A DNA stretch of 64,000 nucleotides, from positions 496,001 to 560,000 of the forward strand of contig NZ_CP092109.1 in NCBI RefSeq assembly GCF_025263685.1. Direction: 5' to 3'. How positions within the stretch are numbered: the first letter of the stretch is position 1; each line of letters begins with the position of its first letter. The translations under genes and the position numbers were made by a program. Shown in pieces: positions 1 through 64,000 of the stretch. The notes beneath the pieces were generated by a model, which saw nothing but the letters and a program-made list of their open reading frames with translations, searched no databases and was not told the origin of the DNA. The stretch comes from Geoalkalibacter halelectricus. GTDB taxonomy: Bacteria > Desulfobacterota > Desulfuromonadia > Desulfuromonadales > Geoalkalibacteraceae.

Positions 1-187
1 GCGCTTTCGCCCGCACAACACCCACTTCAACATCCCCCAGGCCGTGGCCGCCATGAAGGAGTTGGCCGTCGAGCGCATCATCCTCACCCACCTGAGCCAC
101 GACATCGACCATCACCGCGACGCCAAGATTCTGCCGCCGGGCGTCGAATTCGCCTTCGACGGCCAGCGGCTCTCCTTTACCCTCTGA
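1..187 (+). CDS. MBL-fold metallohydrolase, C-terminal fragment (5' end outside window)
   Basis: The reading frame is open from base 2 to a TGA at 185-187 and gives 61 residues. The fragment contains [13 protein letters not shown] followed by [11 protein letters not shown]. This is the usual C-terminal part of PhnP-like metallo-beta-lactamase-fold hydrolases, where the late His takes part in the di-metal centre. The substrate cannot be told from this piece. The next gene starts about 95 bases downstream in the same direction. Confidence 0.7.
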
Positions 188-281
188 GACGCCGGATCCA
201 GGGTCTTGCCGATCCGGCAGGATTGGTTATAATCATGCAAATCTCCTGAGCATCATTGGGTTTTTTCCTTTCGAGGCGGTC

Positions 282-2345
282 ATGAAGGCTCCCGAGCTGT
301 CCCGCATCCGCAATCTCGGCATCATCTCGCACATCGATGCGGGCAAAACCACTGTGTCCGAACGCATCCTCTTCTACACCGGCGAAATCCACAAACTGGG
401 TGAGGTCCACGAGGGCACCGCGGTCATGGACTGGATGGCTCAGGAGCAGGAGCGCGGCATCACCATCACCGCCACCAGCACCGCCTGCCGCTGGCGCGAC
501 CACTGGCTCAACCTCATCGACACCCCCGGGCACATCGACTTCACCATCGAGGTCGAGCGCTCCCTGCGGGTTCTGGACGGGGCGGTGGCGATTTTCAGCG
601 CCGTGGAAGGGGTGCAGCCGCAAAGCGAGTCGGTGTGGCGCCAGGCCGATCGCTACCAGGTGCCGCGCATCTGTCTGATCAACAAACTCGACCGGGTCGG
701 CGCCGACGTGGACGCGGTGATCGAGCAGATCGGCGCCAAGCTCGCCGCGCGCGCGGTGCCGATGCAGCTGCCCTGGGGATTGGAGGGGGAGTTTCGCGGG
801 GTCATCGACCTACTGACCCTGGAGGCGCTGAGCTTTGACGAGCAGGATCTGGGCGCCGGCGTCAGCCGCGGCCCGATTCCCGCCGAACTGCAGGAGGCGG
901 CCCTGCGGGCGCGCGAGCAGCTGATCGAGGCCGCCGCCGATTTCGACGACGAGGTGTTGGCCGCCTTTATCGACGGGCAAGCGCCGCCGGTGGAAAAAAT
1001 TCGCGCCGCGCTACGTCGCGGCACCCTCGCCTGCCGCATCCATCCGACTTTCCTCGGCGCGGCGCTGCGCAACAAGGGCATCCAGCCGCTGCTCGACGCA
1101 ATCGTCGACTATCTGCCCTCACCCCTGGAAACTCCACCGGTACCCGCCCGGGAACCGGAAACCGAAGCCCTGGTCGAACTGCCCTGCGACCCCGAGGGTC
1201 CGCTGTGCGCCCTGGCCTTCAAGGTGCTCTCCGACGAGGGGCGCAAACTGACTTATCTGCGCCTCTATTCCGGGCGCCTGGCCGCGGGCGACGTCCTGTT
1301 CAACAGCACCCGCGGCGGCGAAGACCGCCTGGCGCGGCTGTTTCTCATGCACGCCCACAAGCGTGAACGCATCGACGAAGCGCGCGCCGGCGACATCGTG
1401 GCCGCCACCGGCCTCAAGGATGTCCTCACCGGCGACACCCTGTGCCGGCGCGAGCGGCCCTTGCGGCTCGCCGGACTCACCCTGCCCGAGCCGGTGGTCT
1501 CGGTGGCGGTGGAGGCGCGCGCCGTCGCTGACCGCGAGCGGCTGGCCCCGGCGCTGGAAAAACTCCAATGGGAGGATCCCACCTTTCGGGTGCGCGAGGA
1601 CGCCGAAACCGGCCAGACCATCCTCACCGGCATGGGTGAATTGCATCTGGAGGTGGTGGTGGATCGGCTGGCCCGCGACTTCGGGGTGCAGGTCAAGACC
1701 GGTCGTCCCCAGGTGGTCTACCGTGAAACCCTCACCCGCCTGCGCCGCCACCATGAAATCTTCGACCGCGAAATCGACGGCCGCCGCCAGTACGGCGAGG
1801 CGCGCTTGCTGCTCGAACCTCTGGGGCGCAACAGCGGCCTGGAGATCGTCCTGGCGCCCGAGGTCGTCGAAACCCTGTCCGGCGCCTGGCGCGCCCTGGT
1901 CGAGGAGAGCCTGCGCCAAGCCTGCGGCGGCGGCGTGCGGAGCGGCTATCCCCTCACGGATGTGCGGGTTTATGTGGAAGAAGCGCCCCTGGTGCCCGGC
2001 CAGACCACCGAGTTGGGCCTGCGCGCCGCCCTGCAGCGCGGCTTTGCCCTGGCGGCGCGCGATGCCGCGCCCACCCTGCTCGAACCGGTGATGGCGCTGG
2101 AATTGACGGTGCCCGCCGACTACACCGGCAAGGTGCTCGGCAGCCTGCCGCAGAAGCGCGGGCTGGTGGAGGGCATGGTGTCGCGCGGCGATGTCGATGT
2201 AATCCGCGCCAAGGTGCCTCTGGCCGAAATGTTCGGCTACATGACCGAATTGCGCAGCGCCACCAAGGGCCGGGGCACCTACACCCTGGAGTTTTCGCAT
2301 TTCGATCAGGCGCCGCCCGAAACACTCAAGCGCTTCGGGCTCTAA
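282..2345 (+). CDS. fusA: Elongation factor G paralogue (translational GTPase)
   Basis: This is a 687-residue translational GTPase of the EF-G family, which drives ribosomal translocation or, for some paralogues, ribosome recycling. The GTP-binding motifs are complete: P-loop SHIDAGKTT (residues 16-24), DTPGH (80-84) and NKLDR (134-138). Length and domain order fit EF-G: G domain, domain II, then domains III-V ending in the [16 protein letters not shown] region. The canonical NKMD is NKLD here. The gene is not flanked by rpsL, rpsG or tuf, so it is probably a second EF-G outside the str operon. Specialisation towards recycling or stress is inference. Confidence 0.9.
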
Positions 2346-2355
2346 CCGGTCCTAT

Positions 2356-2505
2356 CTACTTCTTCTTTTTATCCTTGTCCCCTTTTTTGATCTTTTTGGC
2401 ATCGCACAGGTGCTTATCTTTTTCAGACACGGCACCGCATTTTTTACATTTGTAAGCCCCGGGATGCGGGTCTGTTTCGGATTTGCCCTTTCGACAGCTT
2501 CCCAT
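2356..2505 (-). CDS. Small lysine-rich CxxC protein (49 aa)
   Basis: This short gene lies convergent to the EF-G gene. ATG at 2505 is preceded by a good ribosome binding site (GGAGGTG, 6 bases away). The product begins MGSCRKGKSETDPHPGAYKC, continues KKCGAVSEKDKHLCDAKKIK and ends in a lysine-rich tail. The CKKC pair plus C34 and C4 suggest a single zinc-ribbon-like metal site. The strong RBS, compositional bias and Cys spacing support a real gene. The function is unknown; nucleic-acid binding is a guess from the basic tail. Confidence 0.7.
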   Translation of the reverse strand: MGSCRKGKSETDPHPGAYKCKKCGAVSEKDKHLCDAKKIKKGDKDKKKK

Positions 2506-2583
2506 GAAGACACCTCCGCGCGATGGAATGGTGAAAACCGGCTAAAAAAATATGGTATCACAGAGACTGCCCTGTTTTTGCTA

Positions 2584-2612
2584 TTGACAGTAAAATGTCA
2601 AATACCTACTTT
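2584..2612 (+). promoter_or_regulatory. Putative sigma70 promoter with overlapping TTGACA/TGTCAA palindrome
   Basis: TTGACA (2584-2589) is followed after 17 bases by a weak -10 TACTTT (2607-2612). The -35 box is also the left arm of a palindrome, TTGACA-gtaaaa-TGTCAA (2584-2601), which could be an operator. The predicted start of transcription lies about 35 bases before the TTG start of the barrel protein. Confidence 0.4.
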
Positions 2613-2653
2613 GGTTTTTCTGTGTGTCTATCAACTTTTGGATGGAGGCTGCC

Positions 2654-3301
2654 TTGAAAAAGCGCATTGTCGTTGCGACATTGGCCTTGGCCCTTTTGCT
2701 CCCCGCCGGCCCCGCCCTGGCCCAAACCGGTTTTTACCTCGGTGCCTTCGGCGGCGGCCAGTACCTGGAAGATTCCTCCCTGCGCTCCACCCAAGGCGAC
2801 CGACGCCTGGTCGTGGAATTCGACTGGGGCGGCCACGCCGGACTGGCCCTGGGCTACCGCACCGGCAACTACTTCAGCAAGCACGACAACATCACCGGGC
2901 GTCTGGAACTCGAGGTCGCCGCGCGCCAGAACAACGTGGACATGGTCGAACAGGGAGAGGGATTTCGCTCCGCGGGCGGCGAGATGAAGGTCACCAGCCT
3001 GATGGGCAACACCTGGATCGACATCCGCACCGACAGCATCTTCGTGCCCTTTTTTGGCGGCGGTCTCGGCGTAGCGCGCCTGGTGTTCGACAATCCGAGC
3101 TTTCGTGATGACAGCGATACGCGCTTCGCCTACCAGATCGGCGGCGGCGTGGGGCTGCCCCTGGGCGAGCGGCTGAGCTTCGATCTCGGCTATCGCTATT
3201 TCGCCACCCTGGATGCGACCTTCACCGATGTCGAGGGAGTGCGCAACGAAATGGATTACGCGACTCACAACATCACCTTCGGCCTGCGTCTGAATTTCTA
3301 A
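2654..3301 (+). CDS. Outer-membrane beta-barrel protein (OmpA/OmpW-like fold)
   Basis: This 215-residue secreted protein begins with a clear signal peptide: KKR, then a hydrophobic stretch ending PAGPALA before QTGFYLG. The rest alternates aromatic and glycine-rich strands (GFYLGAFGGG, GLALGYRTGNYF, LSFDLGYRYF) and ends ITFGLRLNF with a C-terminal Phe. This is the typical signature of an outer-membrane barrel of about eight strands. TTG at 2654 is chosen as start because GGAGG lies 6 bases upstream and the signal peptide follows at once; an ATG at 2624 would add ten unlikely residues. No specific ligand can be named. Confidence 0.75.
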   Translation: MKKRIVVATLALALLLPAGPALAQTGFYLGAFGGGQYLEDSSLRSTQGDRRLVVEFDWGGHAGLALGYRTGNYFSKHDNITGRLELEVAARQNNVDMVEQGEGFRSAGGEMKVTSLMGNTWIDIRTDSIFVPFFGGGLGVARLVFDNPSFRDDSDTRFAYQIGGGVGLPLGERLSFDLGYRYFATLDATFTDVEGVRNEMDYATHNITFGLRLNF

Positions 3302-3315
3302 ACCCTGACCCTCCC

Positions 3316-3342
3316 GTCGCCGCCGGCCGCCCGGCGGGCGAC
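3316..3342 (+). terminator. GC-rich hairpin after the barrel gene
   Basis: GTCGCC-GCCGG pairs with CCGGC-GGGCGAC with one bulged base, just after the stop codon of the barrel gene. The only T-run (TTTT) is about ten bases beyond the stem, so an intrinsic terminator is possible but not strong. Confidence 0.35.
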
Positions 3343-3452
3343 GCGCGCCCCGTTTTCCCCACCCACACTGCTCACAGTTTCCCAACAAAGTGCTATTATA
3401 TTGTATTGAAACGAGTGAATGAAGTTGATCAATCGCGCATGGAGGGTCGAGC

Positions 3453-3959
3453 ATGCTGTTGTTTCTGGTGCGCCATGCCAAGGCGGTGGAACGCTCCTTT
3501 GACATTGCCGAGGAAAATCGCTATCTGACGCCCGAGGGGCGCGAGCGCTTTCGCGCCGCGGCAGCCACCCTGCGAAAAAAGGGCATGGCGGCGGAAGTCA
3601 TCGTTTCCAGCCCCCTGGTACGGGCGGTGCAGACCGCTGAAATACTTGCCGAGGCCCTCGCTTTCAAGGGCTTGCTGACCATCGACGAGCTGCTCGTCCC
3701 CGGTTTCAGCCTTGAGGAGTTACGCAAACTGCTGGGGCGTCATCCAGGCGTCAAGTCACTGGCCTGCGTCGGGCACGAGCCCGACCTGGGGGAACTCGGC
3801 GGCACCCTGCTCGGCATGCCGGAGGCTTTTCCCCTGAGCAAGGGAGCGGTTCTCGCCCTGGACTGGGAGCCGCAGAAAGAGGTGGAGAAGGCGCGCTTTT
3901 TGTGGCTGCTGGCCAAGGGCAAATTCCACACCGACGTGGCGGCTCTTATGCCCCATTGA
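3453..3959 (+). CDS. sixA: Phosphohistidine phosphatase SixA (histidine phosphatase superfamily)
   Basis: This is a 168-residue member of the RHG/histidine phosphatase superfamily. The N-terminus LFLVRHAKA supplies the nucleophilic H8 after R7. SSPLVRAVQTAEI is the usual second arginine region, and VGHEPDLGEL supplies the distal catalytic H108. SixA removes phosphate from phosphohistidine in His-Asp or PTS phosphotransfer proteins. The start has GGAGG upstream. The gene ends 25 bases before a Ppx/GppA gene, so the two are probably co-transcribed. SixA next to polyphosphate enzymes is a recurring arrangement, but the in vivo substrate here is unknown. Confidence 0.85.
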   Translation: MLLFLVRHAKAVERSFDIAEENRYLTPEGRERFRAAAATLRKKGMAAEVIVSSPLVRAVQTAEILAEALAFKGLLTIDELLVPGFSLEELRKLLGRHPGVKSLACVGHEPDLGELGGTLLGMPEAFPLSKGAVLALDWEPQKEVEKARFLWLLAKGKFHTDVAALMPH

Positions 3960-3984
3960 CCTTTGCGAACCCCCGAGGACAGCC

Positions 3985-5586
3985 ATGGCAGTCAAAACCC
4001 TCGCTCTGAAAAATTCCGCCAAGCCGACACCGCCCGCCGAGGGCAAGCCGGCCGCGCCGCACAGCCGGCGGCTGGCCGCCATCGACATCGGCACCAACTC
4101 GATTCGCTCCATCGTCGTCGAGGCGCGCCCGGGCGGCGAATTCCAGGTTCTCGATGACGAAAAAGCCACGGTGCGCCTCGGCGAAGGGCTCACCGAGCGC
4201 GGCGAAATCGCGCCGGCGGCCTGGGCCAGGGCCTGTGAAGCCCTGGAGCGCATGACCAAAATTCAGCAGGGCTACGGAGTGTCGGCGGTGGAAGCAGTGG
4301 CCACCAGCGCGGTGCGCCGGGCGCGCAACGGCGCGGCCTTTGTCGCCGCGGTCAGGCAGGACCTGGGCCTGGAGATCGCCGTCATCTCCGGCGAGGAAGA
4401 AGCCGAGCTGGCTTTTCTCAGCGCGCGCAGCAGCTTCGAGATGGACAACCTGCCCTACGCCCTGGTCGACATCGGCGGCGGCAGCGCCGAAATCATCACC
4501 ACCATGGGTGCGCACATCGAAGACCTCTTTTCCCTGGAATTGGGCGCGGTGGTCCTCACGGAAAAATTTCTGCCGCGCGATCCCATCGGCGCCGAGGATC
4601 TCCAGAGCCTGCGCAAATATGTGCGCCGCACCCTGAAAAAGCACCTCGCCGGCCACGACACGCCGGTGCAATGCCTGATCGGCTCGGGCGGCACCCTGAC
4701 GACCATCGCCGCCATGGTCATGGCGCAGCGCCGCGAGCAGTTCAACAGCCTGCAGGGCTACGAGGTGCTGCGCTCCGAGGTGGTGCATCTGCTCGCCATG
4801 CTGGCGCGCAAGCCCCTGCGCGAGCGACGCGCCGTATCGGGGCTGGCGCCTGAACGCGCCGACATCATCGTCGCCGGCATGACCGTGGTCGATGAGATCA
4901 TGCGCCGCTTCGGCGCCAACATCCTCAAGGTCAACGAACGCGGCATCCGCCACGGCCTGATCCTGCGCAGCCTGGAAAAACACGGCCTGGCGCCCCAGAC
5001 GAAGCCCCCCGCCGACTGGCGCTCGACGGTGCTCAATTTCGCCCGCTCCTGCCATTTCAACGAAGACCACGCCGACCAGGTGGCGCACCTCGCCCTGGCG
5101 ATTTTCGATGCCCTCGCCCCCCAATTCGAGCTCGACGCGCGGCGCCGCCAACTGCTCGAAGCCGCCGCCCTGCTGCACGACGTGGGCTATTTCATCAATT
5201 ATGCGCGCCACCACAAGCACAGCTATCATCTGATCCGCCACGCCAACTTGTTCGGCTTCAGCCCCCGCGAGCAGGAGATCGTCGCCAACGTGGCGCGCTA
5301 CCACCGCCGCGCCCTGCCCAAGAAAAAACACGACAACCTCCAGGGCCTCAGCGCCGAGGATCAGACCACCGTCAAGCGCCTGGGCGGCATCCTGCGCCTG
5401 GCCGACGGTCTCGACCGGCGCCGCGCCCGCATGGTCAAAAGCATCGACTGCCGCCTCGATGGGCGCGAGGTGAGCATCCGTTTGAGCGGCGCGGAGGATC
5501 TGTCGGTGGAAATCTACGGCGGGTCGAGCAAAAGCGATCTGTTCGAGGAAGCCTTCGGCCGCAAGGTCAGGCTCTTGTCCGATTAA
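3985..5586 (+). CDS. ppx: Ppx/GppA exopolyphosphatase with C-terminal HD-like domain
   Basis: This is a 533-residue member of the ASKHA-fold Ppx/GppA phosphatases, which hydrolyse terminal phosphate from polyphosphate and/or pppGpp. The N-terminal phosphate-binding motif AAIDIGTNSIRS is at about residues 31-42, ISGEEEAELAF (about 135-145) carries the catalytic glutamate region, and DIGGGSAEI follows at about 162. The second half is helical and contains an HD pair (LLHDVGYF, about 396-403) followed by HHKHSYHLIRHA, as in long Ppx proteins. It follows sixA closely. Whether it acts on polyphosphate, pppGpp or both cannot be read from sequence. Confidence 0.85.
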   Translation: MAVKTLALKNSAKPTPPAEGKPAAPHSRRLAAIDIGTNSIRSIVVEARPGGEFQVLDDEKATVRLGEGLTERGEIAPAAWARACEALERMTKIQQGYGVSAVEAVATSAVRRARNGAAFVAAVRQDLGLEIAVISGEEEAELAFLSARSSFEMDNLPYALVDIGGGSAEIITTMGAHIEDLFSLELGAVVLTEKFLPRDPIGAEDLQSLRKYVRRTLKKHLAGHDTPVQCLIGSGGTLTTIAAMVMAQRREQFNSLQGYEVLRSEVVHLLAMLARKPLRERRAVSGLAPERADIIVAGMTVVDEIMRRFGANILKVNERGIRHGLILRSLEKHGLAPQTKPPADWRSTVLNFARSCHFNEDHADQVAHLALAIFDALAPQFELDARRRQLLEAAALLHDVGYFINYARHHKHSYHLIRHANLFGFSPREQEIVANVARYHRRALPKKKHDNLQGLSAEDQTTVKRLGGILRLADGLDRRRARMVKSIDCRLDGREVSIRLSGAEDLSVEIYGGSSKSDLFEEAFGRKVRLLSD

Positions 5587-5677
5587 ACCCAATCCACACC
5601 CGCCCCCAATCTCGCCATAACATTTCTCCGCTATTCTTGATCCATTAAAAATTATCAGAATATTGGAGGTTCACCCC

Positions 5678-5917
5678 ATGCCTGCCCGCAACACCCAAAT
5701 CGCGGCGCCCCTCGATCCACAGCGCGCCTGCCCCTTTTTGTGCAACGCCTCACGCACCTGCATGGCATCGATATCGACTCTGCCCGTCGACGCGCGCAAA
5801 CGGCGCGAGCTGTGCCGGTCCGAGGATTTCGACGACTGCGCCCTGTTTCTCTCGCGGCTGCTGCGGCGCAGTCCCCCCAGCTGCGGTCTCGACCCCTGGA
5901 CCATGCACGACAAGTAA
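5678..5917 (+). CDS. Small cysteine-rich protein (79 aa)
   Basis: ATG at 5678 has GGAGG eight bases upstream. The product contains ACPFLCNASRTCMAS near residues 15-29 and CRSEDFDDCALFLSRLL further on, with a last Cys near the C-terminus (PPSCGLD). The arrangement of two Cys clusters around a DDC suggests metal or Fe-S binding. There is no signal peptide. I do not recognise a named family. It stands alone between ppx and a porin gene. Confidence 0.6.
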   Translation: MPARNTQIAAPLDPQRACPFLCNASRTCMASISTLPVDARKRRELCRSEDFDDCALFLSRLLRRSPPSCGLDPWTMHDK

Positions 5918-6055
5918 TTTTGAGGGATTTCAATTGCTTACCAAACTTTAAAGCGCCCCTAACCCCGGCGCAACATTTGCGGGATTAAATCCCCCCTGTT
6001 TTGCCGACGCCGATCAACGGCCATATTCAAACATGAACCTACAGGAGGACCACCC

Positions 6056-7291
6056 ATGAAGAAGACGCTTGTCGCGGCCCTGGTCGCGGCCACCACCCTG
6101 AGCTTCGGCCTGCCCGCCGAGGCCAAAACCCTGGAAGAGATCCTCAGGGACAAAGGCATCATCTCCGCCGAGGACTACCAAGCAGCGGTCAAGAAGAACG
6201 ATCTGGCCTATTATCGTCCGGGGCGCGGCATCACCGTGGAGAGCCGCGACGGCAACTACACCGCCCACATCGGCGGACGTCTTCAAGTGCGCTACACCTA
6301 CACCGACGTGGACGATTCGGCCAAGGAAGACACGAGCAACTTCAACATCCAACGCATGCGCGTCTCCATGCGCGGCAACGTCTACAACCCCAACCTCTAC
6401 TACCAGTGGCAGCACGATTTCGGCGGCGGGGGCGGCGCCACCCTCAAGGACGCGGTGCTCGGCTACAAGTTCATGGACGAATTGAGCGTGCAGGCCGGCC
6501 AGTTCAAGGCCCCCACCAGCCGCCAGCAGCTCACCTCCTCGGGCAGCCAGATGTTCGTCGACCGCTCCCTGGCCGACGGCTTCTTCAACCTCGGCCGCGA
6601 CCGCGGCATCATGGCCCGGGGTGCCTTCGCCGACAACCTGGTCGAGTACATGGCCGGGGTGTTCAACGGCAACGGCGAGAATCGCAGCAATCCCGAGAAC
6701 AACCACCTCTGGGCCCTGCGCGTCGACGTCAACCCCCTGGGTCGCTTCGCCATGGACGAGCCGAGCTTCAACGAGCCCAGGCCGCTGCTCAACCTCGGCG
6801 CTTCCATCGCCACCACCACGGTGACTACCGCCGACCAGGGCAACGGCAACAATAACAGCGGTCTGCTACGCAACGCCGTGGGCCTCAACAACCTGGTCAT
6901 CGGCCCCAATGAGGATGTCGACGTGTGGACCGCGACCCTCAACGCCCATTTCAAATGGATGGGGCTTTCGGCCGCCGCCGAGTACTACTTCGCCAACATC
7001 GACCCCGACGGCCATTCGGATTGGGACGCCGACGGCTACTACCTGCAGGCCGGCTACCAGATCATCCCCGAGACCCTCGAACTGGCCCTGCGCTACTCGG
7101 CCGTCGATTCCACCGACAGCTCGGCACCGACCGCCGTGCGCTTCGACCAGAACCAGTTTCAGATCGCCGCCGGCTACTACTATAAAAAGCACCGCGCCAA
7201 GATTCAGGCCGACTACACCATCCACAAGGACGATCTGCGCGACAACCGCGACGACAACATCTTCCGCGTTCAGGCCCAGGTCATCTTCTAA
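6056..7291 (+). CDS. Phosphate-selective-type porin (OprO/OprP-like)
   Basis: This 411-residue outer-membrane protein has a signal peptide (MKKTLVAALVAATTLSFG...AEA). A short periplasmic segment EILRDKGIISAEDYQ follows, as in OprP-type porins with an N-terminal helix. The remainder is a 16-strand-type barrel with repeated aromatic-girdle strands (LQVRYTYTDV, NLYYQWQHDF, LSAAAEYYFANI) and a final VQAQVIF ending in Phe. The family includes phosphate and polyphosphate porins. The nearby sixA-ppx pair makes a phosphate link attractive, but anion specificity is not shown by the sequence. A strong intrinsic terminator follows. Confidence 0.85.
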   Translation: MKKTLVAALVAATTLSFGLPAEAKTLEEILRDKGIISAEDYQAAVKKNDLAYYRPGRGITVESRDGNYTAHIGGRLQVRYTYTDVDDSAKEDTSNFNIQRMRVSMRGNVYNPNLYYQWQHDFGGGGGATLKDAVLGYKFMDELSVQAGQFKAPTSRQQLTSSGSQMFVDRSLADGFFNLGRDRGIMARGAFADNLVEYMAGVFNGNGENRSNPENNHLWALRVDVNPLGRFAMDEPSFNEPRPLLNLGASIATTTVTTADQGNGNNNSGLLRNAVGLNNLVIGPNEDVDVWTATLNAHFKWMGLSAAAEYYFANIDPDGHSDWDADGYYLQAGYQIIPETLELALRYSAVDSTDSSAPTAVRFDQNQFQIAAGYYYKKHRAKIQADYTIHKDDLRDNRDDNIFRVQAQVIF

Positions 7292-7319
7292 ACTCCCCCC
7301 CTGCCTCCACATCCTGTGG

Positions 7320-7351
7320 GCCGGCCCGGAAACGGGCCGGCATTTTTTTTT
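7320..7351 (+). terminator. Intrinsic terminator after the porin gene
   Basis: GCCGGCCCG (7320-7328), a GAAA tetraloop and CGGGCCGGC (7333-7341) form a perfect 9-bp stem, directly followed by A and a run of nine T. Confidence 0.9.
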
Positions 7352-7429
7352 GGGGGAGCGACGAGGACGAAAGCCCCCAAGAGGCGGGTAAGCATTGAGA
7401 ATTTGGCGCGAAGATGCTAAAAGGGACGG

Positions 7430-8242
7430 ATGAGAGCAGGCGATTGGGGTGAAAAGTTCAGAAGATATCAACAGGCTCTCGGCATTCTGGCCGTGCTGCT
7501 GATGGTGGTGTTGAGCGGCTGCGCGGCGCCCCCCGCGCCCCAGCCCCGGAGCGACGCCCTGGACGCGCTGATCCCGGCGCGCGCCGAGACGACAGTGCTG
7601 GGCGATCTGGGTCACGCCATCCAGGTGGGCGCCTTTGCGTCCATCGACAACGCCGCGCGTCTTGAAGCCGCCCTCAACCGCCAGGGCATCGACGCCTTCT
7701 TCTTCCTGGAAAATGGCCTCTACAAGGTGCGCTTCGGCAACCACGCCAGTTACGCGGCGGCCCAGGAGCAGGCGCGGCAGATGCAGTTCGCCGGCCTGAT
7801 CGAGGAGTTCTTCATCGTTCGCCCGAGCGATTACGCCCGGGCACGGATTCGCCACAGCGGCCAGGGGGATCTGCGCGTCGAACTGGTGCGCACCGCCCAC
7901 CAGTTCCTCGGCGTGCCTTACCGCTGGGGCGGCACCTCGGCCCAGGAAGGGTTCGATTGCAGCGGCCTGACCCTGGTGTGCTACCGCCTCAACGGCCTGG
8001 ATCTGCCGCGCGTCTCCGCCAACCAGTTCGCCGCCGGCCGCCCCATCGCGCGCAGCCAGCTGCAAAAGGGCGACCTGGTCTTTTTCGCCACCAATCGCCC
8101 CAACCAGGTTTCCCACGTGGGCATCTACATCGGCAACAATCACTTCATCCACGCACCGCGCAGCGGTCAGCAGGTGCGCGTGGAGAGCCTCTCCAACAGT
8201 TATTTCCAGCGCACCTTCATGGGTGCGCGCACCTATCTGTAA
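7430..8242 (+). CDS. Lipoprotein with SPOR and NlpC/P60 peptidase domains
   Basis: This is a 270-residue cell-wall hydrolase. A hydrophobic N-terminus ends in the lipobox LSGC (C31). Residues about 62-130 form a SPOR domain (HAIQVGAFASIDNAARLEAAL...YKVRFG), which binds denuded glycan at division sites. Residues about 150-270 are an NlpC/P60 domain with catalytic C177 in FDCSGL, H229 in SHVGIYIG and H241 as the third residue. Such enzymes cut D-Glu-diaminopimelate or related stem-peptide bonds. SPOR plus NlpC/P60 in one lipoprotein suggests a septum-targeted hydrolase (inference). Confidence 0.85.
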   Translation: MRAGDWGEKFRRYQQALGILAVLLMVVLSGCAAPPAPQPRSDALDALIPARAETTVLGDLGHAIQVGAFASIDNAARLEAALNRQGIDAFFFLENGLYKVRFGNHASYAAAQEQARQMQFAGLIEEFFIVRPSDYARARIRHSGQGDLRVELVRTAHQFLGVPYRWGGTSAQEGFDCSGLTLVCYRLNGLDLPRVSANQFAAGRPIARSQLQKGDLVFFATNRPNQVSHVGIYIGNNHFIHAPRSGQQVRVESLSNSYFQRTFMGARTYL

Positions 8243-8484
8243 CCGCTCGGCGACAGCCGCCGTCCAGCCCGCGACCTCCCAGCCAGACGTCCTTTCCCCA
8301 CCCTGCCCCCATGGGCCCGGCCCGCCCTTGACTCCGCCAGGAGACAGTCTGGCGCTACCCGGGCGCGGAGTAGACGGTGGGAGCAATCACGCGCCACGCC
8401 CAAACCTCGGTGGATCCTGACCTGCGGCGATCTGGCGCGGCTCTTGCTCTGCTTTTGCGCACCAACACGCAGAAGGAGGCTTTC

Positions 8485-8658
8485 ATGACTGTTGAACTCG
8501 ACGCACGCGAAAAAGAGCTGCTCGATTACTTTCGCGGGCTTACCCCCTTTAACCAGCAACGTCTCATGACCATCGCCGGTACGGCCTACGAGAACCGCCG
8601 CCGCGCCCTGGCGGTGCAGGAAGAAACCACGGCTATTCGATGCCGACGAAAAGCTTGA
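8485..8658 (+). CDS. Small hypothetical protein (57 aa)
   Basis: ATG at 8485 follows AAGGAGG with good spacing. The product starts MTVELDAREKELLDYFRGLT, continues PFNQQRLMTIAGTAYENRRR and ends with ALAVQEETTAIRCRRKA. It is charged and predicted helical, with no signal peptide. Its last 26 bases overlap the 3' end of the convergent dihydroorotate-dehydrogenase-like gene, so the C-terminus may have been extended by loss of an older stop. The function is unknown. Confidence 0.55.
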   Translation: MTVELDAREKELLDYFRGLTPFNQQRLMTIAGTAYENRRRALAVQEETTAIRCRRKA

Positions 8659-9688
8659 TGTACTGCAGGCGCTCGTATTCCTTGGGCTGCTTGCTGCGCG
8701 CCTGGCTGAGGTGGCCGCGAAACTCGTCGAGCTTCTCGAACCCCTGGGCCTGCATCCAGGCCCCGATTTGGGCGAGAATTTCCTCGATGCGTCCCAGGCC
8801 GTTCTCATAGAGGGTGGAGCAGAGTTGCAGCACATGGGCGCCGGCCAGGAGCTGCTTGACGGCGTCGCTGCCGTCGTGGATGCCGGTGGTGGCGGCCAGA
8901 TGGGCGTCGACCCGCCCCGCCAGCAGTGAAATCCAGCGCAGCGCGGTGTGCATCTCCGCCGGGGTGCTGTAGGGATTTCCCGCCGTGGTGGTCAGGCGCT
9001 CGATATCGATATCGAATTGATAGAAGCGGTTGAACAGCACCAGGCCGTCGGCGCCGCGCCAGCGGGTGGTTTTGGTGGTGGCGCCGGGCCCGCACCAGCC
9101 GACGCTGAATTCCGGCCCCTCCATGACATCGTTGCAGAGCTTGCGGGCGAAATGCGCCAGGGAAGAAAAATAGGGCCCGATCTTGACCGCCACGGGGATG
9201 CTCACTAGCGACTTGACGTCGTGAACGATGCGCAGGCAGGTTTCCTCCACCGCGCTGCACGGCTGGCGCGTGCCGACCGGCAGCAGCGCGATGTTGAGCT
9301 CGATGGCGTCGGCCCCGGCCGCTTCGAGCTTGCGCGCGTAATCGACCCAGCTTTTGTCCGTGTAGCAGTTGAGGCTGGCGATGACCGGTACCTGCACGGC
9401 GCGCTTGGCGTCCTCGACGAGCTTGAGGTATTCGCGCGGCCCCAGCTCCGCACCGAAGTTCTGCAAATATTCGCCCGCCTCGCAGTGCCCGGCATAGTCG
9501 GCATAGCCGCTTAAGGCGGCGGTTTCGGCTTCGATCTGCTCCTCGAACAGGGATTTGAGCACCACCGCGGCGGCGCCGGCGGCGGCACAGCGCTTGACCC
9601 CCTCGACGCTGCCGGTGAGACTGCTGCTGGCGACAATGAGTGGGTTGGACAGCTTCAACCCCATGTAGTTGGTGGATAAATCAGGCAT
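8633..9688 (-). CDS. Dihydroorotate dehydrogenase-like flavoprotein
   Basis: This is a 351-residue (beta/alpha)8 protein of the class I dihydroorotate dehydrogenase superfamily. The start MPDLSTNYMGLKLSNPLIVASSSLTGS matches the FMN-binding opening of the family. VPVIASLNCYT, AIELNIALLP and IPVAVKIGPYFSS are the expected barrel strands. The C-terminus differs from true PyrD, so annotation as 'DHODH-like' is safer than pyrimidine synthesis. The gene is the last of a minus-strand group pgi, ppGpp synthetase-TPR and this one, starting 28 bases after the synthetase gene ends. Its redox partner is unknown. Confidence 0.8.
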   Translation of the reverse strand: MPDLSTNYMGLKLSNPLIVASSSLTGSVEGVKRCAAAGAAAVVLKSLFEEQIEAETAALSGYADYAGHCEAGEYLQNFGAELGPREYLKLVEDAKRAVQVPVIASLNCYTDKSWVDYARKLEAAGADAIELNIALLPVGTRQPCSAVEETCLRIVHDVKSLVSIPVAVKIGPYFSSLAHFARKLCNDVMEGPEFSVGWCGPGATTKTTRWRGADGLVLFNRFYQFDIDIERLTTTAGNPYSTPAEMHTALRWISLLAGRVDAHLAATTGIHDGSDAVKQLLAGAHVLQLCSTLYENGLGRIEEILAQIGAWMQAQGFEKLDEFRGHLSQARSKQPKEYERLQYIKLFVGIE

Positions 9689-9716
9689 GCACGCCCTCCT
9701 CTCGGTGAAAATCCCA

Positions 9717-10985
9717 TTAGAACATACTGTGACGAATGGCCTGGGCGAGCTGACGGGCGGGGGCGAAGTCGTCCTTGAGGCTCAGCACCTTTTCGCAGTC
9801 GGCCAGGGCGCGGGTGAGCAAGCCCATCTCATAGCAGGTCTGGGCCCGGCCCCAAAAGCCGTCGAGGGCGGCGGGAGCCATTTCCACGGCTTTCTCGTAA
9901 TCCTTGAGGGATTGCTGCAAACGCCCCAGGAGCCGATAGCACAGGCCGCGGTTGGCATAGGCGCGGTGGTTGGCGCCGTCAAAGCGCAGCACCTGGGAAA
10001 AATCCTGCAGCGCCTGACGATAGTCTCCCACGGCAAACCTCGCCATGCCGCGATGATTGTAGACCAGGGCGCGAATCTTGCCGTCGAGTTTCATCTCCAG
10101 AATGCGCCCATAGAGGTTGATGGCCGCTTCGAGCTCACCGCGGCTGTGGGCGTCGAGGGCCGCGAGCATGGCCTTTTCCAGGTTGCCGCCGGCGGCGCCC
10201 GCGACGCTGAGCAGGGGAAAGCCGAGATCCTCGCTCCCCTCCTCGGCACCCTCCGGAAGGCCCAGGCACCCGGGCATCGGCAGGGCCGGCCCCAGCTTGG
10301 TGCGGCGCTGTTCGTCGCGCTTGCGAATCTCCTTCTGAAAATCACGGATTTCCTGAAACATCAGATCCGAGAGAGTGAGAATGGCGTTGAGGGCGGCCAG
10401 CTTGCGCTTGACGGACTCCTTGGGCAGGGCGATGGTCGACTTGTAGACCAGTTCATGCTCGACCTCGGCCCAGGCATCCTGCAAAGTGGTACGCAACTGG
10501 ATTTCGCAGACGCTGCGCGCGCCGGACAGATGCAGGCGCGCCGGTCCGTCGAGGCGCATGAGCAGATGGACCGAATCGTAGCCGAACTCGCGAAAACTGT
10601 GCTGGGCACCCTTGCGCTCGACCTCGATGATGGGAAAGTTCTCGGTGATCAGGCGCTCCACGCCGTCGATGTCCTCAAGAAAGGGGCAGATGATGCGCAG
10701 TCCCAGCAAATCGCTGACCGCCGGCGGATCGCTCCCCGACCCGCCGCGTTCGGCGCGGTTGAGCTTTTCGTAGAAGTTCTCGAACCGTTTGACCCGGTAT
10801 TTTATGGTCGGGCTGTAACCGTGGCGTTCCAGCAGCGCGCGGATACGGCGATGAATATCGAGCAGCACCTCCTCCCAACGGCCGCAATGACCCTGGTACT
10901 GAAGCCGCAGTTGCTCCAGGGGCGGTGCCCCGGAACCCGCTTTGTCCTTGGCCGATGAACCGAGCAGACCTTTGTTTTCAACCAT
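9717..10985 (-). CDS. RelA/SpoT-type (p)ppGpp synthetase fused to C-terminal TPR repeats
   Basis: This is a 422-residue alarmone synthetase without an HD hydrolase domain. Catalytic signatures are complete: [13 protein letters not shown] (about 63-75), SDLLGLRI with D92, GYDSVHLLM (135-143), CEIQLRT with E161, and [11 protein letters not shown] (172-182). Residues about 190-235 are a charged helix. From about 265 onward there are roughly four TPR-like repeats ([58 protein letters not shown]). Its 5' end overlaps pgi by 8 bases. It should make (p)ppGpp from ATP and GDP/GTP. The TPRs may sense a protein partner (inference). Confidence 0.85.
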
Positions 10986-12630
10986 CGCGTCGCCACTTCC
11001 GGCATAGTTCGATCAGCGCACGGGTCGAGCTGTCATGGCTGCCGAGGGCGCCCTCGCCGTGCAACTCGGGCAAAATGGCCCGCGCCAGTTGCTTGCCGAG
11101 CTCAACGCCCCACTGATCGAAGGAATTGATGTTCCAGATGGCCCCCTGCACGAAAACCTTGTGTTCATAGAGGGCGATGAGCATGCCCAGGGTGCGCGGC
11201 GTGAGCTTGCGGTAGAGCAGGGAATTGGTCGGCCGATTGCCGGGAAACACCTTGTGCGGCAACAACGCGGCGACGGCCGCGGCGGATTTGCCCTCGGCCT
11301 CGAGTTCGGCGCGCGCCTCGGCCTCGGTCTTGCCGCGCATCAGCGCTTCGGTCTGGGCGAGAAAGTTGGAGAGCAAGATGGGATGATGCTCCCCGAGGGG
11401 ATTGTGGCTGAGGGCGCCGGCGAGAAAGTCGCAGGGAATCAGCCGCGTGCCCTGGTGAATCAACTGATAGAAGGCATGCTGGCCGTTGGTGCCGGGCTCG
11501 CCCCAGATGATGGGACCGGTGGGGTAGTCGACCGACTCGCCGTCGAGGGTCACGCGCTTGCCGTTGCTCTCCATGTCGCCCTGCTGAAAATAGGCGGGAA
11601 AGCGATGCAGGTACTGCTCGTAGGGCAAAATGGCGTGGGATTCGGCAGCGAAGAAATCCGTGTACCAGATCCCGAGCAAGCCCATGATCACCGGAATGTT
11701 GGCGGCAAAGGGCGCGGAGCGAAAATGCTCATCCACCTCGAAGGCGCCTTCGAGCAGTTCCTCGAAACGCTCGAACCCCAGGGCCACGGCGATGGAAGTG
11801 CCGATGGCCGACCACAGGGAATAACGGCCTCCCACCCAGTCCCAGAATTCAAACATGTTGGCGGCGTCGATGCCGAATTCCACCACCTTCTCGGTGTTGG
11901 TGGACAGGGCGACGAAATGGCGCGCCACCGCTTGGTCGTCGCCGAGGGCGTCGATCAGCCAGGCGCGCGCCGAGGTCGCGTTGGCCAGGGTTTCCTGAGT
12001 GGTAAAGGTCTTGGAGGCGACAATGAACAACGTGGTTTCGGCATCGAGACCCTTGAGGGTTTCGGCGAGGTGGGTGCCGTCGACGTTGGAGACGAAATGC
12101 ACTGAAAGACCCGGATCGGCGTAGTGCCTGAGCGCCTCGCACACCATGAGGGGACCGAGATCGGAGCCGCCGATGCCGATATTGACCAGCGCGCGCATGG
12201 GCTTGCCGGTATGGCCGCGCCAGGCGCCGGTGCGCACCTGGCGGGAAAAATCCCGCATCTTCTCCAGCACCGCGTTGACGCCGGGCATCACATCGTCGCC
12301 ATCGACGCATATGGGTCGATGGGAGCGGTTGCGCAGCGCCACGTGCAGTACCGCGCGGTCCTCGGTGCGGTTGATCTTCTCGCCCGCGAACATGGCGTCG
12401 ATCTTGGCGCGCAACCCGGCCTCCTCGGCCAGGCGCACCAGCAGTTGCATGGTGCGCGCGCTGATGCGGTTCTTGGAGTAGTCAAACAGCAGGGCATCCT
12501 CGAGCATCAGGGAAAAACGCCGGAAGCGCTGGGGATCCTGATCAAAGAGATCGCGCAGGTGCAGATCGCGCAGTTCCTGGTAATGCTCCTGCAAGGCCCG
12601 CCAGGCCGGCAGTTGGGTGGGACGCGGCAT
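10978..12630 (-). CDS. pgi: Glucose-6-phosphate isomerase
   Basis: This 550-residue enzyme interconverts glucose 6-phosphate and fructose 6-phosphate in glycolysis and gluconeogenesis. [33 protein letters not shown] and [11 protein letters not shown] are the standard PGI signatures. The start is set at the ATG at 12630 ([13 protein letters not shown]) because AGGAGG lies just upstream; the open frame reaches 12726, but a minus-strand TATAAT at 12683-12688 lies inside that extension. It overlaps the ppGpp synthetase-TPR gene by 8 bases, so carbon flow and alarmone synthesis appear to be co-transcribed. Confidence 0.95.
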
Positions 12631-12682
12631 GGATTCCTCCTGACATCCGGATAATTGGCATTTTTTCACCACTATGCGTCCT

Positions 12683-12688
12683 ATTATA
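12683..12688 (-). promoter_or_regulatory. -10 box for the pgi operon
   Basis: On the minus strand TATAAT lies about 53 bases upstream of the chosen pgi start. No convincing -35 box is seen at 16-18 bases. The location argues for the ATG at 12630 as the true start. Confidence 0.45.
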
Positions 12689-12764
12689 CCCGAAGCGATC
12701 CGATTCGCCGAGCCCTTCTGCGCCACAGCGGCCGACCTTGCTTTTCTTTTGCCCGACCCTCTCC

Positions 12765-12770
12765 TATAAT
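12765..12770 (+). promoter_or_regulatory. -10 box for the JAB-DinG helicase operon
   Basis: A perfect TATAAT places transcription start near 12777. That is downstream of the longest possible start (12738) and supports the ATG at 12801. No strong -35 box is visible. Confidence 0.5.
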
Positions 12771-12800
12771 GCGTCTTTCTTACGGAGACTTCGAGCGTTG

Positions 12801-15341
12801 ATGGATCAGTTCTTCACAACCGACGCCCTGGCCCTGATGCGCCAGGCGATCGACGAGGCGCGCGGCAACGAGGTGTTTTTTCTCGGTCACACCGACGCGC
12901 AGCGCCGCGTGACGCAAATCGAGGTGCTGGCGCGCGGCAACGCGGAGGCGGTTCCCGCCATCCTCGCCGCCTGCGGATTCGGCGACGTGGTCATTCACAA
13001 TCACCCCTCCGGAGTCTTGCAGCCCTCCGCGGCCGATATCGACATCGCCTCGCACCTCGGCGGCCTCGGGATCGGCTTCTACATCATCGACAATGCGGTT
13101 AGCGACCTCTACCGGGTGGTGGAAGCCTTCGCCGAGCAGCGCCGCGAACACCTCGAACCGGCGCGCATCGCCGCGATTCTCGGCCCCGAGGGCGTGGTGG
13201 CCCGCTCGCTTGCGGGCTGGGAGGAGCGTCCCGAGCAGTTGCGCATGGCCTTTGCCGTGGGCGAGGCCTTCAACCACGACCGCATCGCTCTCATCGAGGC
13301 GGGCACCGGCACGGGCAAGAGCCTGGCCTATCTGGTGCCGGCGATTCTATGGGCCAAGAACAACCAGGAGCGGGTGGTCGTTTCCACCAACACCATCAAT
13401 TTGCAGGAGCAGCTGATCCGCAAGGACATTCCCTTCCTGCAACGGGCCACGGACCTGGAGATTCGCGCCGTGCTGGTCAAGGGGCGCGGCAACTATCTGT
13501 GCCTGCGCCGCGCCGAGAGCGCCCAAGCCGAACCGGGGCTCTTCGACGCCGCCGAGGGCGGCGAGCTGCAGGCGATTCTCGCCTGGGCGCGCACCACCCG
13601 CGACGGCTCCCGGGAAGAACTCTCCTTCATCCCTCGCGATCTGGTGTGGGAGGAAGTGCGCTGCGAACTCGATCAGTGCGCGCGGGTGCGCTGCCCGCAC
13701 TACGGCCGCTGCTTTTTCCACCGGGCGCGCCGCGCGGCGGCCGCCGCCGACCTGCTGGTGGTCAACCACGCGCTGCTGCTCTCCGATCTGGCCCTGCGCC
13801 GCCAGACCGACAACTACAGCGCGGCGGCGGTGCTACCGCCCTTTGAGCGCATCATCCTCGATGAGGCCCATCACCTCGAGGATGTCGCCACCCAACACTT
13901 TTCCGCGCAGATCAGCCGCTTTACCTTTTCGCGCCTGCTCGGGCGCCTGCGCCATCCGCGCAAGCCGGACAAGGGCCTGCTGCCGCGCTTGCTCGCGCTG
14001 CTCGGCCGGGAACTGCCCGAGAGCCAGGACGCCCTCTATCGCGACCTGCATGGCCGCATCGAGGCCGCGCTGGCGGGGCGCCAAAGCCTGCACGACGCGG
14101 CCCTGCGCACCCTGGAGGAGGCCGGCCAGGCCCTGGCGACCCACGCCGGGCGCGAGATTCACGGCGGCGAGGACCTCAAGGTGCGCCTCATTCCAGCCTT
14201 TACCCAAGCAGCCCTCTGGGAGGAACTGGCCGCGGCCATTCGCCGCCTGGCCCGCGACAGCGCCGCCCTGGGCGGACAACTGCGCGCCCTGCTCAAGGCC
14301 TGCGGCGCGCTGCCCGAGGAAACCGCCGAGAAGCTGCTCGCCCCCCTGGTGGATCTGCGCGGCTGCACCGCGCGCCTGGAGGCGCTGGCCGGCGACCTCG
14401 CTCTGTTTACTGATGTGGATGGGGACAGCTGCGCCTGGTTCGAGATCACGCGCCGCCGCATCGGGTTGGGCGAGGCCCTGGTCACGCGCCTGTGCCGCTC
14501 GCCCCTGGAAGTGGCCGCCAGCCTCAAGGAGGCGCTCTACGATCGCTTTCGCACCCTGGTCCTGACCAGCGCCACCCTGGCCGTGGGAGAATCCTTCGCC
14601 TATTTTCGCGCCCGCACCGGCCTCGACGCGGTCGACGCCCAGCGCCGCGGCGAGCTGCTCCTGCCCTCGCCCTTCAATTACGCCGAGCAGACCCTGCTGA
14701 CGGTGCCGACGGATCTGCCTGAGCCCGGTCGCCCGGGCTTTGCCGAAGCGGTGCGCGACCTGGTGGAACGCTGCGTGCTGGCCGCCGACGGCCGCACATT
14801 CGTCTTGTTCACTGCCTACAGCCTGCTGCGCCGGGTGCACGGCGAACTGGCTCCGGTGCTCGGCGCGCGCGGCTACCATTGCCTGCGCCAGGGTGAAATC
14901 AATCGCCATAAATTGCTCCGCCAATTTGCCGCCGATCCCACCAGCGTGCTCTTCGCCACCGATTCCTTCTGGGAGGGGGTGGATGTTCCCGGGCGCGCCC
15001 TTGAGCAGGTCATCATCACCCGCCTGCCCTTTCGCGTGCCCACCGAACCGGTTCTCGAGGCGCGCGCCGAAGCTATCGCCGCGCGCGGCGGCGACCCCTT
15101 CATGAGCTACACCGTGCCCCAGGCGGTAATCCGCTTCAAGCAGGGCTTCGGCCGCCTGATCCGCCACCGCGAGGATCGCGGCGTGGTGTTGATCCTCGAC
15201 AACCGCGTGGTAAAAAAAGGCTATGGCCGCATTTTTTTGCGCTCGCTGCCCGAGGCGCGCCTGCTGACCGCCCCCGCGGCGGCGGTGGTCGAGGAGATCG
15301 CGCGTTTTTTCACCCCCGTGCTTCCCGGGAAATCGGCATGA
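12801..15341 (+). CDS. JAB/JAMM metalloprotease domain fused to DinG/XPD-family helicase
   Basis: This 846-residue fusion has an N-terminal JAB/MPN domain with the full JAMM ligand set: E24, H66 and H68 in IHNHPSG, S76 and D79. An XPD/DinG-type superfamily 2 helicase follows: Walker [10 protein letters not shown] (K173), NTINLQEQ, four Cys for an Fe-S cluster (YLCLRR, then [17 protein letters not shown]), the DEAH box ILDEAHH, and late motifs [11 protein letters not shown] and [14 protein letters not shown]. The helicase should unwind DNA 5'-3'. The JAMM domain may cleave an isopeptide or peptide bond, or only bind metal. It overlaps the next gene by 4 bases. Confidence 0.85.
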
Positions 15342-15772
15342 ACCAGCCCCAACCCGCCCCGCGCCCGACCTGGACGCCGCGCATCCTGCTGCGCTATGCG
15401 CTCCTGCAAATCCCGGCTTTGGCGTTGCTGATCCTGGGCATGCTGCTGGTAAGGCACTGGTGGGATCTGCCCCCGGCCCTGCCCTGGCTGATCGTGGGCG
15501 GCTGGCTGCTCAAGGACATCGTGCTTTTTCCCCTGGTATGGCGCTCCTACGACCCCGACCCCCAGCCGCACGGCAACAGCCTGCTCGGCTGCGAGGGGCT
15601 CGTGGTGCGGCCCCTCGAACCCGCCGGCATGGTGCGCGTGCACGATGAATTATGGCGCGCGCGCCTGCCCGAAGGCGCCCCGGCCCTGCCCGGCGGCCGC
15701 CGGGTGCGGGTTTGCGGCCGCGAGGGACTGACCCTGATCGTGGAGGCGGTCGAAGAGGAATCCCCGCCATGA
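15338..15772 (+). CDS. NfeD-like membrane protein
   Basis: This 144-residue protein has two hydrophobic segments (YALLQIPALALLILGMLLV and PWLIVGGWLLKDIVLFPLV). A compact C-terminal domain of OB type follows, LLGCEGLVVRPLEPAGMVRVHDELWRA... RVRVCGREGLTLIVE, matching short NfeD-family proteins. These often partner a membrane protease or stomatin, but neither is adjacent here. It starts in the ATGA overlap with the helicase gene and ends in an ATGA overlap with the permease gene, so the three are co-translated. Confidence 0.75.
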   Translation: MNQPQPAPRPTWTPRILLRYALLQIPALALLILGMLLVRHWWDLPPALPWLIVGGWLLKDIVLFPLVWRSYDPDPQPHGNSLLGCEGLVVRPLEPAGMVRVHDELWRARLPEGAPALPGGRRVRVCGREGLTLIVEAVEEESPP

Positions 15773-18123
15773 CCACGGCCATGCTGCTCGCCCTGGCTAT
15801 TCTCGTCCTGGCCCTGATTTTGCTCATCAGCGGACGGGTTCCCGCCGAGGTGGTCGCCATGCTGGTGCTCGGCGCCCTGCCGGTGGCCGGCCTGGTCACC
15901 CCGGCCGAAGCCATTGCCGGCTTCAGCAGCCCGGCGGTGATCACCCTCTGGGCCATTTTTATTCTCAGCGGCGGGCTGACCCGCACCGGGGTCGGGGATT
16001 TGCTCGGTGCCCAGGTTCTGCGCGTCGCCGGTCACGGCGAGGCCGCCCTGGTGGCGGTGATCATGGCCACCGCCGCGGTACTCTCCGCAGTCATGAACAA
16101 CGTCGCCGTGGCGGTGCTCATGCTGCCGGTGGTCATGGATATCGCGCGCAAAAGCGGCAACGCCCCGTCGCGCCTGCTGATGCCCCTGGCCTACGGCGCC
16201 CTGCTCGGCGGGCTGATGACCCAGATCGGCACCCCGCCCAACATCCTGGTCAGCGTCGCCATGGAGGAACAGGGACTGACCCCCTTCGCCATGTTCGACT
16301 TCACTCCGGTGGGCGGTGCCGTGCTGCTCGCCGGCATCGCCTTCATGACCCTGATAGGCCGTCACCTGCTGCCCCGCCGCGATCCGGCCGGGGCCTCGCT
16401 GCATCCCGAGGTCAACCTGCGCGATCGCTACGATCTGCGCAATCGCATGTTTCTCATGGCGGTCCCTCCCTACTCCGACCTTTCCGGCAAAACCCTGGCT
16501 CAGTGCCGCTTCGGTCCCGCCCTGGGCCTGGCGGTACTCGAAATTCTGCGCAACGGCCGCACCCTCATGGCGCCCGGTTCCGAGACCGAGATCCGCAGCG
16601 ACGACCGGCTGCTGGTTCAGGGACGCCTGGAGCGCATGGAGGAACTGCGCGGCTGGCGGGATCTGACCATCGAGCAGGAGGGTTGCGGCCCCGATCAGTT
16701 GATTTCCGAGAACATCGGCATGGCCGAGGCACAGTTGGCCCCGGATAGCGAGCTGATCGGCCTGAGCCTGAGCGAGGCGCGTTTTTTCACCCGCTTCGGC
16801 GTCAATGTGCTCGGCGCCCTGCGCGGCACCCCGGCGCAGGCTGTGAGCCTGGGAGATTACCGCTGCGCCGCCGGGGATGTCCTGCTCGTGCAGGGGCCCA
16901 AAAACACTCTCGAGGACCTCGGACAGGAAAGGAATTTCACCCGTCTGACGCACCTGAACCGCGCCGAAGTGACCTCTCACCGCGCTTTGCAGCAGGGTCT
17001 TCTAACCCTCAGGCTCAGCGCCGCGGGCGGCTTGGCCGGGCGCACCCTGCACGACTGCGCCCTGGGCGACGCCCTGGGCCTGCGGGTGGTGGGCATCCTG
17101 CGCGAGCAACAGTGCATCCTGCTGCCCACACCCGAGGACACCCTCGAGGGTGACGATCGCCTCGCCGTGACCGGGCGCCGCGAGGATCTGATGCTGCTCC
17201 AGGGCCTGGAGAGGCTGGAAATCCAGCGCGAGTTCTCGCCCGAGATAACCAACCTGGAATCCGCCGAGGTGGGGCTGATCGAGGTGGTTCTCTCGCCGCA
17301 TTCGCGCCTGGCGGGCAAGACCCTGCGCGACCTGCACTTTCGCGAGAAATTCGGGCTCAGCGTCATCGCCCTGTGGCGCGGCGGGCGTGCCCTGCGGACG
17401 GGATTGCGCGACCTGCCCCTGCAGTTCGGCGACGCCTTGCTCATCTACGGTTCGCGTGCTCGCTTCACCCAACTGGCGCGCGATGGCGATTTTCTGGTGC
17501 TGACCCAAGACGTTCAGGAACCGCCCCGGCGCGACAAACTGGGACGCTCCCTGAGCATTCTGACTGCGGTGCTGATTCCGGTGCTGCTCGGCTGGCTGCC
17601 CATCTACATTGCCGCGGTCCTCGGCGCCGCAGCCATGATTCTCAGCGGCTGCCTGAGCATGAACGAGGCCCATCGCGCCATCGAATGGAAGGCGATCTTT
17701 CTTATCGCCGGCCTGCTGCCCCTGGGCACGGCCCTGGACCAAAGCGGCGCGGCCGGGCTGCTCGCCGAGACCCTGACCGCGACCGTGGCACCCTTCGGCC
17801 CCCAGGCCCTGCTCGCCGCCCTGATCCTGTTCACGGCAGTCGGAACCTGCTTTCTGCCGCCCGCCGCCCTGGTGGTGCTGCTGGTCCCCATCGTCTTCAA
17901 CATCGCCGCGCCGACCGGCCTCTCGCCCGAGGCCCTGAGCATGGGCATCGCCATGGCCTCGGCCAGTCTCATGTCGCCCTTTGCCCATCCCGCCAACATC
18001 CTGGTCATGGGCCCCGGCGGCTATCGCTTCCGCGACTATCTCAAGGTCGGCATCCCCTTGACCCTGGTGGTGCTCGCCACCATCATGCTGGTATTGCCCC
18101 TGGTCTGGCCCCTGCAGGCCTAG
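15769..18123 (+). CDS. SLC13/DASS-type permease with four RCK_C (TrkA-C) domains
   Basis: This is a 784-residue membrane transporter of the SLC13/divalent anion-sodium symporter group. N-terminal membrane segments include MNNVAVAVLMLPVV and GTPPNILVSVAM, the SNT-type substrate-site hairpins. A large cytoplasmic insert from about residue 218 to 580 holds four tandem RCK_C-like units, each of the type SGKTLAQC...GDRLLVQG; these bind small ligands. A second membrane half follows, with FLPPAALVVLLVPIV and MSPFAHPANILVMGPGGY. The substrate may be sulfate, phosphate or a dicarboxylate. Its stop codon TAG is the first triplet of the inverted-repeat element. Confidence 0.85.
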   Translation: MTTAMLLALAILVLALILLISGRVPAEVVAMLVLGALPVAGLVTPAEAIAGFSSPAVITLWAIFILSGGLTRTGVGDLLGAQVLRVAGHGEAALVAVIMATAAVLSAVMNNVAVAVLMLPVVMDIARKSGNAPSRLLMPLAYGALLGGLMTQIGTPPNILVSVAMEEQGLTPFAMFDFTPVGGAVLLAGIAFMTLIGRHLLPRRDPAGASLHPEVNLRDRYDLRNRMFLMAVPPYSDLSGKTLAQCRFGPALGLAVLEILRNGRTLMAPGSETEIRSDDRLLVQGRLERMEELRGWRDLTIEQEGCGPDQLISENIGMAEAQLAPDSELIGLSLSEARFFTRFGVNVLGALRGTPAQAVSLGDYRCAAGDVLLVQGPKNTLEDLGQERNFTRLTHLNRAEVTSHRALQQGLLTLRLSAAGGLAGRTLHDCALGDALGLRVVGILREQQCILLPTPEDTLEGDDRLAVTGRREDLMLLQGLERLEIQREFSPEITNLESAEVGLIEVVLSPHSRLAGKTLRDLHFREKFGLSVIALWRGGRALRTGLRDLPLQFGDALLIYGSRARFTQLARDGDFLVLTQDVQEPPRRDKLGRSLSILTAVLIPVLLGWLPIYIAAVLGAAAMILSGCLSMNEAHRAIEWKAIFLIAGLLPLGTALDQSGAAGLLAETLTATVAPFGPQALLAALILFTAVGTCFLPPAALVVLLVPIVFNIAAPTGLSPEALSMGIAMASASLMSPFAHPANILVMGPGGYRFRDYLKVGIPLTLVVLATIMLVLPLVWPLQA

Positions 18124-18289
18124 GAGGCTGTCGGACTATCCATGAGCCGGCTGCAAATCCGGCTGTTTGGCCCGGATTCCGGCTCCTTTTCGGCACGTAG
18201 CTACGGCTATGCACTCTCAAAGGAGCCAAAATCCGGTCTGAAACATCCAAATTTTCGCTTCGGCCCGGATAGTCCGACAGCCTCCTAGG
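18119..18289. mobile_element. Small inverted-repeat element, full copy (MITE-like)
   Basis: The ends are perfect 23-bp inverted repeats: 18119-18141 pairs with 18267-18289, with core GGAGGCTGTCGGACTATCC. Inside there is a nested inverted repeat, GGCTCCTTT (18181-18189) and AAAGGAGCC (18219-18227), and a 9-base direct repeat GGCCCGGAT (18169-18177 and 18262-18270). There is no open reading frame of note. The left TAG is the stop codon of the permease gene. Related sequences are found at 39096-39169 and 29529-29550. It may be a non-autonomous transposon or a structured terminator-like repeat. Confidence 0.75.
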
Positions 18290-18393
18290 GGCCGTTGTTG
18301 CCGCGAACTATGAACTTGACGAATAAAGTGGATTTAATTACATTCGACAAAGATCCCTATTCCGCATTTCCCGCACCGCGCAAGGAGCTCGCC

Positions 18394-18753
18394 ATGACCA
18401 AGAAAGGCACCGACAAGCGCACCCAGAAACGCCGCAACACCATTTACTACCTGGAAGTGTTCGATCTGGAGTCGGGTCGGTTGCTGGGGCGGCTGGTCGA
18501 CATCACCGTCGCTGGCATGATGCTGATCAGCGAATCGCCCATCACTCCGGATCGCACCTACAAGTGCCGCATGTCCCTGCCCGCCGATATCCTCGGACGC
18601 AGCAACATCCTCTTCGACGCCACCTGCGTCTGGAGCCGCAAGGCACTCAACAGCGATTTCTTCGAGGCGGGCTTTCGCTCCCTGATCGCCGATCCCGGCG
18701 ACATCGACGCCATCGAAATGCTCATCCAGCGTTTTGCCTTCAGCGACCTCTGA
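18394..18753 (+). CDS. PilZ domain protein
   Basis: This 119-residue protein has PilZ features: an Arg-rich N-terminal segment KRTQKRRN followed by a beta-barrel containing LVDITVAGMMLIS, the D/N-x-S/T-x-x-G element. PilZ domains bind cyclic di-GMP and switch motility, biofilm or secretion functions. The start at 18394 is chosen because AAGGAG lies upstream; the frame is open to 18295. The spacing between RxxxR and DxTxxG fits c-di-GMP binding, but I have not modelled it. It stands alone between the inverted-repeat element and a membrane protease gene. Confidence 0.7.
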   Translation: MTKKGTDKRTQKRRNTIYYLEVFDLESGRLLGRLVDITVAGMMLISESPITPDRTYKCRMSLPADILGRSNILFDATCVWSRKALNSDFFEAGFRSLIADPGDIDAIEMLIQRFAFSDL

Positions 18754-18861
18754 GTCCCACCCGGCAAGAGTTTTTCCCGCGGGGCAAGACAATCCTCCCG
18801 GCTCCTGGTAAGCTATGGCGGCAACGGTTCTCTTTCATTATCTGTCATCGCCGAGTGCTTC

Positions 18862-19563
18862 ATGAGCCTATCCACCCTACCAAGCCGCACCCGCGTTCTG
18901 TTCGATCACATCGCCCCCTTCGTCGCCTGGCTGTTGCTCATGGAGCTTCTGCCGCGCACCGCCTGGGCCTACGCCGTGCGCGCCGCAGTCTGTCTGGGCC
19001 TGTTTCTCTGGTGCCGGCCCTGGCGCTATTATCCCCGGCCCGCTCCGCGCCATCTGCCCCTGGCCCTGGCGGTCGGCGTGTTGGTGTGCGTGGTTTGGAT
19101 CCTGCCCGAACTGCCCCTGTGGCAATCCTGGCCCGCGGTGGAACAATTTTACCGGCAATGGGGCATCATGCCGCCCTGGTCGGCCACCGCGCCGGTGACC
19201 GAGAGCCCCTTCGCCCCCGCGACGGCAGGCTGGACCCTGACCATGGCGCGCCTGCTCGGATCGGCCCTGGTGATCGCCGCCATCGAGGAGTTTTTCTGGC
19301 GCGGCTTTCTCTATCGCTGGCTCATCGAGCGCGATTTCCTCCAGGTTGATCCCGGCCGCTACCTGGCCTGGGCCTTCTGGCTCACGGTGCTGCTGTTCGG
19401 GCTGGAGCACGACCGCTGGCTGGTCGGTATGGCGGCGGGCGCCGCCTACGGTTGGCTCTACCTGCGCACCCGTGATCTCTGGGCACCCATTTGCGCCCAT
19501 GTGGTCACCAATTTCCTCTTGGGACTTTATGTCCTCCTGATGGGGGCCTGGGATTTCTGGTAG
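18862..19563 (+). CDS. CPBP-family intramembrane metalloprotease
   Basis: This is a 233-residue polytopic membrane protein with the CPBP (CAAX protease and bacteriocin-processing) motifs: EEFFWRGFLYR with the Glu pair, FGLEHDRW with the catalytic His, and HVVTNFLLG. There are about seven hydrophobic segments. Length and ending resemble the 'CAAX prenyl protease-related' proteins found near exosortase systems, but no exosortase gene is adjacent. The substrate is unknown. Confidence 0.8.
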   Translation: MSLSTLPSRTRVLFDHIAPFVAWLLLMELLPRTAWAYAVRAAVCLGLFLWCRPWRYYPRPAPRHLPLALAVGVLVCVVWILPELPLWQSWPAVEQFYRQWGIMPPWSATAPVTESPFAPATAGWTLTMARLLGSALVIAAIEEFFWRGFLYRWLIERDFLQVDPGRYLAWAFWLTVLLFGLEHDRWLVGMAAGAAYGWLYLRTRDLWAPICAHVVTNFLLGLYVLLMGAWDFW

Positions 19564-19741
19564 TTGCGAACTGTGTTTTTTACGCTTTTTCCACAACTTT
19601 TCTCCGGCCCCCTTGCCCGATGAGCCGGGGCTATGGTTAAATTACAGCATCCACGCCGCTGCTCCGGCAGTCGGCGCCCCTCATGACAACGGATCGCCCC
19701 GGCTTCGGCCGCTGTTGATCCCTCAGCCGCGGTCGAGCCTC

Positions 19742-21895
19742 ATGCCTACTCTAAAAAAACTTCTTGCCGCCCTGCTGGTCCTGCTGCTTCTTGCCCCCGG
19801 TTACGCCGCCGCGGTCCCCGCCGATCCCGGCGATTACGACCTGAATCGTGCCCGGCTGCTGAGTTTCGTGCTGCGCCAGCAACTGGTGTCCCACCACTAC
19901 AGTCACAAACCTCTGGATGACGCCTTGTCCGTGGCGGCCTTCGGCCTCTACCTCAAGCAGCTTGATTTCCAGAAGCGCTTCCTCCTCAAGGAGGACGTCA
20001 AGCGCCTGCGCGCCTACGAGAAGCAGATCGACGACGAAATCGCCACCAGCCGCATCGAACTGCCTCTGCTGGCCGCCGAACTCATGGAAAAGCGCGTGCG
20101 CCAGATCCAGGGGATGCTGCCGGAAATTCTGGCCGCCGGATTCGATTTCGCCCGTGACGAAACCATCGAAACCGACCCGGACAAGCTCGAGTTCGCCAAG
20201 AGCGCCGATGAGCTGCGTGAGCGTTGGCGTAAAATCCTCAAGCAGCAGGTCATCAATCGCCTGCTGATCATGGAGGAAACCGAGCAGGCCAAGGACGCGA
20301 CACAGAAGCAAAAAACCTCCGAGGAACTGCTCACGGCGGCCATCGAGCGCATCGGCAACAATCAGGAGCAGATGCTCAACCGCATGCTCGAGGACACCCG
20401 GCAGGACCACATCGATCGCTACTTCAACGCCGTGGCCCGTGCCTTTGATCCCCACTCCAACTATCTACCGCCGACCAGCAAGGAAGACTTCGACATCAGC
20501 ATGCGCGGCTCCCTCGAAGGCATCGGCGCGACCCTGCGCGAGGAGGATGGCTTTATCCGCGTGGTGCGCATCATTCCCGGCAGCGCCGCCTATCGCCAGG
20601 GCCAACTGGAAGCCGAGGACACCATTTTGGCGGTCGCCGAAGGCGGCGAGGAGCCCGTCGACGTGGTCGATCGGCGCCTGCGCGACGCCGTCAGCCTGAT
20701 TCGCGGCAAAAAAGGCACCGAGGTGCGGCTCACCGTGCGCAAGCCCGACGGGCGCACCCTGATCGTGCCCATCGTTCGCGACGTAGTGCAGATCGAGGAA
20801 ACCTTCGTGCGCTCGGCGCTGCTGCCCGCCGAGGAGAGCGGCAAGCAATTCGGCTACATCAAGATCCCCACCTTCTATCGGGATTTCGACGGCGGGCCGC
20901 GCGGCAGCGGCCGCAATTCCACCGACGACATGCGCCAGGAACTCATGCGCCTCAACGAACAGGGCATCGACGGCCTGGTCCTCGACCTGCGCAACAACGG
21001 CGGCGGCGCGCTCACCGACGCGGTCTCCATCGCCGGGCTGTTCATCAAGGAGGGTCCCATCGTGCAGGTGCGCGGCGGCGACGGCCGCACCGAGACCCTC
21101 ACCGACCGCAGCCGCGACATCGTCTACGACGGCCCTCTGGTGGTGCTGGTGAATAAATTCAGCGCCTCGGCCTCGGAAATTCTCGCCGGCGCACTCCAGG
21201 ATTACGGTCGCGCCGTGGTGATCGGCAGCGAATACACTCACGGCAAGGGCACCGTGCAGGCGGTCATCGATCTCGACCGCAGCCTGCCCTTCCCCAACAT
21301 GGACCGCTACCGTCCGCTGGGCGCCATCAAGGTCACCATTCAAAAGTTCTACCGCATCAGCGGCGAGTCCACCCAATATCGCGGGGTGGTTCCCGATATC
21401 ATTCTGCCCGACCGCCTGCGCCACATCGAAAGCGGCGAGCAATATCTCGACTACTCCCTGCCCTGGGACAAGGTGACGCCCATCCGTTTCACGCCCTGGC
21501 CCCAGGATCTGCCCATCGACAAACTGCGCCAGGCCAGTGAGGAGCGCATTGCCGCCGACGAGGAGTTCCGCACCATCGCCGCCGATGCCGAGCGCGCTCG
21601 GGAACGCATGAAGCAGACCACCCTGCCCCTCAACCTCGAAGAGGCGCGTCAGGCCCGCCGCGAACTGCTGCAACAGCGCGAGGACAGCCCGCCCCACGAC
21701 CAGGGTATGGCCGCCGAGGACAGCGTTGAGCCCGGCCTCAGCAGCGAGGAGCGGCAGCAGCGCTGGGCGAGAAATGCCGCCGAGGATCCCTACGTGGGAG
21801 AAGCCCAGGCGGTGCTGCGCGATCTTTTTCGCCTGCGCTCGGCCGGGTCCGCCACCACGGCAGGTCCGGTCCAGGCACCGGCCGTGCCGCATTGA
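19742..21895 (+). CDS. prc: Carboxy-terminal processing protease (tail-specific protease, Prc/Tsp)
   Basis: This is a 717-residue periplasmic S41 protease. The signal peptide is LKKLLAALLVLLLLAPGYAAA. A helical N-terminal domain (DYDLNRARLLSFVLRQQLV...) is followed by a PDZ domain (about 255-345, GIGATLREEDGFIRV...) and the catalytic core. The nucleophile lies in NKFSASASEI and the general-base Lys in THGKGTVQ. The C-terminal DUF3340-like helical region is present. Prc degrades misfolded or tagged envelope proteins and controls peptidoglycan hydrolases. ATG at 19742 is chosen because the signal peptide follows it directly. Confidence 0.9.
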   Translation: MPTLKKLLAALLVLLLLAPGYAAAVPADPGDYDLNRARLLSFVLRQQLVSHHYSHKPLDDALSVAAFGLYLKQLDFQKRFLLKEDVKRLRAYEKQIDDEIATSRIELPLLAAELMEKRVRQIQGMLPEILAAGFDFARDETIETDPDKLEFAKSADELRERWRKILKQQVINRLLIMEETEQAKDATQKQKTSEELLTAAIERIGNNQEQMLNRMLEDTRQDHIDRYFNAVARAFDPHSNYLPPTSKEDFDISMRGSLEGIGATLREEDGFIRVVRIIPGSAAYRQGQLEAEDTILAVAEGGEEPVDVVDRRLRDAVSLIRGKKGTEVRLTVRKPDGRTLIVPIVRDVVQIEETFVRSALLPAEESGKQFGYIKIPTFYRDFDGGPRGSGRNSTDDMRQELMRLNEQGIDGLVLDLRNNGGGALTDAVSIAGLFIKEGPIVQVRGGDGRTETLTDRSRDIVYDGPLVVLVNKFSASASEILAGALQDYGRAVVIGSEYTHGKGTVQAVIDLDRSLPFPNMDRYRPLGAIKVTIQKFYRISGESTQYRGVVPDIILPDRLRHIESGEQYLDYSLPWDKVTPIRFTPWPQDLPIDKLRQASEERIAADEEFRTIAADAERARERMKQTTLPLNLEEARQARRELLQQREDSPPHDQGMAAEDSVEPGLSSEERQQRWARNAAEDPYVGEAQAVLRDLFRLRSAGSATTAGPVQAPAVPH

Positions 21896-22265
21896 TCACG
21901 CCGACCCGCGCCCCACGCCTATACCAATCATACCCTCTGTACAAATTTCCCATACAACGGGGTAAACCACCCTATTGACAGGGTTTTCAGTTACCTTGCC
22001 GGGACGCTCGGCCGTCCCGGCAAGGCCGCCCCGGTGGTCTCTGTATAAAATTAACATCCACCCCCTCTCCCCTCCAGCCTTTCCTGGCAGACTTTTTTCT
22101 ATACAATATCGGGCACTTGCAAACAAAAGACCTCCCACCAAAATCTTGGCACAGGCCCTGCATTTTCCATATACCAAAAGGTCAGCGCCGAATCAGCCTC
22201 GGCACCCGGCGCGCACCACCTGAAGACGTGCCGCACACCCTACGCGATCACCAAAGGAGGCGATC
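21896..22265. other. Intergenic region with a 13-bp perfect hairpin
   Basis: This 370-base stretch has no convincing gene. It contains CCTTGCCGGGACG (21994-22006) pairing perfectly with CGTCCCGGCAAGG (22013-22025) across a 6-base loop, without a T-run. A TTGACA at 21975 precedes the hairpin and an AT-rich TATAAAATT follows it near 22043. The region is more AT-rich than its neighbours and ends in AAAGGAGG, the RBS of the next small gene. Confidence 0.55.
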
Positions 22266-22496
22266 ATGAACGGACTCAGAACCCTGACGGCATCCCTGGC
22301 AGTTCTACTCCTCAGCGCGGTTCCCGCTTTCGCCGCCGGTTCCCGCGTCGATCACAGCGGCCTGGTGGTCTGGGCCTTTCTAGGCTTTTGCGGCTTGATC
22401 GTGGTGGCCCAACTGGTCCCCGCCCTATTGTTGATGCTCGGCCTGGCCAAGGCGACCATCGCCTACCGCCCGCCGACGCCCTCCACCGAGAAATGA
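22266..22496 (+). CDS. Small membrane protein (76 aa)
   Basis: ATG at 22266 follows AAAGGAGGCGATC. The product has a signal-like first segment (TLTASLAVLLLSAVPAFAAG) and one further membrane span (GLVVWAFLGFCGLIVVAQLV). It ends in a short polar tail (YRPPTPSTEK). Nothing identifies its function. It is monocistronic, with a terminator 32 bases after its stop. Confidence 0.6.
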   Translation: MNGLRTLTASLAVLLLSAVPAFAAGSRVDHSGLVVWAFLGFCGLIVVAQLVPALLLMLGLAKATIAYRPPTPSTEK

Positions 22497-22527
22497 CGCC
22501 AAATCCCTTTTCGCTCCCCCGGCAACT

Positions 22528-22556
22528 GCCCGGTCCTCAGGATCGGGCTTTTTTTT
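22528..22556 (+). terminator. Intrinsic terminator after the 76-aa membrane protein
   Basis: GCCCG and CGGGC, extended by an inner G-T wobble and TCC/GGA pairs around a TCA loop, are directly followed by a run of eight T. Confidence 0.75.
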
Positions 22557-22643
22557 GCCCTCTGGTTTTCGTTGCTTGAAGTTGGTGGAACTTTCCTGTA
22601 TCTCTAGTCGTCCCCAATATTTGAGGTTGCCGCGGAGCGCGCC

Positions 22644-23375
22644 ATGCCGCCCTACAAAATCCTTCTAGCCGCCACGAACCCCCTGGTGTCCCAATGGCGC
22701 GAGCGCCTGGCTTTGCCCGACACTTTTTCCCTGTTGACCGCGGACAACAGCACCCAGGCCCTGGATCTGGCGCGCAGCGAGCAGCCCTGCCTCGCGATCC
22801 TCGACGCCGATCTCGGCCCCGAAAATGGCGCGCAGCTTTGTCAACACCTGCGCACCTATTCCTGGTTGCGCAATCTGGCCGTCATCATCCTCGCGCAACC
22901 AGGCGTGGACTCTGCCGTAGAGTACTGCCGCCGCTGGCAATGCCAGAGGGTCTTGTCCAAACCCCTCAGCGACGCCGCGCTGCTCGACGCAATCGTGGAA
23001 ACCCTTGCCCAGCGCCCGTTGGTATCTCGCGCGCCGAGAATTGCCCAACGCCTGCCGGTGCGCTACTCGCGCACGGACAGGCGCGACCGCCGCGGGCACA
23101 CCATCGACCTGAGTCCCGGGGGATTTTTCCTGCAAACCGATGGTTTGTACACCACGGCCACATTGGTGCACTTTGAAATATTCCTGGGCGAGAATTTAGA
23201 GCCCTTGTGCGGACGCGCCCGCGTGGCCTGGGTCAACCATCACCAAGAGGTTCTCAAGCCCCTCTATCCCCAAGGCATGGGACTGCAATTCATTGATCTA
23301 GGCACCCAGGGCGCCCGGGTCGTGGAAGAGTATCTTCACCGGCAAGCCAACCTGCTCTGCATGCGCAAACCGTGA
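22644..23375 (+). CDS. Receiver-like domain fused to PilZ domain
   Basis: This is a 243-residue two-domain protein. Residues about 1-125 have a CheY-like fold: KILLAATNPL, LAILDADLGPENGAQLCQHL with the candidate phospho-acceptor Asp, and VLSKPLSDAALLDAIV. The usual early acidic pair after the first strand is absent (AATN), so phosphorylation may be lost. Residues about 130-243 form a PilZ domain (RLPVRYSRTDRRDRRGHTIDLSPGGFFL), with both RxxxR and DLSPGG elements for c-di-GMP binding. It probably links c-di-GMP to an output by protein contact. It lies directly upstream of the ATP synthase operon. Confidence 0.75.
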   Translation: MPPYKILLAATNPLVSQWRERLALPDTFSLLTADNSTQALDLARSEQPCLAILDADLGPENGAQLCQHLRTYSWLRNLAVIILAQPGVDSAVEYCRRWQCQRVLSKPLSDAALLDAIVETLAQRPLVSRAPRIAQRLPVRYSRTDRRDRRGHTIDLSPGGFFLQTDGLYTTATLVHFEIFLGENLEPLCGRARVAWVNHHQEVLKPLYPQGMGLQFIDLGTQGARVVEEYLHRQANLLCMRKP

Positions 23376-23437
23376 AAAGAAGCCTTGACAAGCCAAAAAG
23401 CCTTATGTTAGCTATTGCCTGTTTTGCTCCGGCCCCG

Positions 23438-23466
23438 TTGGTTCGCCAACCCTCGTCCTGTATACT
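23438..23466 (+). promoter_or_regulatory. Putative ATP synthase operon promoter
   Basis: TTGGTT (23438-23443), a 17-base spacer and TATACT (23461-23466) place transcription start near 23473, about 50 bases before atpF'. A second candidate -35, TTGACA at 23385, has no good partner at the right distance. The -10 lies inside CTGTATACTGTAT (23458-23470), which also occurs at 32480-32492. Confidence 0.5.
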
Positions 23467-23524
23467 GTATGCCGTTCGCGGCGCGACGTATTCCGAAAAA
23501 AAGCTCTAAAAACGAGGTACCTCG

Positions 23525-23950
23525 GTGATTGATTTCAATTGGACGTTCTTTCTTCAGCTTGCCAACTTCCTCATTCTCATTTACCTGCTGAATGTCTTGC
23601 TGTTCAGGCCGCTGACGCGCGTCATGGACGAACGCAAGCAGGCCACCACCGGCGGACATCAGCGCGCCCGCGACCTGGAGGAGCAAATCCAGGCCAAAAT
23701 GGCGGCCTACCGTGAGCAACTCCAAGCCGCCAAGGCCGAGGCCGCCACGGAGCGCGCCGCCCTGCGGCTGGCCGCCGGTGAGGAGGAGGCACGCATCCTC
23801 GGCGCGGCGCACCAAAAAGCCGCCGACCAACTCAAGGCCATCCGCAACCAGGTCGACCAGGAAGCCGCGGCTGCCCGCCAGAGCCTTCGCGACAGCGCCG
23901 GGCAGCTCGCGCAGCAGGTGGCCTCAAAAGTTCTCGGCAGGAGTCTGTAA
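23525..23950 (+). CDS. atpF': ATP synthase F0 subunit b'
   Basis: This 141-residue b-type peripheral stalk subunit has a single N-terminal membrane span (WTFFLQLANFLILIYLLNVLLF) followed by RPLTRVMDERK and a long charged coiled coil. It dimerises with the second b subunit encoded next. The start is GTG. Tandem b' and b genes are typical of Desulfuromonadia, cyanobacteria and related lineages with heterodimeric stalks. The a and c subunit genes are not in this operon. Confidence 0.9.
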   Translation: MIDFNWTFFLQLANFLILIYLLNVLLFRPLTRVMDERKQATTGGHQRARDLEEQIQAKMAAYREQLQAAKAEAATERAALRLAAGEEEARILGAAHQKAADQLKAIRNQVDQEAAAARQSLRDSAGQLAQQVASKVLGRSL

Positions 23951-23954
23951 TTCC

Positions 23955-24554
23955 ATGGCTAAGCGATTTTTCCGCAGCATTTCCACCGCATCCCTGGCCC
24001 TTGTCGCCGTGCTCTTCGTCACCACCCTGGCCGTAGCCGCCGGTGACCACTACCACGACGCCGGCACCCTGCTTAAGGACTTCCTTTACCGCGTCCTGAA
24101 CTTCGCCGTTCTGGTCGCCATCCTGCTCTTTTTCGTGACCCGTCCACTGAAAAAAGCGCTCGGCGCCCGGCGCGATACCCTCGCCAAGGAACTTGAGGAA
24201 GCCCAAAAAGCCCGCGATGCCGCCGAAGCCAAATTCGCGGAATACGACCGCAAGCTGCAGGATGCCACCGCGGAGATCGCTCAACTCCAGGATGAGATCC
24301 GCCGCGAGGGCGAGCTTGAGCGCGACAAGATGCTGGCCAATGCGCGCAGCATGGCCGAGAAGATGGCGCAGGACGCCGAAAACGCCGCCGCTCAGGAGGT
24401 GGCCAAGGCCCGCCGCCACCTGCGCCAGGAGGCCGCGACCCTGGCCATCACCCTGGCCCAGGATCTCCTCAAGAAAAACTTCACCGAAGCCGACCAGAAG
24501 CGGTTGGTCGATGAATACATGGAAAAAATGCAGAAGGTGGGAGAATTAAGTTGA
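23955..24554 (+). CDS. atpF: ATP synthase F0 subunit b
   Basis: This is a 199-residue second stalk subunit. An N-terminal hydrophobic leader (SISTASLALVAVLFVTTLAVAAG) precedes the membrane span FLYRVLNFAVLVAILLFFVT. It therefore has an extra, possibly cleaved or membrane-inserted, segment compared with short b subunits. A long coiled coil follows RPLKKALGARR. The ATG at 23955 starts four bases after the b' stop codon. The 3' end overlaps atpH by 4 bases (TTGA). Confidence 0.9.
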   Translation: MAKRFFRSISTASLALVAVLFVTTLAVAAGDHYHDAGTLLKDFLYRVLNFAVLVAILLFFVTRPLKKALGARRDTLAKELEEAQKARDAAEAKFAEYDRKLQDATAEIAQLQDEIRREGELERDKMLANARSMAEKMAQDAENAAAQEVAKARRHLRQEAATLAITLAQDLLKKNFTEADQKRLVDEYMEKMQKVGELS

Positions 24555-25093
24555 GTCTCAGCGCGATTTCAAAACGGTACGCCCGTGCCCTCATCCAACT
24601 GGGCAGCGAGCAAAACAAGGTAGAGGAATTTGCCGGCGAACTCGACAAAGTTCAGGCCGCCTTCGCCGCCGAAAAAAACCTCCGCACGGTCCTGGAAAGC
24701 CCTGCTTTCCCTTTTCGCAAACGCGCCGCGGTTCTAACTGCGCTCGGCGAAAAACTCGGCCTGTCGGAAGGCATGAGAAACTTCCTCGGCCTGCTGCTGG
24801 AAAAACAGCGTCTGCGCTTCCTGCCGCAGATCGCCGAGCATTACCAGCGGTTTGCCGATGAACTCTCGGGAACCTTGCGCGCACGGCTGACCTCGGCCGT
24901 CAAGCTCGACGCCGCGCAGGCGGTGGTGATCCGCACCGGGCTGCAACAGCAAACCGGCAAAAAGATCATCCTGGATACCCGGGTCGATCCGTCCCTGATC
25001 GGCGGCATCAAGGCCGAATTCGGCGGGCGAATCTTCGACGGCAGCCTCAGCACGCAGTTGAAACGATTTGAAGATAAATTAACGAAGGGGTGA
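24551..25093 (+). CDS. atpH: ATP synthase F1 subunit delta
   Basis: This 180-residue OSCP/delta subunit joins the peripheral stalk to the F1 head. It starts with SAISKRYARALIQLG and ends with LIGGIKAEFGGRIFDGSLSTQLKRF, both family signatures. The start codon is TTG inside the overlap with atpF, implying translational coupling. Length is normal. Confidence 0.92.
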   Translation: MSLSAISKRYARALIQLGSEQNKVEEFAGELDKVQAAFAAEKNLRTVLESPAFPFRKRAAVLTALGEKLGLSEGMRNFLGLLLEKQRLRFLPQIAEHYQRFADELSGTLRARLTSAVKLDAAQAVVIRTGLQQQTGKKIILDTRVDPSLIGGIKAEFGGRIFDGSLSTQLKRFEDKLTKG

Positions 25094-26614
<1,521 letters not shown>

Positions 26615-26639
26615 CTCAGACCGGAAGGTGTTTTGACAG

Positions 26640-28963
<2,324 letters not shown>

Positions 28964-29030
28964 TCACCAGCAATGTGAAGCAGGCGGGAGCTGAGGCTCC
29001 CGCCACTTTCTTCAAAAGGTCACTGAGTCC

Positions 29031-29447
29031 ATGGCAGAGAAGTTGAAACTTGACCTGGTCACTCCCTACCGCCTAGTTCTCTCCGAGGATGTGGATGAAA
29101 TCACCGCGCCCGGATTGGTGGGTGAGTTCGGTATTCTCCCCGCCCACACGCCGATGCTGACCACCCTGCAAATCGGCGAATTCAGCTATCGCAAAGGCAA
29201 TGAGCTTTTTCACGTGGCTGTCAACTGGGGGTTTGTCGAAGTCGAGAATGATCGGGTGACGGTGCTGGTAGAAACCGCCGAACTGGCCGACGAGATCGAT
29301 CTCGAACGCGCCAAGGCTGCTCTCGGTCGCGCGGAGGAAGCCCTCAAAAAACTGACCCAGGATGAGAAGGACTTCCTCGTCATGAAAGCCGCCCTTGACC
29401 GCGCCATGGTGCGCATCAAGGTCGCCGGACGCCTCGGCGTTAAATAA
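29031..29447 (+). CDS. atpC: ATP synthase F1 subunit epsilon
   Basis: This 138-residue rotor subunit has an N-terminal beta sandwich (LVTPYRLVLSEDVDEITAPGLVGEFGILPAHTPML) and a C-terminal helical hairpin with DEIDLERAKAALGRAEEAL. The C-terminal helices can inhibit ATP hydrolysis. It is the last gene of the operon and is followed by a strong terminator. Confidence 0.95.
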   Translation: MAEKLKLDLVTPYRLVLSEDVDEITAPGLVGEFGILPAHTPMLTTLQIGEFSYRKGNELFHVAVNWGFVEVENDRVTVLVETAELADEIDLERAKAALGRAEEALKKLTQDEKDFLVMKAALDRAMVRIKVAGRLGVK

Positions 29448-29474
29448 CCCCCCTGCGGGACCACCATCCACACA

Positions 29475-29507
29475 CAAAAAAAGCAGCCCCTCCAGGCTGC
29501 TTTTTTT
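29475..29507. terminator. Bidirectional terminator after atpC
   Basis: AGCAGCC (29482-29488) and GGCTGCT (29495-29501) pair around a 6-base loop. The stem is flanked by seven A on one side and seven T on the other, so it can stop both the atp operon and the convergent GntR gene. Confidence 0.9.
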
Positions 29508-29528
29508 ATTGCACTTTCCCTTCGTCCA

Positions 29529-29550
29529 GGATAGTCCAACAGCCTCCTAG
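29529..29550. repeat. Solo end of the inverted-repeat element
   Basis: GGATAGTCCAACAGCCTCCT differs at one base from the right end of the full element at 18267. Read on the minus strand it begins TAGGAGGCTGTTGG, and that TAG is the stop codon of the GntR/FCD regulator. No second end is visible nearby. Confidence 0.7.
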
Positions 29551-30266
29551 GCCTCCCCCTGCAACTGCGACATTTTTTCTTCCACCAGGGTCAGGTGGCG
29601 AAACATGGCCGTGCGGGCTTTTTCCGGGTTGCGCTCGGCAATGCCCTCGAAAATGGCCCGATGCTGCTCCAAAAGCAGCTCGACCATGCCATCGCGCCGA
29701 TAGAATTCCGTCAGGGCTACCTGGATGGTTTTGTGAAACAGGGAATGAATGGTGTTGAGAACATGCATCTGTAAGGTATTATGGGTCGCCGCGGTGATGG
29801 CGTAATGAAACTGGGCGTCCACATCGGCATCCCAACCGCCCTGGGCGGCCTGCCTTTCCATGATGCCCAGCAATTCGCGCAGGCGCTTGATTTCCTCGTC
29901 CGTGGCGCGCTGGGCGGCCAGGTACGCGGACCAGGTTTCAAGCCCCATGCGCACCTCGACCAGGGCATAGTGCATGGCGGGGTTTTCCTCCACCAGGGTC
30001 AAGAGGGGATCCTGCAACGCCGCCGCGGTCAGGGACCGGACATAGGTTCCCCCGCCCTGGCGCGCCTCGACCAGCCCCATGGCATCCAGGACCATGATCG
30101 CTTCGCGCACCGAGGGCCTGCTCACCCCGAGCATGCCGGCGAGTTCACGCTCGGAGGGAATTTTCTCGCCCGGCTTGAGTTCTCCGGCGGAAATCAGGGC
30201 CTTGATCTGTTCAACGATTTCCTCGGAAATCTTTTTGGGTCGAATGGGTCTGAAAACACTGGCCAT
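29547..30266 (-). CDS. GntR-family transcriptional regulator, FadR/FCD subfamily
   Basis: This 239-residue regulator has an N-terminal winged helix-turn-helix (about 10-75: IVEQIKALISAGELKPGEKIPSERELAGMLGVSRPSVREAI) and a C-terminal FCD ligand-binding domain of helices with metal-binding His candidates (DAQFHYAIT, EQHRAIFEGI). It resembles PdhR/LldR-type regulators, which respond to small organic acids. ATG at 30266 is chosen over the open extension because the domain begins soon after it. It is convergent with atpC and divergent from dinB. The targets are unknown. Confidence 0.82.
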   Translation of the reverse strand: MASVFRPIRPKKISEEIVEQIKALISAGELKPGEKIPSERELAGMLGVSRPSVREAIMVLDAMGLVEARQGGGTYVRSLTAAALQDPLLTLVEENPAMHYALVEVRMGLETWSAYLAAQRATDEEIKRLRELLGIMERQAAQGGWDADVDAQFHYAITAATHNTLQMHVLNTIHSLFHKTIQVALTEFYRRDGMVELLLEQHRAIFEGIAERNPEKARTAMFRHLTLVEEKMSQLQGEA

Positions 30267-30353
30267 GCCACTGCTCCGAATGGTGAAATGGTAAGACCGG
30301 ATGAATAACATTTTTTTTGCGGGAAATCAATTCAATCCCGACCAGGATTGGCC

Positions 30354-31550
30354 ATGACTTCGGCGCGCCGCTGCATCCTTCATCTCGACCTTGACGCCTT
30401 CTATGCTGCCGTCGAGCAGCGCGATCATCCCCAGCTCCAAGGCCGCCCGGTCATCGTGGGCGGCAGCCTGCGCCGGGGGGTGGTCTGCGCAGCTTCCTAC
30501 GAAGCGCGCTATTACGGGGTACGCTCGGCCATGCCCATGGCCCAGGCGCTGCGCCTGTGTCCCGAGGCGGTGGTGCAGCCGGTGCGCATGGCCGAATACC
30601 GCGCCGCGTCGCGTGCCGTCTTCGCCATTTTTGCCCGCTACACCGACTGCATCGAGGCTCTATCCATCGACGAGGCCTTTCTCGATGTCAGTCACAGCCT
30701 GAGGCTGTTCGGCCCCGGCGCCGCCATTGCCGGGAAAATTCGTCAGGAGGTGCGGGACGAAACCGGCCTGACCCTGAGCGCCGGGATCGCCCCCAACAAA
30801 TTTTTAGCCAAACTGGCGTCCGAAGCCGCCAAGCCCGACGGCCTGCGCGAGATTCATCCGGATCAAATCGATGCTTTTCTCCTTCCCCTGCCGGTCAGAT
30901 CCCTCTGGGGTGTCGGAGCTGTCACCGCCGAGCGTCTGGCCGCCATGGGCATCCGCCAGGTCGGGGAGTTGCGCCGCTTGAGCCGCGACTTTCTGCACCG
31001 CCGCTTCGGCACCGCTGGAGGCTTGCTCTACGAGTTGGCGCGCGGCATTGACGAGCGGCCCGTCGACAGTGAGGCCCGGATCAAATCCATCGGTCACGAG
31101 GACACCTATGCCGAGGATCTCAGGGATACCGAGGTGATGCGGCGGGAATTGCTCGCATTGAGTGAACGGGTGGCGGGGCGGTTGAGAAGAAAAGGCGTTC
31201 AGGGGCGCTGCGTCACGGTAAAGGTCAAGTTTGCTGATTTTTCCGTGGTCACCCGCAGCCGGACCCTCTCCACCGGGCTGAGCAACGGCGGCGAAATTTT
31301 TTCCGTCGCCTGCGAATTGCTTGGGCAAACCGAGGCCGGACGCCGCCCGGTGCGCTTGTTGGGAGTTAGTCTCTCCACCCTGGAGGCGCTGGGCGCAGGA
31401 CAGCCGGAACTTTTTTCCGCGCCCAGGCACGAGCGCCTGCTGCGCCTGGATCGGGCCGTGGACGCACTGCGCGAACGTTTCGGCGACCCGGGGGTGGTCA
31501 AGGCCGGGCTGCTGGCGCACCCTCCTTCCGCTTCAGACGTCGAAGAGTGA
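30354..31550 (+). CDS. dinB: DNA polymerase IV (Y-family)
   Basis: This 398-residue translesion polymerase has catalytic acidic residues in LHLDLDAFYAAVE and SIDEAFLDV, and YEARYYGVRSAMPMAQA as the fingers motif. The thumb has a helix-hairpin-helix (VRSLWGVGAVTAERLAAMGI) and the little-finger domain follows. ATG at 30354 has AGGA six bases before it; a TTG at 30348 is an alternative. It bypasses lesions with low fidelity and often belongs to the SOS regulon, but no clear LexA box was found upstream. Confidence 0.92.
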   Translation: MTSARRCILHLDLDAFYAAVEQRDHPQLQGRPVIVGGSLRRGVVCAASYEARYYGVRSAMPMAQALRLCPEAVVQPVRMAEYRAASRAVFAIFARYTDCIEALSIDEAFLDVSHSLRLFGPGAAIAGKIRQEVRDETGLTLSAGIAPNKFLAKLASEAAKPDGLREIHPDQIDAFLLPLPVRSLWGVGAVTAERLAAMGIRQVGELRRLSRDFLHRRFGTAGGLLYELARGIDERPVDSEARIKSIGHEDTYAEDLRDTEVMRRELLALSERVAGRLRRKGVQGRCVTVKVKFADFSVVTRSRTLSTGLSNGGEIFSVACELLGQTEAGRRPVRLLGVSLSTLEALGAGQPELFSAPRHERLLRLDRAVDALRERFGDPGVVKAGLLAHPPSASDVEE

Positions 31551-32321
31551 GGAAACGGCGCCGAGGGCCGCCGCCAACTCCGCGGGGTCATGCACCTCCA
31601 GCGCCAGGGAGGCCCGCGGCGCCTGGTCTTGCACCAGATCGCGAAGCTTGGTGAAGGGGATCAGCCCCTGGCCGGGGGGCAGGTGGTCGTCTCCCTCGCC
31701 CCGATTGTCATGCAGATGAACATGCACCATGTGCCGGCCCAGGCGGCCAAACCACTCCTCCAGGCTGACCTTGTCGCGGCAGAACAGATGCCAGTGCCCG
31801 ACATCGAAGCAATGCCCAACCAGCGGCGAATCCAATCCCTCAAGCAAGCGCTGAAGGCTTCCCGGCCCGTCCTCGAACACGTTTTCCAGCGCCAGAACCG
31901 TTCCAATCTCCCGCGCCCGCTGTTCCAGGGGACGCCAGAATTCCAGGGAAGGCTCAAGCCACAGGTCCTCGTTGCCGCCGTAGCGCCAGCGGTCATAGCC
32001 GGGGTGCATCACGACGCAGCGCGCCTCAAGCAAGGCGGCGGCCTCCAGGGCCTGATCAAGCCGCCGCCGCGTCGCGTCGCGCACCAGGGGCTCGAGGGCG
32101 CCGGGGTTGAGGTCCATGAACGGGGCATGCACCGTTACGCGCAAGCCGGCGGAACGAAATTGCCCGGCCCAGTGCCTGAGTACGCCCCAGATCGCCGCAT
32201 CGTCAAAATCCATCCCTTTGAAGGCGATCTCAGGCTGAAGTCCCCGGGAGAGCAAAAATGCGCCCTGCTCGTCGAGCAAACGATAGGGCAGCGAAACATG
32301 CAGGCGAGAGTGAAGCGACAT
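31533..32321 (-). CDS. TIM-barrel sugar isomerase/endonuclease-like protein (AP endonuclease 2 family)
   Basis: This is a protein of about 262 residues of the xylose isomerase-like TIM-barrel superfamily. It opens LHSRLHVSLPYRLL. Metal-ligand positions are seen in VTVHAPFMDLNP, VVMHPGYD, LALENVFED, HCFDVGHWH, VHVHLHDN and LALEVHDP. Members include sugar epimerases and endonuclease IV, so the substrate is open. The start is uncertain between 32321 and 32336. The 3' end overlaps dinB by 18 bases on the opposite strand. It is divergent from the second GntR regulator. Confidence 0.75.
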   Translation of the reverse strand: MSLHSRLHVSLPYRLLDEQGAFLLSRGLQPEIAFKGMDFDDAAIWGVLRHWAGQFRSAGLRVTVHAPFMDLNPGALEPLVRDATRRRLDQALEAAALLEARCVVMHPGYDRWRYGGNEDLWLEPSLEFWRPLEQRAREIGTVLALENVFEDGPGSLQRLLEGLDSPLVGHCFDVGHWHLFCRDKVSLEEWFGRLGRHMVHVHLHDNRGEGDDHLPPGQGLIPFTKLRDLVQDQAPRASLALEVHDPAELAAALGAVSSLFDV

Positions 32322-32469
32322 AATCGGCAAAGGCATCCTTTCCGTGCCGCTCTCATAGAGGCGGCTCCATTCGTCAATCCAATCCGTCGAGGATAAAACG
32401 CCAGACCGCGAAAAACAAGGGGCGGGGGACAAGGCAGCGACAAAAAAGCCCGACCGGGGAAAAAGCAGG

Positions 32470-32497
32470 TTGACAATAACTGTATACTGTATACAAT
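32470..32497 (+). promoter_or_regulatory. Promoter with tandem TGTATAC operator-like repeats
   Basis: TTGACA (32470-32475), 16 bases, then TACAAT (32492-32497). The spacer and -10 hold the sequence TGTATACTGTATACA (32481-32495), two overlapping GTATAC palindromes like those bound by FCD-type GntR regulators. Transcription would start near 32504, after the ATG at 32501, so the GTG at 32525 must be the start. Autoregulation is likely (inference). Confidence 0.65.
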
Positions 32498-32524
32498 TGG
32501 ATGAATCCAATTCGGAGCCTTCCG

Positions 32525-33235
32525 GTGAAAAAAAAGCCCATCGAACGCCACCAGACCCTGCGCGAGAAAATCCTCGAAACCATTCGCGATGCCATCCTGC
32601 GCGGCACCCTGAAGCCCGGCGAAAAAGTCGCCGAGCCGGAGTTGGCCGAGCGCTTCGGCATCAGCCGTACGCCGATCCGCGAGGCCTTTCGCCAGTTGGA
32701 GTCCGAGGGCTACCTGACCGTGATTCCGCGCAAGGGCGCGGTGGTCACCGCGCTCTCGGAACGCGACGTCAAGGAGTTTTACGCCATCAAGGCCATCCTG
32801 GAGGGCTATGCCGCGCGCATTGCCGCAAAGAACCTCAGCGACAAGGAAATCGAGCGCCTCGAGGCCATCAACGAGCGGCTTCAACAACTCGCCGATGAGG
32901 GCGACGTCAAATCCTTCTACCGCACCCACAACGAGTTCCACGAACTGTTCATCCGCGCCGCGGGCAACCACAAATTGGCGGAACTGATCAATCAGTTGGT
33001 GGTCAAGTTCAACCGGCCGCGTATGGCGTCCCTGTCGCTGCCCGGACGCATGCAGATTTCCGTCAACGAGCACTCGCGCCTGCTTGAAGCCTTCAAGGCG
33101 CGCAACGGCGAGCAGGCCGACAACCTGGTGCGCAAGACGGCAAGCCTCGGTGGCCAGCTCCTGATTCAGAGCATGGCCCAGGAGGAAGGGCGCGCGGTCG
33201 ATCCCGCCGTCCTGGAACAGATTGTCGATGTCTGA
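32525..33235 (+). CDS. GntR-family transcriptional regulator, FCD subfamily
   Basis: This 236-residue regulator has the N-terminal winged helix HQTLREKILETIRDAILRGTLKPGEKVAEPELAERFGISRTPIREAF (about 7-52). An FCD effector domain follows, with HNEFHELFIRAAG and NEHSRLLEAF as metal-site His positions. The start is GTG at 32525, with CGGAG upstream, because the promoter lies over the earlier ATG. It probably controls itself and perhaps the adjacent EamA exporter or the divergent isomerase gene. The effector is unknown. Confidence 0.85.
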   Translation: MKKKPIERHQTLREKILETIRDAILRGTLKPGEKVAEPELAERFGISRTPIREAFRQLESEGYLTVIPRKGAVVTALSERDVKEFYAIKAILEGYAARIAAKNLSDKEIERLEAINERLQQLADEGDVKSFYRTHNEFHELFIRAAGNHKLAELINQLVVKFNRPRMASLSLPGRMQISVNEHSRLLEAFKARNGEQADNLVRKTASLGGQLLIQSMAQEEGRAVDPAVLEQIVDV

Positions 33236-33268
33236 AAGGTGCGCAGCGACTCATCCGGAACACCCTCG

Positions 33269-33298
33269 ACCCGCCCCCTTTGGTGCGGGTTTTTCTTT
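33269..33298 (+). terminator. Probable intrinsic terminator after the GntR gene
   Basis: ACCCGC (33269-33274) pairs with GCGGGT (33285-33290) and is followed by TTTTCTTT. The stem is short, so read-through into the EamA gene is possible. Confidence 0.6.
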
Positions 33299-33329
33299 GC
33301 CCTCCCACCAGGGCTCAAGGAGCTGAGCC

Positions 33330-34199
33330 ATGTGGCTGCCCCTGGCCCTGCTGACCGCACTGTTCGAGTCGGGCAAGGATATTTTCGGCAAAAAGGGACT
33401 GCTGGCCGGAGCCGATCCTTACGTCATGGCCTGGGCTTGGCGGCTGCTGGCCCTGCCCTTCCTGCTGCCGCTGCTGCTATTGCCCCAGGCGTTGCCCGAG
33501 CAATTGGGTCCGGCCTTCTGGCCGGCCTTGCTGGCGGGCAGCGTTCTCAACATCCTCGCCGCGATTCTCTACATGAAGGCCATCAGCCAGAGCGATTTGT
33601 CCCTGTGCGTGCCCCTGGTGACCTTCACCCCGCTGTTTCTGCTGCTGACCTCGCCCCTGCTTTTGGCTGAAGTACCCTCCCCCGGCGGGATACTGGGGGT
33701 GGTTCTGATCGTCTCCGGGGCCTACCTGCTCAACCTGAGTCGGCTCTCCAGCGGCTGGCGGGAGCCGATCCGCGCCCTTTTCCACGCTCCCGGCGCGCGT
33801 CTGATGCTCGGCGTGGCCCTGATCTGGAGCCTGACGGCCAACATCGACAAGATCGGCTTGCAGAACTCCTCGCCCTTGCTATGGGCGGCGGCGATCAACG
33901 CCGCCATCGCCCTGGGCATGCTGCCCCTGGTGGCGATGCGGCGGCGCCAGGTCGAAGCTCGGTACTGCCTGCCCTGGAGGTGGTTGGTGCTGGTGGGGCT
34001 GTGCGGCGGGCTCACCACCCTGTGCCAGATGCTGGCCATCAGCCTGACGCAGGTTCCCTACGTGATCGCCGTCAAGCGGCTGAGCATTCTGTTCACCGCC
34101 CTCGCCGGGTTGCTGCTGCTGCGCGAACAGGGGCTGCGCGAACGGCTCGCCGGCACCCTGGTGATGCTGGCCGGAGTCATCTTGTTGGCGCTGGCGTAA
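33330..34199 (+). CDS. EamA/DMT-superfamily transporter
   Basis: This 289-residue membrane protein has ten predicted helices in two EamA repeats. The first begins LPLALLTALFESGKDIFGKKGL and the second begins after the basic loop around GWREPIRALFHAPG (LMLGVALIWSLTANIDKIGL). The DMT superfamily exports or imports amino acids, nucleobases or sugars; specificity cannot be told. AAGGAG lies upstream of ATG. It is downstream of the FCD regulator in the same orientation, which could be its regulator. Confidence 0.82.
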   Translation: MWLPLALLTALFESGKDIFGKKGLLAGADPYVMAWAWRLLALPFLLPLLLLPQALPEQLGPAFWPALLAGSVLNILAAILYMKAISQSDLSLCVPLVTFTPLFLLLTSPLLLAEVPSPGGILGVVLIVSGAYLLNLSRLSSGWREPIRALFHAPGARLMLGVALIWSLTANIDKIGLQNSSPLLWAAAINAAIALGMLPLVAMRRRQVEARYCLPWRWLVLVGLCGGLTTLCQMLAISLTQVPYVIAVKRLSILFTALAGLLLLREQGLRERLAGTLVMLAGVILLALA

Positions 34200-34376
34200 G
34201 ACACGCCCGCCCTTCCAAAACCTTTTCCGGTTGCCCGCCTCCGCGGCTTATGGCATATTCGCCTGCGAAAATCTTTTTTTACCGGTTTAGCATGGGGCTG
34301 CGACCCCATTCCTGATGAATAGACCATCTTTTTTCATCGATCACGCACCTCGCTGCGGATTTTCAAGGAGGTTTCC

Positions 34377-34946
34377 ATGATTCTGCGTCTGCTCCTGGCC
34401 CTGGCTCTGTGCCTGGCGGCCACCACCGTCTCCGCCGACTCCATCGACATCGGTTTCAACGACGAGAGCTTTCAGCTCACTTACGAGCGCCCCCTGACCC
34501 GTGACGATTACGGCACCGCCCTGGCCAACGGACGGTTTCTCTACAACGGCGACGAGAAAACCACCCTGGGCAGCATCGGCGCCGATTTCGTCGGCGAACC
34601 GGGCAATGTTCCCGGCCTCGGCCTTGGCGTCGGCACCAAGTTCTACGCCGGCTCCACCGACCGCAGCACCGATTTCATCAATCTCGCCATCGGCCTGCGC
34701 GGTGAGTACGCGCCGCCTCAATTTTGGGGCCTGGGAGTCGCCGGGCGGCTCTATTACGCGCCCAAGGTCTTTTCCTTTCGGGATTCCGAGCGGCTGCTCG
34801 AGAGCGAACTGCGCCTGACCTACGCGGTGCTGCCCAAGGTCAAAGTCTACGTCGGCTACCAGAACATCCGCCTCAAGGAAGATCGCAGAAACGAAAACTG
34901 GACCATCGACGACGCCCTGCGCGTCGGCTTTGTCGGCTATTTCTAA
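34377..34946 (+). CDS. YfaZ-like outer-membrane protein
   Basis: This 189-residue secreted barrel protein has the signal peptide LRLLLALALCLAATTVSA. The mature start DSIDIGFNDESFQLTYERPL resembles the YfaZ family, as do the glycine/aromatic strands and the end ALRVGFVGYF. AAGGAGG precedes the ATG. YfaZ proteins are outer-membrane barrels of unclear role. A bidirectional terminator follows. Confidence 0.75.
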   Translation: MILRLLLALALCLAATTVSADSIDIGFNDESFQLTYERPLTRDDYGTALANGRFLYNGDEKTTLGSIGADFVGEPGNVPGLGLGVGTKFYAGSTDRSTDFINLAIGLRGEYAPPQFWGLGVAGRLYYAPKVFSFRDSERLLESELRLTYAVLPKVKVYVGYQNIRLKEDRRNENWTIDDALRVGFVGYF

Positions 34947-34977
34947 GTCGCAGCTAAATTCCCGTCCTGGTCTTGGC

Positions 34978-35010
34978 AACGCCCTCGCGCCCCGCGCGAG
35001 GGCGTTTTGC
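34978..35010. terminator. Bidirectional terminator between yfaZ-like gene and ABC permease
   Basis: AACGCCCTCGCG (34978-34989) pairs perfectly with CGCGAGGGCGTT (34995-35006), with a 5-base loop and T-rich continuation. It separates two convergent genes. Confidence 0.8.
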
Positions 35011-35013
35011 GTT

Positions 35014-35805
35014 TCAGGTGCGCAGCTTGTAGCCGCGGGCGATCAAAATCGCCGCCCAGGAAAACAGAACCAAGGACATGCCGGCGGCGGCGGCAAAGGC
35101 GGTCGGCAGGCTGGTATCGCCCACCCCGAGCAGGGCGTGACGAAACCCGTCGATGAGGTAGAAAAGCGGATTGAGGCGGGAGAGGCCTTCCCATACGGGC
35201 GGCAGGATGGAGATGGGATAAAAGACCCCGCCGAGATAGATCAGGGGCAGGATCAGAAAATTGTTGAACATGGACAGCGCATCGAAGGTATTGGCATAGA
35301 GCGCGGCGATGATGCCGAACTGGGCGAACAGAAAGCTCGCCAGCAGCGCCATGCCCAGGGCCGCAAGCGGCGAAGCCCAAGGCATTTGGGCGAAGAAGGT
35401 CGAGATGGCCCACACCGCCAGCCCCACCAACAAGCCGCGCAGCATGGACGCCAGGGTATAAGCGAGAATAAATTGCCGCGGCGAAATGGGCGTCACCAGC
35501 AAGTCGAGAATGTTGCCGATATAGCGCGCCACAAACAGCGAAGAGGAAGAGTTGGCGAAGGAATTATTGATCACCCCCATGAGGATCAGTCCCGGCACGA
35601 CGAACTGCGCGTAACTAAAGCCCTCAAGCACCTGAATGCGCTCGCCGAGGGTGGCACCGAACACGAAAAGATAGAGCGAGGCGGTGATGATGGGAGTGAG
35701 CAGGGTCTGGCCGGCGACCTTGAGAAAGCGCAACACCTCGCGACGCAGCAAAGTCACGAAGGGCCGCCAGGGAGCCCAGTCGGGGGGCGAAAACTCAAGG
35801 CTCAT
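35014..35805 (-). CDS. ABC-2 type exporter permease
   Basis: This 263-residue membrane protein has six spans typical of ABC-2 permeases (NodJ/DrrB type). Conserved parts include LTPIITASLYLFVFGATLG, YAQFVVPGLILMGVINNSF and LPLIYLGGVFYPISILPP. It pairs with the ATPase encoded just upstream: the permease ATG lies 11 bases inside the ATPase gene end. Together they form a polysaccharide, drug or lipid exporter; the substrate is unknown. Confidence 0.85.
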   Translation of the reverse strand: MSLEFSPPDWAPWRPFVTLLRREVLRFLKVAGQTLLTPIITASLYLFVFGATLGERIQVLEGFSYAQFVVPGLILMGVINNSFANSSSSLFVARYIGNILDLLVTPISPRQFILAYTLASMLRGLLVGLAVWAISTFFAQMPWASPLAALGMALLASFLFAQFGIIAALYANTFDALSMFNNFLILPLIYLGGVFYPISILPPVWEGLSRLNPLFYLIDGFRHALLGVGDTSLPTAFAAAAGMSLVLFSWAAILIARGYKLRT

Positions 35806-36739
35806 GTCCGCCCTCCCTAGTCCCGCCGGTCATGCCCGTCAGCTTGAGAAAAACCTCCTCCAGTCCGGCACGCTTCAATTCCATATCCTTGATGGGCAGT
35901 TGATGACCTTGCAGGCGCAGCAGCAGATCCGTCGCCGCCATGCCCTCGGGCAACGGCAGGGACAGGGTGGCGGTGCCGGGATCCCATTGCGCGCCCAGGG
36001 CCTTGAGATCTTCGTCGAGGGGCAGCGGATCGCGCTCCAGATGCAGGATCACCCGCCGCCCGTCGAGGCGGGCCAGCAGGTCGGTGGTCTTCTCCAGGGC
36101 GATCAGGCGGCCGTGGTTGAGAATGGCGATGCGCGCGCACATGGCCTCGGCTTCTTCCAGGTAATGGGTGGTCAGCAGCACCGTGGTGCCCTGGCGATTG
36201 ATCTCGCGCACGAACTCCCAGAGGCTGCGCCGCAACTCCACATCGACGCCTGCGGTCGGTTCGTCGAGAATCAGCAGGCGCGGTTTGTGAATCAGCGCCT
36301 TGGCGACCATGAAGCGCCGCTTGAGCCCGCCGGAAAGCTTGTTCATGGATTTTTTCAGATGCGGCCCCAGGCCCAGCCTCTCGATGAGCACCCGGCGCCA
36401 GGCCGGGTCGTCGGCCACGCCGTAATAACCGGAGTGAATCTTGAGTGCTTCGTCGATGGTGAAGAAATTGTCGATGACGATTTCCTGGTGCATGACGCCG
36501 GTGAGGCGCCGGGTGAGGCGATAGGCCGCGCGATTGTCATGGCCGAAGATGCGCACCCGTCCGGCGTCGGCCCGCGTCACGCCGGCCACCACGTTGATGG
36601 TGGTGCTTTTGCCCGCGCCGTTGGGGCCGAGCAGGCCGAAAATTTCCCCCGGCGCGATGTCCAGGGACAGATCGCGCACCACCGGGGTACCGGCATAGCT
36701 TTTGTGCAGTTGGGAGATGTCGAGGGCCGACTCGTTCAT
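35795..36739 (-). CDS. ABC transporter ATP-binding protein (NodI/DrrA type)
   Basis: This 314-residue ATPase has Walker A GPNGAGKSTT, the Q-loop region, signature LSGGLKRR, Walker B LLILDEPTAGVD and switch LLTTHYLEEAEAM. The C-terminal extension of about 90 residues, with an RVILHLERDPLPLD beta domain, is common in DrrA-like exporters. A 12-base C run (poly-G on the coding strand) lies 18 bases upstream of the start. It is translationally coupled with the permease. Confidence 0.9.
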   Translation of the reverse strand: MNESALDISQLHKSYAGTPVVRDLSLDIAPGEIFGLLGPNGAGKSTTINVVAGVTRADAGRVRIFGHDNRAAYRLTRRLTGVMHQEIVIDNFFTIDEALKIHSGYYGVADDPAWRRVLIERLGLGPHLKKSMNKLSGGLKRRFMVAKALIHKPRLLILDEPTAGVDVELRRSLWEFVREINRQGTTVLLTTHYLEEAEAMCARIAILNHGRLIALEKTTDLLARLDGRRVILHLERDPLPLDEDLKALGAQWDPGTATLSLPLPEGMAATDLLLRLQGHQLPIKDMELKRAGLEEVFLKLTGMTGGTREGGHEP

Positions 36740-36757
36740 AAATTCAGTAGATCCAAA

Positions 36758-36769
36758 CCCCCCCCCCCC
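36758..36769. repeat. Homopolymer C12/G12 tract upstream of the ABC ATPase
   Basis: Twelve consecutive C on the plus strand (G on the transcribed strand) lie between the tatC end and the ABC ATPase start, 18 bases from the ATG. Tracts of this length are prone to slippage. Confidence 0.8.
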
Positions 36770-36823
36770 GCGCGGGCCGTCCCCGTCCGGGGCGGGGGCG
36801 GTCGCCCATATGGTGAAAGGCGA

Positions 36824-37609
36824 TCAGGCGCCCGCGGCCGCCTCGCCCTCCGACTCGTCCTCCTCCTGAGAGCGACGCTTGCCGGTAAAACGCACGATCC
36901 AGATGCTCACCTCATAAAGGATGGCGAAGGGCAGGGCCAGGGCCGTCTGCGAAATCAAATCGGGCGGGGTCAGCATGGCGCCCAGCACGAAGGCAAACAA
37001 CAGGGCGTACTTGCGGTTTTTTTTCAGCCAGTGGTGATCGACGACGCCCATGCGCCCGAGAAAAAACATGATGATGGGCAACTCAAAGACCATGCCGAAG
37101 GCAAACAGCAGCTTGATGGAGATGCTCAGATAGGCGCCCATGGACAGCATGGCGTCGATGTCGCCGGCCCCGGTGCCGAACTTGATGAGAAAAGTGAAGA
37201 CATTGGGGAAAACGAAGAAGAACCCGAAATAGGTTCCGGAGAGAAAACACAGAAAACTCGCCAGCACGAAAGGCACGGCGAAGCGTTTTTCGTGGGCGTA
37301 GAGCCCGGGGGCGATAAAGCCCCAGATCTGCCAGAGGATCACCGGCAAGGCGAGCAGCAGGCCGGCCATGGCACCGACCTTGAGGTAGGTGAAGAAAGGT
37401 TCGGTGGCGGTGATGAACACCAGGGAACTGCCTTCGGGCAAGGCCTGCTTGACCGGCGCGGCGATGAAATCGAAAATCTTTGAGGCAAAGCCGTAGCAGG
37501 CCAGAAACCCCACCAGCCAGGCCCCGGCGGAAATCATCAGGCGCTTGCGCAACTCCTCCAGATGCGTGGTAAAGGGCTGCTCGTCCCCGGTCAAGTCCTT
37601 ATCCGCCAT
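36824..37609 (-). CDS. tatC: Sec-independent protein translocase TatC
   Basis: This 261-residue core subunit of twin-arginine translocation has six membrane spans. [13 protein letters not shown] is the conserved N-terminal signal-peptide-binding segment, and [31 protein letters not shown] contains the conserved Glu. The C-terminus is acidic ([17 protein letters not shown]). The start ATG at 37609 lies inside the end of the tatB gene (11-base overlap), so tatB-tatC are coupled. Confidence 0.95.
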
Positions 37610-38009
37610 AAGGGGAATCCTTTTTCGGCGCCTCGCCCTGCGCATCGGCGGCGTTGGGCGCGTCGGGGTGCGGCGGCAGATCGATGCTGCCGGGGGTGGG
37701 CCGCGGCGGCTCGGCCGGTGCCTCCGCGGGGGGCTGCTCGCCCGCGTCGTCAGCCTGGCTCTGCTGTTCGGGCGCGTCCTGGTCCTGGGCGCCGGGCACC
37801 TTGATCTTGCCTTCGCGCAACAGGCGCTCGCGCGTTTCGCTGACCTGCGCCTCGGTGTTGATGGTGTTTTTCAACTCGTCGGTGGCCCGCCGGAATTCGG
37901 CCAGCCCGCGGCCCAGGGAGCGGGCGATGTCGGGCAGCTTTTTGGGCCCGATGACGATGAGGGCGACGGCGAGGATGAGCAGCAACTCGGGCATCCCGAT
38001 TCCGAACAT
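37599..38009 (-). CDS. tatB: TatA/TatB-family translocase subunit
   Basis: This 136-residue protein has one N-terminal membrane helix and an amphipathic helix: [42 protein letters not shown] long, Pro/Ala-rich acidic tail follows. The length and E8 position favour TatB over the shorter TatA, but in this group one protein may do both jobs. It is the first gene of the tatBC pair and is divergent from nadA. Confidence 0.85.
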
Positions 38010-38118
38010 ATTTGGGTGACCTCTCAGGGGGAAGAAGAATGCAAGCGCAAGCCTTCAAAAAAAGCTGAGAATAGCCTTAATGATCTTGGCTGTCAAGCCG
38101 GAAATCGCCGATAAAGGT

Positions 38119-38147
38119 TTGACATATCAAGGTTTTTACTCTAGTAT
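38119..38147 (+). promoter_or_regulatory. Putative nadA promoter
   Basis: TTGACA (38119-38124), 17 bases, then TAGTAT (38142-38147), about 36 bases before the nadA ATG. A nearby GTATAC at 38144-38149 may shift the -10 slightly. Confidence 0.5.
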
Positions 38148-38183
38148 ACCGCATCAATTTCTCCGTACCGGAAAGAGTCGATC

Positions 38184-39098
38184 ATGAACCAGGAAGAAAT
38201 CAAGGCAGAGATTCGCCGCCTCGCCCGCGAGCGCAACGCGCTGATCCTGGCGCACAATTATCAGCGTGATGAAATCCAGGAGATCGCCGATATCACCGGA
38301 GACTCCCTGGCGCTATCCATGGAAGCCGCGCGCACCGACCGCGACGTCATCGTGTTTTGCGGCGTGCACTTCATGGCCGAGAGCGCCGCGATTCTCGCCC
38401 CCGACAAGATCGTGCTGCTGCCGCGCCCCGACGCCGGCTGCCCCATGGCCGACATGGTCACCGCCGAGAGCCTGCGCGCCCTCAAGGAGCGCCACCCCGG
38501 CGCGGTGGTGGTCACCTACGTCAACTCCAGCGCCGCGGTCAAGGCCGAGAGCGACATCTGCTGCACCAGCTCCAACGCCATCAACGTAGTGCGCTCCCTC
38601 GACGCCGAGGAGGTCCTGCTGGTTCCCGACCGCAACCTCGGCCACTACATCGCCTCCCACGTCGACAAGCGCTGCCATTTCTGGGACGGCTACTGCCCCA
38701 CCCACGAGCGGCTCAAGGTCGAGGAGATTCGCCAGGCCCTGGATGAACACCCCGACGCCTTGTTCATGGCCCATCCAGAGTGCCCGCCGGACATTCTGGA
38801 GTTGGCCCACCACATCTGCTCCACCAGCGGCATGTATGAATTCGCCCGCTCCAGTCCGGCGAAAAAATTCATCGTCGGCACGGAAATGGGCATCCTCTAC
38901 CGGCTGCGCAAAGAAAATCCCGACAAGGAATTCATCCTGCCCAGCGCCACGCTCATCTGTCCCAACATGAAGCTCACGTCCCTGGAATCGCTGCTGCGCT
39001 CCCTGCAGACCATGAGCCCGGAAATCACCGTGCCCGCGGATGTGCGCGAGCGGGCCAAAAACGCCCTCGACCGGATGCTTGCCGTACCGCGCGACTAG
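38184..39098 (+). CDS. nadA: Quinolinate synthase NadA
   Basis: This 304-residue [4Fe-4S] enzyme condenses iminoaspartate with dihydroxyacetone phosphate in NAD synthesis. Signatures are [53 protein letters not shown] and CSTSGM, which include the three cluster cysteines. AAAGAG precedes the ATG. The stop TAG (39096-39098) is also the first triplet of a deleted copy of the inverted-repeat element. No nadB or nadC is adjacent. Confidence 0.95.
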
Positions 39099-39169
39099 GG
39101 GGCCGGCGGACGATCTATGAGCCGCCTGAAAATCCGGCTGCTGGGCCCGGATAGTCCGACAACCTCGCA
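39096..39169. mobile_element. Internally deleted copy of the inverted-repeat element
   Basis: This 74-base copy aligns with the full element (18121-18287) end to end, except that the 93 bases between the two GGCCCGGAT repeats are missing. It reads TATGAGCCGCCTGAAAATCC, then GGCTGCTGGGCCCGGATAGT, then CCGACAACCTC. The ends have several substitutions and no longer form a perfect inverted repeat. Its left TAG is the nadA stop codon. Confidence 0.7.
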
Positions 39170-39197
39170 CTTGCAAACAACCCTTTTATTCAAATAC

Positions 39198-39219
39198 GGG
39201 GCGTGTCACGACACGCCCC
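39198..39219 (+). terminator. Hairpin between nadA and mfd
   Basis: GGGGCGTGT pairs perfectly with ACACGCCCC around a CACG loop and is followed by CCTTTCTCGTTT. It could be a weak terminator. A possible GTG start of mfd at 39203 lies inside this stem, which argues for the later ATG at 39239. Confidence 0.5.
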
Positions 39220-39238
39220 CTTTCTCGTTTCGGGCGCC

Positions 39239-42200
39239 ATGGATTCGCAGGACACCACCGACATCGCTCACGCCACCAGTCGCTCCCTGTGTCAACAGCT
39301 GCGCGGCGGCGCCCGCCGCCTGGAGGTTCACGGCCTGGCCGGCTCGGCCGGAGCCTACCTGCTGCGCGCCCTGCTGCGCGACAACCAGGGCCCGCTCTTT
39401 ATTCTCACCCCCGACCAGAAAAGCGCCGAGCAACTTGCCGACGACCTGAGCTTTTACGCGGGCGAGGCCGCCGCCGTCGAGTTGTTTCCCCAATGGGAGG
39501 TGCCACCCTTCGAGCCCCTCTCGCCCCACCCGGAAGTCGAGGCACGCCGCATCGCCACGCTCCACGCTCTGCTTGAGGGGCGCCCGCGCGCCGTGGTGCT
39601 GCCGGTGCGTGCGGCCATGCAGCGCCTCATTGCGCGCCCGATCCTGGCCGACTTGAGCCTCAAGCTGATCGCCGAGGAAGAATACGAGCGCGCGGCGCTG
39701 CTCGAACGACTGGGCCATCTGGGCTACCAGGCGACGCCCCTGTGCGAGGATCGCGGCACCTTCAGCGTGCGCGGCGACCTCATCGACCTGTTTCCACCCA
39801 CCAGCGCCGAGCCGGTGCGGCTGGAGTTCTTCGGCGATTTCATCGAGCGCATGCGCCCCTTTGATCCGGCCACCCAACGCTCGCGCGACCAGGAACTCGA
39901 CGAACTGATCGTGCTGCCGGCGCGTGAACTGGTGCTCGCCGGGCGCCACTGGGAAACCTTCACCCGCGCCTTCAAGGAGCGCTGCGACGCCCTCGATCTT
40001 CCACGTCCGCGCCGCGAGCAGATGCTCGAGGCCCTGCGCGAGGGGCTGCTGCCGCCCGGCAGCCATTTTCTGCTGCCCTTCAACTATCCGGGGCTGGAAA
40101 CCTTTTTCGATTACGCCGGCGCGGGCACCTGGGTGCTGGTCGATCCGGCGGCCGTGGAGCAGGAGGCCGACAGCTTCGCCGCCGAGGCCATCCAAGGGGC
40201 AGCGCGCGCGGCGGACAAGGCCGATCCCTACCCCGAGTGGCACAGTCTCTACCTCTCGGCGCGCGAGTTGGAGGAGCACCTGCGCCCCCACCCGCGCATC
40301 GACTTCTGTGGGCTGCAGGTCTACCGCCTGGGGGAAGACCGCATCCGCTGCCGCTTTAACGCCCAGGGCAACAACGACCTGCGCGCCGCCTTGAGGCGCG
40401 AGGGCGGCACCCTGGAACCCCTGGTGGAGCACCTGCGCGAATGGAGCGCGCAACAGTGGCGGATCCTTCTGGTCTGCCACCAGCGCGGCCAAGCCGAACG
40501 CCTGCGCGACCTGCTCGCCGAACACGACGTCGCCCTGACCTTCGCACCCTCGGGCGGCCTCGATCAAGCCCGGCGCGGCGAGATTCTGCTGACCCTGGGT
40601 GAGCTCTCCGCCGGCCTGCGCCTGCCCGATGAGCGCCTGGCCGTGGTCACCGAGGAAGAGGTGTTCGGTCCCCGCGTGCGGCGCCGGGGGCGCTCCGAGG
40701 CCCGCGCCCGCGCCATGCTCTCGACCCTCGCCGAGTTGCGCGAGGGCGACTACATCGTGCACACCGACCACGGCATCGGCATCTACCGCGGCCTGCGCCA
40801 CCTCGGCCTCAACCAGATCCGCGGCGACTTCCTGCATCTCGAATACGCCGGCGGCGACAAGCTCTACCTGCCCGTCGATCGCATCGAAAAGGTGCAGAAA
40901 TACGTCGCCGCCGAGGGCCATACCCCGCGCCTCGACAAGATGGGCGGCCAGGGCTGGGAAAAAGCGCGGCTGCGGGCGCGCGCCGCCGCCGAGGAACTGG
41001 CCCGTGAGCTGCTGCAGATCTACGCGCGCCGCGAGATGTCCGACGCCTTTAAGTTCTCGCCCCCCGACCGGCTCTATCGCGAATTCGAGGCGGCCTTTCC
41101 CTACGAGGAAACCCCCGACCAGCAGCAGGCCATCGACGAGGTGCTCGCCGACATGGCGCAGCACAAGCCCATGGATCGCATCGTGTGCGGCGACGTCGGT
41201 TACGGCAAGACCGAGGTGGCGATCCGCGCCGCCTTCAAGGCGGTGGAGGACGGCAAGCAGGTGGCGCTCCTGGTGCCCACCACGGTGCTCGCCCGCCAGC
41301 ACTGGCAGACCTTTCGCGAGCGCCTCAGCGACTATCCCCTGAGCGTCGAGATGGTGTCGCGTTTTCGCAGCCCCGCCGAGGTGCGCGAGGTGCTCGAACG
41401 CACCGCCGCCGGCAAGGTCGACATCCTCATCGGCACCCACCGCCTCATCCAGCGCGACGTCAAATTCAAGGATCTCGGCCTGCTGATCATCGACGAGGAG
41501 CAGCGCTTCGGCGTCAGCCACAAGGAAAAGCTCAAGAAAATGCGCGCCGCCGTGGACGTGCTGACCCTCACCGCCACGCCCATCCCGCGCACCCTGCACA
41601 TGAGCCTCGCCGGGCTGCGCGACCTCTCGGTGATCGACACCCCGCCGGTGGATCGGCTGGCGGTGCGAACCTACGTCACGCGCTTTGACGACGACGTGAT
41701 CCGCGACGCCATCCTGCGCGAACTGCGGCGCGGCGGCCAGGTGTTCTTCGTCCACAACCGCGTGCAGAACATCGACGCCATGGCCGAATTCATCCAGACC
41801 CTGGTGCCCGAGGCCAAGGTTGCGGTGGGCCACGGCCAGATGGGCGAAAAGCAGCTCGAGGAGGTGATGGTCGGCTTCATCGAGGGCAAAAGCAACGTAC
41901 TGGTGTGCAGCACCATCATCGAAAACGGCCTCGACATCCCACGCGCCAACACCATCCTCATCAACCGCGCCGACTGCTTCGGCCTGGCCCAGCTCTACCA
42001 GTTGCGCGGCCGAGTGGGGCGCTCGCGCCACCGCGCCTACGCCTACCTGCTCATCCCCGGCGAGGCGACCCTGACCCGCGAGGCGCGCGAGCGGCTGCGC
42101 ATCCTGCAGGAGCTCTCCGATCTCGGCGCCGGCTTTCGCATCGCCAGCCACGATCTCGAGCTGCGCGGCGCCGGTGATCTGCTCGGCGCCAACCAATCGG

Positions 42201-42733
42201 GACAGATCGCCGCCATCGGCTTCGAGATGTATACCGACCTGCTCGAAGAGACCATCGCCGAACTCAAGGGCCTGGAGCGCGAGGAAAAGATCGACCCGGA
42301 AATCCGCCTCGGCCTGAGCGCCTTTTTACCCGAGAAATACATGCCCGATCCCAACCAGCGCCTGGTGTTCTACAAGAAGCTCGCCGCCGCCGACGACGAC
42401 GAGACCCTCTATGCCCTCGCCGATGAATTGCGCGACCGCTACGGCGAGTTGCCCGATCCGGCGCAACTGCTGCTCGAGGTGATGAAGCTGCGCGTGCTGA
42501 TGAAAAAACTGCGCGTCGAATTGGCCGAGTACACCGGACGCCACCTGCTGCTCGGCTTTCACTCCGCCACCCCGGTTCCGCCGGAGCGCATCCTTGAGCG
42601 GCTGCAAGATCCGCGCGGCGGCTGCAGCTTCACCCCCGATTATCGCCTGAGCATCGACATCGGCCGCAAGGAGCGCACCGAGGTTCTGGATCTGGCCAAA
42701 AAAGAATTGCAGGGATTTTGCCGGCTATGCTAA
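39239..42733 (+). CDS. mfd: Transcription-repair coupling factor Mfd
   Basis: This DNA translocase of about 1164 residues removes RNA polymerase stalled at lesions and recruits UvrA. An N-terminal UvrB-like region (FPQWEVPPFEPLSPHPEVEARRI, the UvrA-binding fold) is followed by the RNA polymerase interacting domain (EGDYIVHTDHGIGIYRGL). The superfamily 2 motor has Walker A GDVGYGKTE, DEEQRFG, TLTATPIPRTL and QLRGRVGRSRHRAYAYLL. A C-terminal TRCF domain (LSAFLPEKYMPDPNQRLVFYKKLA) closes the protein. uvrA lies 6 kb downstream. The start is slightly uncertain. Confidence 0.95.
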   Translation: MDSQDTTDIAHATSRSLCQQLRGGARRLEVHGLAGSAGAYLLRALLRDNQGPLFILTPDQKSAEQLADDLSFYAGEAAAVELFPQWEVPPFEPLSPHPEVEARRIATLHALLEGRPRAVVLPVRAAMQRLIARPILADLSLKLIAEEEYERAALLERLGHLGYQATPLCEDRGTFSVRGDLIDLFPPTSAEPVRLEFFGDFIERMRPFDPATQRSRDQELDELIVLPARELVLAGRHWETFTRAFKERCDALDLPRPRREQMLEALREGLLPPGSHFLLPFNYPGLETFFDYAGAGTWVLVDPAAVEQEADSFAAEAIQGAARAADKADPYPEWHSLYLSARELEEHLRPHPRIDFCGLQVYRLGEDRIRCRFNAQGNNDLRAALRREGGTLEPLVEHLREWSAQQWRILLVCHQRGQAERLRDLLAEHDVALTFAPSGGLDQARRGEILLTLGELSAGLRLPDERLAVVTEEEVFGPRVRRRGRSEARARAMLSTLAELREGDYIVHTDHGIGIYRGLRHLGLNQIRGDFLHLEYAGGDKLYLPVDRIEKVQKYVAAEGHTPRLDKMGGQGWEKARLRARAAAEELARELLQIYARREMSDAFKFSPPDRLYREFEAAFPYEETPDQQQAIDEVLADMAQHKPMDRIVCGDVGYGKTEVAIRAAFKAVEDGKQVALLVPTTVLARQHWQTFRERLSDYPLSVEMVSRFRSPAEVREVLERTAAGKVDILIGTHRLIQRDVKFKDLGLLIIDEEQRFGVSHKEKLKKMRAAVDVLTLTATPIPRTLHMSLAGLRDLSVIDTPPVDRLAVRTYVTRFDDDVIRDAILRELRRGGQVFFVHNRVQNIDAMAEFIQTLVPEAKVAVGHGQMGEKQLEEVMVGFIEGKSNVLVCSTIIENGLDIPRANTILINRADCFGLAQLYQLRGRVGRSRHRAYAYLLIPGEATLTREARERLRILQELSDLGAGFRIASHDLELRGAGDLLGANQSGQIAAIGFEMYTDLLEETIAELKGLEREEKIDPEIRLGLSAFLPEKYMPDPNQRLVFYKKLAAADDDETLYALADELRDRYGELPDPAQLLLEVMKLRVLMKKLRVELAEYTGRHLLLGFHSATPVPPERILERLQDPRGGCSFTPDYRLSIDIGRKERTEVLDLAKKELQGFCRLC

Positions 42734-42744
42734 TTTGTGGCTTC

Positions 42745-43704
42745 ATGCCTATGAAAACTGGTGTTTTTTCAAAGATCTCCCGCCGCTTGCCGGTGGTGCT
42801 TCTGCTGGTGTTGGCCCTGGCCGGCGCCGGATGCCGCGAGCAGACGCCTGATCCGGAGGCGGCGCCGCTGTTGCTCCAGATCAATGGTCGCGTCATTACC
42901 CTTGAGGCGTTCACGCGGCAGTTCGAACAGACCCTTCCCCCCAACCACACCCTCGGGCAGGATGAGAAGGATGAGCTCAGGCGCGTCTTTCTGCGCCAGG
43001 TGATCGACCGCGAGCTGGCCCTCTCGGAGGCGCGGCGGCTCGGCTTGAGCGTGCCTGGCGAGGATCTCGAGGCCGCCCTCGTCGACTTCCGGCGCGACTA
43101 CCCGGAGGGCGAATTCGAAAGCCTGCTGCGGACCCGGGGGATCAGCCTTCCGCAGTGGCGCGCCGATCTCGAGGAGCGCCTGCTCATCGACAAGGTCCTC
43201 GCCCAGGAGGTCTACACCCGGGTCGAGGTGTCCGCCGAGGAAATCGAGGATTACTACCAGGCGCACCGCGACGAGTTCGACCGCGCGCCCCAGGTACGCG
43301 CGCGACAGATCGTGCTCGACAACCAGGAGCAGGGCGAGGAAATTCTCGAGCAACTGCGCAAGGGTGCCGACTTCGCCGAAATGGCCGAGCTCTTCTCCCT
43401 GTCTCCCGAGGGGGAGAACGGCGGGGATCTGGGCTTTTTCCCCCAAGGCGAGATGCCGGCTGAATTCGACGCCGTGGTTTTCAATCTCCCGGCGGGAAGC
43501 ATCAGCGATCTGGTGCGCAGCGACTACGGCTATCACATCTTTCTCGTCGAGGAGACGCGTCCCGCCCGGCGACTGTCCCTGGAGGAAGCAACTCCGGAGA
43601 TCACCCAATCGCTGCGCCGCTCCAAGGAAGAGATCGCCCATCAGCAATGGCTCATGGAGTTGGGAGCCAAAGCCTACATCGATGTCAACTGGCAACTGCT
43701 CTAG
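42745..43704 (+). CDS. Periplasmic parvulin-type peptidyl-prolyl isomerase lipoprotein
   Basis: This is a 319-residue SurA/PrsA-like chaperone. A signal sequence (LPVVLLLVLALAGAGC) ends in a lipobox Cys. A SurA-N-like helical domain (VITLEAFTRQFEQTL...RQVIDRELALSEARRLG) precedes one parvulin domain (about 180-275, PQVRARQIVLDNQEQGEEIL...GGDLGFFPQGEMP...DLVRSDYGYHIFLVEE). It probably assists outer-membrane protein folding. The start could be 42745 or 42751. It lies between mfd and a second SurA-like gene. Confidence 0.85.
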   Translation: MPMKTGVFSKISRRLPVVLLLVLALAGAGCREQTPDPEAAPLLLQINGRVITLEAFTRQFEQTLPPNHTLGQDEKDELRRVFLRQVIDRELALSEARRLGLSVPGEDLEAALVDFRRDYPEGEFESLLRTRGISLPQWRADLEERLLIDKVLAQEVYTRVEVSAEEIEDYYQAHRDEFDRAPQVRARQIVLDNQEQGEEILEQLRKGADFAEMAELFSLSPEGENGGDLGFFPQGEMPAEFDAVVFNLPAGSISDLVRSDYGYHIFLVEETRPARRLSLEEATPEITQSLRRSKEEIAHQQWLMELGAKAYIDVNWQLL

Positions 43705-43762
43705 GCGTTTTCGGTGCGCCGGGGGCACGGCCCTGCTTTCCCCAAAACCCCATAGGAATCCC

Positions 43763-44725
43763 ATGAAGCACGCTCTTTTTCTACTCCTCGCCGTCCTGCT
43801 GTTCGGCGCCGCTCCCGCCGCGGCCGAACAGGTCCTGAGCAAAATCGCCGCCGTCGTCAACGACGACATCATCACCACCTACCAGCTCGAAAAGGAACTG
43901 ACCGCGCGGCTGGCCACCGAGGCGCGCGGCCGCAATCTGCCCACCGAGGAAGTTCGCCGCCTGCGCAACGAGGTTCTCGACGTACTGATCGACGAGGCGC
44001 TGGTGATGCAGCGCGTGCGACACCTGGGCATGAGCGTCTCCGATGAAGAGGTCGAGGAAGCCATCACCGACGTGCTGCGCCAGAACCAGATCACCCGCGA
44101 GCAGTTGAGCCAGGCGCTGAGCGCCCAGGGCCTGAGCATGGAGGATTATCGCGAGCGGCTACGCCGCCAGATCCTGCGCTTCCAGCTCATCGGCCACGAG
44201 GTCCAGAGCCGCGTCGAGGTCACCACCCAGGACATCCGCGATTATTTCCGCGCAAACATCGACAATTACCGCGGCAATCCGACCCTGACGATCTCCTACA
44301 TCGCCTTTACCATCCCCACCGACGCGCAGGTGAGCAACGTCGAAGTCGAATCCATTCGCACCCGCGCGCGCGAAGCCATGCGATTGCTGCGCCAGGGCGA
44401 GGACATGGACTCAACCCTGTTTATCTTTGCCGACGATCCCGGCGTCCAGGGCGGAGAACTCGGCACCTTTACCGAAGCCGAGCTCAGCGACGCCTTCGCC
44501 CGTGCGGTGGCCGGCCTGGAGAGCGGCGCCATCACCGAGCTGATCGAGAGCCCGGAGGGCTTCTACATTCTCAAGGTCGAGGAGCGCAATCCCGGTCCCA
44601 TCCGCCAGTTCGACGCAGTCAAGGAAGAGATTCGCCAGCACCTGCTCGAGGAAAATCGCGAGGAGCGCTTTCGCGAGTGGAGCGCCGGTCTGAAAAAGGA
44701 TGCCTTCATCGACATCCGCATCTAA
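43763..44725 (+). CDS. surA: SurA-like periplasmic chaperone / peptidyl-prolyl isomerase
   Basis: This 320-residue protein has a cleavable signal (KHALFLLLAVLLFGAAPAAA) and then EQVLSKIAAVVNDDIITTYQLEKEL, the SurA opening. A helical chaperone domain runs to about residue 155, followed by one parvulin domain (TLTISYIAFTIP...GVQGGELGTFTEAELSDAF...ESPEGFYILKVEE). E. coli SurA has two parvulin domains; this one has one. It is soluble, unlike the lipoprotein encoded just before, so the pair may divide labour between membrane-bound and free forms (inference). Confidence 0.85.
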   Translation: MKHALFLLLAVLLFGAAPAAAEQVLSKIAAVVNDDIITTYQLEKELTARLATEARGRNLPTEEVRRLRNEVLDVLIDEALVMQRVRHLGMSVSDEEVEEAITDVLRQNQITREQLSQALSAQGLSMEDYRERLRRQILRFQLIGHEVQSRVEVTTQDIRDYFRANIDNYRGNPTLTISYIAFTIPTDAQVSNVEVESIRTRAREAMRLLRQGEDMDSTLFIFADDPGVQGGELGTFTEAELSDAFARAVAGLESGAITELIESPEGFYILKVEERNPGPIRQFDAVKEEIRQHLLEENREERFREWSAGLKKDAFIDIRI

Positions 44726-44753
44726 GCGGTTGCGCCCTCGCGCGGACGACCCC

Positions 44754-45758
44754 ATGACGCAGCCCCTCATCATCACCCAGGGCGACCCCACCGGCGTCGG
44801 CCCCGAGATCATTTGCAAGGCCTGGCTCGCCGGCTGCTTCGATGCCTTGTCGCGGCCCCTGCTGGTGGCCGGCGATCTCGCGGTCATGCAGCGCGCGGCG
44901 GCGCTTTTCGGCGCCGGCTTCAGTGTTGGCCCGGGCCAGGGCCTGGCGACCCATATCCTGCGTCTGGGCGAGCGCCAACTTGGCCTGGCGGCGCTCTCCC
45001 ACCTCGATGCGGCCCGCCTGGGCTACGGCGCACCCGATGTCGCCTGCGGCCGCGCCATGCGCGACTACATCCAGTGGGCCTGCGATCGCTGCCTGGAGGG
45101 CACCGCCTCCGGCATGGTGACCGCACCCATCAACAAGGCGGCGATTGCCGCCGCCGGCTGCGATTTTCCCGGCCATACCGAACTGCTCGCGGCGCGCTGC
45201 GGGGCACCGCGGGTGGTGATGATGCTCGCCGGCGCGCGGTTGCGCGTGGCCCTGGTGACCACTCACCTGCCCTTGCGCGCGGTGCCCGAGGCGCTTAGCC
45301 AGGAAAGTATCCTGCACACCCTGCGCATCACCCACGCCGACCTGCGCCGCTACTTCGCCCTGCCCCAACCGCGTCTGGCGGTCCTCGCCCTCAATCCCCA
45401 CGCCGGTGAAGAGGGTCTGTTCGGCGACGAGGAACAGCGCCTCATCACGCCCGCCATCGCCGCCGCCCGCCGCGAAGGCATCCACGCCGACGGTCCCCAC
45501 AGCGCCGACACCCTGTTTCATTTCGCCGTGCAGGGCAGCCACGACGCGGTGATCTGCATGTACCACGATCAGGGCCTGATTCCCCTGAAACTGCTGCACT
45601 TCGAGGATGCCGTCAACCTCACCCTGGGCCTGCCCATCGTGCGCACCTCCGTCGATCACGGCACCGCCTACGACATCGCCGGCAGGGGACGCGCCAGCCA
45701 CGCCAGCCTGGCCGCCGCCGTGCGCCTGGCCGCCGAGATGGCCGAGGCTGCGCCATGA
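44754..45758 (+). CDS. pdxA: 4-hydroxythreonine-4-phosphate dehydrogenase PdxA
   Basis: This 334-residue NAD-dependent enzyme of the DXP-dependent pyridoxal phosphate pathway starts QPLIITQGDPTGVGPEII. Metal-binding His are in FPGHTELLA and in ICMYHDQGLIPLKLL; TSVDHGTAYDIAG near the end is also conserved. surA-pdxA adjacency is common in Proteobacteria. The stop overlaps the next gene's ATG by 4 bases. Confidence 0.95.
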   Translation: MTQPLIITQGDPTGVGPEIICKAWLAGCFDALSRPLLVAGDLAVMQRAAALFGAGFSVGPGQGLATHILRLGERQLGLAALSHLDAARLGYGAPDVACGRAMRDYIQWACDRCLEGTASGMVTAPINKAAIAAAGCDFPGHTELLAARCGAPRVVMMLAGARLRVALVTTHLPLRAVPEALSQESILHTLRITHADLRRYFALPQPRLAVLALNPHAGEEGLFGDEEQRLITPAIAAARREGIHADGPHSADTLFHFAVQGSHDAVICMYHDQGLIPLKLLHFEDAVNLTLGLPIVRTSVDHGTAYDIAGRGRASHASLAAAVRLAAEMAEAAP

Positions 45759-47164
45759 GCGCCCCCTGTTTCGGCACCGACGGCTGGCGCGGCATCATCG
45801 CCCGCGATTTCACCTTCGCGCGGGTCGCCGAGGTCACCGCCGCCATCATCGCCTACCTCGAAGAGGAGGGCCTTGCCGGGCGCGGTCTGGTGGTCGGCTT
45901 CGACCGGCGCTTTCAGTCCCAGGCCTTCGCCGCCGAGGTGGCGGAGATCGCCGCGCAGCGCGGCCTGCATGTGTGGCTGACGCGGCAGTTCGTGCCCAGC
46001 CCGGCCGTTTCCTGGGCGGTTCGGGAAAAAAATGCCGGCGCCGGCATCATCGTCACCGCCTCCCACAATCCACCCCAGTACAACGGTCTCAAGCTCAAGG
46101 AATTTTTCGGCGGCAGCGCCCGCCCCGCCGTGACCGCGCGCATCGAGGCCCTGCTGCGCGGAGCAACCGCCCCGCAACCCAGGCCGCGCGGCCGCATCGA
46201 GGTTTTCGACGGGTTGGACGGCTACCGCCGCAAGCTGGCGCAAAGCATCCAGCCCGAGACATTGCGGCGCGCCCGGCGCGCCCTGGCCCTCGATGTGATG
46301 CACGGCGCCGCCGCCGGGGTTCTGGCGCCGCTGCTCGAACAGGCGGGATTTACCCTGCTGGAGTTGCGCGGCGATGAAAACCCCGCCTTCGACGGCCATG
46401 CCCCCAACCCCAGCGCCGATCACCTGGGCGGCCTCATGGAAGTGGTCGCCAGCGGACAAGCGGCCCTGGGCCTGGCCGTCGACGGCGACGGCGACCGCCT
46501 GGCGGCGGTGGACGAGCAGGGCCGCTACTGCGGCCCGCAGGTGCTCTTTCCCCTGCTGCTGCGCTATCTGAGCGAAATACGCGGGCGGCGCGGCCGGGTC
46601 ATCAAGTCGGTTTCCACCACCCACCTGGTCGACCGCATCTGCCGCGCCCAGCGCCTGCCCCTGAGCGAGACCGCCATCGGTTTCAAGCACGCCTGCCAGG
46701 CGATCCTCGACGACGAGGTGCTGATGGCCGGCGAGGAGAGCGGCGCTCCCGGGGTGCCCCTGCACCTGCCCGACCGCGACGCCCAGTTGGCAACCCTGCT
46801 GCTGCTCGAAGCCATCGGCGCCACGGGCGGCACCCTGAGCGCGCTCAACGACGGCTTGCAGGAGCAATTCGGCCCCCTGCACTACCGGCAGGACCGCCTG
46901 GCCCTGCCGAGCATGCACTGCGCAGCCATGCAGCGGCGCATCGCGGCCCTCGCGCCGCCCACCCTGTGCGGCTTGCCGGTGCGCTCCACTAACCGCATCG
47001 ACGGCGTCAAATGGCTGCTCGACGATGACGCCTGGCTGCTGATCCGGGTCTCCGGCACCGAACCCCTGGCGCGGCTCTACGCCGAGGCACCCGACGCCGC
47101 CCTGGCCGAGGAGTTGCTTGGTTGCGGCAGGAAACTTCTCGGCCACGAAAGCGCTCAGGAATAA
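45755..47164 (+). CDS. Phosphoglucomutase/phosphomannomutase-family enzyme
   Basis: This is a 469-residue alpha-D-phosphohexomutase. The start PCFGTDGWRGIIARDF is the family N-terminus. TASHNPPQYNGLK holds the phosphoserine, DGDGDR binds magnesium, GEESGAPG is the sugar-binding loop, and RVSGTEPLARLYAEA binds phosphate. It interconverts 1- and 6-phosphates of glucose, mannose or glucosamine; which one is not clear. It is translationally coupled with pdxA. Confidence 0.88.
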   Translation: MSAPCFGTDGWRGIIARDFTFARVAEVTAAIIAYLEEEGLAGRGLVVGFDRRFQSQAFAAEVAEIAAQRGLHVWLTRQFVPSPAVSWAVREKNAGAGIIVTASHNPPQYNGLKLKEFFGGSARPAVTARIEALLRGATAPQPRPRGRIEVFDGLDGYRRKLAQSIQPETLRRARRALALDVMHGAAAGVLAPLLEQAGFTLLELRGDENPAFDGHAPNPSADHLGGLMEVVASGQAALGLAVDGDGDRLAAVDEQGRYCGPQVLFPLLLRYLSEIRGRRGRVIKSVSTTHLVDRICRAQRLPLSETAIGFKHACQAILDDEVLMAGEESGAPGVPLHLPDRDAQLATLLLLEAIGATGGTLSALNDGLQEQFGPLHYRQDRLALPSMHCAAMQRRIAALAPPTLCGLPVRSTNRIDGVKWLLDDDAWLLIRVSGTEPLARLYAEAPDAALAEELLGCGRKLLGHESAQE

Positions 47165-47247
47165 ATTCCGTGCCCATGGAAATCCGTCGGCAATCCATTT
47201 CAACCATGCTATTTTGCCTCTGATGCGGATCTCGATTTGGTGAGCGT

Positions 47248-47422
47248 GTAGGATGCGGTGAGGGACGAACCGCATCAATCTAAACGGTCTTAAAAACGAT
47301 GCGGTTCGTACCTCACCGGCATCCTACCCTCTACGGTCCTGACGGTACATTGTGGTCGGGGTTGCCGCATCAATCCAAACGGTCTTAAAAACGATGCGGT
47401 TCGTACCTCACCGGCATCCTAC
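47248..47422. repeat. REP palindromes upstream of the RAYT gene (two units)
   Basis: Unit one (47248-47327) is a large imperfect palindrome: GTAGGATGCGGTGAGGGACG pairs with the reverse of TTCGTACCTCACCGGCATCC, with the CCGCATC/GATGCGG core inside. Unit two (about 47330-47422) repeats the right half (CAATCCAAACGGTCTTAAAA, then ACGATGCGGTTCGTACCTCA) after a different left part (CTCTACGGTCCTGACGGTAC). These are BIME-like repeats bound and probably mobilised by the RAYT enzyme. Confidence 0.85.
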
Positions 47423-47487
47423 GGGATATGGATTTGCCGAATCGATTCGTGGATATGGTTTTGTTTTGATTGCTTGGGGGGAGGGGG

Positions 47488-48021
47488 ATGACCAATTACC
47501 GCAGGGTAAAAATCGCCGGAGCAACCTATTTTTTCACGGTTAACTGCGCCGAGCGCCATGGCAATCACTTGTTGATTGATAACATCGACTTGCTGCGCCA
47601 GGTGACCCGCAATGTAAAAAATGATCACCCTTTTACCATCGATGCCATGGTCGTTCTCCCTGAGCACCTGCATTGCATCTGGACCTTGCCAGAAGGGGAT
47701 GCCGACTACAAAACTCGATGGGCACTGATCAAAGCGGGTTTTTCACGTCTAATTCCATTGGGTGAAGGGCGCTCTGAAAGTCGCATCAAAAGAGGCGAAC
47801 GTGGGATTTGGCAACGTCGCTATTGGGAACACCTGATCCGCGATGATTTGGATTATCAACGGCATGTCGATTATATCCATTGGAATCCGGTTAAGCATGG
47901 CTGGGTTACACAGGTAAAAGATTGGCCCTATTCGAGTTTTCATGTATTCGTGAAGCAAGGCCGGTGTCCGCTGGATTGGGCGGGAGAACCGGAGAAAATG
48001 GGTGATGGTCGGGGTATGTGA
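47488..48021 (+). CDS. REP-associated tyrosine transposase (RAYT, Y1/HUH family)
   Basis: This 177-residue single-strand DNA nuclease of the Y1/IS200-like HUH family has the metal-binding HLH in VVLPEHLHCIWTLPEG. The catalytic Tyr candidates are in DLDYQRHVDYIHWNPVKHGW, with the WNPVKHG block typical of RAYTs. RAYTs are single-copy, domesticated transposases that cut and spread REP palindromes. GGGGGAGGGG lies before the ATG at 47488. It is flanked on both sides by REP units. AT content is higher than in neighbouring genes. Confidence 0.9.
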   Translation: MTNYRRVKIAGATYFFTVNCAERHGNHLLIDNIDLLRQVTRNVKNDHPFTIDAMVVLPEHLHCIWTLPEGDADYKTRWALIKAGFSRLIPLGEGRSESRIKRGERGIWQRRYWEHLIRDDLDYQRHVDYIHWNPVKHGWVTQVKDWPYSSFHVFVKQGRCPLDWAGEPEKMGDGRGM

Positions 48022-48024
48022 TTC

Positions 48025-48199
48025 GTAGGATGCGGTGAGGAACGAACCGCATCAATCCAAACGGTCTGAAACCGATGCGGTTCGTGCCTCACCGGCATCC
48101 TACGCTCTACGGTCCTGACGGTACATTGTGGACGGGGGTTGCCGCATCCAATCCAAACGGTCTGAAATCGATGCGGTTCGTGCCTCACCGGCATCCTAC
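48025..48199. repeat. REP palindromes downstream of the RAYT gene (two units)
   Basis: A full palindrome spans 48025-48102: GTAGGATGCGGTGAGGAACG to TTCGTGCCTCACCGGCATCC. A second unit follows to 48199 with the CTCTACGGTCCTGACGGTAC left part. The order matches the upstream block. The downstream pair shares GTGCCTCACC where the upstream pair has GTACCTCACC, so each block was probably homogenised separately. Confidence 0.85.
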
Positions 48200-48202
48200 G
48201 CT

Positions 48203-48285
48203 CTGGATTGGGCGGGAGAACCGGAGAAAATGGGTGATGGTCGGGGTATGTGATTCGTAGGATGCGGTGAGGAACGAACCGCATC
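48203..48285. repeat. 83-bp direct duplication of the RAYT 3' end plus REP half
   Basis: Bases 48203-48285 repeat 47971-48053 without visible change, offset 232 bases. The duplicated segment holds the last 51 bases of the RAYT gene and the left arm of a REP unit, and then ends inside the palindrome. Confidence 0.9.
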
Positions 48286-48302
48286 GATTTAAAACGAAAA
48301 CC

Positions 48303-48377
48303 ATGGCAAACAAATCAACCGAGCAAACCTTCCAAAACGACATCATTCACCAGATGGTCGCCAACGGCTTGCAGTGA
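48303..48377 (+). pseudogene. Remnant resembling the N-terminus of a type I restriction R subunit (HsdR)
   Basis: ATG at 48303 encodes 24 residues, MANKSTEQTFQNDIIHQMVA then NGLQ and a TGA. This resembles the opening of some type I restriction endonuclease R proteins (E/Q-x-x-FQ-DII-x-x-M-x-x-NGW). The frame stops where the conserved Trp would be expected, and no restriction gene follows. It is probably a scar left by deletion of an hsd locus at the RAYT/REP site. Confidence 0.45.
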
Positions 48378-48441
48378 ATTTGGAGGGGGGTAATCGGGTG
48401 TATCTGCTCAGGTGCTGTTTGAATGAGGTAATCCGCAAGTC

Positions 48442-51300
<2,859 letters not shown>

Positions 51301-51622
51301 TCCGCGCGTCTCGGCCCTGGGCTGTTGCAGGGACGCCACGATGCCCCCTGGATCCCTGTGGCTTATTCGCCGCATCGCGACAATACTTTGACCAATTTTT
51401 GTCACCTTGCCTCGCGCAAGGCCCTTAGTCGCTGATTTTGCGCTCTTTTCTCCGCCGCGCCAAGTCATGGAAATGTTTAGCCCAACACAAATCGACGCGC
51501 CTTGATCGCGGGAAAGTTCCCTCGCTGCCCGCCTCGGGCATAGTCCCTGCAGGTGTGTCATCACCGGCTCAACCCCACGGCTACCGACTGGAACCCAACC
51601 GCCTTTCGTACCGAGGCCGCTC
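51301..51622. other. Intergenic region without recognisable gene
   Basis: This 322-base stretch follows uvrA. A small hairpin CCTTGC/GCAAGG lies near 51403-51420, and an AT-rich patch with TTGACC near 51388 might hold a promoter. I see no gene, RNA or repeat that can be supported. Confidence 0.5.
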
Positions 51623-52024
51623 ATGCGCAAAAAAGTTCTCGCCGCCATCCTGCTCGCCCTGTTTACCTCCGCCTGCGCCAAGCAACAGGCCCTGTTCATC
51701 TCCGAACCCGCTGGGGCCAGCGTGTTTATCAACGGTGAAAAAATCGGCACCACTCCCTGCACCTACAATTACAGCCTGAGCGCCGGGCAGCGGCTGCAAG
51801 TGAGCCTGGAAAAATCCGGCTACGAGGAGATCCACTACCGCATCAAGACCGACGAGGTCGATGCGCGCGAGCGCGCCAAGTGGCTGGCGGCGGGCGTGGT
51901 GTGGAGCCCTCTGTGGCTGGGCACCCTCTTTACCAAGAAACTCAAGGATTCCTACGAAATCGTCATGCAGGAAGAAACGACGACGCTGACCGCCGGCGGC
52001 AGCGCGCAGAGCGACAGCCTGTAA
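51623..52024 (+). CDS. PEGA-domain lipoprotein
   Basis: This is a 133-residue lipoprotein: VLAAILLALFTSAC ends in a lipobox. The PEGA domain follows (about 24-70: ALFISEPAGASVFINGEKIGTTPCTYNYSLSAGQRLQVSLEKSGYEE), a beta-sandwich found on surface proteins. One hydrophobic segment (WLAAGVVWSPLWLGTLF) precedes a polar tail. Its role is unknown. A terminator follows. Confidence 0.78.
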   Translation: MRKKVLAAILLALFTSACAKQQALFISEPAGASVFINGEKIGTTPCTYNYSLSAGQRLQVSLEKSGYEEIHYRIKTDEVDARERAKWLAAGVVWSPLWLGTLFTKKLKDSYEIVMQEETTTLTAGGSAQSDSL

Positions 52025-52071
52025 TCCTGCGGAGATACAACGGCAGTATTCGCGGTGATCGAACACGCATC

Positions 52072-52102
52072 AAAGGCAGGCCTGGCAAGGCCTGCCTTTT
52101 TT
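52072..52102. terminator. Bidirectional terminator after the PEGA gene
   Basis: AAAGGCAGGCCT (52072-52083) pairs perfectly with AGGCCTGCCTTT (52088-52099) around a GGCA loop and runs into T. It sits between convergent genes. Confidence 0.88.
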
Positions 52103-52104
52103 CG

Positions 52105-52557
52105 TCACAGGGGGATGACCTGGTGAATCTGGCGGGAGTTGATGACGTAGTGGGTGTTGCCCGCGGTCAGGGGGAAAAAAGCCGGGGCGCTGTTGAGAAA
52201 ATCCTTGAGGCGATTTTTCCCCTCGGGAACTTCGAGAACGATGGTGCCCTCCAGGGTTTCACCGCCGAAGAAAACCAGCCGCGCCCGGGCTTCCTCCCCC
52301 AGCGGGTCGGGTTCGGGGCGGGTCATGGGAGTATGGCGCACATGGCTGATCGCTTCGCGGTTGATCAGGCGCAGGGTTCCCGAGCGATCCCGAAAGGGCA
52401 GAAAACGCTCGACCTCGCGCAACAGTTCCAGAAGCGTCTGACGGCCGCTGTGCCCGTAGGCGAAGGAACTCAGAAAAACAACCCCCTCCAGCACGACTCC
52501 GTCGACCAAAAACAAGCCGACTTCCTTCTCGATTTTCTCCAAACGGTACTCGCTCAT
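52105..52557 (-). CDS. Hypothetical protein (150 aa)
   Basis: This 150-residue cytoplasmic protein starts MSEYRLEKIEKEVGLFLVDG. It seems built of two similar beta-rich segments: VGLFLVDGVVLEGVVFLSSF (N-terminal) and ARLVFFGGETLEGTIVLEVP (C-terminal), each followed by a region mentioning FLPF / FFPL and then LINREAISHV / VINSRQIHQV. This internal repeat suggests a duplicated small fold. ATG at 52557 is chosen because GAGGGAG precedes it. The function is not recognised. Confidence 0.65.
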   Translation of the reverse strand: MSEYRLEKIEKEVGLFLVDGVVLEGVVFLSSFAYGHSGRQTLLELLREVERFLPFRDRSGTLRLINREAISHVRHTPMTRPEPDPLGEEARARLVFFGGETLEGTIVLEVPEGKNRLKDFLNSAPAFFPLTAGNTHYVINSRQIHQVIPL

Positions 52558-52727
52558 GCAGAAGCTCCCTCGCAACTGAATATTTATACTGGACACCATC
52601 AAAAAAACATTCTAATTATCTAGACGGCTCAAGGCAAGTTTCTTGATGATGACTTTCACCGACCGGCGGTTATACTGGGTGCGGTGACGGCTGAATGCTC
52701 TCTTGGGCTCGGGAGGATCTTTCGGAA

Positions 52728-53153
52728 ATGTCCCTGGACGAATTCATCACCCTGCTCAACCGCGATCTTCGCTTGGAATATCTGGCCGTGGTTCAGTATA
52801 CCCAGCACTTCGGCATGCTCAACCCTGGCGATGCAAATCTTCGTGACGCGCTTAAGGATCTTGCCGGCGACGAATTGGCTCACGCCCTGATTCTTGCCGA
52901 ACAGATCCGGCGCCTCGGCGGAGTTCCCGAGGTGCGCACGCCGCGCGCGCGCACCGCCGATAAAGCCCGGGCCCTGCTTCTGCAGGATCGGCGCGGCGAG
53001 AAGGGCGCCGTCACCCGCTACCGCGCGCGCATTCTGCAGGCGCAAGCCCTGGGGCTCGATTCCCTGGCCGGCATTCTGCGCGCGATTCTGGCCGCCGAAG
53101 AGCGCCACCTGCAAACCCTCGACGGGCTCATGCAGGGTTGCGGCGCCGACTGA
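52728..53153 (+). CDS. Ferritin-like (bacterioferritin-related) protein
   Basis: This 141-residue four-helix protein has likely di-iron ligands in LRLEYLAVVQYTQH, GDELAHALILAEQI and AEERHLQTLDGL, the ExxH pattern of ferritin-like folds. The family stores iron or handles peroxide. The start is the ATG at 52728, with GGGAGG upstream; an earlier ATG at 52695 is possible. It lies 7 bases before the potassium uptake gene, so co-transcription is likely. Confidence 0.78.
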   Translation: MSLDEFITLLNRDLRLEYLAVVQYTQHFGMLNPGDANLRDALKDLAGDELAHALILAEQIRRLGGVPEVRTPRARTADKARALLLQDRRGEKGAVTRYRARILQAQALGLDSLAGILRAILAAEERHLQTLDGLMQGCGAD

Positions 53154-53160
53154 CCATCCA

Positions 53161-54537
53161 ATGTCCCCCGCAGGCTTTTCATTACGCGGCCGCGAACTCT
53201 CCCCCGGCACCGCCCTGATTTTCTACTACCTGGCGGCCATCGCGGTCGGCACCCTGCTGCTGGCCCTGCCCGCCGCATCGCGGGGCGCCCCCCTGTCCCT
53301 CATCGACGCCCTGTTCACCGCCACCTCGGCCCAATGCGTCACGGGGCTGATCGTCGTCGACACGGGCAGCGACCTGAGCCTGTTCGGGCAACTCGTCGTG
53401 CTGACCCTGATCCAGATCGGCGGCCTGGGCATCATGACTTTTTCGGTTCTGCTGTTCGTCTATCTGGGCAAACGCGTAAGCCTGCGCGGGCGCTGGATCA
53501 TCAATGAAACGCTCATGCACGCTCCCGTCGCCTCCCTGGGCGATCTGCTACGTCCAATCATCATCTTCGTCCTGATCGTCGAGGGCGTCGGCGCCGCTCT
53601 TCTCGCCTTGGTCTTCGTGCCCGACCTGGGATGGGCGCAAGGGATCTACTACGCCCTGTTTCATTCCGTCTCCGCCTTCTGCAACGCCGGCTTCGCCCTG
53701 TTTCCGGACAGCCTTGAAGGCTATGCCGCCCATCCCCTGGCCAACCTGACGTTCATGATGCTCATCACTCTGGGAGGATTGGGATTTCTCGTGGTGCGCG
53801 ACCTACTCAGCCGCATTCGGGCCGCCGAGGGCCGGCGGCGGCGTCTGTCGCTGCATACGCGACTGGTGCTGTGGGTCAGCGCCGTTCTCACCCTCGGTGG
53901 GGCGCTGCTGATTTTCTTTCTGGAACTGGATAATTCCCTGCGCGAGCGAACGGCGGCCGAAGGCCTATGGATCGCGCTGTTTCAATCGGTCACGGCCCGC
54001 ACCGCCGGGTTCAACACCCTGGATTTGAATCTTTTTCATCCGGCGACCCTGATGTTGATGCTGTTTCTCATGCTTATCGGCGCCTCGCCCGGCTCCTGCG
54101 GCGGCGGTCTCAAGACCACCAGCCTGGCGGTGCTTTTCGCCACCCTCCTCAGCCGTCTGCGCGGCTCGCCGCACACCAGCATCTTTCATCGCACCATCCC
54201 CGAAGAACAGGTGACCAAGGCCCTGTCGCTGATTCTGCTTGCGCTGCTGCTGCTCGGCACATCGATTTTTTTCCTGTTGGCGGTGCAGATGCCGACCCTG
54301 GCACCCAACGCGCAGGGCGAAGGGTTCTTGCTCTATACTTTCGAAGCCGTTTCGGCTTTCGCCACCGTGGGTCTGTCCCTGGGCGCCACCGGGCAACTCG
54401 GCGATGCGGGCAAGCTCATCATCATCGTCCTCATGTTCATCGGCCGCGTCGGCCTGCTCACCGTGGCCTTCGCCATCGTGCGACGCCGCAGACAAAAGCC
54501 GTTGCGCTACGGCGAAGAAAACATCATGATCGGCTGA
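53161..54537 (+). CDS. ktrB: TrkH/KtrB-family potassium uptake membrane subunit
   Basis: This 458-residue channel-like subunit has four pore repeats with selectivity-filter loops: TATSAQCVTGLIVVDTG, HSVSAFCNAGFAL, QSVTARTAGFNTLD and EAVSAFATVGLSLG. MLIGASPGSCGGGLKTTSLAV is the conserved gate region. Length fits KtrB rather than the longer E. coli TrkH. The regulatory RCK protein is encoded just downstream. Confidence 0.9.
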   Translation: MSPAGFSLRGRELSPGTALIFYYLAAIAVGTLLLALPAASRGAPLSLIDALFTATSAQCVTGLIVVDTGSDLSLFGQLVVLTLIQIGGLGIMTFSVLLFVYLGKRVSLRGRWIINETLMHAPVASLGDLLRPIIIFVLIVEGVGAALLALVFVPDLGWAQGIYYALFHSVSAFCNAGFALFPDSLEGYAAHPLANLTFMMLITLGGLGFLVVRDLLSRIRAAEGRRRRLSLHTRLVLWVSAVLTLGGALLIFFLELDNSLRERTAAEGLWIALFQSVTARTAGFNTLDLNLFHPATLMLMLFLMLIGASPGSCGGGLKTTSLAVLFATLLSRLRGSPHTSIFHRTIPEEQVTKALSLILLALLLLGTSIFFLLAVQMPTLAPNAQGEGFLLYTFEAVSAFATVGLSLGATGQLGDAGKLIIIVLMFIGRVGLLTVAFAIVRRRRQKPLRYGEENIMIG

Positions 54538-54557
54538 ACAAGCGGGAGGCCCATACC

Positions 54558-55214
54558 ATGAAACGCAAACGCTTCGGCGTCGTCGGACTCGGCAATTTCG
54601 GCCACCATGCCGCGCGCGCCCTCTATGAGGAAGGCCACGAGGTGGTGGCCGTCGACATCGATCAGGACAAGATACAGCGCATTCGCGATTACTGCACCTT
54701 CGCGGTCGCCGCCGATGCCGCCGACCGCGAGTTTCTTCACGCGCAGGGGTTTGCCGAAATGGACGCCGTGGTGGTCTCCACCGGCGAGCGTTCGCATCTG
54801 GCGACCCTCATCACCCTGTATCTCAAGGAACTCAAGGTGCGCAACATTCTCGTCAAGGCCGTCAGTGAAGACCATGGGCGCATTCTGGAAAAAATCGGCG
54901 CCGACGAGATCATCTTTCCCGAAAAGGACATGGCGCGCAAAATCGCCCGCAATCTCAGCACCCCCAACATCCTCGAGTTCGTGCCCCTGGGCGAAGGCTA
55001 CTCCATCACCGAGGCCGCGCCGCCCGCATCCTTCATCGGCAAAACCCTCGCCGAACTCGATCTGCGCCGCCGTCACCAGATCACCGTCATCGGCATTCGC
55101 GATGTGCTGACCGGGCATTTTGCCTTGCTGCCGCCGCCCGATCAGGTCATCAAGGACAGCGACCTGCTGGTGTTCATCGGCCGCTCCGAGGACATCGAGC
55201 GGGTGCTCAAGTGA
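54558..55214 (+). CDS. ktrA: RCK-type potassium uptake regulator (KtrA/TrkA)
   Basis: This 218-residue soluble regulator has an N-terminal Rossmann fold (FGVVGLGNFGHHAARALYEEGHEVVAVDID), which binds NAD(H) or ATP, and a C-terminal RCK_C domain (SFIGKTLAELDLRRRHQITVIGI). It forms a ring gating the membrane subunit. One RCK unit makes it KtrA-like; E. coli TrkA has two. GGGAGG precedes the ATG. Confidence 0.92.
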   Translation: MKRKRFGVVGLGNFGHHAARALYEEGHEVVAVDIDQDKIQRIRDYCTFAVAADAADREFLHAQGFAEMDAVVVSTGERSHLATLITLYLKELKVRNILVKAVSEDHGRILEKIGADEIIFPEKDMARKIARNLSTPNILEFVPLGEGYSITEAAPPASFIGKTLAELDLRRRHQITVIGIRDVLTGHFALLPPPDQVIKDSDLLVFIGRSEDIERVLK

Positions 55215-55224
55215 CCGATGCCGA

Positions 55225-55252
55225 TTGACAAGCGCGCGGCGATGATTACAAT
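55225..55252 (+). promoter_or_regulatory. Rubrerythrin promoter
   Basis: TTGACA (55225-55230), 16 bases, TACAAT (55247-55252). Transcription would start near 55259, leaving a leader of about 58 bases before the rubrerythrin ATG. Confidence 0.65.
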
Positions 55253-55316
55253 GAGGTCGTTGGCGCAGCGCGGCTGCGGAAGTTTCTCACGCTTTCACCA
55301 GGAAGGACACGGACTC

Positions 55317-55826
55317 ATGCCCGAACTTGCCGGAACCAAGACCGAACAGAATCTCAAGGAAGCCTTTGCCGGAGAATCCCAGGCCAACCGCAAATACCTG
55401 GCCTTCGCCAAAAAAGCCGACCAGGACGGCCATCCCCAGGTCGCCAAGTTGTTCCGTGCCGCGGCGGCCGCCGAAACCGTGCATGCCCATGCGCACCTAC
55501 GTGCCCTCAAGGCCATCGGCTCCACCGAGGAGAATCTGCGCGAGGCCGTCAGCGGCGAGACCCACGAATTCATGAACATGTATCCGGACATGATCGTCGC
55601 GGCGGAGCAGGAAGGGTTCACCGAGGCCCTGCGCAGCTTCAAGTTCGCCAACACCGTCGAGAAGGTTCACGCCGACCTCTACCAGAAAGCCCTCGACAAC
55701 CTCGGCAACAATGCCCCGGTCGACTATTACGTCTGCCAGGTCTGTGGTCATACCCTCGAAGGGGAACCCACCGGACCCTGCGAGGTCTGCAACGCCGGCA
55801 AGAACGCCTTTGTAAAGATCGACTGA
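55317..55826 (+). CDS. Rubrerythrin
   Basis: This 169-residue peroxide-reducing protein of anaerobes has a ferritin-like di-iron domain (NLKEAFAGESQANRKYLAFA, AAAAAETVHAHAHLRAL, EEnLREAVSGETHEF) and a C-terminal rubredoxin-like site (VCQVCGHTLEGEPTGPCEVCNAG) with two CxxC pairs. AGGAAGG lies upstream of ATG. It has its own promoter and terminator, consistent with an oxidative-stress response. Confidence 0.93.
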   Translation: MPELAGTKTEQNLKEAFAGESQANRKYLAFAKKADQDGHPQVAKLFRAAAAAETVHAHAHLRALKAIGSTEENLREAVSGETHEFMNMYPDMIVAAEQEGFTEALRSFKFANTVEKVHADLYQKALDNLGNNAPVDYYVCQVCGHTLEGEPTGPCEVCNAGKNAFVKID

Positions 55827-55848
55827 CTCACAGACCAAGATCATCCCG

Positions 55849-55879
55849 AACCGGGTCCCGGTGGGACCCGGTTTTTTTA
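55849..55879 (+). terminator. Intrinsic terminator after rubrerythrin
   Basis: AACCGGGTCCC (55849-55859) and GGGACCCGGTT (55863-55873) form an 11-bp stem with a GGT loop and a T-run. Confidence 0.9.
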
Positions 55880-55949
55880 TTTCGGGTCACGGCGGCCCCG
55901 CAGGGCGAAATTCCCAAGGAAATGACCGTCTCCCACGAGGTGCCTGATC

Positions 55950-56282
55950 ATGGAAAAATGTCCCGTCTGCAAGGAACAGAAAAAAGGCAAATACTGGTGC
56001 AGCGCCTGCAAGGCGGTGTTTGTCTGTCCCAACCCCAATTGCGAAACCAAGATCAGCAGCCGCGGCGTCGAGGCCTGCCCGCGCTGCGGCCTGATTTTTC
56101 TCGACTACATCGACAAGCGCAAGATGTACCGCATCTGCCCCAAGTGCAAAAAACGCCAGGGGCTCTCGGAGATTCAATGCAAGCACTGCAAGTATTACTT
56201 TCAGTGCCCCACCTGCGGCCATCGCGTGCCCTCGACCAGCATGCTGACCTGCCCACGCTGCGCCACCAACCTGCGGCGCTAA
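55950..56282 (+). CDS. Multi-zinc-ribbon protein (110 aa)
   Basis: This small protein has seven CxxC-type pairs: CPVC, CSAC, CPNPNC, CPRC, CPKC, CKHC, CPTC and a last CPRC. It would hold three or four zinc ribbons in tandem. It begins MEKCPVCKEQKKGKYWCSAC and is basic throughout. There is no enzyme domain. It may bind nucleic acid or act as an adaptor; its role is unknown. Confidence 0.75.
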   Translation: MEKCPVCKEQKKGKYWCSACKAVFVCPNPNCETKISSRGVEACPRCGLIFLDYIDKRKMYRICPKCKKRQGLSEIQCKHCKYYFQCPTCGHRVPSTSMLTCPRCATNLRR

Positions 56283-56349
56283 AAAAACCAGTGGACGCCC
56301 GCGCATCCTCTGGTAACATTGAAAAACTTTATTTATATCTATTCACCCG

Positions 56350-56460
56350 GCGTGGGGTCGCAGCCCCCGTGACGAGGGTGACCGGCGCCGCGGATGGCGC
56401 CGGTCAAGCGGCCATGGCAGGCGAAAAGCGCCCCTTGTCAGGGGGGGGGCGACCCCATGC
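56350..56460. other. Large structured palindrome upstream of cardiolipin synthase
   Basis: The outer arms GCGTGGGGTCGC and GCGACCCCATGC pair over 12 positions (one G-T). The inner parts CCCCC-GTGAC and GTCAGGGGG extend the stem with a bulge, and a second hairpin GACCGGCGCC/GGCGCCGGTC stands inside. It could be a structured leader RNA or a repeat. I cannot match it to a known riboswitch. Confidence 0.5.
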
Positions 56461-56554
56461 TGAACCGTCACCTTAATTTTAGTGCTTTAACCATCTCATG
56501 ATGACACCGGGCCTGGCGAGGGGCCCGGCACCTTCTCTGGCATTAGGGGGCCCG

Positions 56555-57985
56555 GTGCTGAATACGCTGCTCTGGTTTGCGATAACCGCCTTCGGGGTTT
56601 TCAGCGCCGGCCACGCCCTGCTCAACAAGCTCGACCCGCGCGCCGCCCTGGGTTGGATCGTCGCCTGCCTGGCCCTGCCCTTGGTCGGCCCGCTCTTTTA
56701 CTGGTTTTTCGGCGTCAACCGCATCCGCATCCGCGCCCGCGACTGGCAGAGCCGCGGCCAGGGCATACCCTGGTGCGAGCCCGAGGTCTGCTCCTGGTCG
56801 GCCGACTTCTCCGCCGGCCTGCCCTTTCGCCAGGAAAACTTCTCCGCCCTGCTGAGCCTCTCCGATCACGTCACGCGCCGCCCCCTGATTCCCGGCAACC
56901 GTCTCGATGTGCTGCACAATGGCGAGCAGGCCTATCCCGCCATGCTCGAAGCCATCCGCGGCGCCCGCGAATCGATTCATCTGGCCACCTACATCTTCGA
57001 ATCCAATCAGACCGGCCGTGATTTCATCGACTCGCTGTGCCAAGCGGCCGAGCGCGGCGTCGAGGTGCGCGTGCTTATCGACGCCCTGGGCGAATTCTAT
57101 TCCTACCCCCCCGCCCGCCGGCTGCTGCGCGGCACCAAGGTGCGGGTGGCGCGCTTTCTGCCTCCCTCGCTTTCCGGGCGCGGCATCTATTTCAACCTGC
57201 GTAATCACCGCAAGCTGCTCATCGTCGACGACCGCATCGGCTTTACCGGGGGCATGAACATCGGCGACCGCCACCTGGCCGCCCGCAAGGAAAACACCCA
57301 CCGCGTCATCGACATCCACTTTCGCGTCCAAGGGCCGGTGGTCGCCCATCTGCAGGAAGCCTTCATGGAGGACTGGGCCTTTTGCACCCGTGAGCGCCTG
57401 AGCATGAAGAGCCTGCCCCAACCCCTCGAGGACGGCGACGCCTTCTGCCGCGGCATCAGCTCAGGCCCCAACGAGGATTATGAAATGTTGCACTGGATCA
57501 TCGTCGGCGCCCTCAACAGCGCCCGCAAGCGCCTGTGCATCATGACCCCCTACTTTATCCCCAACCGCGCCCTGATCTCGGCCATCAACGCCGCCGGCCT
57601 GCGCGGCGTGCGGGTCGACATCCTGCTGCCGAGCAAAAACAACCTGCCCTTCGTCGCCTGGGCCTCCGAGGCCTACTTCTGGGAGCTGGTGCGCTACGGC
57701 ATCAACATCCATCTGATGCCGCCGCCCTTCGTGCACAGCAAGCTGCTGCTGGTCGACGACGAATACGCCCTGGTCGGCTCGGCTAACGTCGATCCGCGCA
57801 GCATCCGCCTCAACTTCGAATTCAACCTCGAGGTCTACAGCCGCTCCCTGGTCGCCGGCCTCACCACCCATTGCGACGAGGTCATCCGCCGCTCCCACCG
57901 CGTCAGCGTCGCCGAGGTCGACGGCCGCAGCCTGCCGCGGCGCCTGGCCACCGGCTTTTTCAAGCTGTTTTCGCCTTATCTCTGA
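56555..57985 (+). CDS. cls: Cardiolipin synthase (phospholipase D family)
   Basis: This membrane enzyme of about 476 residues makes cardiolipin from phosphatidylglycerol. Two N-terminal spans (LLWFAITAFGVFSAGHALL and WIVACLALPLVGPLFYWFF) precede two HKD motifs: NHRKLLIVDDRIGFTGGMNIGD (H218) and VHSKLLLVDDEYALVGSANVD (H394). GTG at 56555 is preferred because AGGGGG precedes it and the length fits Cls; an ATG at 56498 is possible. Confidence 0.9.
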   Translation: MLNTLLWFAITAFGVFSAGHALLNKLDPRAALGWIVACLALPLVGPLFYWFFGVNRIRIRARDWQSRGQGIPWCEPEVCSWSADFSAGLPFRQENFSALLSLSDHVTRRPLIPGNRLDVLHNGEQAYPAMLEAIRGARESIHLATYIFESNQTGRDFIDSLCQAAERGVEVRVLIDALGEFYSYPPARRLLRGTKVRVARFLPPSLSGRGIYFNLRNHRKLLIVDDRIGFTGGMNIGDRHLAARKENTHRVIDIHFRVQGPVVAHLQEAFMEDWAFCTRERLSMKSLPQPLEDGDAFCRGISSGPNEDYEMLHWIIVGALNSARKRLCIMTPYFIPNRALISAINAAGLRGVRVDILLPSKNNLPFVAWASEAYFWELVRYGINIHLMPPPFVHSKLLLVDDEYALVGSANVDPRSIRLNFEFNLEVYSRSLVAGLTTHCDEVIRRSHRVSVAEVDGRSLPRRLATGFFKLFSPYL

Positions 57986-58068
57986 GCCCGCTTTTGTCCC
58001 CAGACAAAAAGAGGCCGCGCCCTTGCATCGACGCGACCTTCTTTTCAGACAGCCCTGAGCGGGCTTTC

Positions 58069-59478
58069 TCAATCCCCCTCCAGAAAATAATCCTCCCAGG
58101 CGCGCGCCGCCGCTTCCCGCGAAAGCCGCGGCACCTCATTGTGGTAGCGGCAGTAGTCGATGATGTGCGCGACCAGGTCGCGCGGCTGGCAGGCGCTGGG
58201 CTTGATGTCGTGCAGGCGATAGTAGTTGTGCAGCAGGTAGGTCAGAACGTCCGCATCGAAAGCCAGGCCGTTGTCCTCGCAAACGCGGCGGAAAATCTCG
58301 GCGAAGACCTCCTCGCTGGGATGATCGATCTTGATTTTGTAGCGGATGCGCCGCAAGAAGGCCTCATCGACGAGACTTTTCGGCTCGAGGTTGGTGGAGA
58401 AGATGATGATCTGATTGAAGGGGATGGTGATTTTCAGGCCGGTATTGAGGGTGAGAAAATCGACGTTGCGCTCCAGGCACACGATCCAGCGGTTGAGGAG
58501 ATCCTGCGGGGCGACCTGCTGGCGCCCGAAATCGTCGATCACCAGGATGCCGTTGTTCGCCTTCATCTGCAGGGGCGCTTCGTGGGTCTTGGTCAGGGGA
58601 TTGAACTGCAAGTCCAGCATCTTCAGAGTCAGTTCGCCCCCGGCCATGATCACCGGCCGCCGGATTTCGACCCAGCGCCGGTCGATGCCGCCGTTCTCGG
58701 CGTCGCCCTGAACCTGCACATGATTCACCCGGTCGAAAACGCTGATGATCTGCCCGCCGACCAGCACGCTGTAAGGAATATAGACCGTCCCCGGCAAGGC
58801 CTCGCTGATGGCCGCGGCGATGGCGGTCTTGCCGTTGCCCGGCGGACCGTAGAGAAAAATCGGCCGCCCCGAGCTGATCGCCGGGCCGAGCTGGTGGTAG
58901 ATGCTTTCCGGCAGGGTCAGATGGTCCAGGGAGTTGCGCAAGGACTGCTCATCGAGCAGGATGTTCCGGACGTTCTGAAACTCCACCGTCGCGCAGTAAT
59001 CCTCAAGGGTCACCGGCGCCGGGCCGCAATAGGCGCAGAGATTGAACAGATCCCCGGCGCGGTTCTTGCCGAGGGCGGTGGTCTTGTAGCGAAACGAGGC
59101 CTTGGTGATCTGAGCGGCGCCCGTCACCTCCACCAGTTTCTCCCGGCGCAGAAAATCCAGCGCCTCCTCCACGGCGGCGACAGGCAGGCATACCTTCCCG
59201 GCCATCTCCCCCAGGCCGAATTCGCCCATGAAAAGGCAATGCTTCAGGATCAGATCCGCCATGAACAGGGCATCAAGACCCGTTTCGTCCGAAGTCTTTG
59301 GCGCCGGGGGAGCCTTTTTGAGAAATCCGGCCATCTCCTCGGCGGAGAGATGCCCCAAGGCCACCAGATTGTCGCCGAGGCGCTGGCCGTAGTGCTTCTG
59401 GCGCTCCAGCGCCTGCGCCAGTTGCGTCGACGAGATCACGCCTTCATCGACCAGGCGATCACCGAGGTGCGGACTCAT
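58069..59478 (-). CDS. AAA+ ATPase with GspE/MshE-type N-terminal domain
   Basis: This is a 469-residue cytoplasmic ATPase. Residues 1-55 (GDRLVDEGVISSTQLAQALE...GQRLGDNLVALGHLS) match the N-terminal MshEN/GspE-II fold of type II/IV secretion ATPases, which in some members binds c-di-GMP. The AAA+ core has Walker A GPPGNGKT (211-218), Walker B ILVIDDFG, sensor IIFSTNLEP and a likely arginine finger in FLRRIRYK. A CAYC pair is at 148-151. It is not a GspE-type motor. It starts in a 4-base overlap with the HAF lipoprotein gene. Confidence 0.8.
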   Translation of the reverse strand: MSPHLGDRLVDEGVISSTQLAQALERQKHYGQRLGDNLVALGHLSAEEMAGFLKKAPPAPKTSDETGLDALFMADLILKHCLFMGEFGLGEMAGKVCLPVAAVEEALDFLRREKLVEVTGAAQITKASFRYKTTALGKNRAGDLFNLCAYCGPAPVTLEDYCATVEFQNVRNILLDEQSLRNSLDHLTLPESIYHQLGPAISSGRPIFLYGPPGNGKTAIAAAISEALPGTVYIPYSVLVGGQIISVFDRVNHVQVQGDAENGGIDRRWVEIRRPVIMAGGELTLKMLDLQFNPLTKTHEAPLQMKANNGILVIDDFGRQQVAPQDLLNRWIVCLERNVDFLTLNTGLKITIPFNQIIIFSTNLEPKSLVDEAFLRRIRYKIKIDHPSEEVFAEIFRRVCEDNGLAFDADVLTYLLHNYYRLHDIKPSACQPRDLVAHIIDYCRYHNEVPRLSREAAARAWEDYFLEGD

Positions 59479-61058
59479 GGAGCGGCGGACTCCTCAACTG
59501 CCGGATACTCCGGGGCGAGGAAAAACCCACGGCTATGGACGTTGATGGTCAGGGAGTTGCCGGCGATCTCGCCGTGCTCGTTGATGGCGACCGCCTCGCT
59601 GAAGGGGAAGGGCGGCATGAAGGCATGATCGTAGAAATCATCGTGGGAGCCGAGATCGTACATCACGCCGTCCTTCCAGACAAACGCGCGCCAGATCGGC
59701 AGCCGCACGCCTTGTTCCTCGTAGAATTCCCCCGTCTGCGAGTATCCCACCACCTCTCCGGCTTCGTTGATGGCCAGGGCATGGCTGTTTCTGCCGCCCA
59801 GGGTTCCGAGGTCAGCGATTACACCTTTCTTGTCGACAAGAGTCCAGAGAAAGGCATGAACGGACCCATCCTCCAGAGTCGCGCTGCCCACCACCTGGTC
59901 GTTGTTGTTCAGGTCGGCAACCACGCTGCTGCCGCCGCCGAGATGGCCGACGGGATACATGGCACCGCCATCCCAGAAAAAGCCCTGCACATCGTCTTCG
60001 GCGACGTTGATGTCATTCGGATTCAAACCGTTTCCGGAATTACCGATGATATGCGGGTCGGCAAAGCTGTCATGATTCAGGAAGCGGCTGTCGTTGATAG
60101 CCACCCCGAAAGTCTGCCGCGCTCCGGGTAAATGGTTGAGAACCTCCCCAACCCCCCAGTTTAAATCGGTGAAAACCACGGTATCACCGGAATTGACGAA
60201 TACATGTCCGGTTTCATTCAGGGCCACGGCTTTGGCCTTGGCACCAAAAACCTGACTGGGAAACAGGAATTCGGGCGCTTCCAGAGAGCCGCTTAGGACC
60301 AGCCCGAATTGCACCTCTTCACGCCATTCTTCGCCCTCATACCGATCTGCCACAACGGTGAACAGAATCTCGCCTTGGCCATTGATATCCACAGCCTCGG
60401 TCGCGCAGACCACAAGGTCCGAAAACTGTGAAAAATAGGCCGAGACAACCTGATGGAGATCAACGGTTTGCCCATCGAAGTAATAAAAGGCCTTTTTTTC
60501 CCTCGGTTCTTCCTGCGGCCAGCCGTCCCCGGTGGTGGAATTACCAATGATTTCATTCTGGTTGTTGACAGAAATCGCTTCGCTGTAACGAATTACCCTG
60601 GGAAACGAATCCTGCTCGCATTGGATACCGCCGCCATGGATAAATAGAAATTGGGACGGGAAAGTCTCAAGGCCTTCGGCACCTGTTTCCTTTTCCCACA
60701 TGGCCGCCGCTCTGGGTATGGTGCCGAAATTCGATTGCCCGACAATCACCCCGTTGTCATTGATGGCCTTGGCTCGGCTGTAATACCATTGCTCGCCGCG
60801 TGGCGGATTGAGAATTTCCCGGCTTTGGAGAAGATCCTTGAGATCAATCAACTCCCCCAACACTCCGACTGCGGGAGCTTCGGGCCCGGGCTGCGCTCCG
60901 GGATCGGTCGGATTCGGAATGGCCGGAGTCTGATTTCTCGGATCGTTCTCAATGGCGCTGCCGATACTGCCGCCGTCGCCATCACCGGAACCACCTCCGC
61001 AGGCAGTGATCGTGAGCGCAAGACACAACACCGCCGCCAGGAAAAAAATGCGCTTCAT
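59475..61058 (-). CDS. HAF-repeat extracellular lipoprotein
   Basis: This 527-residue lipoprotein has a signal ending LTITAC followed by GGGSGDGDGG. It contains repeated HAF-type motifs: AINDNGVIVGQSN, ISVNNQNEIIGNST, VDINGQGEILF, VALNETGHVFVNS, LNNNDQVVGSATLEDGSVHAFLW, GTLGGRNSHALAINEAGEVVGYS and AINEHGEIAGNS. These form a beta-propeller-like array. The start ATG at 61058 has GGAGAGGGGG upstream. GC content is lower than average here, which may mark recent acquisition. The function is unknown. Confidence 0.75.
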   Translation of the reverse strand: MKRIFFLAAVLCLALTITACGGGSGDGDGGSIGSAIENDPRNQTPAIPNPTDPGAQPGPEAPAVGVLGELIDLKDLLQSREILNPPRGEQWYYSRAKAINDNGVIVGQSNFGTIPRAAAMWEKETGAEGLETFPSQFLFIHGGGIQCEQDSFPRVIRYSEAISVNNQNEIIGNSTTGDGWPQEEPREKKAFYYFDGQTVDLHQVVSAYFSQFSDLVVCATEAVDINGQGEILFTVVADRYEGEEWREEVQFGLVLSGSLEAPEFLFPSQVFGAKAKAVALNETGHVFVNSGDTVVFTDLNWGVGEVLNHLPGARQTFGVAINDSRFLNHDSFADPHIIGNSGNGLNPNDINVAEDDVQGFFWDGGAMYPVGHLGGGSSVVADLNNNDQVVGSATLEDGSVHAFLWTLVDKKGVIADLGTLGGRNSHALAINEAGEVVGYSQTGEFYEEQGVRLPIWRAFVWKDGVMYDLGSHDDFYDHAFMPPFPFSEAVAINEHGEIAGNSLTINVHSRGFFLAPEYPAVEESAAP

Positions 61059-61085
61059 AGTCCGCCCCCTCTCCACGAAAAGATA

Positions 61086-61742
61086 TTAGAACTGAAATGA
61101 AAGCAGGGCGCCGGCGGAGACGTCGCTCTTGTATTGAGCTTCCACCTCAAGGCCGATGGGGCCGAGATCGAGACGCACGCCACCGAAAACGCCGACATTG
61201 TTCTTCTCGTTGAGGCTCGTTTCTCCCAACCCCGATGAGGCTTTGGCCTGGGTGTGGTAAACCACCGGCCCAGCGTAGAAAATCGCCGGGTTCAGTTGGG
61301 CCTGGAAGGGAAAGCCGAGTTCGATTTCCCAGGCATCCTCGACGCCCACCCCACGGTCACGCCACTTGGAAAAGTAGGCCCCCTGCGCCACCATGCCCCA
61401 TCCAAAACAGCGACCCTCGTAAAAGGCACCCTTGACGCCCGCCGCAAAAGCGGGCTTTAAACCGGAATCAAAGCCGTTCGCCTCGAAATCGGCGGCGCCC
61501 AGGCGCAGGTATGCCTCCCAGCGGGGCTCGTCCTCGATGCCCATGCCGTAGCCGATGTGCAGATAGACACGGTTCTGCTCGATGTCGATATTGCCGTCCC
61601 ACTCGGCTTGTTTATAGAAATAGCCGATGCCGAGGTTCACCTCGCCGTGGTCGGCGCTGGGGGTGGCGGGGCCGAGATTGAAGGCAAACGCCGAAGATGC
61701 GCAGAAAAACACAAAGCTCAGAAAAAAAATCGCCCTTTTCAT
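61086..61742 (-). CDS. Outer-membrane beta-barrel protein
   Basis: This 218-residue secreted barrel has the signal KRAIFFLSFVFFCASSAFA. Strands include VNLGIGYFYKQAEW, RVYLHIGYGMG, FAAGVKGAFYEG and VGVFGGVRLDLGPIGLEVEAQY, ending LLSFQF. It lies between the HAF lipoprotein and SH3b genes, all in one direction, and GGGAGATATG stands before the start. It may anchor or export neighbouring products (inference). Confidence 0.72.
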   Translation of the reverse strand: MKRAIFFLSFVFFCASSAFAFNLGPATPSADHGEVNLGIGYFYKQAEWDGNIDIEQNRVYLHIGYGMGIEDEPRWEAYLRLGAADFEANGFDSGLKPAFAAGVKGAFYEGRCFGWGMVAQGAYFSKWRDRGVGVEDAWEIELGFPFQAQLNPAIFYAGPVVYHTQAKASSGLGETSLNEKNNVGVFGGVRLDLGPIGLEVEAQYKSDVSAGALLSFQF

Positions 61743-61797
61743 TCCATATCTCCCAAAAAAATTAAACACACCAAACCTTTTCGGCTCAAGGTGAGCC

Positions 61798-62241
61798 CTA
61801 CAATCCCCACACCAGACTCTTATGCACCCAGCCGTTGCGGCCGCTTTCGTGCACGACCTGCAGCCAGCTCATCTGCTCCTGCATGACGCGCAACGCCACG
61901 CCGCGCCGGGCCTGAAACAGCACCTCGTGGCGCTCGCCGGGCCCGCTGCGCACGTTCACCACCGGGCGATTGACGACTACGCCTTTTTGCAGGCCCACCT
62001 CGGCGCGCGGCACCCAGCCCTCACGGCCCCGGTAATCACGCACCTGCATGAAATCCCCCTGGGTGGCAAGTACTTGCAGGGGATAGTAGCGCGGCACCTC
62101 CACCACCACGTAGGAGCCGCCCACGCTCGGCGAGCTGCGCAGGGCGCTGGTGTGGGCGGTGACGCTGAGGATTTCGGCCGTGGCCGCCTTACCCCAGAAC
62201 AGACACAAGACCGCCACGCATACACAAAACAAGACTCTCAT
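61798..62241 (-). CDS. Periplasmic SH3b-domain protein
   Basis: This 147-residue protein has a signal sequence (RVLFCVCVAVLCLFWGKAATA) and two bacterial SH3 domains: TAHTSALRSSPSVGGSYVVVEVP...WVPRAEVGL and VVNVRSGPGERHEVLFQARRG...WVHKSLV. SH3b domains bind peptidoglycan peptides or proteins. AAGGAG precedes the ATG. It lies between the TadD-like gene and the barrel gene. Confidence 0.8.
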   Translation of the reverse strand: MRVLFCVCVAVLCLFWGKAATAEILSVTAHTSALRSSPSVGGSYVVVEVPRYYPLQVLATQGDFMQVRDYRGREGWVPRAEVGLQKGVVVNRPVVNVRSGPGERHEVLFQARRGVALRVMQEQMSWLQVVHESGRNGWVHKSLVWGL

Positions 62242-62264
62242 GCAAAGGCTCCTTTCAAGACCGA

Positions 62265-63203
62265 TCAATCAAACAAGCCGCGACCTTCGTTCTCACGAAA
62301 CTGAATCTGGTCGAGATTCTGGCGCGCGCGCACATAGAAACGCGGGTTGGCTTCCAGGGCGCGGTTCAGGGCCATCTCGGCGTCCCGGTAAAAACCCTGC
62401 ACCATGAGCAGATAGCCCAGGTTGTTGTAGGCCGCGGCACGCCCCATGGAGGTTTCGAAAAGATTCAGGGCGCGGCGGGCATCGCCGTGCAGGGCATAGG
62501 CCAGGGCCAGATTGTTCATGAGCAGGCGGTTGTCCGGATCCAGCCGCAGCCCCTGCTCGAACACCGGAACGGCCTCGACGTATTTTTCCTGCAGCAGGAG
62601 GTTGAAACCGAGGTTGTTGCAGGCTTCGGCGGAGCGCGGCGTGAGTTGCGCCACCTGCTCGAAATAATCCTGCGCCTGCTCCTGCTCACCCCGGCGCTCA
62701 TGAACCATGGCCAACTCGGTGAGCAATGACGGATTGTGCGGTTGCAGTTCCCTGGCACGGTGCAGATAGGTCAAGGCATCGTCATAACGACTCTCATAGC
62801 GATAAAGGGTGCCCAGCGCGGCCAGCGCGCGCAGGTTGCCGGCATCCTGCTCCAGCACCCTGGCAAAACTGGTTGCGGCGCCGGACAGGTTTCCTTCGCG
62901 AACCAGTACCTGGCCCATGCCCAGATAGGCTTCCGTCAGGCCGGGCTCCTTGGCCAGGGCCATGGCGAAGTGCAGGCGCGCGATGGGCGGATTGCCCTGC
63001 GCCAAGGCGCCGTAGCCGCGCTCCAGGTGCGCGGCGGGGGTGAGCTTTTCCAGGCGCTCGGCCGAGTCGACATCCACGCCAGGATCGAAATCACGGAATT
63101 CGGTGGACAGGGGCAAAGGACGCTTGGTGGTGCTGGAAGCACATCCCACCAGGCCCAGACATAGCAGCACCAGAACCAGCAAAGACAATTTCCTCAGGGT
63201 CAT
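62265..63203 (-). CDS. tadD: TadD-like TPR lipoprotein
   Basis: This 312-residue lipoprotein has the lipobox LGLVGC. It carries about six TPR units (AHLERGYGALAQGNPPIARLHF, AYLGMGQVLVREGNLSGAATSF, ALAALGTLYRYESRYDDALTYL, LAMVHERRGEQEQAQDYF, CNNLGFNLLLQEKYVEAVPVF, NNLALAYALHGDARRALNLF). Next to tadC this fits TadD, the pilotin-like lipoprotein needed for secretin assembly in Tad/Flp pili. The start is placed at 63203; a GTG at 63212 is an alternative. Confidence 0.8.
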   Translation of the reverse strand: MTLRKLSLLVLVLLCLGLVGCASSTTKRPLPLSTEFRDFDPGVDVDSAERLEKLTPAAHLERGYGALAQGNPPIARLHFAMALAKEPGLTEAYLGMGQVLVREGNLSGAATSFARVLEQDAGNLRALAALGTLYRYESRYDDALTYLHRARELQPHNPSLLTELAMVHERRGEQEQAQDYFEQVAQLTPRSAEACNNLGFNLLLQEKYVEAVPVFEQGLRLDPDNRLLMNNLALAYALHGDARRALNLFETSMGRAAAYNNLGYLLMVQGFYRDAEMALNRALEANPRFYVRARQNLDQIQFRENEGRGLFD

Positions 63204-63212
63204 GATTATCAC

Positions 63213-64000
63213 CTACCCTCCGCCACTTATTGCCGGCAGCAGAACACGATAAATGCGGATGAACGCCGGTCCGCCGATGACGATCATCAGCGCCGGAAAA
63301 ATAAAGAAAATCAGCGGGAAGACCAGCTTGACGGCCACCTTGGCGGCTTTTTCCTCGGCAATCTGGCGGCGCTTGACACGCATGGCGTCGGAATGCACGC
63401 GCAGCGCCTTGGCCATGCTCGTGCCGAAGCGGCTCGACTGCACCAGAATGGTCATGAGGTTGTTGACCTCCTGCACCCCGGTGCGCGCGGCCATGGCGCG
63501 AAAACTGTCGCTGCGCGGCTTGCCGGCGCGGATCTCGCTGGTGGTCAGGCGGAATTCATCGCTCAGCGCCTTGCTCAAGGGGCGCACCTCTTCGCCCACG
63601 CGCTTGAAGGTCATGTCCAGCCCCAGGCCCGATTCGACGCACACCACCATGAGGTCCAGGGCGTCGGGCAGCGCCCGCGAGATGTCGAACTTGCGCCGCG
63701 AAGCGATCAATCCCAGCAGCACCGAGGGCAGCACGAAGCCCAGGGCGGCCAGGCAGAGGCCGATGATGAGCCCCAGGGGCGAGAGCTTGTAGAAGAAAAC
63801 GGTGAAGAGAAATCCCAGAGGGAAAACCAGCATGCACAGGAAACGCAGGGCCATGTAATTGCGATAGGCCGCCTGCGAGCGAAAGCCGGCCTGAATCAGC
63901 AGTTGCCGGTCCTTCTTTTGTTTTTCCGGTTCGGCCGGGGCCATGGCCTTGTAAAGAGGCTCACTGAGCTTGCGGCTCAGGTTGCCGCCTTCGGGCTTCT
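63213..64000 (-). CDS. tadC: TadC / type II secretion system F-family inner-membrane protein (5' end outside window)
   Basis: The frame is open to the right edge of the window, so the N-terminus is missing. Visible is a T2SSF domain: ALPDALDLMVVCVESGLGLDMTFKRVGEEV and MTILVQSSRFGTSMAKALRVHSDAMRVKRRQIAEEKAAKVAVKLVFPLIFFIFPALMIVIGGPA, with membrane spans. TadC forms the platform of the Tad pilus motor with TadB. tadB and tadA probably lie beyond the edge. Confidence 0.88.
   Translation of the reverse strand, partial: KPEGGNLSRKLSEPLYKAMAPAEPEKQKKDRQLLIQAGFRSQAAYRNYMALRFLCMLVFPLGFLFTVFFYKLSPLGLIIGLCLAALGFVLPSVLLGLIASRRKFDISRALPDALDLMVVCVESGLGLDMTFKRVGEEVRPLSKALSDEFRLTTSEIRAGKPRSDSFRAMAARTGVQEVNNLMTILVQSSRFGTSMAKALRVHSDAMRVKRRQIAEEKAAKVAVKLVFPLIFFIFPALMIVIGGPAFIRIYRVLLPAISGGG

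Follow-up and report, generated by a model that had tools for sequence, protein, structure and literature searches.

Why should a short palindromic element without a gene lie exactly on the stop codons of its neighbours? In Geoalkalibacter halelectricus, whose genome is a single contig of 4,125,859 bases, such an element directly follows a permease gene in the stretch analysed here (the window, 64,000 nucleotides at 63% GC), and related sequences at 39096 and 29529 do bear the same relation to the stops of nadA and of a GntR gene, as a preliminary description of this DNA had reported. That description considered the element MITE-like and proposed that it inserts at stop codons, supplies them, or is kept as a combined stop and terminator unit. 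The answer that we favour, and that we hold to be very probably correct, is that it is a MITE, a gene-less 161-bp full-length hairpin mobilised by a transposase that acts in trans, cutting at CTAG and duplicating it, and that its link with stop codons follows from this target. The relevant features of the window are as follows.

18124..18284, plus strand: body of the full-length copy of the element, 161 bp, no gene
18120..18123, plus strand: left copy of the CTAG target duplication, whose TAG (18121-18123) is the stop of a CitMHS-type permease ORF
18285..18288, plus strand: right copy of the CTAG target duplication
18124..18141, plus strand: left terminal inverted repeat, 18 bp
18267..18284, minus strand: right terminal inverted repeat, 18 bp, matching the left repeat perfectly
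18142..18266, minus strand: interior of the full-length imperfect hairpin, where G.U on the minus strand is the prevailing wobble pair of the family
39099..39166, plus strand: degenerate, shortened copy of the element (68 bp), its right duplication eroded
39095-39098: left CTAG of the 68-bp short form, containing the stop codon of nadA
29515..29546, plus strand: fragment with the right end of the element, next to the CTAG at 29547-29550
29547-29550: CTAG beside the right-end fragment, containing the TAG stop of a minus-strand GntR/FCD gene

The permease ORF upstream belongs to the CitMHS family, starts at 15652 or 15781 and ends at 18123. The inverted-repeat element described at 18119-18289 is present, and its ends occur beyond chance both in the window (four matches with at most three mismatches, against 0.15 expected) and in the genome, where 87 exact matches to CTAG plus the end compare with none for the reversed pattern. 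Its limits, however, had to be redrawn. The inverted ends exist, but the perfect 23 bp attributed to them consist of a true 18-bp repeat, the CTAG duplication and one outer pair (18119/18289) that matches by chance, and the length given as 171 bases shrinks to a body of 161 bp (18124-18284), which indeed has no gene inside. The permease TAG, read earlier as the first triplet of the element, lies at its edge but is part of the left CTAG duplication, outside the body.

Beyond the window, 60 stretches (281 kb) were fetched and, together with the window, yielded 61 delimited paired copies, a set smaller than that of the whole genome. These counts exclude lone or truncated ends, with which the total becomes 71 elements at up to two mismatches, and also exclude copies found later, a full one at 2108898 and short ones at 3680314 and 3964259. 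Identity was scored for 40 of the 96 first-look candidates and is 96-100% throughout. Approximately full length are 48 of the 61 paired copies; the others are shorter, chiefly 68 and 87 bp, and apparently arose by deletion between short direct repeats. The controls for the 87 exact genome matches and for the search of ends in same-genus relatives were clean; a reversed 17-mer control (19 + 24 matches) is inflated, as it differs from the real CTAG-end by only two bases. The idea that lone ends have a strand bias along the chromosome was considered and rejected, most such ends belonging to pairs. Three partial copies (L088, L089 and L090; G000 4066305, 4072873 and 4125519) have an identical 71-bp left flank in common and diverge at different points within the element, points that resemble recombination or deletion junctions. 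At G000 3902842-3903025 and 55552-55717, copies adjoin another end-like sequence with one CTAG in common, as if the target duplication left by an earlier copy had itself been the site of insertion.

Identical 4-bp flanks are found in 41 of the 61 paired copies and identical 5-bp flanks in none, and outside CTAG the flanks of these copies contain no repeat above chance. CTAG stands on both sides of 40 copies, on the left only of 12, on the right only of 7 and on neither side of 2; we read the 21 copies in which one flank (19) or each flank (2) departs from CTAG as cases of decay. The origin of the paired CTAG can be seen in a second inverted-repeat family of about 170 bp, with GTGTCCCGTGCGGTTAGTC as one of its ends, which itself contains CTAG and is a landing site for the element. 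Its members are the following.

L057 (about 1922-2250), L059 (about 4520-4690), L079 and L085; G000 1628002, 1695393, 3515012 and 3851426: members of the second repeat family

The empty members (1695393 and 3515012) have a single CTAG at the corresponding place, and the filled ones read CCAG-element-CTAG and CTAG-element-CTAG, that is, three of their four flanks are CTAG and one is CCAG. Because the empty paralogous sites have one CTAG and the filled ones two, CTAG is a 4-bp target duplication. The two copies in this family, at 1628002 and 3851426, occupy the same place in opposite orientation. By this duplication model, the three window sites too would have had CTAG prior to insertion; in relatives, the counterparts of these sites (about 74-85% DNA identity) have TAA or TGA stops rather than CTAG.

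The element is thus MITE-like, as the preliminary description had it: it is short and gene-less, has perfect inverted ends of 18 bp, is flanked by a 4-bp CTAG duplication judged against paralogous empty sites, and is present in many near-identical copies. The YTAR duplication of the IS5 group is found here as CTAG, and the element behaves like a CTAG-duplicating derivative of IS5 type, a kinship that would be one of behaviour. IS5 itself is about 1.2 kb long. In E. coli it makes a 4-bp Py-T-A-Pu duplication, most commonly CTAG (15 of 24 sites listed in PMC5493358), and a CTAG/YTAR duplication is given for IS5 both there and in PMC10359306. What the present element has in common with IS5 is the 4-bp CTAG duplication; IS5, however, is autonomous, whereas the present element is without a transposase and has CTAG alone as the duplication at its intact sites. 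A closer parallel in form is MITEPsy1 of Pseudomonas syringae pv. phaseolicola, which according to PMC3189936 is 100 nt long, has 18-nt repeats, inserts at CTAG or YTAA with duplication of the site, and is suggested by its authors to originate from ISPsy2. The repeat length and the insertion at, and duplication of, CTAG are alike in the two, but the present element is longer (161 bp), has another repeat sequence, is order-wide and has no partner that we could find. The IS701 family also duplicates 4 bp (PMC2266710), and this genome has one IS701-type transposase gene. No ends in common with the element were found for that gene. Geobacter uraniireducens, presumably of the same class of bacteria as the hosts of the present element, harbours the MITE Chunjie. 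It is likewise a MITE with many intergenic copies, differing in size (178-235 bp, against 161 bp) by its published description (PMC10969869).

The element is presumably mobilised by a DDE-type transposase that acts in trans and has an IS5-like target choice. Searches with PF01609 (11 genomes) and PF05598 (10 genomes), several of these genomes being drafts, brought to light no autonomous element with the same ends, either here or in the relatives sampled: the six PF01609 matches of this genome, four of them typed to family, have ends unrelated to the element, and none of 40 further transposase loci is bounded by a pair of element-type ends. Among 10 other genomes that carry copies, 5 have no PF01609 match at all; four of these are drafts 78-85% complete and one is rated 100% complete. 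A candidate autonomous element in G092, with exact inverted ends 1.98 kb apart, proved to be two full copies around an unrelated gene. The same genome has the shortest form seen, in which two end repeats are separated by a few bases (L211, 782-825). At about 4.075 Mb of G000 (L149), an IS1182-family element has ends (GAGGTTGTTGAAAAAGTC) lying within a longer inverted repeat, as if it had been inserted in a palindrome.

The family extends well beyond this host. Of 277 genomes of the class, 51 contain the 18-bp end at up to one mismatch, compared with 7 of 277, once each, for the reversed pattern. Within the same order, Desulfuromonadales, 49 of 136 genomes have the end, 8 of the 49 through one match only; the count is a minimum, since the copies in G007, with their diverged ends, escape the pattern; in the other orders of the class it appears in 2 of 141 genomes with one match each, which is the control level. 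The exact 36-base left end was found in Pelobacter sp. UBA6093, Desulfuromonadales LH_M59 and Desulfuromonadaceae SMBSF57, in a search from whose results the window's own record may be absent. Among full copies from other genomes, 44 of 59 measure 161 bp, a prevalence that is partly one of choice as most were selected by the spacing of their ends; at least one flank is CTAG in 51 of the 59, and both flanks are in 21. Plasmids and phages gave no match at the blastn level, and the exact 19-base end is absent from IMG/VR. We found no description of this MITE family in the open-licence literature, and the family, spread across the order, is apparently undescribed so far.

A further property of the family bears on what is being maintained. 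Together with its CTAGs the element forms one imperfect hairpin, with -96.8 kcal/mol on the plus and -110.8 kcal/mol on the minus strand (z -10.5 and -13.2); a cloverleaf fold was considered and rejected in favour of this full-length form. Might the minus-sense hairpin itself, as structured RNA or ssDNA, be under selection and merely spread by transposition? We regard this as possible but doubtful. Compensatory changes occur in 10 of 40 pairs among 24 aligned copies, and the covariation score of 0.198 exceeds both that of shuffles (0.111) and that of slid structures (at most 0.056), although related rows can inflate it; in the terminal repeats such changes are expected, since a single transposase has to recognise both ends. 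With a strand-neutral pair list and 27 lineages, partly from the same genomes, A.C on the plus strand (G.U on the minus) dominates 23 pairs of the interior stems and G.T dominates 6 (p = 0.002; sign-flip p = 0.0008), whereas the terminal repeats have no such skew (3 A.C and 6 G.T, p = 0.51). Counting wobble on pairs derived from the minus-strand fold is biased, and that count was not used; four identical foreign copies were dropped from the alignment (59 to 55). In interior pairs that are at least 20% Watson-Crick, A.C amounts to 270 and G.T to 44, and the near balance of non-wobble AA/CC (35) and GG/TT (26) indicates an A.C excess beyond base composition alone. The minus strand also folds better in 55 of 55 foreign copies and 47 of 47 of the host's own, but so it does in 256 of 275 mononucleotide shuffles, which reproduce roughly one third of the difference in energy. 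Among the host's 47 copies, recent substitutions (G>A 20, C>T 19) run in the same direction, 25 toward A.C and 17 toward G.T, without reaching significance (p = 0.28), so that a mutation bias is not evident, but the contrast between the older 23:6 and the recent 25:17 is not significant either (p = 0.12). A role in host transcripts finds little encouragement, as minus lies in the direction of flanking transcription at 13 copies and plus at 22, with no significant bias. The one copy scanned contains no promoter-like site, and Rfam gives no match near the gathering score for window 18000-18400.

We therefore treat selection on a minus-sense single strand, RNA or ssDNA, as a lead, not a proof. 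Its strongest version, a transposable structured RNA or ssDNA gene whose minus-sense 161-nt hairpin is selected across the order, with G.U favoured on that strand only and copies spread by CTAG-specific insertion, seems to us on the whole unlikely. If it were true, the hosts without a match to an IS5-like transposase would imply that the element is mobilised by an enzyme not yet recognised or passes through a single-stranded intermediate. The one-sided wobble makes it possible to test whether a MITE has been selected in its single-stranded form.

We return to the stop codons, and to the reading in which a CTAG-specific transposase suffices. That the element prefers or supplies stops, or is kept as a stop-plus-terminator module, is suggested by the three of three sites in the window and by a very stable hairpin, and the former is true as far as the window goes. 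Genome-wide, however, the stop of a called gene falls within the duplication of only 16 of the 61 paired copies, in one of them on both strands, and in 19 of the 71 elements when lone ends are included; the share is 13 of 48 among full-length copies and 12 of 40 among those with CTAG intact on both sides. Most copies thus lie away from stops, an outcome that the preliminary description had itself set against its reading, although the 45 of 61 without a called stop are an upper bound because the home-made codon-model caller misses genes in some stretches. In the same DNA with the elements masked, free CTAG occurs 31 times in 242 kb of genic and 55 times in 93 kb of intergenic sequence and 11 times at stops, the 11 including the nadA site, which was left unmasked. 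Against the 11 of 66 free non-genic CTAGs, the 16 of 61 filled ones give an odds ratio of 1.8 (p = 0.20), and with the nadA site removed the free share is 10 of 65 (p = 0.19). The excess is not significant, although a weak preference for stops may exist, and insertion at stop codons can be seen as a by-product of the CTAG target.

Nor is there support at the three window sites for stops that come with the element, whose ends are absent, at up to one mismatch, from three same-genus genomes. In these relatives the permease stops at the same codon with TAA, TAA and TGA and nadA with TGA, while in G003, the only relative stretch covering the site, the GntR gene ends at the same codon with TGA; the left gene of the copy with stops on both strands also ends at the same codon (TGA) in G003. 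Genes of relatives that lack the element thus end at the same place, and the insertions are younger than these stop positions. Relatives with the same TAG and no element had been named in the preliminary description as a refuting outcome; this is borne out for the position of the stop but not for the codon, which is TAA or TGA and never TAG. A role in termination fares no better: relative to the gene that it ends, the element is in the same orientation in 10 cases and in the opposite one in 7, and a search of one copy (window 18050-18360, both strands) for an intrinsic terminator, a stem followed by a T run, gave no site. We consider the reading as a whole, that the element prefers or supplies stops or is a stop-plus-terminator module, very improbable. 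More improbable still is a REP/BIME-type repeat spread by a single-strand transposase (TnpA-REP, Y1), for while the element is intergenic, palindromic and high in copy number and its strand-asymmetric wobble would fit ssDNA movement, it has a clean 4-bp duplication, two terminal repeats and both orientations at one site, and to our knowledge REPs make no target duplication.

There is, then, no clear sign that the element seeks or makes stop codons, and insertion at CTAG would account for its position. A transposase acting in trans would cut CTAG, insert the element and duplicate the CTAG. CTAG is scarce within genes, where insertions would presumably be harmful and lost, whereas a gene that ends in C-TAG would be a harmless target, as the duplication would restore the TAG and leave the protein unchanged. 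A CTAG target, its scarcity in genes and the restoration of TAG by duplication would together produce an association with stop codons. In a window of 63% GC, CTAG is found mostly between genes and at C-TAG stops, and mobile elements placed exactly on stop codons can in this way be explained by target choice and selection.

Two minor observations concern neighbouring DNA. At the atpC-GntR junction of G003 (C1, about 876663-876824, L132) the spacer is without the ends of the element and about 120 bp longer than that of the window. Within the window, at 47248-48303, direct and inverted repeats are clustered around GTAGGATGCGGTGAGG.ACGAACCGCATC.
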